The translations under genes and the position numbers were made by a program. 34,785 nucleotides of DNA from Candidatus Poribacteria bacterium (lineage in GTDB: Bacteria > Poribacteria > WGA-4E > PCPOR2b). The notes beneath the pieces were generated by a model. That model did not search any database, was not told the DNA's origin, and saw only the letters and a program-made list of their open reading frames with translations. Of the stretch, positions 1-34,785 are shown piece by piece. The DNA is taken from positions 1 through 34,785 of the forward strand of contig JAGWBT010000012.1 in assembly GCA_021295755.1 (NCBI GenBank), written 5' to 3'. How positions within the stretch are numbered: the first letter of the stretch is position 1; each line of letters starts with the position of its first letter.

Positions 1-1038
1 GTAAGAGTTGCAGTTGTTGGTATGGGCATCGGCAAACCCAACGGACATGCTTTGTCAGCAAACCCGCGCGGACAGGTCATCGCGCTCTGCGATCTGCTAG
101 AAGAGCGTATGCAGGAATTTGCAAAAGACCTGCCGGAAGAGGTCAAATTTTACACCGACTACAAGCAGATGTGCAAAGATCCAGAAATCGATGCCGTCTT
201 TGTTGGGACGCCAAATCAATGGCATGTCCCTGTTGCGTTGGAGGCTGTACGAAACGGGAAGCATGTTATGGTGACTAAGCCGCTTGCCGACTCAGAAGCA
301 GCAGCGAAGGAACTGGTCGCTGAAGCGGAAGCAGCAGGCGTTGTGAATATGATGTCTCTCTCCACCCGCTTCGGTCGTGACTGCCAATACCTCGGAAACC
401 TTCAACAGCAGGGATATTTCGGTGAACTCTACTACGCCAGATCCCGCAGCGTCCGAAGGAATGGGATTCCAACTTGGAGCCTCGGATTCATTCAGAAGGG
501 TGGCGGTGCCTTTCGGGATATGGGGGTGCATGCCCTCGACGCTGTGTGGTGGGTGCTAGGTATGCCCAAACCCGTTGGCGTGTTAGGGGCTGCCGGAGCG
601 AAGTTTGGTCCCTACGGATTGGGCTATTCCAGCGGTACGACTCCGCCTAAATCGTTCTACGAACAGTACGCCTCCGATGACTACGGTGGCGGTTTCATCC
701 GTTTTGAAGACGGCACCGGTTTACAGATTGAAAGTTTCTGGGCATCGCACCAACCGGGTGAGTTTCAGATGGAGTTGTTTGGCACAGAAGCGGGTGCTAT
801 ACTCAGTCCACTCACGCTCTATCGCATGGAAGACGGTGCCACCCAAGACATCAGTGTTGACCCACCCCCGGGTCTTGAATCGTGGGATAACATCGCCGCG
901 CATTTTATCGACAGTATCTTGGATGGCAAACCGTCTGCAGCCCCACTCCGTCACGGACTTATTGTGCAACAGATGATGGAAGCCCTACTCCTGAGTGCGG
1001 AAACAGGGAAGGAAGTGCGGATTGAGATTGATGAATAA
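1..1038 (+). CDS. Gfo/Idh/MocA-family oxidoreductase (5' truncated by window)
   Basis: NAD(P)-dependent oxidoreductase of the Gfo/Idh/MocA family, which usually oxidises or epimerises sugars, inositols or related polyols in the cytoplasm. The frame is open from base 1, and the N-terminal Rossmann strand with glycine motif (VAVVGMGIG, residues 3-11) lies before the first internal ATG at base 22. The gene therefore begins just outside the window and only a few residues should be missing. The substrate-domain signature is visible as GGGAFRDMGVHALD near residues 167-180. The usual EKP motif reads TKP (residues 92-94), so the glutamate is replaced; the lysine used in catalysis is kept. About 346 residues are visible, the normal family length. 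The substrate cannot be told from sequence. The gene ends before an independent promoter for the next gene. Confidence 0.9.
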   Translation, partial: VRVAVVGMGIGKPNGHALSANPRGQVIALCDLLEERMQEFAKDLPEEVKFYTDYKQMCKDPEIDAVFVGTPNQWHVPVALEAVRNGKHVMVTKPLADSEAAAKELVAEAEAAGVVNMMSLSTRFGRDCQYLGNLQQQGYFGELYYARSRSVRRNGIPTWSLGFIQKGGGAFRDMGVHALDAVWWVLGMPKPVGVLGAAGAKFGPYGLGYSSGTTPPKSFYEQYASDDYGGGFIRFEDGTGLQIESFWASHQPGEFQMELFGTEAGAILSPLTLYRMEDGATQDISVDPPPGLESWDNIAAHFIDSILDGKPSAAPLRHGLIVQQMMEALLLSAETGKEVRIEIDE

Positions 1039-1067
1039 TTTCCTTGCCTCCGGTTTCAAATCCCCAT

Positions 1068-1097
1068 TTGCAAATTTCTATGAGACTGTGGTATAAT
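1068..1097 (+). promoter_or_regulatory. Sigma-70 promoter of the ferredoxin-fusion gene
   Basis: A -35 box TTGCAA (1068-1073) and a perfect -10 box TATAAT (1092-1097) are separated by 18 bases. They lie 69 bases before the ATG at 1166, in the only gap between the two genes. Transcription would start near 1104. Confidence 0.7.
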
Positions 1098-1165
1098 TGG
1101 AGAAACCAAATCTTCCAAAACCATAGACAACTAAAAAGGCTAGATGTGCTCGAGGAGAGATAGAA

Positions 1166-2401
1166 ATGGCTTACGTAATTGCCGAACCCTGTGTTGACGT
1201 CATGGATACAGCGTGCGTTGATGTATGTCCGGTCGATTGTATTCATACAAAAGATGGGGAAAAGCAACTCTACATCAACCCCGCCGAATGTATTGATTGC
1301 GCCGCATGTGAACCCGCGTGTCCGGTCACCGCAATTTTTATACTTGACGACCTGCCAGAGCAGTGGACATCATATATTGAATTAAATGAGAATTTCTTTG
1401 AGGATTTTGTTAAACCGACAAAAGCGGGGGCAGCAGACGGAGAAGATGGCGCGGCTGCCGCAGACGAAGATAAGATTGGAATCGAAGAATTCGTACAAAC
1501 AATCGAGTCTCCCAAGTCTTCGATTCGTCCCATATTCCGCCCGTTTGTTATGCTTTCTCAGCTTGTGCTAGGTGCGTTCGACGCAAAATTTAAGCGTGAA
1601 CTTGAGGAGATGGCTCAGAACCCAGTCATCTTCAGTGCGCCAATCTCAACAGGGATTAACAGCCTCATCAATCTAACACTCTATCCACTTGTGCTTTTCC
1701 TCCTTTTCTCCGGTGGGAATATAGGATCTGCCCTGTTCACCGGCAAAGGAAATTTTGCGATTTTCCTCGGCGTTATCTTGGCGTTACTTGAGGGGCTTTA
1801 TCGATTTAGAGACGATCTCACCACCACAGATAGCGAAGAACCCTCTCGATATGGAGCTTCGATATACGGTTGGATCCCATCGCTAGTTTTCCGCCTACTG
1901 TTGCCAGCGTTGCGACCGGTGCTTGCAACGGAACCTACTTCCCCGCGTTCAACCATGCCGGGGGCTGTTCTCACCGATGGACCCATTTATCAAGAGGATG
2001 TCCGCGAACGCTATCGCCGTTACGGGATGCTGAATCGGATGGAGGAAGAAGTAGATCGCTATATCATCGAAATCGAGTTCCCTCGCTGGGTGCCTGATTC
2101 CACATATAAGCGGAAGTACGATCTCCCAGACCGGATGCCGGACTACACATATCAAGTGAGCCTTGGAGAAGGCACGGTTGATGTGGAAACCAAGCTGGAG
2201 GACCCCCGGTTTACCGAAGTCGCAGGACGTATCAGTTCGTTCCCCCTTGGATTCAATAATGTCTTTCGCATCGAAGCGCAGCCGGAAGACTTTCAGGCAA
2301 TGCTGCGGGATAAGGTGCTGCAGATCATCGTTCCGAAATCAGGTAGGGTCGAAGATCTCGTTATTGACCGTCCGATTCACTATGCGAAAATTAAGGGATA
2401 G
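1166..2401 (+). CDS. 7Fe ferredoxin fused to a membrane segment and an HSP20-like C-terminal domain
   Basis: Residues 1 to about 88 are a complete seven-iron ferredoxin of the FdxA type found in actinobacteria and Thermus. Cysteines 9, 17, 21, 25, 42, 45, 48 and 52 give the C-x7-C-x3-CP and C-x2-C-x2-C-x3-CP cluster motifs, and the family tail (EQW..Y.ELNE.FF) is present. Normal members end soon after this. Here the frame continues through an acidic Ala/Gly/Glu linker (about 90-110) and a hydrophobic region with two likely membrane helices (about 168-215). The last 130 residues are beta-rich with a YIIEIEFPRW start and an RDKVLQIIVPKSG end, resembling an alpha-crystallin/HSP20 fold. The iron-sulphur domain could thus be held at the membrane. 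A GAGGAG site precedes the ATG, and a promoter and terminator flank the gene, so it is a single-gene unit. The fusion is real in sequence; its role is unknown. Confidence 0.85.
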   Translation: MAYVIAEPCVDVMDTACVDVCPVDCIHTKDGEKQLYINPAECIDCAACEPACPVTAIFILDDLPEQWTSYIELNENFFEDFVKPTKAGAADGEDGAAAADEDKIGIEEFVQTIESPKSSIRPIFRPFVMLSQLVLGAFDAKFKRELEEMAQNPVIFSAPISTGINSLINLTLYPLVLFLLFSGGNIGSALFTGKGNFAIFLGVILALLEGLYRFRDDLTTTDSEEPSRYGASIYGWIPSLVFRLLLPALRPVLATEPTSPRSTMPGAVLTDGPIYQEDVRERYRRYGMLNRMEEEVDRYIIEIEFPRWVPDSTYKRKYDLPDRMPDYTYQVSLGEGTVDVETKLEDPRFTEVAGRISSFPLGFNNVFRIEAQPEDFQAMLRDKVLQIIVPKSGRVEDLVIDRPIHYAKIKG

Positions 2402-2423
2402 TTGCGATAATTCTGAACCCACA

Positions 2424-2467
2424 AAGCGGAATCTGGAGTATTCTCCGGGTTCCGCTTTTTTATTTTT
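2424..2467 (+). terminator. Rho-independent terminator after the ferredoxin-fusion gene
   Basis: AAGCGGAA (2424-2431) pairs with TTCCGCTT (2450-2457). An inner GGAG/CTCC pairing extends the stem, and a T-rich tract (TTTTTTATTTTT) follows. It sits 22 bases after the stop codon. Confidence 0.85.
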
Positions 2468-2542
2468 AGCAGAAAAACACCATTTCAACAGTTAAAATAA
2501 GATTGCCCACAATAGCTTGGAAATTGATGGGTATATTTCCAC

Positions 2543-3832
2543 GTGAAGTGTGACATGCCTACCTCCGACAAAACCCCTGAGTGGGAAACAGCAGGGTTCA
2601 ACCATATCTGGCTACCCTACACGCAGATGCAGACCGCGCCGCTGCCGCTGCCGGTTATCTCTGCCAACGGTGTGCGGATAACTCTAGCCGATGGCAGGGA
2701 ACTGATTGACGGCATCGCGTCATGGTGGTGCGTCTGTCACGGATACCAACATCCCCATCTGGTAAAACAGATCTCAAGCCAACTTGATAGGTTGTCCCAC
2801 GTCATGTTTGCGGGCCTTGCCCACAAACCGGCTTATACACTTGCCCATCGTCTCATCTCCGTCACACCAAAAGGCTTAAGTCGCGTCTTCTTTTCTGACT
2901 CCGGTTCAATAGCCGTTGAAGTCGCGATGAAAATGACGGCACAGTTTTGGTCTAACCGACAGGAGCCGGATAAGCGCAAGTTTATCTGTTTTCGGAACGG
3001 TTATCACGGGGACACCATGGGCGGTATGTCGCTCGCCGATCCTGAAACAGGGATGCACCGGACGCTGAATCACTATATGCCCGAACAGTATGTTTTCGAT
3101 ATTCCCAATAACAGGACGGATCTGGCTACGTTTGCAGAATTACTAGAGGAGATCAAGGAAACGGTGGCAGGGCTTGTGATCGAACCGCTAGTTCAGGCAG
3201 CAGGCGGAATGAAGTTCCATCCTTCTGAAATACTTGTTGAAATCCACAGGCTTTGCAAGGAGCACCGGATACTGTTTATCGCCGATGAAATTGCCACTGG
3301 CTTCGGGCGCACCGGCTCCATGTTTGCCTGCGAGGAAGCAGGCATCACACCCGATATCATGTGTCTGGGCAAAGCACTCACCGGTGGGATGGTAGGCTTG
3401 GCTGCAACGTTAGCCACGGAGGAGGTGTTTGAAGCCTTCCTTTCAAATCGGCTAGAAACCGCACTGATGCACGGTCCCACATTTATGGCAAATCCACTCG
3501 CATGTGCCGCTGCCAACGCCTCGCTCGATCTGTTTGAAGGTGAACCCCGCCTCGCACAGATCCAAGCAATCGAAACGCAGTTACAAGAGGAACTGAAACC
3601 GTGTCAAAAACTAGAGAACGTCGCTGATGTGAGGGTAAAGGGTGCTATCGGTGTCGTCCAGTTGTCCAACCCGAGCGGGGAATATATACTTGCGCTCCGG
3701 CAGCGGTTTATAGAACAGGGTGTGTGGCTCAGACCGTTTAGCGATGTCGTCTATATCATGCCCGCTTTTACGATCTCATCAGCAGAATTAACTCGATTGA
3801 CCGATGCCGTGTTTCAGGTCTTAGCAGCATAA
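2543..3832 (+). CDS. bioA: Adenosylmethionine-8-amino-7-oxononanoate aminotransferase
   Basis: PLP-dependent class III aminotransferase that makes 7,8-diaminopelargonate (DAPA) from 8-amino-7-oxononanoate with S-adenosylmethionine as amino donor, a late step of biotin synthesis. Visible signatures are the N-terminal HIWLPYTQMQ, the SWWCVCHGYQHP substrate loop, the YHGDTMGGMSLAD segment, the cofactor aspartate in FIADEIATGFGRTG and the Schiff-base lysine in CLGKALTGGM. The HGPTFMANPLACAAA segment is typical of BioA rather than of other class III members. The frame opens at a GTG (2543); an ATG four codons later (2555) is an equally good start, since neither has a strong Shine-Dalgarno site. 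Length (429 or 425 residues) is normal. No other biotin genes are in the window, so it is an orphan here. The integrase remnant begins three bases after its stop. Confidence 0.93.
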   Translation: MKCDMPTSDKTPEWETAGFNHIWLPYTQMQTAPLPLPVISANGVRITLADGRELIDGIASWWCVCHGYQHPHLVKQISSQLDRLSHVMFAGLAHKPAYTLAHRLISVTPKGLSRVFFSDSGSIAVEVAMKMTAQFWSNRQEPDKRKFICFRNGYHGDTMGGMSLADPETGMHRTLNHYMPEQYVFDIPNNRTDLATFAELLEEIKETVAGLVIEPLVQAAGGMKFHPSEILVEIHRLCKEHRILFIADEIATGFGRTGSMFACEEAGITPDIMCLGKALTGGMVGLAATLATEEVFEAFLSNRLETALMHGPTFMANPLACAAANASLDLFEGEPRLAQIQAIETQLQEELKPCQKLENVADVRVKGAIGVVQLSNPSGEYILALRQRFIEQGVWLRPFSDVVYIMPAFTISSAELTRLTDAVFQVLAA

Positions 3833-3834
3833 CT

Positions 3835-4119
3835 GTGGAACAAATAGCTTTTGTAGTTGGACGATTGATCAAATACTCGGCATGTTGTACCATTGAAGGA
3901 GACTTTATATCGGGTCATTTGCTGCGTGTTGACTCTGCGGTATCATTTGCCAAAGCGCGGACTTCGGTTGTGGATATACAGGTAGCAGGCAGGTGGGAAT
4001 CATCACAGATGCCCCCGCATTATGCCAAAGCAGAGTTAGCAGAGCGTGGGGCTATCGCGCGTTTCAAAGAAAAGGGAGGTAACAGGCAAAAAAGTGTTGA
4101 CAGAAAATTGCAGGCGTGA
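3835..4119 (+). pseudogene. C-terminal remnant of a tyrosine recombinase/phage-type integrase
   Basis: The 94-codon frame matches only the last part of the catalytic domain of tyrosine site-specific recombinases. SGHLLRV carries the H-x-x-R pair (His28, Arg31), AGRW carries the second conserved His/Trp position (Trp54), and MPPHYAK carries the likely Tyr nucleophile (Tyr63). The rest of the catalytic domain and the whole core-binding domain are absent, because bioA occupies the upstream sequence. The nominal GTG start is therefore an accident, and this is a gene fragment left by a past integration or rearrangement. The last 15 or so residues do not look like the family. A structured RNA follows at once. 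The family call is confident from the motif order; inactivity is inferred from truncation. Confidence 0.75.
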
Positions 4120-4130
4120 TGGAATAGGTA

Positions 4131-4200
4131 ATTGTGGGACTGTTAGGTAAAAACCAACAGCCCCAGTGGGGACTTCGAGTTAGCGGCTTGAAGCCCCCCT
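4131..4200 (+). ncRNA. Structured RNA, possible IscB/TnpB omega-RNA (HEARO-like) relic
   Basis: Three stems lie back to back. CTGTTAGGT (4140-4148) pairs with ACCAACAG (4153-4160) with one bulged A. CCCC-AGT-GGGG forms 4161-4171. CTTCGAG (4173-4179) pairs fully with CTTGAAG (4187-4193) using one G-U pair. GGGG (4168-4171) can instead pair with CCCC (4194-4197), and GGG (4136-4138) with CCC (4161-4163), so alternative or pseudoknotted folds exist. This density is typical of a selected RNA. From memory it resembles the omega-RNA of IS200/IS605-superfamily nucleases (HEARO type), but no nuclease gene follows. The family name is an inference; the pairing is directly visible. Confidence 0.5.
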
Positions 4201-4280
4201 GAAGCAAGACGAGACACGACCTCGAATCGCCTCAACAATGCAATTATAACCTTTGAAGATATTAGTTTCAAACTAAAATA

Positions 4281-4326
4281 AAGGGGCTGCGCGATTCGGG
4301 ATTTTCAATCATGCAGCCCTTTTTCT
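4281..4326 (+). terminator. Rho-independent terminator upstream of the 4371 gene
   Basis: GGGCTGC (4284-4290) pairs with GCAGCCC (4313-4319), with a 22-base loop and a TTTTTCT tract. It would end transcripts coming from bioA or from the structured RNA. The remaining bases of the 4120-4370 gap show only AT-rich sequence. Confidence 0.7.
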
Positions 4327-4370
4327 GTCTTTGGTAGAAACGATGGATTCACAAATGAGGAGGGAGGACG

Positions 4371-5315
4371 ATGAAACCTGTGTTTGACGTGCTCCGTCAA
4401 CCTTTGGTTATCGGTACGTTTGTATTAAGTGCTCTCATTGTTGTGGGGTTCTATTTCGGCAGCCACTGGTACTATGGCGATGTTGAGCCGGTGCCAGAAG
4501 ACTTGTTGCGCTATACTCCAACGCCTGCTGTGAGTCGTGGAAATCCTAAGGTATCTAAGGGAAGATTGCCACAAAAGGATGGCTCGGCAACAGAGGACGT
4601 TTTGACTCACAGTAGCAGTGATGTGTCCCGGCAAGCTGCTGATGGGATTGACGATTTTTCTGAAACTCTCCCCGTGTATTATTTCCCAGACGGGACACCT
4701 GTGCCGGATCATCTGCTTATCCCCAATAAGTGGTTAGATCTCCATATGGAGGATTTTGATGCTCTGGATTCACAAGAATTAGCAGAACTGGAAGCACATT
4801 TGAGGCGAGTCATAGAAGAGGTGCTCGCCAACCACAACCCGAACCGTCCTATCGGTGAAATATGGAATGCGTATATTGATATGGAACGAGCACGCAAAGC
4901 TGAAGATGAGGCTGCGGGCAAAAATTGGTTAAGTGGTGGTAGTCTAGGCCACACGTGCTTTAGAATCTACAATTTCCCAGAAATCGTTCAACTCAAGCTA
5001 TCTTCCGGTATCGAAGGCGAACGGTTTCACGATATGTACATGGTGGATATGGGGGTGTTTGACCCGGATTGGAATCTCCACAGACTCCCCGATGGCCGTC
5101 CATTTCGGACAGAGAGTGGGTATCTGTATGAATTCCATCTCAGCGCAGTTGACGAAGAAGATATTGCAATCAACAGTAGAGCATTTAAGGTAGGGCACTC
5201 TGGTCCCAATGCTCAACTGGTGGTTGTTGATTTAAGCGAAACCTCCGACGCAGAACTAGAACGACTCGGGGGGTGGAACTACAACTATCACCTTTATAAA
5301 GGAGAAGGGAAATGA
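4371..5315 (+). CDS. Unknown membrane-anchored protein, first of an overlapping pair
   Basis: I do not recognise this 314-residue protein. One hydrophobic helix (about residues 12-32) near the N-terminus should act as an uncleaved anchor or signal, leaving a large outer domain. A low-complexity, Ser/Pro-rich stretch (about 45-95) is followed by an acidic helical region (about 125-190) and a mixed domain rich in Tyr, Asp and Gly. A very strong Shine-Dalgarno site (GGAGGGAGG) lies just before the ATG. The stop codon overlaps the ATG of the next gene (ATGA at 5312-5315), so the two are translationally coupled and likely act together. No catalytic motif was found. Confidence 0.75.
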   Translation: MKPVFDVLRQPLVIGTFVLSALIVVGFYFGSHWYYGDVEPVPEDLLRYTPTPAVSRGNPKVSKGRLPQKDGSATEDVLTHSSSDVSRQAADGIDDFSETLPVYYFPDGTPVPDHLLIPNKWLDLHMEDFDALDSQELAELEAHLRRVIEEVLANHNPNRPIGEIWNAYIDMERARKAEDEAAGKNWLSGGSLGHTCFRIYNFPEIVQLKLSSGIEGERFHDMYMVDMGVFDPDWNLHRLPDGRPFRTESGYLYEFHLSAVDEEDIAINSRAFKVGHSGPNAQLVVVDLSETSDAELERLGGWNYNYHLYKGEGK

Positions 5316-6031
5316 CTACACAGATTCACACAACGCCGAATATGAGGAAAATAGCGCGAAACGTTACACCCCTTCCTTATATCCCGCTTTTGTTGCTGTT
5401 AATGATTAGCATATTACCAACCACCGCAGCGGCACAATCCGTAGACATCGTACCGCATAAAGAAATAAAAAGGTATGATACGAATTTGTATCATAATATC
5501 ACTGCTACGGTGGGGCACCATGCCTATCGAGATGACGTTCCTGATGAATACGGGCATTACCTGGTGCACACTTCAGCGTGGAGCAGTATTAATGCAACAC
5601 CTGCCGGGGATCGATCGTCGTATCTATGCACAGCGTACATCAAGGGATCAGCAGATAGGAGGTGGAAGCAGCCACCCGATTATGGTAACTCCAGCATCAT
5701 TAACCAAAACCGGGCACAGACCGATAGCCAAGGACGTGCATATACGGGGGACCGTTACTGGATTGGCGGTGCCTACGCAGGATTCAAAAAGCATCCTGTC
5801 TCTCATATCCAGTCTGTGGAGGAGAGAGTTTTCGGGCGCCCGGGAGTCTATCGTTCTCTGACCCTCAGCGACAGTGCTCAAAGACTCTTATCTATATTCA
5901 GTTTATCGCAGGCTGAAAATGTAGATCCATACTCGGTTGCTGAAGGGTTCGGCGAAGCGCAAAACAACTGTGCGGGACAGGTTGGCGACGTATACCTGAA
6001 TACGAATTATGAGGTTGTCGGCGGCGGATAA
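5312..6031 (+). CDS. Unknown secreted protein, second of an overlapping pair
   Basis: This 239-residue protein is not recognised. It has a basic N-terminus, a hydrophobic stretch (about residues 22-36) and a likely signal peptidase site near TTAAAQS (about residue 42), so it should be exported. The mature part is polar and rich in Tyr, Ser and Asn. It has only two cysteines (in SYLCTAY and NNCAGQVG), which could form a disulphide bond outside the cytoplasm. It overlaps the preceding anchored protein by four bases and is followed by a terminator, so the pair is a closed two-gene unit. A role in the cell envelope is a guess from location only. Confidence 0.7.
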   Translation: MTTQIHTTPNMRKIARNVTPLPYIPLLLLLMISILPTTAAAQSVDIVPHKEIKRYDTNLYHNITATVGHHAYRDDVPDEYGHYLVHTSAWSSINATPAGDRSSYLCTAYIKGSADRRWKQPPDYGNSSIINQNRAQTDSQGRAYTGDRYWIGGAYAGFKKHPVSHIQSVEERVFGRPGVYRSLTLSDSAQRLLSIFSLSQAENVDPYSVAEGFGEAQNNCAGQVGDVYLNTNYEVVGGG

Positions 6032-6056
6032 CGCGGGGCTATTTCCCTCGCGTTTT
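6031..6056 (+). terminator. Terminator after the secreted protein pair
   Basis: ACGCG-GGG (6031-6038) pairs with CCC-T-CGCGT (6045-6053) and TTT follows. A second inverted repeat, GGGCGC (6061-6066) with GCGCCC (6081-6086), lies just beyond and may serve the convergent gene on the other strand. Confidence 0.6.
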
Positions 6057-6163
6057 GATAGGGCGCAACAGAGGAACATCGCGCCCTAGTATGTGCTGTC
6101 GGTATCCAATTCATCGGGCACCAACAGTTGTATGTGCTGATAATGAATCGCCGATACAACGAA

Positions 6164-7858
6164 TCACGGGAGATCTACCCACGGATCATCAAAGAACAGA
6201 TCGAAATGTGCGAGACACGCAGCGTCTGGCTGTTCGACTCCATAAGCACTAGTCGTAATCCCCAACCGCAACGCCGGGTATTCCCGATGCAAATGGTCAG
6301 CAAACCCAAAAAGCCATTGATAAATGACGCTAATAGACTCGGCGCGTGTATAATGCTGATGCCCCAGCGCATCGCAGCCTTTTAAGAGGCTGCCCGGTGC
6401 CCCCAAAATCGGGCGATCCAAGATGAGTAGATCCGCCGCTGTTTCGTCAAGCAACGTTTTTACAGCCTGTGCGAAATAGTAACCGTAATCGCTCAAAACA
6501 CAATAAACTATCGGAGGTACGGATTGCTGTGTTTCCTCTTGTCCTTGTCCGGTTTTTTCCTCCGCATCGTGGTTTTCCGGCACTGTGTGCCATTGGAATA
6601 CCGGCACCGGTGCCAATTGCCACTCTGGACGATCCAAAATGGCTGTGTCAATCTCAGCAATTGGGAGCCGGATCCCGAACTTACCTCCACCTTCATGCAC
6701 CCGTTGACTTATCTGCTTTATTGTTTGCAGGTCTTCGATGTTCCAGTCATAATCGATTGCAATTAAATCTCCGGGGCGCATCGATTTTATTGATACCTCC
6801 CACTCAGTTTCCAGTGCTATCCATCGAATTTCAGGGATTTGCAGTCTCGCATCTTTAGAATATAGTGGAATATACCTTGAGGTATTCCGTGAGATCTCTT
6901 CAATCGTAGCTTGGAGATTGCCTTCAACAAGCATCGTCCAGACTTTGGGACTGTCTATTGACTGACTTGGTGGCACTCGGATTTCAGTTCCATTGATGGC
7001 TGTTGTCGGTCTTAAACCAATCGACACCGTCTCTCGATCCGAGTAGACCGTGTAGTGTTTGAAGATACCTGCACTTTCATTCCCTAGCACCACGCTGCCA
7101 TTAATGCTAGTATCACCCACCAGAATAAAGGCGTCCGATGTGCCTCCTTCCCAAGGTGTTGGCAGTGGCTCCTCTGCTACCCCCGAAATTCCGCACCGCC
7201 AGATTTGAAGGCTGTCCTCCCGTCCCGCAAACAGAGATAAAGACTCAATTACCACATCCTCCACAAAAAAGGCTGAATCCGTCAGATTCTGAATCGTCAG
7301 CCATTTGCGAATCACTGGCAGATCGGGGTAAATCTCGTAGTGAATCCACAAATAAAAAGTTGGTTTCGCTTCCTCGCCTGACTCATAAGTAAATTGAACT
7401 GTAACTCGCTTGCTTCCGCCCATTGTCTGGACAATCTGATAATCGTTGTAAGTCGGCAGGTTGCTGTTTCCAGAAAAGACAATCTTCCCGATCCGAAACC
7501 GAAATTCCTCGCTCGGTCGATCTACATAGTTTTGCCCTGATGGTTTATGAGCGTAGCGGATAGTCCGAACCGCGTGTTCTTCTTGATTCAGGCGAATCCA
7601 GCGTTCTATGGAGTCGTTTCCCATATAAAGTATACCCGTGTTCACATCAAAACCGGCATAGGCACCAATCCGCTTCAATGGCTGCAGCTGTGCCCGCAGG
7701 TCGGCAACCGAAACCGTATGCTGCCCCTTACCGCTGCTTCCGGCGCAACCCATACAGATCAGAAAGATGGGTATGTAAAACTTTAGGCGAGAAACATGAG
7801 ATGCGTGACTTCTTAGGAAGTGGGAATTTAGATGTGTCAAGCCATTTTTGCTCGGCAT
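6164..7858 (-). CDS. Exported protein resembling GH36 alpha-galactosidase, diverged
   Basis: The 564-residue protein has a long basic N-terminus, a hydrophobic helix (about 27-37) and a Cys-rich end of the signal (ICMGC), which resembles but does not fit a lipobox perfectly. The next region is beta-rich, like the N-terminal supersandwich of GH36 glycosidases. Then come VHEGGGKFGIRLPIAEID and PEW, matching the place where GH36 has GMKFGLWFEPE and HPDW. LLILDRPIL stands where the nucleophile motif KWDxNR should be; the Asp is kept but the neighbours are not. HYTRAESISVIYQWLFGF fits the following family helix. The acid/base region is poorly conserved and the protein stops at DDPWVDLP, earlier than the family. 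The frame after the TGA stays open for about 25 more codons. A glycosidase-like fold is likely; activity is doubtful. Confidence 0.6.
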   Translation of the reverse strand: MPSKNGLTHLNSHFLRSHASHVSRLKFYIPIFLICMGCAGSSGKGQHTVSVADLRAQLQPLKRIGAYAGFDVNTGILYMGNDSIERWIRLNQEEHAVRTIRYAHKPSGQNYVDRPSEEFRFRIGKIVFSGNSNLPTYNDYQIVQTMGGSKRVTVQFTYESGEEAKPTFYLWIHYEIYPDLPVIRKWLTIQNLTDSAFFVEDVVIESLSLFAGREDSLQIWRCGISGVAEEPLPTPWEGGTSDAFILVGDTSINGSVVLGNESAGIFKHYTVYSDRETVSIGLRPTTAINGTEIRVPPSQSIDSPKVWTMLVEGNLQATIEEISRNTSRYIPLYSKDARLQIPEIRWIALETEWEVSIKSMRPGDLIAIDYDWNIEDLQTIKQISQRVHEGGGKFGIRLPIAEIDTAILDRPEWQLAPVPVFQWHTVPENHDAEEKTGQGQEETQQSVPPIVYCVLSDYGYYFAQAVKTLLDETAADLLILDRPILGAPGSLLKGCDALGHQHYTRAESISVIYQWLFGFADHLHREYPALRLGITTSAYGVEQPDAACLAHFDLFFDDPWVDLP

Positions 7859-7930
7859 TTCTCAAAAGGGTGGGATGAAACTATTTTTATGGTAGATTTT
7901 AGAATTACTTAGACACTCCCAATGCACAGC

Positions 7931-8000
7931 CAACCCCCTAAATCCCCCAACCCCCCCTTATCTAAGGGGGAAACCGTTATCAGGGGGACTTTGCAAACTT
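7931..8000. repeat. C-rich dispersed repeat with hairpin
   Basis: Runs of five to seven C, separated by short A/T-rich words, are followed by a perfect hairpin, CCCCCTTA (7953-7960) with TAAGGGGG (7963-7970), and a further GGGGGACTTTG. Similar CCCCCTAAATCCCCC-type elements are scattered in cyanobacterial and other environmental genomes (from memory). It lies between two minus-strand genes; the remaining bases of 7859-8066 show nothing else. Confidence 0.55.
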
Positions 8001-8066
8001 CACGAAGGTCGGAGTTATTGGTAAATGTCCACTTATTTCTCTTGTCGTCCACGCAGGTCAAGCGGA

Positions 8067-9044
8067 CTAGTCCAGAGCCTGGGTGATGAAGGAATATAGT
8101 TTCGGAATGGTGCGATCGAAATCTCCAGAGATATGGTAGCTCTCGCCGCCATCCTTCACAGTGCGGACAAGGATTGTCTTCTTGGGACGGTGGTAGTAAT
8201 GGGCATCTGTTGGACTGCCCTCCTCCCGGAAATCGGAGAATTCTATTAAATCAAAATTTGCTGTCGTAAAATGCCGGATCTCCTCCCCGTGTTGCGCGGC
8301 GACGTTGCGTGCCATCGACAGACTCTTGAGATAGACCTCCGGTCCCATCACCGCAGAACCTAAGTTCAGGAACACACCCCCTTCTAATTTTGAGACACTG
8401 TGAGCGAAGCGCAGGAAGTCCTCGCCGGTTGTGTAACCCATCGCAGCGTAATCGGCGGCGGGGTGTTGGTCAATGATATCGTAGCCGATCCCTTTATGCA
8501 CAGTCAGCGGAATCCCTAAACGATATGCCGCCGCGAACATGCTAATCTCTCGGTGTGGAAACTCGACGCCATCGTCTCCATTTTGAATGAGCCGACCGAT
8601 CGCCTCGCCGAAGCCGATTTTGTCGTGATAACCGCGGGCAATTGCATCGTTCATGTAACGTCCGGTCTCCTCCCAGTTACCAAACTTTCCATCCCAGATA
8701 TACCGCTCCACATCCTCCAGCGTCGCACCAATCAGTGCGAGTTCAAAATCGTGGATGGCACCGGCACCGTTTGTTGCTATATGTGTGAGGACGCCACGTT
8801 CCATCAGGTCGATGATATAGCGCGAATTGCCCCGCCGCATGACGTGCGCACCCATCATCCATATCACCTGTTTTCTCGTCTGATGGGCTTGAATGATCCG
8901 ATCTGCCACTATTCGCAAATCGTCATTTTCATACGGCGGTGTCTCAGCATCCAACGGATAGATGTCCGCGACTGTCATTTTATGTTCCCGTTTAGCCAAC
9001 GATAGAATTTGCAGTCGTCGTCGATCCAATTTTGCATAAAACAC
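8067..9044 (-). CDS. Deoxyhypusine synthase-like protein
   Basis: This 325-residue protein belongs to the deoxyhypusine synthase superfamily, a Rossmann-like NAD-binding group. Visible family features are MGAHVMRRGNSRYIIDLMERG, the ATNGAGAIHDFELAL segment and the SAVMGPEVYLKSLSMARN segment. Bacteria lack the eIF5A substrate of true deoxyhypusine synthase. Bacterial members are thought to act on polyamines (as homospermidine synthase) or have unknown roles, and the substrate here cannot be assigned. The frame begins at a GTG (9044) with GGGAG upstream. An ATG at 8978 is possible, but the REHKMTVADI segment before it fits the family N-terminus, so the longer form is preferred. It lies 22 bases downstream of the dehydrogenase gene on the same strand, so the two probably share a transcript. 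Confidence 0.75.
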   Translation of the reverse strand: MFYAKLDRRRLQILSLAKREHKMTVADIYPLDAETPPYENDDLRIVADRIIQAHQTRKQVIWMMGAHVMRRGNSRYIIDLMERGVLTHIATNGAGAIHDFELALIGATLEDVERYIWDGKFGNWEETGRYMNDAIARGYHDKIGFGEAIGRLIQNGDDGVEFPHREISMFAAAYRLGIPLTVHKGIGYDIIDQHPAADYAAMGYTTGEDFLRFAHSVSKLEGGVFLNLGSAVMGPEVYLKSLSMARNVAAQHGEEIRHFTTANFDLIEFSDFREEGSPTDAHYYHRPKKTILVRTVKDGGESYHISGDFDRTIPKLYSFITQALD

Positions 9045-9066
9045 AAGTCATAAATCTCCCTGATTT

Positions 9067-10023
9067 TTAACCAAACACAGAATAGGGCAGCGGCTCTCCC
9101 TTTAACCCAGCCAGCAGGTTCTCAGCCGCCATCGTTGCCATCCGCGTGCGGGTCTGTAACGTTGAACTACCAAGATGCGGGAAGATGAGAGCGTTGTCGA
9201 GTGTCAACAATGGATCGTCTGTTGGGATGGGTTCTGGATCTGTTACATCAAGTGCAGCGCGTGCGATTTCCCCAGTCTTTAACGCCTCGTACAGTGCCGC
9301 TGAATCCACCACCGGTCCCCGTGCAATATTCACAAGGATCGCTGTAGGCTTCATCTTTTGGAACTCCGCCTTACCAATTAGATGATGAGTCTCCGGCGTC
9401 ATCGGGACATGCAAGGTTATAAAATCAGATTCTTCGAGTACGCGATCAAAACTGGCATATTCAATTCCCAACTCCGCTTCCCAGTCCTCGCGGCGAGTCC
9501 GTTTGTAATACAGAACCCGCATATCGAATCCCAATGCCCTTTTGGCAACCTCATAACCGATTCTGCCCATGCCGATGATGCCGAGCGTTGCGTGATGTAC
9601 GTCGTATCCGTGAAAGATATTCGGATCGTAGCATGTCCAACGCTTTTCCTGAACGTAGACACCGGCGGGGACGAGGTGTCGTGCCGCTGCAAGGAGTTGC
9701 GCGAAAGTCGTATCGGCGGTGGTTTCGCTCAACACGCCGGGCGTATTGCCAACCGCAACGCCTTGTGCCCTCGCTGCCTCCGCGTCAATGTGATTATATC
9801 CAACACCGACGTTGGAAATTACCTTAAGATTTGGCGCGCTAGCGATCATCTCTGCTGTTACTGGTTCGTGACTATAGGTGACTAGCCCATCAAGCCCCGG
9901 CAACCGCTCTGCAGTCGGGGGTAGAATCTCGCTCGTAGGCCATATATCAACTTCACATTCTGCCTCGATCATTGCCAAGGCTTTTTCTGGGATTGGACGG
10001 GTAATAAAAATTTTTGGCTTCAA
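9067..10023 (-). CDS. D-2-hydroxyacid dehydrogenase (glyoxylate/hydroxypyruvate reductase type)
   Basis: NAD(P)H-dependent reductase of 2-oxo acids to D-2-hydroxy acids, of the GyaR/GhrB type. The N-terminus KIFITRPIPEKAL is typical of glyoxylate reductase. The NAD motif is LGIIGMGRIGYEVA, the catalytic Arg is in NIARGPVVD, the Glu in DVTDPEPIP and the His in FPHLGSS. The frame is open further upstream, but those 52 codons look non-coding. A perfect AGGAGG lies eight bases before a TTG (10021-10023), which gives a 318-residue protein of exactly the family length, so TTG is taken as the start. The gene precedes the deoxyhypusine synthase-like gene. Substrate preference between glyoxylate, hydroxypyruvate and others is not decided. 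Confidence 0.9.
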   Translation of the reverse strand: MKPKIFITRPIPEKALAMIEAECEVDIWPTSEILPPTAERLPGLDGLVTYSHEPVTAEMIASAPNLKVISNVGVGYNHIDAEAARAQGVAVGNTPGVLSETTADTTFAQLLAAARHLVPAGVYVQEKRWTCYDPNIFHGYDVHHATLGIIGMGRIGYEVAKRALGFDMRVLYYKRTRREDWEAELGIEYASFDRVLEESDFITLHVPMTPETHHLIGKAEFQKMKPTAILVNIARGPVVDSAALYEALKTGEIARAALDVTDPEPIPTDDPLLTLDNALIFPHLGSSTLQTRTRMATMAAENLLAGLKGEPLPYSVFG

Positions 10024-10167
10024 TGACGATACCTCCTGCGTGATGAGTGATACGAAGCAACTACCTGATTTCAGTTGTGTAATTTGATTGCTGCCAGAGT
10101 CCTGCAACCTGACAATCCCCGTGCGTGAACAACACCTCCTGTCGGGTGACCTCTTCCCTGTAAAAGG

Positions 10168-10195
10168 TTGACAACGCAACGGAAACAGCTATAAT
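10168..10195 (+). promoter_or_regulatory. Consensus sigma-70 promoter for the 10286 membrane protein
   Basis: TTGACA (10168-10173) and TATAAT (10190-10195) both match the consensus exactly, with a 16-base spacer. Transcription should begin near 10202, giving a leader of about 84 bases. It points away from the minus-strand dehydrogenase. Confidence 0.8.
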
Positions 10196-10285
10196 ATAGA
10201 TCTGCGAACTCGACGCAGTCTTCGCTCGCGGATCATATCAGATATTATAATCCACAAGGAACGTATTCTCAAGAGGTTTCTGTCT

Positions 10286-12304
10286 TTGCTAGCCCTCCCT
10301 ATGAGAAATGGTATAAGCCCGAAAGAAATCGCATTGAACCCCCAAGCCCAATATTCGGCACCCCAACTCCAACAACCACAGATCCGTTGGAGCACAATCT
10401 GGCTAGGTCTAGGCCTCATTGTTGTCAACAACTACTGGTTATTTGCGATGTTGCGTTGGGAGCAAGGTCTCCCAACGACCATGTCGCTCTTCTTCAATGT
10501 GATTTTCATTTTCGTGTTTGTGGTGGTTGCGAACTTTTGGCTCGCCCGCTTTTCGCCAAACTTGGCATTGACACAGGGCGAATTGTTGACACTCTACGCG
10601 ATGCTCTCCGTCGCCTCCGCAATCGGCGGGCACGACCTGTTCCAAGTCGTTGTCACCAATATAGCGGTCGTCGGCTGGATGTCAAATGAGGAAAACGAAT
10701 GGGCGACACTGTTTCACCACTACATCCCCGATTGGCTGGCACTGACCGAGAAAAAAAGTATCACACCCTATTTCGTTGGGGAATCCAGTCTTTATCTCGC
10801 TGAAAATCTTCGGTTATGGTGGCAGCCCGTTTTTGCATGGTCCGGATTTATCATCGTCCTCCTTTTCACCGCTTTCTGCATCAACGCCATCCTGCGGAAA
10901 CAGTGGATTGAGGCAGAACGGCTCAGCTATCCAATCATCGAACTGCCGCAGCAAATGACCACGATAGATTTCTTTCGGAATCGATTAATGTGGGCAGGAT
11001 TTGTTCTCGCCGGCGGCATGGATCTCATCAACGGGCTGCATTTCCTGTTCCCCATTATCCCCGGACTCGGTGGCGAATTCTTTGACCTACGCCCCTTTTT
11101 TACTACGAAACCGTGGAACGCTATCGGCTGGACGCCGGTCGTTATTTTTCCCTTCGCCATTGGGATGGGATATTTTATCCCCCTCGATCTCTCCTTCACC
11201 TTCTGGTTCTTCTACGTTTTCTGGAAGTTTGAAATGATAATGGGGAGTGTTTTCGGCCTTCAGCATATCCCCGGTTTTCCCTTCATCTTTGATCAATCAT
11301 TCGGAGTCTGTGTTGGCGTGCTGATTATCACGCTATGGGGAGCAAGGCGGCATTTGCGAACCGTGCTCGTAAGTGCATGGCGGGGGTCCTCATCTCAAAG
11401 GCTTTCTAGCTCCCAAGGTGAGGGGCCGGAACAAGGGGATTCATCAGGGAGCGGAATCGAAGCTAACGAACCAATCTCTTATCGCACCGCTGTGCTCGGA
11501 CTGATCATCGGCTTCATGTTGTTGGTCGGTTTTTGGGCAGCAGCAGGACTACCCCTTTGGGTTGCATTTCTCGTGCTTGTCATCCATTTCACAACGGTAA
11601 CCGTTATTACCCGTATCCGTGCGGAGTTAGGGCCACCTATCCACGATTTACGTGCGATGGGACCCGATGTTCTACTGCCAAAGATGTTCGGTATGCGACG
11701 GCTAGGGGCAAGAAGCCTCACCCTCTTCTCGCTTGTGTATTGCTTCAATCGCGCCTATCGGGGCAACGCCATGCCACACCAGCTAGAGGCATTGAAACTC
11801 GCAGAGCGCACAGGGGTGTCGTCACGTCGTGTCGGATACGCCATACTGCTTGCAGTTGTTCTCAGTCCATTAACTTCGTTCTGGTTTTCGTTGCACATCG
11901 GCTACAAGTCCGGCGCGTGGGAGGTGTGGTATGGATCTATCTTCCGACGCACACAAAGCTGGCTTACCAACCCGGCACCTGTCGACGTTCTGTCAATCTT
12001 GGCGATGTGCTTCGGGGTAGTCTTCACCTTCCTGCTTACCGCTGTGCGCACACGCTTTGTTTGGTGGCCTCTATACCCGGTTGGATATGGCATCTCCGGC
12101 ACATGGGCCGTCAATTTTTTCTGGTTTTCGGTGTTTATCAGTTGGATCATTAAGTGGTGCATCCTACGCTTTGGCGGCTTGAAGACGTTTCGTAGCTTAG
12201 CACCGTTCTTTCTTGGATTGATACTGGGCGAATTTCTCGTCGGCGGCGTGTGGGCACTGATTGGCGTAGTGTTGGAAAAGCCGATGTATCGATTCATCTG
12301 GTAA
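10286..12304 (+). CDS. Large polytopic membrane protein (DUF6785/DUF6784-like)
   Basis: The 672-residue protein has at least 12 hydrophobic helices spread over its length. It resembles the uncharacterised DUF6785/DUF6784 membrane proteins that I recall as common in Poribacteria and Planctomycetes; this is a recollection, not a search. Characteristic segments include GELLTLYAMLSVASAIGGHDLFQ (shown here only as a position, about residues 94-116), RLSYPIIELPQQM (about 212-224), and RIRAELGPPIHDLRAMGP (about 446-463). A hydrophilic Ser/Gly-rich loop at about 365-390 separates two halves. The topology is that of a transporter, and an oligopeptide transporter-like role is possible but unproven. AAGAGG lies nine bases before the TTG start; an ATG five codons later lacks a proper site. 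A consensus promoter stands upstream. Confidence 0.75.
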   Translation: MLALPMRNGISPKEIALNPQAQYSAPQLQQPQIRWSTIWLGLGLIVVNNYWLFAMLRWEQGLPTTMSLFFNVIFIFVFVVVANFWLARFSPNLALTQGELLTLYAMLSVASAIGGHDLFQVVVTNIAVVGWMSNEENEWATLFHHYIPDWLALTEKKSITPYFVGESSLYLAENLRLWWQPVFAWSGFIIVLLFTAFCINAILRKQWIEAERLSYPIIELPQQMTTIDFFRNRLMWAGFVLAGGMDLINGLHFLFPIIPGLGGEFFDLRPFFTTKPWNAIGWTPVVIFPFAIGMGYFIPLDLSFTFWFFYVFWKFEMIMGSVFGLQHIPGFPFIFDQSFGVCVGVLIITLWGARRHLRTVLVSAWRGSSSQRLSSSQGEGPEQGDSSGSGIEANEPISYRTAVLGLIIGFMLLVGFWAAAGLPLWVAFLVLVIHFTTVTVITRIRAELGPPIHDLRAMGPDVLLPKMFGMRRLGARSLTLFSLVYCFNRAYRGNAMPHQLEALKLAERTGVSSRRVGYAILLAVVLSPLTSFWFSLHIGYKSGAWEVWYGSIFRRTQSWLTNPAPVDVLSILAMCFGVVFTFLLTAVRTRFVWWPLYPVGYGISGTWAVNFFWFSVFISWIIKWCILRFGGLKTFRSLAPFFLGLILGEFLVGGVWALIGVVLEKPMYRFIW

Positions 12305-12387
12305 ATGGGGGTTCCACGTCTACTTCCGTTGGTTTTGGAAGTCCATATCAGGCGAGGCCGAAACTTCTATCGTCCATGACAAAACGA

Positions 12388-12416
12388 TTGCAATTCCAAA
12401 AAGCATACAGTATAAT
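12388..12416 (+). promoter_or_regulatory. Sigma-70 promoter of the tat operon
   Basis: TTGCAA (12388-12393), a 17-base spacer, and a perfect TATAAT (12411-12416). Transcription would start near 12423, about 80 bases before the tatA ATG. Confidence 0.75.
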
Positions 12417-12503
12417 ATCACTGTTTTTAGTTGGAGAAGCTTAAAATAGCACAATATCACAGTCTTTCAGCGTCATAACGTTCATTCTTTTGGAGGGATC
12501 ACT

Positions 12504-12710
12504 ATGCCAATTGGTCCATGGGAACTGATTGTTATCCTTATCATTGCACTTCTGGTTTTCGGTCCGAAGCGCTTACCGGATATGGGTCGCTCACTTGGAA
12601 AGGCGATTCGAGAGTTTAGAAACGCCGGCAAAGAGATTCAAAACGACATTGCCGAATCAATTGATGAAAACGAGCGCGATTCGACGAAATCCGCGAATAA
12701 GACGGTTTAG
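12504..12710 (+). CDS. tatA: Twin-arginine translocase subunit TatA/E
   Basis: Small pore-forming subunit of the Tat pathway, which exports folded proteins carrying a twin-arginine signal. The 68-residue sequence shows a short N-terminal membrane helix (about residues 6-19), the conserved FGPKRLPDMGRSLGKAIREFR hinge and amphipathic helix (about 19-39; the key residues are the Phe-Gly pair, Pro and Lys-Arg), and a charged tail. A GGAGGGATC site precedes the ATG. It is followed after eight bases by tatC. TatB-like function cannot be excluded, but no second TatA-type gene is nearby, so a two-component TatAC system is plausible. Confidence 0.95.
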   Translation: MPIGPWELIVILIIALLVFGPKRLPDMGRSLGKAIREFRNAGKEIQNDIAESIDENERDSTKSANKTV

Positions 12711-12718
12711 TTATTAGC

Positions 12719-13546
12719 ATGGCTCCTAATGCATCAATGTCCTTTTTGGATCATCTTGAAGAACTCCGCCGACGAATTATCATCTCCCTGATTGCGATCG
12801 TGATATGCACATTTATAAGCCTGTGGTTCAAGGACTCGGCTGTGCAAATCATAAAACGACCCGCTGACATACCACTCAACGCGCAATTGGCGAATTGGAT
12901 AAATCGAAGTGTCGGTTCAGACGGCTCTTTCATGGCGTTCCTGTCGATTGTCCTGAAAGCAAAAGCAGTAAGCACGGTTCAGCTTAATAAAATTGGAGCC
13001 GGTGAAGCCATCATGGCTTTTCTCAAGATTGCCGTTACCTTTGGGGTATTGCTTGCATCGCCCGTTGTGCTCTATCAGGCTTGGGCATTTATTTTCCCTG
13101 CCTTAACACAACAGGAGAGGAAGTTCGCGCTTCCACTATTTCTAATTATCGTTTTCTTCTTCCTTGTTGGGGTAGTTTTTGCCTACTTGATCGTCTTACC
13201 CGTCGTCGTCCAATTTGCTGCCGGTCTCTTCGCTAATGTGGGCGTTGGAAACCTATGGAGTATTGATAAGTATGTGGGGTTTGCAACCGGTATGCTTCTA
13301 GCCTTCGGTGTCGCGTTTGAACTCCCAATTGTTATGGCGTTTCTATCACGAATCGGCGTCATTAATGCTCAAGGTTTCCGAGAGCGGCAGCGATATGCTG
13401 TTATGTTTATCTTCGTTGCAGCAGCACTGTTGACACCGGCGGATCTACTGTCTATGTTATTAATGGCAATTCCACTAATCTTGTTATATCAGTTGGGGAT
13501 CTTCCTCGCCTTTCTTGCAGAACAGGAGCCTGAAAGTAATGCCTAA
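12719..13546 (+). CDS. tatC: Sec-independent protein translocase TatC
   Basis: Six-helix membrane receptor that recognises twin-arginine signal peptides. The family N-terminus MSFLDHLEELRRRI is at residues 7-20. Conserved segments ASPVVLYQAWAFIFPALTQQE, with the Pro and Phe residues of TatC, and FELPIVMAFLSRIGV are present. Six hydrophobic helices can be counted. The first periplasmic loop (about residues 38-95) seems rather long compared with common TatC proteins. The ATG at 12719 has a poor Shine-Dalgarno site, so translation may depend on tatA; an internal ATG at residue 7 is an alternative start. The 3' end overlaps the start of the zinc-ribbon gene by eight bases. Confidence 0.95.
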   Translation: MAPNASMSFLDHLEELRRRIIISLIAIVICTFISLWFKDSAVQIIKRPADIPLNAQLANWINRSVGSDGSFMAFLSIVLKAKAVSTVQLNKIGAGEAIMAFLKIAVTFGVLLASPVVLYQAWAFIFPALTQQERKFALPLFLIIVFFFLVGVVFAYLIVLPVVVQFAAGLFANVGVGNLWSIDKYVGFATGMLLAFGVAFELPIVMAFLSRIGVINAQGFRERQRYAVMFIFVAAALLTPADLLSMLLMAIPLILLYQLGIFLAFLAEQEPESNA

Positions 13547-14312
13547 TCTCGACTTACAGGAACAGTTACGATTGTTGCACGAGTTTCAACAGATTGACGC
13601 CGAAATCTTGACGTTGGACAATAAACTCAAATCAGTCCCACTCAAGATTAAGAAGGCGGATGCACAGCTTCAGCTCCATCAACAAAAGTTACAAGAAAAA
13701 CAGGAACAGCTGGCTGACGCAGAAAAATTGCAGCGGTCCAAGACAGCAGAACTTGAAATGGAGGGCGAGCAGCGTAGTAAATATCAAGCACAGTTGCGGG
13801 AGGTGAAAAGTAACAAAGAATACCAAGCACTAGATAAAGAGATCAGCTTTATCGAAGTAAAGGAAGCGGAAATAGAAGATGAGATTTTATCGGCGATGTT
13901 GCGAATAGATCAGCTCAACGAGGAACTCGCCCAACAACAGAAGGAATTTGCTGCCGAGCAGAAAAAACATAACGCGCAGAAAGCCGCATACGAGCAGGAA
14001 GCAAAAGACCTCAAAAGAGCAATCGTAAAATGGCAAGGCAAGCAACAAGACTTTGTCCACCAAATTGATTCAGGGTTAATAGACCAGTATCAAGCCCGGT
14101 TCAAACGTTATCGCAAGGGGCTCGTGTCACTGGTTGTTGACAATGCGTGCGGCAATTGTCATCTCACAATTCCACCGCAAACGCTACAGGAGGCTCGTAA
14201 ATATGAGCAACTTATCCGTTGTGGAAGTTGCAGACTCATTCTCTACATTCCATCTCTCTCTCCTGACGATGTTCCTGCCGAAGAACCGGCTTCTGGTTCG
14301 GACCGGTCCTAA
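13539..14312 (+). CDS. Coiled-coil protein with C4 zinc ribbon (DUF164/zf-RING_7 type)
   Basis: The 257-residue protein has a long charged coiled coil (about residues 8-180, rich in Gln, Glu, Lys and Leu). It ends in a C4 zinc ribbon with Cys pairs in CGNC and CGSC (about residues 204-235). Proteins of this kind are widespread and have been linked to nucleic-acid or envelope roles without a settled function. The frame is open from 13515, but an AGGAG site (13524-13528) ten bases before the ATG at 13539 fixes this start inside the end of tatC. The gene is therefore the third member of the tat transcript. The link to export is by position only. Confidence 0.85.
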   Translation: MPNLDLQEQLRLLHEFQQIDAEILTLDNKLKSVPLKIKKADAQLQLHQQKLQEKQEQLADAEKLQRSKTAELEMEGEQRSKYQAQLREVKSNKEYQALDKEISFIEVKEAEIEDEILSAMLRIDQLNEELAQQQKEFAAEQKKHNAQKAAYEQEAKDLKRAIVKWQGKQQDFVHQIDSGLIDQYQARFKRYRKGLVSLVVDNACGNCHLTIPPQTLQEARKYEQLIRCGSCRLILYIPSLSPDDVPAEEPASGSDRS

Positions 14313-14439
14313 ATTTCCGTCGCTGCATGCACCAAGAATTCTTTTTCCCGCCGATGTATAGCACGATAATTCAGTCCAAATTTAACCTAATATTTAATAT
14401 TGCGCGATTCAAATTTCCTGATGTACTTCCTCTATAAAC

Positions 14440-15390
14440 TATCTGAATTTATCTCTTTCAACTTTAGGGGTAAACCCCAATCGCTTACGCTTGGGATACA
14501 CCCACGCTTTAGCGTTGTTTTCTGCATTATATAATTATCGTGTCCTATGTGGGAGGCTTCACCCCGTCGCACGGCGGGACTCCCACACTTCTTGAAGCGG
14601 AGAATCGGTACAGAGGACATTTCGATGAAAACCTATAAGTTCAAGTTGTATTCCAACCACGGCAATCGGGCGTTGCACACGACGATAGAAGGACACGCTT
14701 CTGTCTGGAATCACTGCGTAGCACTTCAAGTCACTACTATGCGATTTTCGGTCTGAAGACCTATCTTACAGGGTCAGACGGCAACGATATAGAATCGCCA
14801 CAGTCTTTCACACGCAGTCTCAACGCTATCAAACATGCGAACCGTAACCATTCACGGAAACGAAAAGGTTCAAAGAATCGTCAATGAGCAAGGCTTAATC
14901 TTTGTCGTAAGCACCGAAAGATTGAACACCAACGCCAGGATTTCCATTGGAAGTTGGCACACTAACTCACCGACGCATACGATGAGATACGCCTTGAGGA
15001 TTTGAATCTACAAGGCATGAAGTCGCTTTGGGGTTGCAAGGTGAGTGATCTCGGCTTTGCCGATTTCGGCACGAAGTTGGTGTATGTCGCATCCAGAAAA
15101 GGCGTCACAATCACTTTCATTGATAGATGGTATCCTTCGAGTAAAACCTGTTCAGTTTGCGGTGCGGTGAATGAAACGTTGAGTCTCCGTGATAGAACGT
15201 GGCAGTGTCCAGACTGCCACACGCAGTTAGATAGAGATCGTAATGCCGCTATCAATATATTCAGGGTTGGGGCATCAACCCTTGAAGGAGAAGTTGTAAG
15301 ACCGCCTTCGGATGGCTAACTTTGTCGATAGCACAATTCCACTCCTTGAGGAACGGGAATCCCAATCCTCTAGGTTTGGGAGTATGTCAA
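14440..15390 (+). mobile_element. Decayed IS200/IS605-superfamily (IS1341-like) tnpB element
   Basis: A broken tnpB (14625-15319) is flanked by hairpin-rich ends. On the left are GGGG-TAAA-CCCC (14467-14478), CGCT-TT-AGCG, and a larger stem, GTGGGAG (14549-14555) with CTCCCAC (14580-14586). On the right, CCCAATCC-TCTA-GGTTTGGG (15361-15380) is followed by GAGTATGTCAA, a typical right end for tnpB-only elements, so the right border is put at 15390. No tnpA transposase is present. The left border is approximate. The 14313-14439 stretch before it holds nothing I can identify. Confidence 0.65.
14625..15319 (+). pseudogene. tnpB: Degenerate tnpB (RNA-guided nuclease of IS605 type)
   Basis: The start MKTYKFKLY is a normal TnpB N-terminus. 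After VWNHCVALQ the reading shifts: the next frame continues with SHYYAIFGLKTYL, so a frameshift lies near 14728. A third stretch gives RKGSKNRQ-stop-ARLNLCRKHRKIEHQRQDFHWKLAH-stop-LTDAYD, with in-frame stops (the TGA in GTCAATGAGC and the TAA in CACTAACTC). The 3' third is intact: the RuvC Glu in RLEDLNLQGM, the four-cysteine zinc finger (CSVC and CPDC) and the final Asp in DRDRNAAINI. The central region with the first RuvC Asp is missing. The length is far below the roughly 400 residues of intact TnpB, so it should not cut DNA. Confidence 0.85.
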
Positions 15391-15502
15391 AGCCACAAGT
15401 ACTATTTTTTTCGTTTACACACGTTCTCATGAAACCAATCCAAGAAACCCTGCGTTAGGCGCAGCATAGCGATTTATTCAAAATATAGCTTGGAGAAGAC
15501 AA

Positions 15503-16336
15503 ATGAACGTAACACAGAAATCGCTCATCCTTGTGGTGATGCTATTCTTGTCTGTATCTACCACAGGGCTATTAGCAAGTGCATCTAAATCCGCCGAACC
15601 TACAACTAAAACCAAACCTCCATTTCGTTTAAGCACCATTGTACTCGATGCTGGACACGGAGGTAGAGACCCTGGCAATGTCGGTCCGGGACGCGAAGAT
15701 GAAAAGGATATTAACTTGACAATTACCCGCAAAGTGGCAGCACTAATTCGGGAAAAAACGACATATAACGTTTACCTCACCCGGTCAGGAGACCATTGGA
15801 TTTCATTAACAGACCGTGCCCGTTTTGCCAATCAATTCCCAGCTAGTGAGACTCTGTTTATCAGCATTCACTGTAACTCACATCCCAATTCTCGTGTTCA
15901 CGGATTGGAGAGTTATATCTTTAACTTACAAGCGACTGATAAATTCGCAGCAGAATTAGCCAAATGGGAAAACGACGAAGAGGGCATCAACCCCATCGAT
16001 TTTATTATTAGTAATCTAAATAAGAGAGGCGTTGAAAAATATAGTTGGGAAGCCGCCCGTATTGTGCAATCCGCACTTGCTTCCCATCTCGGAGCGCGAA
16101 ATCGGAATCGAAGTGCGCCGGACAAAATGGTCAGACGCGCACCTTTCCGAGTCCTTGTCGATACCAAGATGCCAGCCCTTTTGGTCGAACTGGGATACTT
16201 ATCCAACAAAGCAGAGTACAAAAAACTCAATTCTCCTAGCTACCAAGATAAGGTGGCAAAAGCACTGTTGAGGTCAATTCAGCAGTTTGATCAAGCGACA
16301 CAGGATGTAAACCGTATTGAGGCACAGTTGCCTTAA
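15503..16336 (+). CDS. N-acetylmuramoyl-L-alanine amidase (Amidase_3)
   Basis: Exported zinc amidase that cleaves the bond between N-acetylmuramic acid and L-alanine in peptidoglycan, usually during cell separation. An N-terminal signal peptide (hydrophobic residues about 7-24, then LASASKSA) is followed by one catalytic domain. The zinc ligands and catalytic Glu are in VLDAGHGGRDPGN (His), EDEKDINL (Glu), FISIHCNSH (His) and LLVELGYLSN (Glu). There is no visible LysM, AMIN or SPOR targeting domain. The insert (about residues 145-190) between the third and fourth motifs carries the usual regulatory-helix position of AmiC-type enzymes. GGAGAAG precedes the ATG. Confidence 0.92.
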   Translation: MNVTQKSLILVVMLFLSVSTTGLLASASKSAEPTTKTKPPFRLSTIVLDAGHGGRDPGNVGPGREDEKDINLTITRKVAALIREKTTYNVYLTRSGDHWISLTDRARFANQFPASETLFISIHCNSHPNSRVHGLESYIFNLQATDKFAAELAKWENDEEGINPIDFIISNLNKRGVEKYSWEAARIVQSALASHLGARNRNRSAPDKMVRRAPFRVLVDTKMPALLVELGYLSNKAEYKKLNSPSYQDKVAKALLRSIQQFDQATQDVNRIEAQLP

Positions 16337-16498
16337 CACAGATCTGGTCTGTACAGGCACACAAACTTCGCACTTTTTTCAATGTTGACGGATTGAGAAT
16401 TGGAGTTGAAGGGAAGCCACGATATGTTGGGTGACGTAGGGACCGGTGGGCGGCAGGTCTTGTGGAGACAAATCCGGCAGGCGAGTTGAAGTGCTAGC

Positions 16499-16530
16499 AG
16501 AAAAACGGCGGCTGGAACATTATCTCAGCC
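16499..16530 (-). terminator. Possible terminator after purM
   Basis: Read on the minus strand, GGCTG and CAGCC form a five-base stem with an 11-base loop, followed by GCCGTTTTT. It lies just beyond the purM stop codon. The stem is short, so this is weak. Confidence 0.4.
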
Positions 16531-16545
16531 TTTAATCGAGTTTTT

Positions 16546-17577
16546 TCAGATAATTTCGACGCACCTTTCTCCATGGATAATCTCACCAATCAGAGAAGGT
16601 GATTCACCCGACTCTCGGAGTGAGACAATTGCTATATCGATCTGATTCGACGGCAGCACCAATACCAACCCAACGCCCATATTAAAAACATGGTACATCT
16701 CGGCCTCATCCACGCCACCTTTTTCCTGAAGAAAGGGAAAGACTGGCGGTATGTCCCATGTGCCTCTCCGAACCTCTGCACAGCAATTCGGAGGAAGAAT
16801 GCGGATGATGTTATCTGACAACCCGCCACCCGTAATGTGAGCGATGCCTTTAATATCGCAACATTCCGATAGGGCAAGGACACTCTTCACGTAACTCTTG
16901 TGGCACGCAAGCAGCTCCGAGCCAATCGTTGTGCCGAGTTCAGGAATGTACTGATCTACTTCATAGCTGCAAACCTCAAACACGATTCGCCGAGCAAGCG
17001 AAAAACCGTTTGTGTGCAAGCCAAGTGAACTCAAACCAACCAAGACATCCCCCGGCGCAATCCTGCTTCCCGTGATTAATTGCGCCTCCTCGACCACACC
17101 GACCATTGTACCGACGAGGTCATATTCACCCATCGCATAGAGTTCCGGCATCTCTGCAATTTCTCCGCCGATTAGCGCACATCCGATTTCCCGGCAGCCC
17201 GCCGCCACGCCACTCACAATCTGCTCAATGACCTCAGGGTGGAGTTTACTTGTGCCAATGTAATCTAGAAAAAAAAGCGGTTCCGCCCCTTGAACAAGGA
17301 TATCATTTCCGCAGTGCGCCACAATATCGAACCCAACCGTATCGTGTCGTCCTGTCATAAAGGCAACCTTGAGCTTTGTGCCAACGCTGTCAGTGCTAGA
17401 CACCAAGACCGGCTTTTCGTATTCACCGAGTGCAAACAGCCCCCCGAAATTACCAACCTCGCTTAAGACTTCTGGACGGTGAGTCGATTGGAGAAGGGGT
17501 TTTAAGCGTTTCAGAGCGTCCTCTTGTGCGTCGATGGAAACGCCTGCACTAGCATATGTTAACCCTTGTTCAGACAT
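16546..17577 (-). CDS. purM: Phosphoribosylformylglycinamidine cyclo-ligase (AIR synthetase)
   Basis: Makes 5-aminoimidazole ribonucleotide (AIR) from FGAM with ATP, the fifth step of purine synthesis. The start TYASAGVSIDAQ, the GTKLKVAFMTGRHDTVGFD ATP/phosphate segment, NDILVQGAEPLFFLDYI and the HITGGGLSDNI glycine motif are clear PurM signatures. At 343 residues it is full length. The start ATG overlaps the end of the small membrane protein gene by eight bases, so translation is coupled. It belongs to the minus-strand operon that also contains purF; no other purine genes are in view. Confidence 0.96.
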   Translation of the reverse strand: MSEQGLTYASAGVSIDAQEDALKRLKPLLQSTHRPEVLSEVGNFGGLFALGEYEKPVLVSSTDSVGTKLKVAFMTGRHDTVGFDIVAHCGNDILVQGAEPLFFLDYIGTSKLHPEVIEQIVSGVAAGCREIGCALIGGEIAEMPELYAMGEYDLVGTMVGVVEEAQLITGSRIAPGDVLVGLSSLGLHTNGFSLARRIVFEVCSYEVDQYIPELGTTIGSELLACHKSYVKSVLALSECCDIKGIAHITGGGLSDNIIRILPPNCCAEVRRGTWDIPPVFPFLQEKGGVDEAEMYHVFNMGVGLVLVLPSNQIDIAIVSLRESGESPSLIGEIIHGERCVEII

Positions 17578-17926
17578 CAGAGTTGTCAGATTCCTTTCGT
17601 TTCTCCATGCGTTGATTAAACGATTCTAAGCGTCGGTTGCCAATGAGAGTCATTATCTTATCCATCTTTAACAGGGAAGCGACTAATACCACAATACATA
17701 ATCCAACAGTGATTAACATTGCCTGCTCTGCGGCGACTTGTGGAGTAACTGTTGGACTCAGTTTTTGAACCAATAAGATCGCTGGTTGGTATACCACTAT
17801 GCCAAGAACCGCGCATAAGATGATGGCGTAAAAGGTGAATCGACCCTGCGATGTGGATAAGCCTCGTCGGACGTTTTGAAAAGGGTGGGAAGATTCAGAC
17901 CGTTCTCTTCTCAATCTGTTCTGCAT
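17570..17926 (-). CDS. Small membrane protein between purF and purM
   Basis: This 118-residue protein is not recognised. A basic N-terminus (about 30 residues) precedes two membrane helices (about residues 32-55 and 72-95), and the C-terminus is charged. The frame is open 11 codons further up, but AAGGAGT lies just before the ATG at 17926, which fixes the start. It sits in the purine operon and overlaps the purM start by eight bases. Whether it has anything to do with purine metabolism is unknown; it could be a passenger. Confidence 0.75.
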   Translation of the reverse strand: MQNRLRRERSESSHPFQNVRRGLSTSQGRFTFYAIILCAVLGIVVYQPAILLVQKLSPTVTPQVAAEQAMLITVGLCIVVLVASLLKMDKIMTLIGNRRLESFNQRMEKRKESDNSDV

Positions 17927-17962
17927 CGGGTTACTCCTTGGGAATGGCTTCCTCTGCAACCA

Positions 17963-19396
17963 TTAATCCCCTTTATTCATAAAAGTAATAGGGAGTTGTG
18001 ACGTCGATTGCCCACTAAATTCAACTGGATAGCTTCCATCAAAACAAGCCGTGCAAAAATCTTCGGGCGACTTCATACTCTTGAGCATGCCTTCAATGCT
18101 GAGGTATCCCAAGCTATCTGCGCGGATGTATTTGCACGTTTCTTCGATGGTGTGTGAGCTAGCGATCAATTCTTTGCGGGTAGGGGTATCAATACCGTAA
18201 AAACAGGGGAATTTATTCGGCGGAGAAGCGATACGGACGTGGACCTCTGTAGCACCGCCCTGACGAAGCATCTTTACAAACTTCCGGCTCTCAGTTCCCC
18301 GCATAATCGAATCATCAACCACCACAACGCGCTTGCCTTCAAGTACATCACGAATCGGGTTCAATTTCACCTTGACCATCAGTTCGCGAACCTCTTGTGA
18401 CGGGTTCATGAAAGCGCGTCCCACATAGGAGTTCCGGTAGAGTCCTACATCATACGGAATACCCGATTCTTCTGAATATCCCAACGCAGAAAGTGTTGCT
18501 GAATCTGGCACAGGGATGACAATGTCTGCTGCTGCGGGGCACTCACGTGCCAACTGTCTACCAAGTTCACGTCTGGGCCGGTTAACGAGTTCACCGAACA
18601 CAACACTGTCTGGACGCGAAAGGTAAATATATTCAAAAATACATTGTGACAGATGGGGTAACGTCTGCCCAAACATAAATGATTCCGGTTCTTTATCTGT
18701 CTCGGTAATAATAACCATTTCACCGGGACTAATCTCGCGGATTGGCTCCGCTTCAATCACATCGAAGGCACACGTTTCAGAGGTAATAACATAGGAATCA
18801 CCAACGCGACCTAACCAGAGTGGCCGGAAACCGTATATATCTCGCACACCGATCAAGATAGATCTTCCCATGAAGACAAGTGAATACGCACCGCGAATCT
18901 CTTTGAGCGCATCCAAGATACGATCTTCCAGCAGCGTCTGTCGGGAACGGGCAATGAGGTGAGCAATAACCTCTGTGTCAGAAGTCGTGCTAAAAATTGA
19001 ACCAGCATCCTCAAGGTCATTACGGATACGCTGGGCATTGACAAGATTTCCATTGTGTGCAATCGCGAGGGGCCCCCGCTTGTATTCCCGCACCAGCGGC
19101 TGGGCGTTCTGAAGGGTGCTATGCCCGGTTGTCGAATAACGGTTGTGTCCCAGCGCAAGTTTGCCCTCCAGCTTTCCCAAGGTATCCGAATCAAAGATAT
19201 TCGCAACAAGTCCCATACCATGATGATATGTGAACGCATTGTCGTCTGCAGCAACAATTCCTGCACTTTCCTGACCACGGTGCTGAAGGGCGCGTAAACC
19301 CAAGTAAGTGAATTCAACCGCCCTAGGGTGTCCCAAAATGCCGAACACCCCACATTCACATCTTGGTTTATCATCAAACGGGTCGAAATATTCCAT
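17963..19396 (-). CDS. purF: Amidophosphoribosyltransferase
   Basis: First committed step of purine synthesis: glutamine plus PRPP gives phosphoribosylamine. The catalytic Cys of the Ntn glutaminase domain is in the CGVFG motif (Cys15), so a 14-residue propeptide would be removed. HRGQESAGI follows. The PRPP motif VVVDDSIMRGTESRKFV is intact. Cysteines in QCIFEYIYLSRPDS, FPCFYGID and DFCTACF match the places of the four 4Fe-4S ligands in the Bacillus-type enzyme, so this should be an iron-sulphur, oxygen-sensitive PurF. The open frame begins 56 codons earlier, in sequence that overlaps the upstream gene; the ATG at 19396 has GGAGA upstream and gives 477 residues, the normal length. Confidence 0.95.
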   Translation of the reverse strand: MEYFDPFDDKPRCECGVFGILGHPRAVEFTYLGLRALQHRGQESAGIVAADDNAFTYHHGMGLVANIFDSDTLGKLEGKLALGHNRYSTTGHSTLQNAQPLVREYKRGPLAIAHNGNLVNAQRIRNDLEDAGSIFSTTSDTEVIAHLIARSRQTLLEDRILDALKEIRGAYSLVFMGRSILIGVRDIYGFRPLWLGRVGDSYVITSETCAFDVIEAEPIREISPGEMVIITETDKEPESFMFGQTLPHLSQCIFEYIYLSRPDSVVFGELVNRPRRELGRQLARECPAAADIVIPVPDSATLSALGYSEESGIPYDVGLYRNSYVGRAFMNPSQEVRELMVKVKLNPIRDVLEGKRVVVVDDSIMRGTESRKFVKMLRQGGATEVHVRIASPPNKFPCFYGIDTPTRKELIASSHTIEETCKYIRADSLGYLSIEGMLKSMKSPEDFCTACFDGSYPVEFSGQSTSQLPITFMNKGD

Positions 19397-19487
19397 ATTT
19401 GGGTGATTCTCCAATTCATAGGGTGTTTCGCCACACACCGGCACGCTATTGCATGGCGTCTGAAAATCTTGACAGTCTGGATTTAGG

Positions 19488-20030
19488 CTAGGGTTCAATT
19501 GACGCTGTCCGCCTCCGCTCCATACCAAGCCGGTACCCAAGGATTGCGCCAATTGGTGCTGCAACGATGTACAAGAGCTCGGGAGGGCATTTTATCGCTA
19601 GCAACATGCGAAGGGGTAGAGATATGATAAGGGCAAGTAATTGCGCTACATTTAGGAGTATGTAGAACAGTAAATTCGAGGCAACCAATGCTTCCCAGTG
19701 GATATTCAGCAATGACATCAACGCTACTATCGCAGGAGCACCAAGGAAGGCGCCTTGATATGTGCGCTTGCGATCTATACTAACGCCGAAGCGACGTCCG
19801 GCAAAGATAACGCCTTCAGCAACACCAGCGAGAGCACTCCCGTATGTCACACCAAAGGAAATAAGCAGGAGTAAACTTACCCAAAAACCGTGCTGAACAC
19901 GGTCACCGATTAAGCCTTTCCATAAGAGCAGCTCGACAATCAAGCAGCAAAGCCATCCGCTCGCCAAACCGATAGAACCACCTAAAGCGATTTGACTTAC
20001 CGTTAAAGCAATCGTTCTCTTTCGAGGCAT
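19488..20030 (-). CDS. Polytopic membrane protein of unknown function, first gene of the purine operon
   Basis: This 180-residue, strongly hydrophobic protein has four or five likely membrane helices (about residues 8-34, 45-70, 90-110, 118-145 and 150-167) and is not recognised. It starts with the basic MPRKRT. A consensus promoter begins 36 bases before it, and no terminator is visible before purF, 91 bases downstream, so it is likely the leader gene of the purine operon. A transport role for a purine or precursor is a guess from position only. Confidence 0.7.
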   Translation of the reverse strand: MPRKRTIALTVSQIALGGSIGLASGWLCCLIVELLLWKGLIGDRVQHGFWVSLLLLISFGVTYGSALAGVAEGVIFAGRRFGVSIDRKRTYQGAFLGAPAIVALMSLLNIHWEALVASNLLFYILLNVAQLLALIISLPLRMLLAIKCPPELLYIVAAPIGAILGYRLGMERRRTASIEP

Positions 20031-20065
20031 ACTATACTCCCAAAAAAATCAGGTTTGATGTGAAG

Positions 20066-20094
20066 ATTATATCACGGTGTCGCACCCATGTCAA
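20066..20094 (-). promoter_or_regulatory. Consensus sigma-70 promoter of the purine operon
   Basis: On the minus strand TTGACA (20094-20089), a 17-base spacer and TATAAT (20071-20066) all match the consensus. Transcription would start near 20059, leaving a leader of under 30 bases before the 20030 start, so a long purine riboswitch is not possible from this promoter. Confidence 0.85.
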
Positions 20095-20210
20095 CCGGAA
20101 TGAAACATGAAGATGGCACCTGCAATTCCTCTACTAAACCAAACGCATAATACAACAAAAATGTGACAAATATTGAGATTTTTCTTAACGGCTTGGTAAT
20201 TCAGTTTGTC

Positions 20211-20239
20211 TTGACAGACCGTGCACCATCCTCTACAAT
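20211..20239 (+). promoter_or_regulatory. Sigma-70 promoter of the SGNH hydrolase gene
   Basis: TTGACA (20211-20216) and TACAAT (20234-20239) are separated by 17 bases. This promoter points away from the purine promoter, with about 115 bases between them. Transcription would start near 20246. Confidence 0.75.
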
Positions 20240-20245
20240 TGTATG

Positions 20246-20395
20246 GTAGAGGCACCCCCCCGATAGATCGGGATTAAGAAACTTGTGGTTGCTTCCGATC
20301 GGATCGGGACACAAGATCTGTCTCTATTGCAGCAATTCCCTTGCAAAACTATAGTTTCGGCCACGGACGAGTGAAGCCGAAATGAGAGGAAACCT
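20246..20395 (+). promoter_or_regulatory. Structured 150-base leader of the SGNH hydrolase gene
   Basis: Three inverted repeats lie in the leader: CCCGAT with ATCGGG (around 20260-20274), CTTGTG (20282-20287) with CACAAG (20310-20315), and TTTCGGC with GCCGAAA (around 20355-20383). The last stem ends ten or so bases before the ATG, close to the AGAGG ribosome site. I do not recognise a known riboswitch class. The leader could simply be structured UTR. Confidence 0.35.
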
Positions 20396-21031
20396 ATGAG
20401 CAACCTACTGTTTCAATCAGGTGAAAAGGTGCTTTTTATTGGTAATAGTATCACCGACTGCGGGCGGCGCGGCGACCACGCGCCACTTGGGAGCGGTTAT
20501 GTAAAAAAGGTAACGGAGCTAATCACCGCAAAATATCCGGAGCGTCGCATTGAGTATGTCAATAAAGGCATCGGCGGCGATATCGTTGAAGGACTTGAAG
20601 CGCGATGGGATACAGATGTTATCACCGAAAAACCGGACTGGTTGTCAGTGAAGATTGGCATCAATAATGCGTCACGGCAACTTGGGGCAGATATTCCAAA
20701 CGAAACATATTTGCCAGAGTGGGAGACGTGCTATCGACGTATCCTCACTCGTGCGAAGGATGAATTGGGCGCAGGACTTTTCATATTCGAGACTTTTTAT
20801 ATTGAGGAAGACGTCCCCCAGCCCCGCCCGTTAGACGTTGATGCTTATAATGAGATTATCCATCGGCTCGCGGACGAGTTTAACGCCCAATTGATACGCA
20901 CAAACGAAGCGTTTGACCGAGCGGTGGCTGCGCGGCAGGGAGCGTTGTGGACAACCCAAGATGGCGTTCACCCAAATCCGGAAGGGCATACGCTTATGGC
21001 GTTAGAGTTTCTTAAACAGGCGGGATGGTAG
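20396..21031 (+). CDS. SGNH/GDSL-family hydrolase
   Basis: Esterase or lipase fold hydrolase of 211 residues. All four SGNH blocks are visible: the nucleophile Ser18 in FIGNSITD, the Gly in NKGIGGD, the Asn in KIGINN and the Asp/His pair in QDGVHPNPEGH. There is no signal peptide, so it should act in the cytoplasm on a small ester, for example an acetylated sugar or other carbohydrate ester. AGAGG precedes the ATG. It ends seven bases after the beginning of an overlapping frame that leads into the DapA-like gene, and the pair is probably co-transcribed. Substrate not known. Confidence 0.9.
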   Translation: MSNLLFQSGEKVLFIGNSITDCGRRGDHAPLGSGYVKKVTELITAKYPERRIEYVNKGIGGDIVEGLEARWDTDVITEKPDWLSVKIGINNASRQLGADIPNETYLPEWETCYRRILTRAKDELGAGLFIFETFYIEEDVPQPRPLDVDAYNEIIHRLADEFNAQLIRTNEAFDRAVAARQGALWTTQDGVHPNPEGHTLMALEFLKQAGW

Positions 21032-21075
21032 CAATACCTTATTTGCATTTGCATATTGCCGCTGGAGGCTTAATC

Positions 21076-21999
21076 ATGGACAGAGCTGCACAAGTATTAG
21101 AACGTATGAAAGGACCGGTAGTCCCCATCAATGTCTGTTTCAATGTAGATGGCACAATCAACTACGACGCCATCGGAGCATATGTCAACTGGCTATGTGA
21201 AGAGAATACCCCTGTGCTTTTGCTCACTTACGGGAGCAGTGAATTTGCAAGCATCAGTGATGAAGAGCTCTGGGAATTAACAGAGACCATTGCGTCCGCC
21301 AACGACGGACGCTCGCTCTACATTACATCTACCAGTTACTGGAAACCAGCGAAGACCTGCGATTTTCTGAAACACGCTGACGCCGTTGGCGTTGATGCTG
21401 TCAAGGTGCAAATTAACCCCTGGCTGCCCAAGACGCGAGAGACATTGGTCCGATACTTCGACCTGATTGAAGATGCCTCCGACATACCGTTATTGCTCTG
21501 GGGTGTTGCACCACCACCATTCCCCGTGGAGGTTGTAGCGGAATTGGCGCAGCGTCCCAACATCGTTGGCATGAAGAACGATGCACATCCCTTTTATGAC
21601 TATTACGACTTGGTCCGCGCCACAAAGAATGAAGGATTTGGTGTGGTCAGCGGCGGACAAATGCGCAACTTCGTGTTCGGACACCAGATTGGGTCACCTG
21701 CCTACCTGTGTCCCATCGCACCTTTCCGCCCCGATATCGCCTTGCAATTTTATCAGTTGCTAGTTGAAGGAAACTACGCTCAAGGATGGGAGATGGTTTA
21801 TCGTTATGAAGAACCCTGGCTCAAATGGGCAATTGACAAAAACTGGCTGGGGGTAATGAAGTCAACAGTACAACTTCAAGGACTGTATCCCAACAACCTA
21901 CTCGGACCGCCGAATCCCCCACCTAGTCCGAGCCTGTTCACTGAAGTGCGGGAGAAGTTAGAGGAACTCTTTGGCGCATCGCGTACACGCCCAACGTAG
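21076..21999 (+). CDS. DapA-superfamily (dihydrodipicolinate synthase-like) aldolase/lyase
   Basis: TIM-barrel aldolase of the DapA/NAL superfamily, 307 residues. The start GPVVPINVCFNVDGTINYDAI fits the family N-terminus (the Asp/Gly turn DGTIN). The Schiff-base Lys is in NIVGMKND. The pyruvate-binding motif TTGE reads YGSSE, and the tyrosine of the YNVP motif is a tryptophan (LLLWGVAPP). It should thus not be a true dihydrodipicolinate synthase. A related reaction on a 2-keto acid sugar derivative is more likely. The ATG at 21076 has GGAGG eight bases upstream; the longer frame from 21025 is rejected. Downstream of the SGNH hydrolase and upstream of a GlcD-type oxidase, it may belong to a carbohydrate or acid breakdown cluster. 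Confidence 0.85.
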   Translation: MDRAAQVLERMKGPVVPINVCFNVDGTINYDAIGAYVNWLCEENTPVLLLTYGSSEFASISDEELWELTETIASANDGRSLYITSTSYWKPAKTCDFLKHADAVGVDAVKVQINPWLPKTRETLVRYFDLIEDASDIPLLLWGVAPPPFPVEVVAELAQRPNIVGMKNDAHPFYDYYDLVRATKNEGFGVVSGGQMRNFVFGHQIGSPAYLCPIAPFRPDIALQFYQLLVEGNYAQGWEMVYRYEEPWLKWAIDKNWLGVMKSTVQLQGLYPNNLLGPPNPPPSPSLFTEVREKLEELFGASRTRPT

Positions 22000-22113
22000 A
22001 TACTTGACCCTCCGACTTCTGAAACCGCTTCCCGATGATTGACATGTCCAAAATCTCCATTTCACAGGATAAGACGAGAGGGAATCCTCCACGATGTATG
22101 AGGAAGAGATAGG

Positions 22114-23529
22114 ATGAGTAGCCATACAGCCGCACAATACCACCAAGATGCCGCTATGAGCGCTGAAGTGTTCAGTGAATTACACAGTTTGCTAGGCGAT
22201 CGCCTAACCACGGCGAAAGATGTTCGGGAAGATCACGCAAAGGATGTTTCTCATCACCTACCCCATCTGCCGCATGCTGTCGCATTCCCCCACACTAACA
22301 CTGAAGTCTCCCAAATCGTGAAAATCTGTGCCCGGTATTCGGTTCCGATTGTTCCCTTTGGTACAGGGACCGGAGTTGAGGGGGCGGTTGTGGCTATCCA
22401 TGGGGGTATCTGCGTCGATCTGACGCAGATGAACCAAATTCTTCAGGTCAATCAGAGCGACATGGACGCAACAGTGCAAGCAGGAGTCACACGGTACCAA
22501 CTCAACAGTCATCTCTCTGAAACGGGGACGGGGCTTTACTTCCCCGTCGATCCGGGGGCAGATGCGTCGTTGGGCGGTATGGCAGCAACACGCGCATCAG
22601 GTAACGCCGCGGTACGTTACGGCACCATGCGAGAGAATGTACTGGGATTGACAGTAGTAACCGCCGATGGGAATATCATCCGCACCGGAGGTCGCGCCCG
22701 TAAATCCTCCGCGGGCTATGATTTGACGCGGTTATTTGTGGGGTCGGAAGGAACACTGGGCGTTATCACAGAGGTAGCATTGAAACTGGTGAAAACACCG
22801 GAGGCTGTTTCGGCAGCAGTATGTGCGTTTTCAGATGTTGCAGCAGCATCCAATACGGCTATCCAAGTGATTGGGTCCGGCATTCCCGTGGCGCGACTGG
22901 AGTTACTGGATGAAGTGCAAATGGGCGCGGTTAATGCTTACTCAGGCCTAGATTACAAAGCCGCCTCAACACTCCTTTTTGAATTTCACGGTTCAGAATC
23001 AGCGGTGACCGAGCAAGCGCAAACTGTGGGCACAATTGTTCGCGAACATGGTGGGGAAGGCTTTCAGTGGGCAGCTGGAGAGGAAGAGCGCAACAGACTC
23101 TGGCAAGCACGGTATGACAGCTATTACGCCTCACTGGCACTCCGCCCCGGATCGGTTGGGTATGTCACGGATGTTTGCGTTCCCATTTCACGCTTGGCGG
23201 ATTGTATCCTCAAAACTAAGAAGGAAATCCAAGCATCTGGCTTAATTGCGCCGCTGCTTGGGCATGTAGGAGATGGCAATTTCCACGTGGTATTCCCCCT
23301 CGATCCCAACTGTCCCGAAGAGTTGAAGGAAGCACAACGGCTCAGTCAACTTTTCGTAGAATACGCGCTTGAGATGGACGGCACCTGTACCGGTGAACAC
23401 GGCATCGGACTGGGCAAGATCGACGCTCTCAAACAGGAGCACGGACTAGGCGTTGATGTGATGCAAACTATCAAAAAGTCCCTAGACCCACAAAATATCA
23501 TGAACCCCGGCAAGGTCATACCGCTCTGA
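22114..23529 (+). CDS. FAD-linked oxidase, GlcD/D-lactate dehydrogenase type
   Basis: FAD-dependent oxidase of 2-hydroxy acids such as glycolate or D-lactate. FAD-binding PCMH domain: VPIVPFGTGTGVEGAVV, then GGMAATRASGNAAVRYGTMRENV (about residues 150-175) and SEGTLGVITE. The C-terminal cap has the metal-site histidines in GHVGDGNFHV and the family signature GTCTGEHGIGLGK (about residues 425-440). It is 471 residues, full length. The GlcE and GlcF partners are absent nearby, so it is either a single-component enzyme or uses a partner elsewhere. It is followed five bases later by a small membrane protein. The glyoxylate-reductase gene at 9067 is the opposite reaction type, but the two genes are far apart. 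Confidence 0.9.
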   Translation: MSSHTAAQYHQDAAMSAEVFSELHSLLGDRLTTAKDVREDHAKDVSHHLPHLPHAVAFPHTNTEVSQIVKICARYSVPIVPFGTGTGVEGAVVAIHGGICVDLTQMNQILQVNQSDMDATVQAGVTRYQLNSHLSETGTGLYFPVDPGADASLGGMAATRASGNAAVRYGTMRENVLGLTVVTADGNIIRTGGRARKSSAGYDLTRLFVGSEGTLGVITEVALKLVKTPEAVSAAVCAFSDVAAASNTAIQVIGSGIPVARLELLDEVQMGAVNAYSGLDYKAASTLLFEFHGSESAVTEQAQTVGTIVREHGGEGFQWAAGEEERNRLWQARYDSYYASLALRPGSVGYVTDVCVPISRLADCILKTKKEIQASGLIAPLLGHVGDGNFHVVFPLDPNCPEELKEAQRLSQLFVEYALEMDGTCTGEHGIGLGKIDALKQEHGLGVDVMQTIKKSLDPQNIMNPGKVIPL

Positions 23530-23534
23530 GTGAC

Positions 23535-23891
23535 ATGAAAACGGCATTCATAAAAACGCTGATCGCTTTTTTTATTTTCATTCTAAGCCTCATTGGAATT
23601 CTGATCGGTGTTATCAAACACTGGTCGCAGAGCGGTTCTTTGATCGAAAGCATGATGATGGTTGACTTCTCAGGGCTTTTACTTAGTGTCTTGGGGGCAT
23701 CAATTTTAATTCTTATCAGCGTCGCCTTGATCTTCTGGCTGGCACACGCTTGGTCGATTGAGCAACCCGCATTGGGAAAAAAAATTATCCGGCTGGCAAT
23801 GCTTGTGAGTATCCTGCTGATTCTTGTCTTCGGTGGAATGGGAATCGGTCTAATCGTTTTACGTACACTCTGGACAGTTAATTACTTTTAG
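23535..23891 (+). CDS. Small membrane protein, three helices
   Basis: This 118-residue protein has three strong hydrophobic helices (about residues 8-28, 47-72 and 84-110) and is not recognised. It begins five bases after the GlcD-type oxidase stop, so it is probably co-transcribed with it. A membrane anchor or quinone-linked partner for the oxidase is possible, but nothing in the sequence proves it. Confidence 0.65.
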   Translation: MKTAFIKTLIAFFIFILSLIGILIGVIKHWSQSGSLIESMMMVDFSGLLLSVLGASILILISVALIFWLAHAWSIEQPALGKKIIRLAMLVSILLILVFGGMGIGLIVLRTLWTVNYF

Positions 23892-23937
23892 AGTGAGGTT
23901 CCAAAGATTAAACATATCTATATCAGAGGATTTTCAC

Positions 23938-23967
23938 TTGCATTCATAGATTCGGATGTGCTAAAAT
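23938..23967 (+). promoter_or_regulatory. Possible promoter of infC-rpmI-rplT
   Basis: TTGCAT (23938-23943), an 18-base spacer, and TAAAAT (23962-23967). Transcription would start near 23974, which gives a 130-base leader before infC. Only fair agreement with consensus. Confidence 0.5.
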
Positions 23968-24051
23968 ATTCTAGAAGTGTGTCACATTCCATAATAAAAC
24001 TTCGACTTTTAACCCGTTTCATTAAGGTCACAGTTAGCAAATGGAACTCAC

Positions 24052-24085
24052 TGTATATTGTAGGAATTGATCTCCACAATATACA
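24052..24085 (+). promoter_or_regulatory. Hairpin upstream of infC, likely autoregulatory
   Basis: TGTATATTGT (24052-24061) pairs perfectly with ACAATATACA (24076-24085), closing a 14-base loop that itself can pair GGA with TCC. It ends 13 bases before the Shine-Dalgarno segment of infC. L20 and IF3 are known to control such operons in other bacteria, and this hairpin is a candidate for that control. Confidence 0.55.
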
Positions 24086-24112
24086 CCAACAGATTAAGAA
24101 GGGGTGTCAAAG

Positions 24113-24667
24113 ATTCAAAATAGAGGTCGGCGTTACCAGCAAAAAACGCAACAGCAGCAAAACAGAGTGAATCGACAAATTCGGGCAAGGCAGGTCTTGT
24201 TGATCACTGCCGAAAACGACAAACTTGGACCCATACCTGTTTATGAAGCACTAGACCGTGCACAGGCAGAAGGACTTGATTTGGTAGAAGTCTCTCCAAA
24301 TGCTGATCCGCCAGTTTGCAAAATTATGGACTACGGTAAGTTCCAATATGAGAAAAGCAAACGGGCGAAAGAAGCAAAAAAGAAACAAGCCAAAGTTGTC
24401 CTGAAAGAGATAAAATTCCCCTCTGTAAGAACCGGAGATCACGACTTTCAATTCAAGCTGCGCCATGCCCGCGAGTTTTTATCGAACGGCTGGAAGGTCA
24501 AAGCAACTGTTAGATTCAGTGGGCGTGAAATGCTGCACACAGATCTTGGGATGGAAATGCTGCGGCGGTTTGCAGCAGATGTCGCAGATGTTGGCGAGAT
24601 AGAATCGCCCCCACGGATGGAAAGTCGTTCCATGTTTATGATCTTGACGCCAAATGCCGAAAAGTAG
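24113..24667 (+). CDS. infC: Translation initiation factor IF-3, likely AUU start
   Basis: IF-3 binds the 30S subunit and checks start codon choice. Family features include VNRQIRARQVLLI, GLDLVEVSPNADPPVCKIMDYGKF (about residues 60-82), the linker of Lys/Arg repeats, then the C-terminal domain with FPSVRTGDHDFQFKLRHAREFL and VRFSGREM. The frame is open from a GTG at 24104, but the best ribosome site, AAGGGG (24099-24104), covers that codon. AUU at 24113 is eight bases downstream, the right spacing, and IF-3 genes in E. coli and others use AUU for self-control. I therefore choose AUU; the product is 184 residues. It is followed by rpmI after 15 bases. Confidence 0.9.
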   Translation: MQNRGRRYQQKTQQQQNRVNRQIRARQVLLITAENDKLGPIPVYEALDRAQAEGLDLVEVSPNADPPVCKIMDYGKFQYEKSKRAKEAKKKQAKVVLKEIKFPSVRTGDHDFQFKLRHAREFLSNGWKVKATVRFSGREMLHTDLGMEMLRRFAADVADVGEIESPPRMESRSMFMILTPNAEK

Positions 24668-24682
24668 AGGAGCACCAGTCAA

Positions 24683-24877
24683 ATGCCGAAAATTAAGACA
24701 CATAAAGGCTCAGCCAAGCGTTTCAAAATCACAGGAAATGGAAAAATTCGTAGACGCAAGGCTTATTCCAATCACCTATTTATATCAAAGACAGCGAAAC
24801 AGAAGCGAAACCTCAGGAGAAGTGCTCTCGTAGATGAAACAAACGAGAAAAGGCTGCGTCGCTTGCTTCCCAACTAG
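24683..24877 (+). CDS. rpmI: Ribosomal protein bL35
   Basis: Small basic ribosomal protein of the 50S subunit, 64 residues. [20 protein letters not shown] is the family start, and [13 protein letters not shown] and [20 protein letters not shown] complete the match. The order infC-rpmI-rplT is the classic one. AGAGGAG precedes the ATG. Confidence 0.97.
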
Positions 24878-24909
24878 GTGGTTGCCAATATCGTTTTAAG
24901 GAGATTGTA

Positions 24910-25257
24910 ATGTCAAAAGTAAAAACAGGTAGCGTCCGTCGCCAACGCCGCAAAAGAATCATGAAACACTCAAAAGGCTATCGTGGTGGTCGCAATAATC
25001 TGAGGCGGTCTGCGATGGAGGCTGTCGAGAAGGGTTGGAATTATGCCTATGCCCATCGCCGAGCGCGGAAACGGGAATTCCGGCAGTTGTGGATTGCCCG
25101 TATCAATGCCGCTGCACGGATGCACGGCTTATCTTATAGCCGTTTTATGAACGGATTGAAAAAAGCGGGAATTGACCTCAATCGTAAGGTCCTCGCTGAC
25201 CTCGCTGTCCACGACGAGGCTGGATTTGCCCGGATTGTGGAACTTGCGAAAGGCTAA
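24910..25257 (+). CDS. rplT: Ribosomal protein bL20
   Basis: 50S subunit protein, 115 residues, needed early in assembly. The [24 protein letters not shown] start and the [20 protein letters not shown] and [24 protein letters not shown] segments are diagnostic (positions about 8-30, 50-70 and 76-98). AAGGAG with six bases of spacing precedes the ATG. In other bacteria L20 binds its own operon leader to repress it. The T-box leader of pheS begins just after its stop codon. Confidence 0.97.
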
Positions 25258-25279
25258 AAATTGAGTTTGCGTAAAGGCT

Positions 25280-25551
25280 ATGAAAGGACTAAGTAAGCGG
25301 TTCGAGTATTCTAATTAGAGAGGATGCGTCACCGGTTGAAAGCGCATCTTTAGAACGAGTCGCCGAATTTCATCCTGGAGCCGCCGAGTTGAACGCCAAT
25401 TTTGGCAATTAGGTTCGTGCCGGGAGTTTCACCGTTACCGAAACGATTAATGAAGTGGGCAGATAGTATATCTGCCAATAAGGGTGGTACCGCGGAAGAT
25501 CTTGACGCCTGTCACTTTCGTCCCTTGGACGGGGTGATAGGCGTTTTTTTT
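25280..25551 (+). promoter_or_regulatory. T-box riboswitch (Phe, specifier UUC) in front of pheST
   Basis: The T-box core AAGGGTGGTACCGCGG (25480-25495) is exact. Upstream are the stem I marks: GGACTAAGTA (AGTA at 25292-25295), AGAGAGG (25317-25323) and a GGTTGAAAGCGC-like apical segment. The 3' side of the specifier loop reads GAATTTCATC, in which UUC (25369-25371) is a Phe codon and fits pheS. The terminator pairs ACGCCTGTCAC (25505-25515) with GTGATAGGCGT (25533-25543) and ends in a run of T. Uncharged tRNA-Phe would favour the antiterminator and so switch on pheS and pheT. No separate promoter was seen in the leader, so readthrough from rplT is possible. Confidence 0.88.
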
Positions 25552-25572
25552 GCAATTTTACAGGAGATAAAT

Positions 25573-26589
25573 ATGCAAGAAGAGTTAAAGCAAATCGAGA
25601 CTGAAGGGTTGACAGACCTCGAAACTGTAAGCGACTTGCGCGAACTAGAATCTCTGCGGATTAAGTATTTCGGACGCAAAGGTCTGCTCTCCACGGTGAT
25701 GCGAGGCATGGGGAAACTCTCTAGAGAGGAACGACCAGTTGTTGGTAAACTTGCGAATGAAGTACGCGCAAACCTCACAGAGGCATTTGATCAAGTTGAA
25801 AGAACCCAGAACCAACAAGTGCGAGAGGATCAACTTGCAGCGGAGGCTGTGGATATTACGCTGCCTGGCCGCCCACCGCAGCTGGGGAAAAAGCATCCGG
25901 TGACACAAACCTTTGATCGTATTCAAGAGATCTTCCGGGGCATGGGATTCCAAGTTGCTGAAGGGCCCGAGATTGAGCATGAATATTACAATTTTGATGC
26001 ACTGAATACACCCGCGGAGCACCCTGCCAGAGATTCACATGATACGTTTTATATCACTGATAGCTTACTATTGCGAACACATACCTCACCGGTTCAAGTC
26101 CGCTACATGGAAAAGCAGAAGCCTCCCATACGAATTATCGTCCCAGGGCGAGTGTATCGTTGCGATTCCGATGCCTCCCACACACCGATGTTCCATCAAG
26201 TCGAGGGTTTGCTAGTTGCCGAGCAAGTCACTTTCAGTGAGTTGAAGGGTGTATTATACGCTTTCGTGCAACAGATGTTCGGAGAGGGAACACGGACCCG
26301 CTTCCGCCCCCACTTCTTCCCATTCACAGAGCCGAGTGCGGAGGTCGATATCTCCTGCACAACCTGCCATGGCGGGGGCTGTCGTCTCTGTTCAGGCACC
26401 GGTTGGCTCGAGATCTTGGGGGCAGGCTCGGTGCATCCAAATGTCTTCCATTATGTCAATTACGATCCGGAACAGTTTACCGGCTTTGCATTCGGCATGG
26501 GTGTCGATCGGATTGCAACCTTGAAGTACGGCATCCCAGACTTACGGTTGATGTTTGACAATGACATGCGGTTCGCCCAACAGTTTTGA
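25573..26589 (+). CDS. pheS: Phenylalanyl-tRNA synthetase alpha subunit
   Basis: Catalytic subunit of the alpha2-beta2 enzyme that charges tRNA-Phe. Class II signatures are motif 2 (GRVYRCDSDASHTPMFHQVEG) and motif 3 (FAFGMGVDRIATLKYGIPDLR). The N-terminal coiled coil for tRNA binding is in residues 1-90. The cysteine pair CTTC and CRLC (about residues 260-275) before the GTGWLEILGAG segment is usual in many bacterial PheS. The frame is open from 25402, inside the T-box, but AGGAG at 25562-25566, six bases before the ATG, fixes the start at 25573. The product has 338 residues. Confidence 0.96.
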   Translation: MQEELKQIETEGLTDLETVSDLRELESLRIKYFGRKGLLSTVMRGMGKLSREERPVVGKLANEVRANLTEAFDQVERTQNQQVREDQLAAEAVDITLPGRPPQLGKKHPVTQTFDRIQEIFRGMGFQVAEGPEIEHEYYNFDALNTPAEHPARDSHDTFYITDSLLLRTHTSPVQVRYMEKQKPPIRIIVPGRVYRCDSDASHTPMFHQVEGLLVAEQVTFSELKGVLYAFVQQMFGEGTRTRFRPHFFPFTEPSAEVDISCTTCHGGGCRLCSGTGWLEILGAGSVHPNVFHYVNYDPEQFTGFAFGMGVDRIATLKYGIPDLRLMFDNDMRFAQQF

Positions 26590-26611
26590 GATAAGTGGAG
26601 GAAAATGAATC

Positions 26612-29008
26612 ATGAACGTAAGTATCAAGTGGTTAAAAGAATATGTCGATTTCGATCTATCCCCTGAAGCACTATCAGAGCGTTTGCTAATGCTCGGTAT
26701 GGAAATCGAATCCATCAAACAACTTGGAGAGGGACTGGATCGCGTGGTCGTCGGTAGAATCAACACCGTGGATAAGCACCCACAGGCAGACAAACTAGTG
26801 CTATGCAATGTTGATGTGGGATCGGGGGCAGACGCGCAAGTCGTTTGTGGCGCCCCGAATGCGCGCGAAGGATTGGTTGCCCCCGTCGCGCTCGTCGGGG
26901 CACAGTTGCCCAACGGATTGACGATTAAGCGGGCAAAAATCCGGGGTGAGGAATCGCAAGGGATGCTCTGTTCGGAACAAGAGTTGGCAATTTCAGATGA
27001 GGCGTCAGGTTTGATGGAACTCCCCGACGAAACACAAATTGGCGCACCGATTGTCGAAGCTCTCGGTCTGGACGATGTTGTGTTGGAACTTGAGATTACG
27101 CCCAATCGCCCCGATTGCCTCAGTATGATTGGAGTCGCTAGGGAAATCAGCGTAATCACCGAAAATTCACTCAGGCTGCCCGCCGTAAATGTCCAACAGG
27201 GGCTAACGGATATTAACAATCTCACCAATGTAACGATTGAGGCACCAGATCTCTGTCCACGTTACGCAGCGCGAGTTATCCGCGGGGTAAAAATCGCACC
27301 TTCGCCCACTTGGCTACAGCGTCGCCTTGAAGCGATCGGCGTTGGAACGATTAACAACATCGTTGATATTACCAATTACGTCCTGATGGAATACGGACAT
27401 CCCTTGCACGCTTTCGATTACCATCAACTCACTGAGAACCGGATTGTTGTGCGTCGCGCCAAGCCGGGTGAGACATTGAAGACAATTGATGCGGAAGAGA
27501 GGGAGTTGACCCCCGATATGCTTGTCATTGCTGACGCGGAGAACCCGGTTGCGCTGGCTGGTGTGATGGGCGGATTCGATTCGGAGATTACCGATCAGAC
27601 GGTTGACGTGTTACTGGAAAGTGCATACTTCCACCCGCCAAGCATTCGGAAAACATCGAAGGTTTTGGGGATGCACACAGAAGCCTCCCACCGATTTGAA
27701 CGTGGTGCAGACCCTGAAGGTGTTATTCCAGCTCTCAACCGTACGACACAACTCATCGCGGAAATCGCCGGTGGAGAGATCTGTGCGGGGATTGTCGATG
27801 TCTATCCAAGTAAGCGAGAAGCTCTCAATATTAAACTCCGTCCAGAACGTGCCAACTTTGTCCTCGGAACCGAGATTGCCCCCGATGACATGTGCGACAT
27901 CCTGACCCGCCTTGGCTTTACTGTGTCCGATACGTTTGAAGTTACGGCTCCCACGTTCCGCCCCGATGTGGGACAGGAGATCGATCTGGTCGAAGAAATT
28001 GCGCGTGTTTACGGCTTCGATAATATCCCAACCACACTGCCAAGAGGCGACATCCCTATTCCGAAGGTTGTCCCAAAGGAAGATCTACGTGAGCGTGTGA
28101 AGATGTATCTCCTACAATGCGGCATGATGGAGGCGATGAATTACGCCTTCTATCATCCAGATGTTTTCGATCGCATCCGTCTCGAATCAACAGACCCACT
28201 CCGTCAGGCGGTTCAAATTGCGAATCCGTTGAGCGAAGATCAGTCGATCATGCGAACAACCTTACTTCCTAGCTTGCTCGCAAACGCCCAGCGTAACCGG
28301 AACCATCAAATCAACGATGTACAATTCTTTGAGTGCAGCAAAGTTTTCATTCCAAACGGCACGGATGAATATCCCAATGAGCCTGAGCGTGTCGCAGGTA
28401 TCATAGCGGGCAATCTCGGCGCAGGTATATATGGCGATCCGCTCCGTCCGGCAGACTTCTTCGACATCAAAGGGGTCGTCGAAGGCATGCTAGGCCGATG
28501 CGGGGTATCAAATTATACTATCACCCACACCGATCACCCAGCCTTCCATCCCGGACGCCGGGCAGAAATTCATGTTGAAGATAAAGCGCTATGCGTATTC
28601 GGTGAAGCCCACCCGGAGGTGATGGAAAATTACGACCTGCCTCACGAGGCTTATCTGTTCGAACTCGATTTCGAGAGATTAGTTGACGTGGTAGAACCGA
28701 TGAAACAATTTGAACCTATCCCAATCTATCCCAGTGTCAATCGGGATCTTGCCATTGTGCTAGATGCGGATACTCCCGCCAGCCGTCCGACTGAAGTCAT
28801 CAGATCTGCCGGCGGCGAGCTAGTCTCTGGGTTGCACCTATTCGATGTTTACACAGGCGAACAGGTGCCCGAAGGGAAGAAAAGTTTGGCGTTTGCAATT
28901 GAATATCGTTCGACAACGGAGACACTCACGGATGAAATTGTCGATCGGATTCACGGTGGGATTTTAGAACAGTTAGAACGGGAACTGGGGGCGATACTGC
29001 GTAGTTAA
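26612..29008 (+). CDS. pheT: Phenylalanyl-tRNA synthetase beta subunit
   Basis: Beta subunit of 798 residues with all standard domains in order. The tRNA-binding fold is at about residues 40-150 ([26 protein letters not shown]). The B3/B4 editing domain follows ([15 protein letters not shown], then [14 protein letters not shown]-like [14 protein letters not shown]). Then come the B5 domain at about 405-475, the core domain ([19 protein letters not shown]), and the C-terminal FDX-ACB anticodon domain ([12 protein letters not shown] to the end). GGAGG precedes the ATG. It is co-transcribed with pheS and ends 15 bases from the convergent TPR gene. Confidence 0.97.
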
Positions 29009-29023
29009 GTAGCACCGCAGCGC

Positions 29024-30055
29024 TTACCGGCGCCACCATCTTCTCTTGGATTTCGCTTCTGGTAGGTGGGGCTGGAGGGATTTTTCGGAACGTAAGGATT
29101 TGAGCAGGTTTGATATTTCCTTATTCCTTCTGTTAGTTTCTAAAACGGTTTCACACATTGCAACTGCGCGTCCCCCAACCGTCGGATCTTGCGTCGCTTG
29201 ATAAGCAAGCCCACAGATTGTCGCAGCGGCACTGTTGTATTCCACTGGCTCAATCTCGCTCGGCAGTTCATCGGGAAGCCAATCGAGAAGTGCAAACCCA
29301 ACCTGCCACGCCTGAGATTTTGCGTCGCAAATTAACTTGTGATACAACAGATCCGTCGATGAATCATCGAGCCAATACGCCTGTTCGTAGCATGCAGCCG
29401 CCTCGTCATACGCTTCATTGGCAATGTGGAGTTTCGCCAACTCCGTATAAAACGCATACAATCCGCGATCGGTGATGGCGTACACTTCGTGTTGTGTACT
29501 CGTCAACCATTCTCCTGTCTCCAGAAATTCGATTGCCGAGTTTTTCTCATCCTCTGTAATAATAATGCCTGTGAGCAGGTGCTTTGCCACCGCCGCATTC
29601 GGGTAAATTTTGGTACGGCTCTTCATCAGGGGATACGCCTGCACCGGCTTGTCCATCTGAAGCAGTTTGAGTCCCGTTGCAATTCGGAAAAGCGAGATGA
29701 TTGAATCGCTATTTTTTCGCGCCCTTTCATCAAAAACGGACGTTTGATTGTCAGCAATATGGCAATTGAGGGAGTCTAACTCTGATCGGATTGTTGGATC
29801 TACCGGCTCCACCTCGTGCGCTTTCGCAAGGAACCTTTGGGCGGTAAACAGTTCATCCCACTCCCGATAGATCCGTCCAAGTGACAGATTCGCCTGTGCC
29901 AGAAGCGGCGGTGCAACGGCGACAGACGCAATGGTATCCCACGCTTGGATCGCCGTTGAAAGTTCCTTTGGCGCTGTCAGGGTTTGCGCATGATCAACAA
30001 ATCGATCCAACTCTACTCCGATTTTCGCCCTGTCGAATATGAAAATCTGGTCCAC
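29024..30055 (-). CDS. TPR-like helical repeat protein
   Basis: The 343-residue protein consists mostly of paired helices with TPR-type spacing, for example AQANLSLGRIYREWDELFTAQRFLAKA (about residues 55-80) and LAKLHIANEAYDEAAACYEQAYWLDD (about 205-230). The tail KSKRRWWRR is very basic. No signal peptide was seen, so it should be cytoplasmic and act as a protein-protein scaffold. A TTG at 30070 opens the frame; a GTG at 30055 with GAGAGG seven bases upstream is preferred as the start. It directly follows the small protein gene on the same strand. Partner not known. Confidence 0.7.
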   Translation of the reverse strand: MDQIFIFDRAKIGVELDRFVDHAQTLTAPKELSTAIQAWDTIASVAVAPPLLAQANLSLGRIYREWDELFTAQRFLAKAHEVEPVDPTIRSELDSLNCHIADNQTSVFDERARKNSDSIISLFRIATGLKLLQMDKPVQAYPLMKSRTKIYPNAAVAKHLLTGIIITEDEKNSAIEFLETGEWLTSTQHEVYAITDRGLYAFYTELAKLHIANEAYDEAAACYEQAYWLDDSSTDLLYHKLICDAKSQAWQVGFALLDWLPDELPSEIEPVEYNSAAATICGLAYQATQDPTVGGRAVAMCETVLETNRRNKEISNLLKSLRSEKSLQPHLPEAKSKRRWWRR

Positions 30056-30073
30056 GGGTGACCCTCTCAAATC

Positions 30074-30283
30074 TTAGGTACTAGCGGATACCCAATCCTC
30101 CGTGTTCCTCTCAAAGTCCTCAGCAACTTCATCGGAGATAGTATCCTTAATAACTGTAATCAGATGGTCTCGGAATTTTCCCCAATCAGTGCCGCGCCCG
30201 GTAAAGCGGTATCGGTTGTCGATTTCGACAAACATGGTGTCATTCGGTTCGTGATGTGATTCGAAATAACGATTAACTTTCAT
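30074..30283 (-). CDS. Small acidic protein of unknown function
   Basis: 69 residues. The start is fixed at the ATG 30283 by GGAG seven bases upstream; the frame is open 24 codons further but reads as non-coding. The sequence is polar and acidic, with a central RYRFTGRGTDWGKFRDHLI stretch, and shows no membrane helix. It is not recognised. It ends 18 bases before the preferred start of the TPR gene, so the two look like one unit downstream of the lipid locus. Confidence 0.6.
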   Translation of the reverse strand: MKVNRYFESHHEPNDTMFVEIDNRYRFTGRGTDWGKFRDHLITVIKDTISDEVAEDFERNTEDWVSAST

Positions 30284-30359
30284 AATTTTCTCCACACAAA
30301 GAATCAGAAAAAATGAGAAAAGACAAGAGGCGATTGTACGCGTTGGTCCTTGCACATTC

Positions 30360-30389
30360 CGTCGTTTCCCCCGATAGGGGGGAACGACG
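30360..30389. terminator. Strong GC hairpin between the HAD gene and the small protein
   Basis: CGTCGTTTCCCCC (30360-30372) and GGGGGGAACGACG (30377-30389) pair through a GATA tetraloop, 13 base pairs with one T-G pair. No T run follows on either strand, so it is not a classical terminator. It may be a processing or stabilising hairpin that separates the transcripts. The remaining bases of 30284-30464 show nothing else. Confidence 0.45.
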
Positions 30390-30464
30390 AGTATCCTCGA
30401 TAAATCGCGACTTTCCCATGCTTACCCCTGTGCACTTTCTATTTTTATCCGTTACGATTTTCTT

Positions 30465-31154
30465 CTATTTTCCGCCGATCGTCCACTCACTAATCTCCCA
30501 TTCCGATTCTATTGCAACCTGCCGTAACCCTTTGCTCGGATTGACGGCGATCGGGTTACCAACGCATTCTAGCATGGGCAGATCTGCACGGCTATCGCCA
30601 TACGCATAACTTGCAGCGAGGTCAACATTATGCTGTTCGACGAAAGTTTGGATAGCGCGAACTTTTTCCGCCTCGCTCAACGGCGGCGTTGTCAATTCCC
30701 CCGTAAACTTTCCATGCGCCTCCTCAAGTTGTACAGTCAACGCAGCGTCTACTTGGAGATAGTCGGCAAGGGGCTGGATGATAAAATCAAGGGAACCGGT
30801 TACAAGCACAACCAACTCTCCCCGATCTTGGTGTTCACGAATATGATCTAAAGCGGCGGGGAATAACTTTGAGCGCACATAAGTCTCGAACTGCTCACCA
30901 GCGAGTTGTTTGACATTTTCCGCATCCAGCCCTCGATAGTTGCGATAGAAAACTCGGTTGAATCTTGTGCGACTTACTTTGTCTAGAAAAAAGTAATAGA
31001 CAACTTTCAACGTAAACCAAGCAATCCAGAAGGGACGAAAAAAGGAAGGGAGCAGATAAGACCGGAATTGGACGTAATAGTGGACGATGGTTGTGCTAAC
31101 GATGGTGCCATCAACATCAAAAAAGGCAGCCGTTTTTTTCTGTTCCGCTGACAT
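30465..31154 (-). CDS. HAD-IB family phosphatase (PSPase/PlsC-partner type)
   Basis: Phosphohydrolase of the haloacid dehalogenase superfamily, subfamily IB, 229 residues. Motif I is FFDVDGTIVS with the nucleophile Asp, motif II is LVTGSLDF, motif III has the Lys in EAEKVRAIQ, and motif IV is YAYGDSRADLPML. A hydrophobic stretch (about residues 40-58, with FFRPFWIAWFTLKVVYYFF) suggests attachment to the membrane. The ATG (31154) comes one base after the stop of the acyl-reductase/acyltransferase gene and has GAGG upstream, so the two are coupled. HAD-IB domains fused to PlsC acyltransferases are known, and a lipid phosphate (such as lysophosphatidate or acyl-phosphate) is the likely substrate. 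Confidence 0.85.
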   Translation of the reverse strand: MSAEQKKTAAFFDVDGTIVSTTIVHYYVQFRSYLLPSFFRPFWIAWFTLKVVYYFFLDKVSRTRFNRVFYRNYRGLDAENVKQLAGEQFETYVRSKLFPAALDHIREHQDRGELVVLVTGSLDFIIQPLADYLQVDAALTVQLEEAHGKFTGELTTPPLSEAEKVRAIQTFVEQHNVDLAASYAYGDSRADLPMLECVGNPIAVNPSKGLRQVAIESEWEISEWTIGGK

Positions 31155-31155
31155 C

Positions 31156-34100
31156 TTACGCCTCACGATTTACACAATCCGCTCGTAATGCTTCAATCTC
31201 AGCCCTGACGGCATCAGCAAGTTTCCTGTAAGTCTCCTGTTCCAGTCCTGAAGCGGCGTCCGTCTTCTCTATTCCGTGTCCGCTAGATGGCATGATAGGC
31301 TTACCAAAAGTCACCCGAATACGGCTCTTACGCGGCAGATTTCTGCCTTTAGGCAGCGCGTGGTAAGTACCGTCAATATAAGCGGGAACAATTGGGGATC
31401 CAGTTTCATAAGCCAACAAGCCGAGTCCGGGTTTGAACGGTTGAAGTTCCCCGGTGACAGAGCGGGTGCCTTCGGGATAGATCAGCAGGCACTCGTTCTG
31501 TTTCAGTACCTCCTGCGAAATTCGGAGCCCCTGCAAGAAATTAGCATGCCGATCAAACGGTACGAATTTAAGCAATTCGCCGGAGAACCACGATTTGAAA
31601 CGGGTGCTAAACCAATAATCTTTCGCAGCGAGAACTCTCAGGCGTTTGCATTCGTCACCCAAAACGGTCATGATTGCGAGAGTATCGAGGTGACTCGAAT
31701 GATTTGCAGCGATGATATACGGCTCACGCGACAGATTTGTCAGTCCATTACATTTAATTGAGAAGTAACACCTATAGATAGCCCACACACCGAATCGAAA
31801 TAGCGTCGCCAGTGCAGCGGATATAAGTGAGGATTCAGACCGTACAATATAGGCAGATGTTTCTTCATCAATAGAAGGCGGTGCGGAATCAGATTGCAAC
31901 GTCCTGACTGTCTCCGTTACGTCACCAACCGTCTGGATTTTGGCAATCAACTCATCGGGAATTGAGCGTTGCAGTCTAGACTCCAGCAGAAGCAGCAATT
32001 CCACCCGCGCCATTGAATCCAGTCCGAGCTCTGTCCCCAAATTGCTATTTAAATGGATCTGATCCGCCGGTAGACGCGCCAAACGACTGAGTTCAGAAAT
32101 AATAACCTCCTCGACCCCCGCAGGTGTGTCAGGAGCCACCGTTGACTTCAAGGTATCCTCGTTTCCATCGGTAGCCAGAGTATCTTTGACAGGATCGGGC
32201 TGCGGAGCCTCTTGTGTCTGCCGAGAGAGTTGTTCTTGCAAGACCTCTTTAACACGTTGGCGATCTATCACTGCAGCCGAGGTCTTGGGCAATTCAGTAT
32301 CCCAAAAGTATACTGTTTGGAGATGTTGATATGTCGGCAAGTCTTGGGCACGTTCCTGAATGTGTTGATGGATGGCTTTCTCAACCTCAGTCCTATCTCG
32401 ATCATCATCATGAACTGGAACGATGATAGCGTGTGCTGCCTCAAACAGATTATCTGTGCTCATCCCAACAATGCAGATCTCTGAGATCAAGGGACTGTGT
32501 TGGTAGAGTGCTTCAAGCTCAACCGGGTAGATATTTTTCCCGGCACCAGACACAATCACATCCTTGCTGCGGCCGGTGAGGTACAGATAACCTTCCTCAT
32601 CAAAGTAACCCAAATCGCCTGTATAGAGCAGCCCATCTCGAATCACCTGTTCTGTCATGGCTTGATTTCGATAGTAGCCTTGCATCAGGCTGGGGCTGCT
32701 TGCGACGATCTCACCAATACCGTTCTTGCCAGGATTGATAATCTGAAGTTCTACTCCCTGAACTTCAGGTCCGACCGTTCCCCGCTTGCTTTTGTGGTAA
32801 GGATTTACACTCAGAACAGGAGAGGCTTCTGTCATGCCATAGCCTTGATAAATTGTTAATCCAAACTCCATGAATCGATCGTACACTTCGTCCGGCAATG
32901 CAGCACCCCCACTGACCAGAACGCGGATATGCCCTCCCAATGCAGCTTGAATCTCTTGGACAACCTCTGGATCAAGTGGCGCTTCCATTGCTTCAGGGGA
33001 CTCTACAACATAACGTTTAATCGTATCGTAGAGCAGTTGGAACAAGCGCGGCACTCCAATCAGCACGGTAGTCTTGGTCTCCCGCATGATCGCCAAAATC
33101 GAGGTCGGTCTCAAACTATTGGTGTATGTGATGGTTGTACCGGCGTAAATCGACATCAAGAAATTGCAAGAGAACCCTAGCGCGTGGTACAACGGCAGAA
33201 CTGAAAGGAATCGATCCGTGTCTTCGGGAGGTAGTGCCTGCGAAACGGCAACAACGTTTGCGATAAACCCCCTATGTGAAATCATCGCACCCCGTGCATC
33301 TACAGTCGTGCCCATTGTGAAGATGATCGACGCAACCGTATCTGGATCGATGTCCACATCAGGAAAATTATCAGGAACTGGGGGGAGTTTCGAGCCCGTA
33401 GGCACAGAGGTTTCGGTCTGCTCACGTTCAAAAGGTTGGCAGAAACTATTGATATTCAAGAACTCCGGTGATGTCGATTCCGCACTTGGCTTTATCGGGG
33501 TACTCTGTAAACGAGTAACGCAGGCTTCAGAAGCCAAAACCGCTTTTGATTCAGTGTACTCCGCAAGTGCGAATATTTCTTCTTCAGCGGTCTGTGGGTC
33601 AATTGGAACGACAATAACCCCGATCTGTACAGCAGCTAAATAAGTAATACCCCACTCCGGCTGATTTTCGGCAAAAAGGATCACCCGATCGCCTTTACGA
33701 TAACCACGCTTCCACAACACAAAGGCAACCTGCCGTGAAACCTCATAAAGTTGACTATAAGAATATCGCACCCATTCGCTACCGCGTTTCATCTGCAACG
33801 CGATTTTATCCGGAATAGATTCTGCCTGTCGGGCAACCAAATCTATCATTGTCTGACGCTCGATCGGTTTGGAGGATTCGTTGACGGGCGGCTCTGCGGA
33901 TTCATTGTGCGCTCTAAATTCTTCTTCGGAGGAGGTATCCGCCGGTAATTCGCCAATACGATCAGGCGTCGGTTCGCTGATTCTCTGACTTCCTGAGTCG
34001 TCGCCTAGTTTGAGAAAGTGTCGTTTGATTCCTGGGATGTGTATTTCTTGGAAATAACGTCGCCAATCAATCCGTGACATGTCAAAGTTGAATTGTTGTT

Positions 34101-34785
34101 GATCGGCAGGCGAAAGGGAATCGTAGAGTGCTTCTGTCTTACCAATTTCAAACTCAAAACTGAGGCGGACATAGGGACCATAAATCTGCACATAGTGTAG
34201 TAGGGTTTCAATGGCATTCTTTTTAACTGCGATTCGGCGCTCTTTCCGCCTTGCCCATCTCAACGGAAGGCGATTGAGCCAACGACTGGCTGTGTCGAGC
34301 AAATGCAGCTTCTGACGAAGATCCTTCTGGAATTTTTGTTCATCCGGAAACTTCCATACAGGAACAGGTATCGGCACCCCGTTATCTAATAATGGCTGTC
34401 GCGTAAAGTAGTCGTGAGTGATGTTGACGATATCGCCAAAAGTCAGAGGATTGCGCGCTCCACTCGCTACGTGATAGACCTCTATGCCTTGACGGTAATA
34501 CGTCTGCACAGTCGCCGCTAAAATAGCGTTGATAACGAAATCAGCAGGGATAATATCAAGGATGCTATCCGGGTCGCCGGGAAAATCCGGCAAACGTCCT
34601 TTTCCAAAACCAACAATTAGTGGATCCGCCATGCGTAGCGCACCACCGAGCCAACCCGGCTCCGGATCCTCAAGGCTGCTCTCCATAATTGATTGGCGAA
34701 TAATTGCCGTCGGCAGATCACCTCGCGTCTTCGCAATCATCTGCTCACCGAGGGCTTTCATATAGGTATAGGTATCGTTCCAACC
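31156..34785 (-). CDS. Multidomain fatty acyl reductase - AMP ligase-like - ACP - PlsC acyltransferase (N-terminus cut by window end)
   Basis: The frame is open to the last base, so the N-terminus lies outside. 1,209 residues are visible; numbers count from the Met at 34761. Residues 1-140: end of a male-sterility-type fatty acyl reductase NAD domain, with the catalytic YxxxK as YTYMK at the edge. 150-252: FAR C-terminal domain (FNFDMSRIDWRRYF, GIKRHFL). 300-850: AMP-ligase domain (YGMTEASP 641-648, YTGDLGYFDEEGY 713-725). 885-955: acyl carrier protein with the phosphopantetheine Ser916 in GLDSM. 1000-1190: PlsC acyltransferase with HSSHLD (1021-1026) and EGTR (1097-1100). The chain could activate, reduce and transfer acyl groups. 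The domain set recalls ElbD of myxobacterial ether-lipid synthesis. The coupled HAD-IB phosphatase follows. The AMP-ligase core motifs are altered (see findings). Confidence 0.88.
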   Translation of the reverse strand, partial: GWNDTYTYMKALGEQMIAKTRGDLPTAIIRQSIMESSLEDPEPGWLGGALRMADPLIVGFGKGRLPDFPGDPDSILDIIPADFVINAILAATVQTYYRQGIEVYHVASGARNPLTFGDIVNITHDYFTRQPLLDNGVPIPVPVWKFPDEQKFQKDLRQKLHLLDTASRWLNRLPLRWARRKERRIAVKKNAIETLLHYVQIYGPYVRLSFEFEIGKTEALYDSLSPADQQQFNFDMSRIDWRRYFQEIHIPGIKRHFLKLGDDSGSQRISEPTPDRIGELPADTSSEEEFRAHNESAEPPVNESSKPIERQTMIDLVARQAESIPDKIALQMKRGSEWVRYSYSQLYEVSRQVAFVLWKRGYRKGDRVILFAENQPEWGITYLAAVQIGVIVVPIDPQTAEEEIFALAEYTESKAVLASEACVTRLQSTPIKPSAESTSPEFLNINSFCQPFEREQTETSVPTGSKLPPVPDNFPDVDIDPDTVASIIFTMGTTVDARGAMISHRGFIANVVAVSQALPPEDTDRFLSVLPLYHALGFSCNFLMSIYAGTTITYTNSLRPTSILAIMRETKTTVLIGVPRLFQLLYDTIKRYVVESPEAMEAPLDPEVVQEIQAALGGHIRVLVSGGAALPDEVYDRFMEFGLTIYQGYGMTEASPVLSVNPYHKSKRGTVGPEVQGVELQIINPGKNGIGEIVASSPSLMQGYYRNQAMTEQVIRDGLLYTGDLGYFDEEGYLYLTGRSKDVIVSGAGKNIYPVELEALYQHSPLISEICIVGMSTDNLFEAAHAIIVPVHDDDRDRTEVEKAIHQHIQERAQDLPTYQHLQTVYFWDTELPKTSAAVIDRQRVKEVLQEQLSRQTQEAPQPDPVKDTLATDGNEDTLKSTVAPDTPAGVEEVIISELSRLARLPADQIHLNSNLGTELGLDSMARVELLLLLESRLQRSIPDELIAKIQTVGDVTETVRTLQSDSAPPSIDEETSAYIVRSESSLISAALATLFRFGVWAIYRCYFSIKCNGLTNLSREPYIIAANHSSHLDTLAIMTVLGDECKRLRVLAAKDYWFSTRFKSWFSGELLKFVPFDRHANFLQGLRISQEVLKQNECLLIYPEGTRSVTGELQPFKPGLGLLAYETGSPIVPAYIDGTYHALPKGRNLPRKSRIRVTFGKPIMPSSGHGIEKTDAASGLEQETYRKLADAVRAEIEALRADCVNREA

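Follow-up and report, generated by a model that had tools for sequence, protein, structure and literature searches.

In Myxococcus xanthus, ElbD is a single protein with FAR1-like, ACS, ACP and AGPAT-like domains, and a HAD gene lies in the same operon (PMC9131029). Loss of elbD strongly lowers ether lipids there, whereas loss of AGPS, the alkyl-DHAP synthase, has a minor effect (PMC9131029), and ElbD is described as working largely apart from AGPS both in that review and in PMC9426513. The ACS and ACP of M. xanthus ElbD are reported to be active (PMC9131029). A homologous fatty acyl-CoA reductase (FAR) belongs to the peroxisomal FAR1-GNPAT-AGPS pathway, which has its M. xanthus counterpart in MXAN_1674-1676, while PlsA/PlsR and the glycerol ester reductase Ger likewise yield bacterial alkyl and alkenyl ethers by different enzymes. 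Outside the myxobacteria, ElbD homologues are said to be almost all without a FAR (PMC9131029), and Pontiella, an ElbD-bearing genus, gave no ether lipids when tested (PMC11868695). Lorenzen et al. 2014 (as cited) had already noted Poribacterial homologues, and PMC9426513 reports them too, describing VEPE-like gene cluster families of sponge Poribacteria and Acidobacteriota; the ElbD-like enzyme described here is a further member of this known Poribacterial group.

The window, the whole 34,785-nucleotide stretch that we analysed, comes from a sponge-associated Poribacterium and is the entire contig C12 of a 5.03-Mb genome in 257 contigs. Because the contig is complete within the window, the ElbD-like gene (31156..34785, minus strand; TAA stop at 31158-31156) runs off the contig end, its frame open at the 5' side, with 1209 residues in the window and the 5' end on contig C55. 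Along the chain, all on the minus strand and all above the Pfam gathering scores, lie NAD_binding_4 (FAR_N; 34522..34785), Sterile (FAR_C; 34009..34215), AMP-binding (acyl ligase; 32671..33834, E 4.6e-74), AMP-binding_C (32278..32520), PP-binding (ACP; 31909..32106) and Acyltransferase (PlsC; 31375..31758). Pfam therefore bears out the five-domain single chain proposed in the sequence-only reading, with the qualification that only the C-terminal third of FAR_N (NAD_binding_4 positions 172-258 of 258) falls within the window. Followed past 34785, the gene resumes on contig C55, where C55:2-637(-) encodes the reductase N-terminus (NAD_binding_4 positions 1-158) with GATGFLGQ, the NAD motif on which that reading had made its case depend. 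Judged by four of four congeners, exactly 65 residues are missing between the two parts; intact congener genes encode 1490-1553 amino acids (longest ORF). The genes that flank the junction follow the order seen in congeners, namely SDR, ElbD-like gene, HAD, TPR-like protein and pheT, the upstream SDR being FabG-type in the window's genus.

The expected motifs of the FAR, ACP and PlsC domains are in place. The FAR part, which matches the fatty acyl-CoA reductase structure 7eoz at E 1.2e-49, carries YTYMK as its YxxxK motif; the ACP carries LGLDSM, with its serine codon at 32014-32016; and PlsC carries NHSSHLD and YPEGTRS, that is, both HX4D and EGTR. The key residues are kept among relatives with few exceptions. 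The serine earlier numbered 916 has that number if counting starts at the ATG at 34761; over the whole open frame it is Ser924. The ligase domain has its fold, the A5, A7 and A8 motifs and a P-loop (MGTTVDARG), and lacks the A10 lysine (the GK of LPRTxxGKxxR), which is valine in the window (LPKTSAAVIDR); of the 82 relatives aligned, just 12 have lysine there. Adenylation requires this lysine, so the ligase may not adenylate normally and may load the ACP in a non-standard way.

Immediately downstream is a gene for an ElbB-like HAD-IB phosphatase (30465..31154, minus strand; TIGR01490 match above cut-off), whose ATG at 31154 begins one base past the ElbD-like stop, as had been read from the sequence. 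Its HAD motifs DVDGT, TGS, K and GDSRAD are present, with key residues again kept among relatives apart from a few exceptions. The third gene (29024..30070, minus strand) encodes a conserved TPR-like protein whose cluster is found in 18 Poribacterial loci. By published descriptions, then, the window shares with the M. xanthus elb operon (MIBiG BGC0000871) the domain set and the HAD (elbB), and its gene has the features that mark ElbD: the FAR1-like NAD motif, the ACP serine, the two PlsC motifs and the operon HAD. It differs in that we recognised neither ElbE, the M. xanthus NAD epimerase/dehydratase, nor ElbC in the window operon, and no ElbE among the genes adjoining ElbD in Poribacterial loci. 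The VEPE-like families of PMC9426513 share the same domains, the same phylum and a flanking hydrolase and oxidoreductase.

The ElbD-like gene is present in 76 of 85 genomes of the phylum Poribacteria, and in 52 of the 56 that are of high quality. In family f7, outside the window's order, the FAR is an ORF of its own directly before a ligase-ACP-PlsC ORF, which is followed by the HAD, and the FAR is also split off in some genomes of the same order (L064-L066). These arrangements suggest that the window form may have arisen by fusion of genes from an operon of FAR, ligase-ACP-PlsC and HAD. FAR-based and domain scans recovered full FAR-ligase-ACP-PlsC fusions, among the matches listed, in records labelled Poribacteria, Latescibacterota, Acidobacteriota, Gemmatimonadota, Planctomycetota, Verrucomicrobiota and Armatimonadota. 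The spread of the FAR-containing form is wider than the review states (PMC9131029). The best 80 loci of the FAR-based contig scan included no myxobacterial locus.

None of the known ether-lipid markers that we sought in the window genome (AGPS, CarF and DUF2229) was found. With AGPS as query and a cut-off of E 1e-60, no protein of this genome was matched. Among its four FAD-oxidase_C matches, the FAD oxidase at 22114-23529 was considered as an AGPS and rejected, being D-lactate dehydrogenase-like (8jdc, E 2.8e-148; AGPS, E 4e-29). CarF (Lipid_desat), which like AGPS is present in M. xanthus, gave no match over the cut-off in the 85 phylum genomes, the sole sub-threshold match being in G034 (E 2e-4, 23 bits). 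The DUF2229 signature of PlsA and Ger, sought in the window's own genome, is likewise absent from it. The likeness to ElbD proposed in the sequence-only reading fits the published domain set and the operon HAD (PMC9131029); that reading is partly supported, its ether product being a candidate.

Elsewhere, relatives of the enzyme do sit beside AGPS. AGPS occurs in only three of the 85 Poribacteria genomes, all of family f3, and these three have no linked HAD, keeping only a paralogue of 32-35% identity. Among the matches listed, the FARs of Latescibacterota and Gemmatimonadota that come closest lie in the order FAR, 650-aa GNPAT-like protein, AGPS, SDR, often accompanied by a lipid kinase. The window differs from this peroxisomal-type arrangement in that AGPS is missing, ligase, ACP and PlsC are fused to the FAR, and a HAD is there instead. 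The operon AGPS is genuine, matching peroxisomal AGPS (4bby) by phmmer at E 2.2e-152, whereas the score with D-lactate dehydrogenase is 6e-27. Homologues adjoin true AGPS and not non-lipid synthases, so that neither of the two sequence-based grounds for refuting the earlier reading applies. A Poribacterium of the window's own order (G023, locus L059) has AGPS directly behind ElbD and then an SDR, its AGPS matching 4bby at E 1.7e-147. This locus is the strongest sequence-only support for this FAR lineage serving ether lipids.

The two partners tend to replace one another. We scored 41 non-Poribacterial genomes, picked solely by FAR similarity, for AGPS (E <= 1e-60) and ElbD-linked HAD (E <= 1e-15, G121 counting as HAD-positive through a fused copy). 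AGPS only was found in 17 and HAD only in 20; two had neither, and two had both (G092 and G096, the AGPS of the latter being weak at 28%). Fisher's test gives p 1.7e-7 with kinship uncorrected. On an 81-row FAR tree, independent pairs are opposite in 6.2 cases against 0.1 the same (median p 0.031, range 0.016-0.22), and an earlier, smaller tree of 62 scored rows held too few independent pairs (median p 0.125). Being a second tree with few independent pairs, the tree-corrected test is suggestive, not strong. A search of Acidobacteriota for HAD and AGPS (61 genomes with a reductase match, drawn from 396) yielded 14 genomes of the same ElbD clade, 11 of which carry AGPS alone (in G271 as a partial copy at the edge of a contig) and three the HAD alone, none having both or neither. 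Some of these 14 overlap the 41. The idea of alternation was formed on those 41, and the Poribacterial and added Acidobacteriota genomes offer a check that is independent only in part. Sister genomes swap the partners outright, with ElbD, an ORF, AGPS and SDR in one (G387) and DAGK, ElbD, HAD, ADH and LarAH in the other (G326). LarAH was considered as a strict partner of the HAD and rejected, since it follows ElbD in an AGPS-bearing genome (L123). The alternation does not hold everywhere. A more distant clade of Acidobacteriota has the HAD throughout, and five of its genomes add AGPS and thus have both; "AGPS or HAD" describes that clade better than strict exclusion does. M. xanthus, with its elb operon and its AGPS operon, would belong with this kind (PMC9131029).

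We consider that the window probably encodes, at roughly 60%, an ElbD-type multifunctional enzyme that acts with an ElbB-type HAD to reach an ether lipid by a route that does not need AGPS. The domains, motifs, operon, conservation, AGPS/HAD alternation and FAR-HAD fusions are observed, while all catalytic steps, the ether product and the role of the HAD are inferences. The ligase-like domain would activate a fatty acid and load it onto the fused ACP, the FAR would reduce the resulting acyl thioester and so give a fatty alcohol (or aldehyde), and PlsC would acylate a glycerol(phosphate) or DHAP acceptor, the transfer, reduction and acylation following known family chemistry. The product would enter an alkyl-ether glycerolipid, which is the likely end product here, made without AGPS. 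Lineages with AGPS beside the ElbD-like enzyme would form the ether bond the peroxisomal way. In the window lineage the HAD is proposed to take part in the AGPS-free route because it replaces AGPS in the phylogenetic profile and is sometimes fused to the FAR, and the simplest substrate that we propose for it would be a phosphorylated lipid intermediate. The alternation points to the HAD phosphatase as part of a second ether-lipid route.

The HAD might instead be an ordinary phosphatase of LPA, PA or PGP that rides with the operon, the alternation then reflecting lineage history and incomplete genomes. This view, which concerns the role of the HAD and is compatible with an ether product, has a real but minority share of our belief. 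HAD-IB enzymes form a common and varied group, most Poribacteria carry a second HAD-IB paralogue, independent pairs in the tree-corrected test are few, and among the 41 genomes two have both partners and two have neither. Against a mere passenger, the HAD lies directly 3' of ElbD in every examined Poribacterial locus outside f3 that has downstream DNA, and two Poribacteria without ElbD, one of the window's genus (G018) and one of its order (G030), also lack the linked HAD. FAR and HAD are, moreover, fused into one gene in distant phyla, in Chloroflexota/Dormibacterota and Streptomyces; the loci are L149-L151, with L149 confirmed by Pfam, L147 in part, and L216 on a Streptomyces plasmid. A search of plasmids gave one good FAR relative. 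One further locus has a FAR-PlsC fusion followed by a HAD (L141). Fusions of FAR with HAD argue that the two are functionally linked.

A serious rival, though one we hold to be unlikely, accepts ether lipids for AGPS-linked systems only and has the HAD-linked ElbD make some other reduced lipid, such as a wax ester or a PlsC-esterified fatty alcohol, so that the alternation would mark two products and not two routes. The absence of AGPS from the window genome and from nearly all Poribacteria suits this view, as do FAR-PlsC and FAR-HAD fusions without a ligase, the Pontiella result (PMC11868695) and the use of FAR elsewhere in wax ester synthesis (PMC11948995). However, ElbD in the same fused form is found beside either partner, and the loci of sister genomes exchange AGPS and SDR for HAD, ADH and LarAH. 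M. xanthus elbD, in an operon with elbB, is needed for ethers that depend little on AGPS (PMC9131029), and by analogy with that other lineage these genetics favour the ether reading. Genome-mining tools class such genes as NRPS-like, a label that PMC9426513 applies to sponge clusters; an NRPS-like synthase making a small natural product is very improbable for a gene found in most of the phylum, as a housekeeping gene would be, with exclusively lipid-type domains and no condensation, ketosynthase or thioesterase domain. Counted against the AGPS-independent ether route are the lack of a known ether enzyme among those sought, the missing A10 lysine, the co-occurrence of both partners in the distant clade, and Pontiella (PMC11868695). 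More tentatively, and we think doubtfully at this stage, ElbD could be a core for interchangeable modules, either AGPS with a reductase or an ElbB-type HAD to which an alcohol dehydrogenase and a LarA-type isomerase are often added. The module built on the HAD would then be a third bacterial route to ether glycerolipids, independent of AGPS and Ger, with the HAD essential to it, and the main ether-lipid route of most Poribacteria.

Our literature search, incomplete in its journal coverage, returned no earlier report of the AGPS/HAD alternation or of FAR-HAD fusions, and neither these nor an AGPS-linked variant is reported in the accessible part of PMC9426513. What is new here is the presence of the ElbD-like gene in most of the phylum, the lack of any convincing CarF there and the rarity of AGPS, the absence of DUF2229 from the window's own genome, the AGPS-linked FAR operons, the FAR-HAD fusions and the alternation itself. 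How ElbD leads to an ether without AGPS is unexplained according to PMC9131029, and the alternation names a concrete candidate, a single HAD gene. It also predicts which of many uncultured phyla could make ether lipids, a question that matters for lipid biomarkers and for sponge symbiosis.

In the slot between the fatty acyl reductase (FAR) and alkyl-DHAP synthase (AGPS) genes of locus L111 lies a gene for a 650-aa protein (L111:9437-11392), with relatives in L112, L113, L115 and L116 (alignment A2). Searches of the L111 protein against Pfam and NCBIfam returned zero matches. The L111 protein and its aligned relatives carry the motifs THQSxxDH and YPxGTT. Structure prediction for the 650-aa protein gave a model of moderate confidence (pLDDT 60) whose closest folds, at probability 0.97-1.0 and E 0.01-0.04, are those of G3P acyltransferase and PlsC. 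The 650-aa protein is probably a member of a GNPAT-like acyltransferase family that lacks a name.

A gene order of HAD, Zn alcohol dehydrogenase and LarAH14/15/16 recurs adjoining FAR or ElbD-like genes in several phyla (L124, L126, L129, L133, L062, L149, L151 and L212), and places a LarA-type, nickel-pincer hydroxyacid isomerase within a lipid operon. The window genome encodes an unlinked LarAH (G000:C111:13415-14962, equivalent to L215:8434-9978) with 63% identity to the ElbD-linked LarAH of Acidobacteriota, and a LarAH search of the three AGPS-bearing Poribacteria found zero matches.

Within the ElbD-like enzyme itself, the ligase segment at window 32278-32520 is the site of A10 lysine loss. 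This lysine is kept in 12 of 82 aligned relatives and lost across most of the family, while the domain is otherwise well conserved.

Elsewhere in the window, an FAD enzyme (22114-23529) was rejected as a candidate AGPS, being D-lactate dehydrogenase-like. A T-box leader at 25271-25528 (Rfam RF00230, 108 bits, above the gathering score) sits, in this Poribacterium, closely 5' of a gene pair whose last member is pheT.

A FAR-HAD fusion is encoded by a 1025-aa ORF without annotation on a plasmid of Streptomyces sp. NBC_01450 (L216:5197-8271); a PlsC gene lies nearby. Its presence in a Streptomyces strain may offer an experimental handle.
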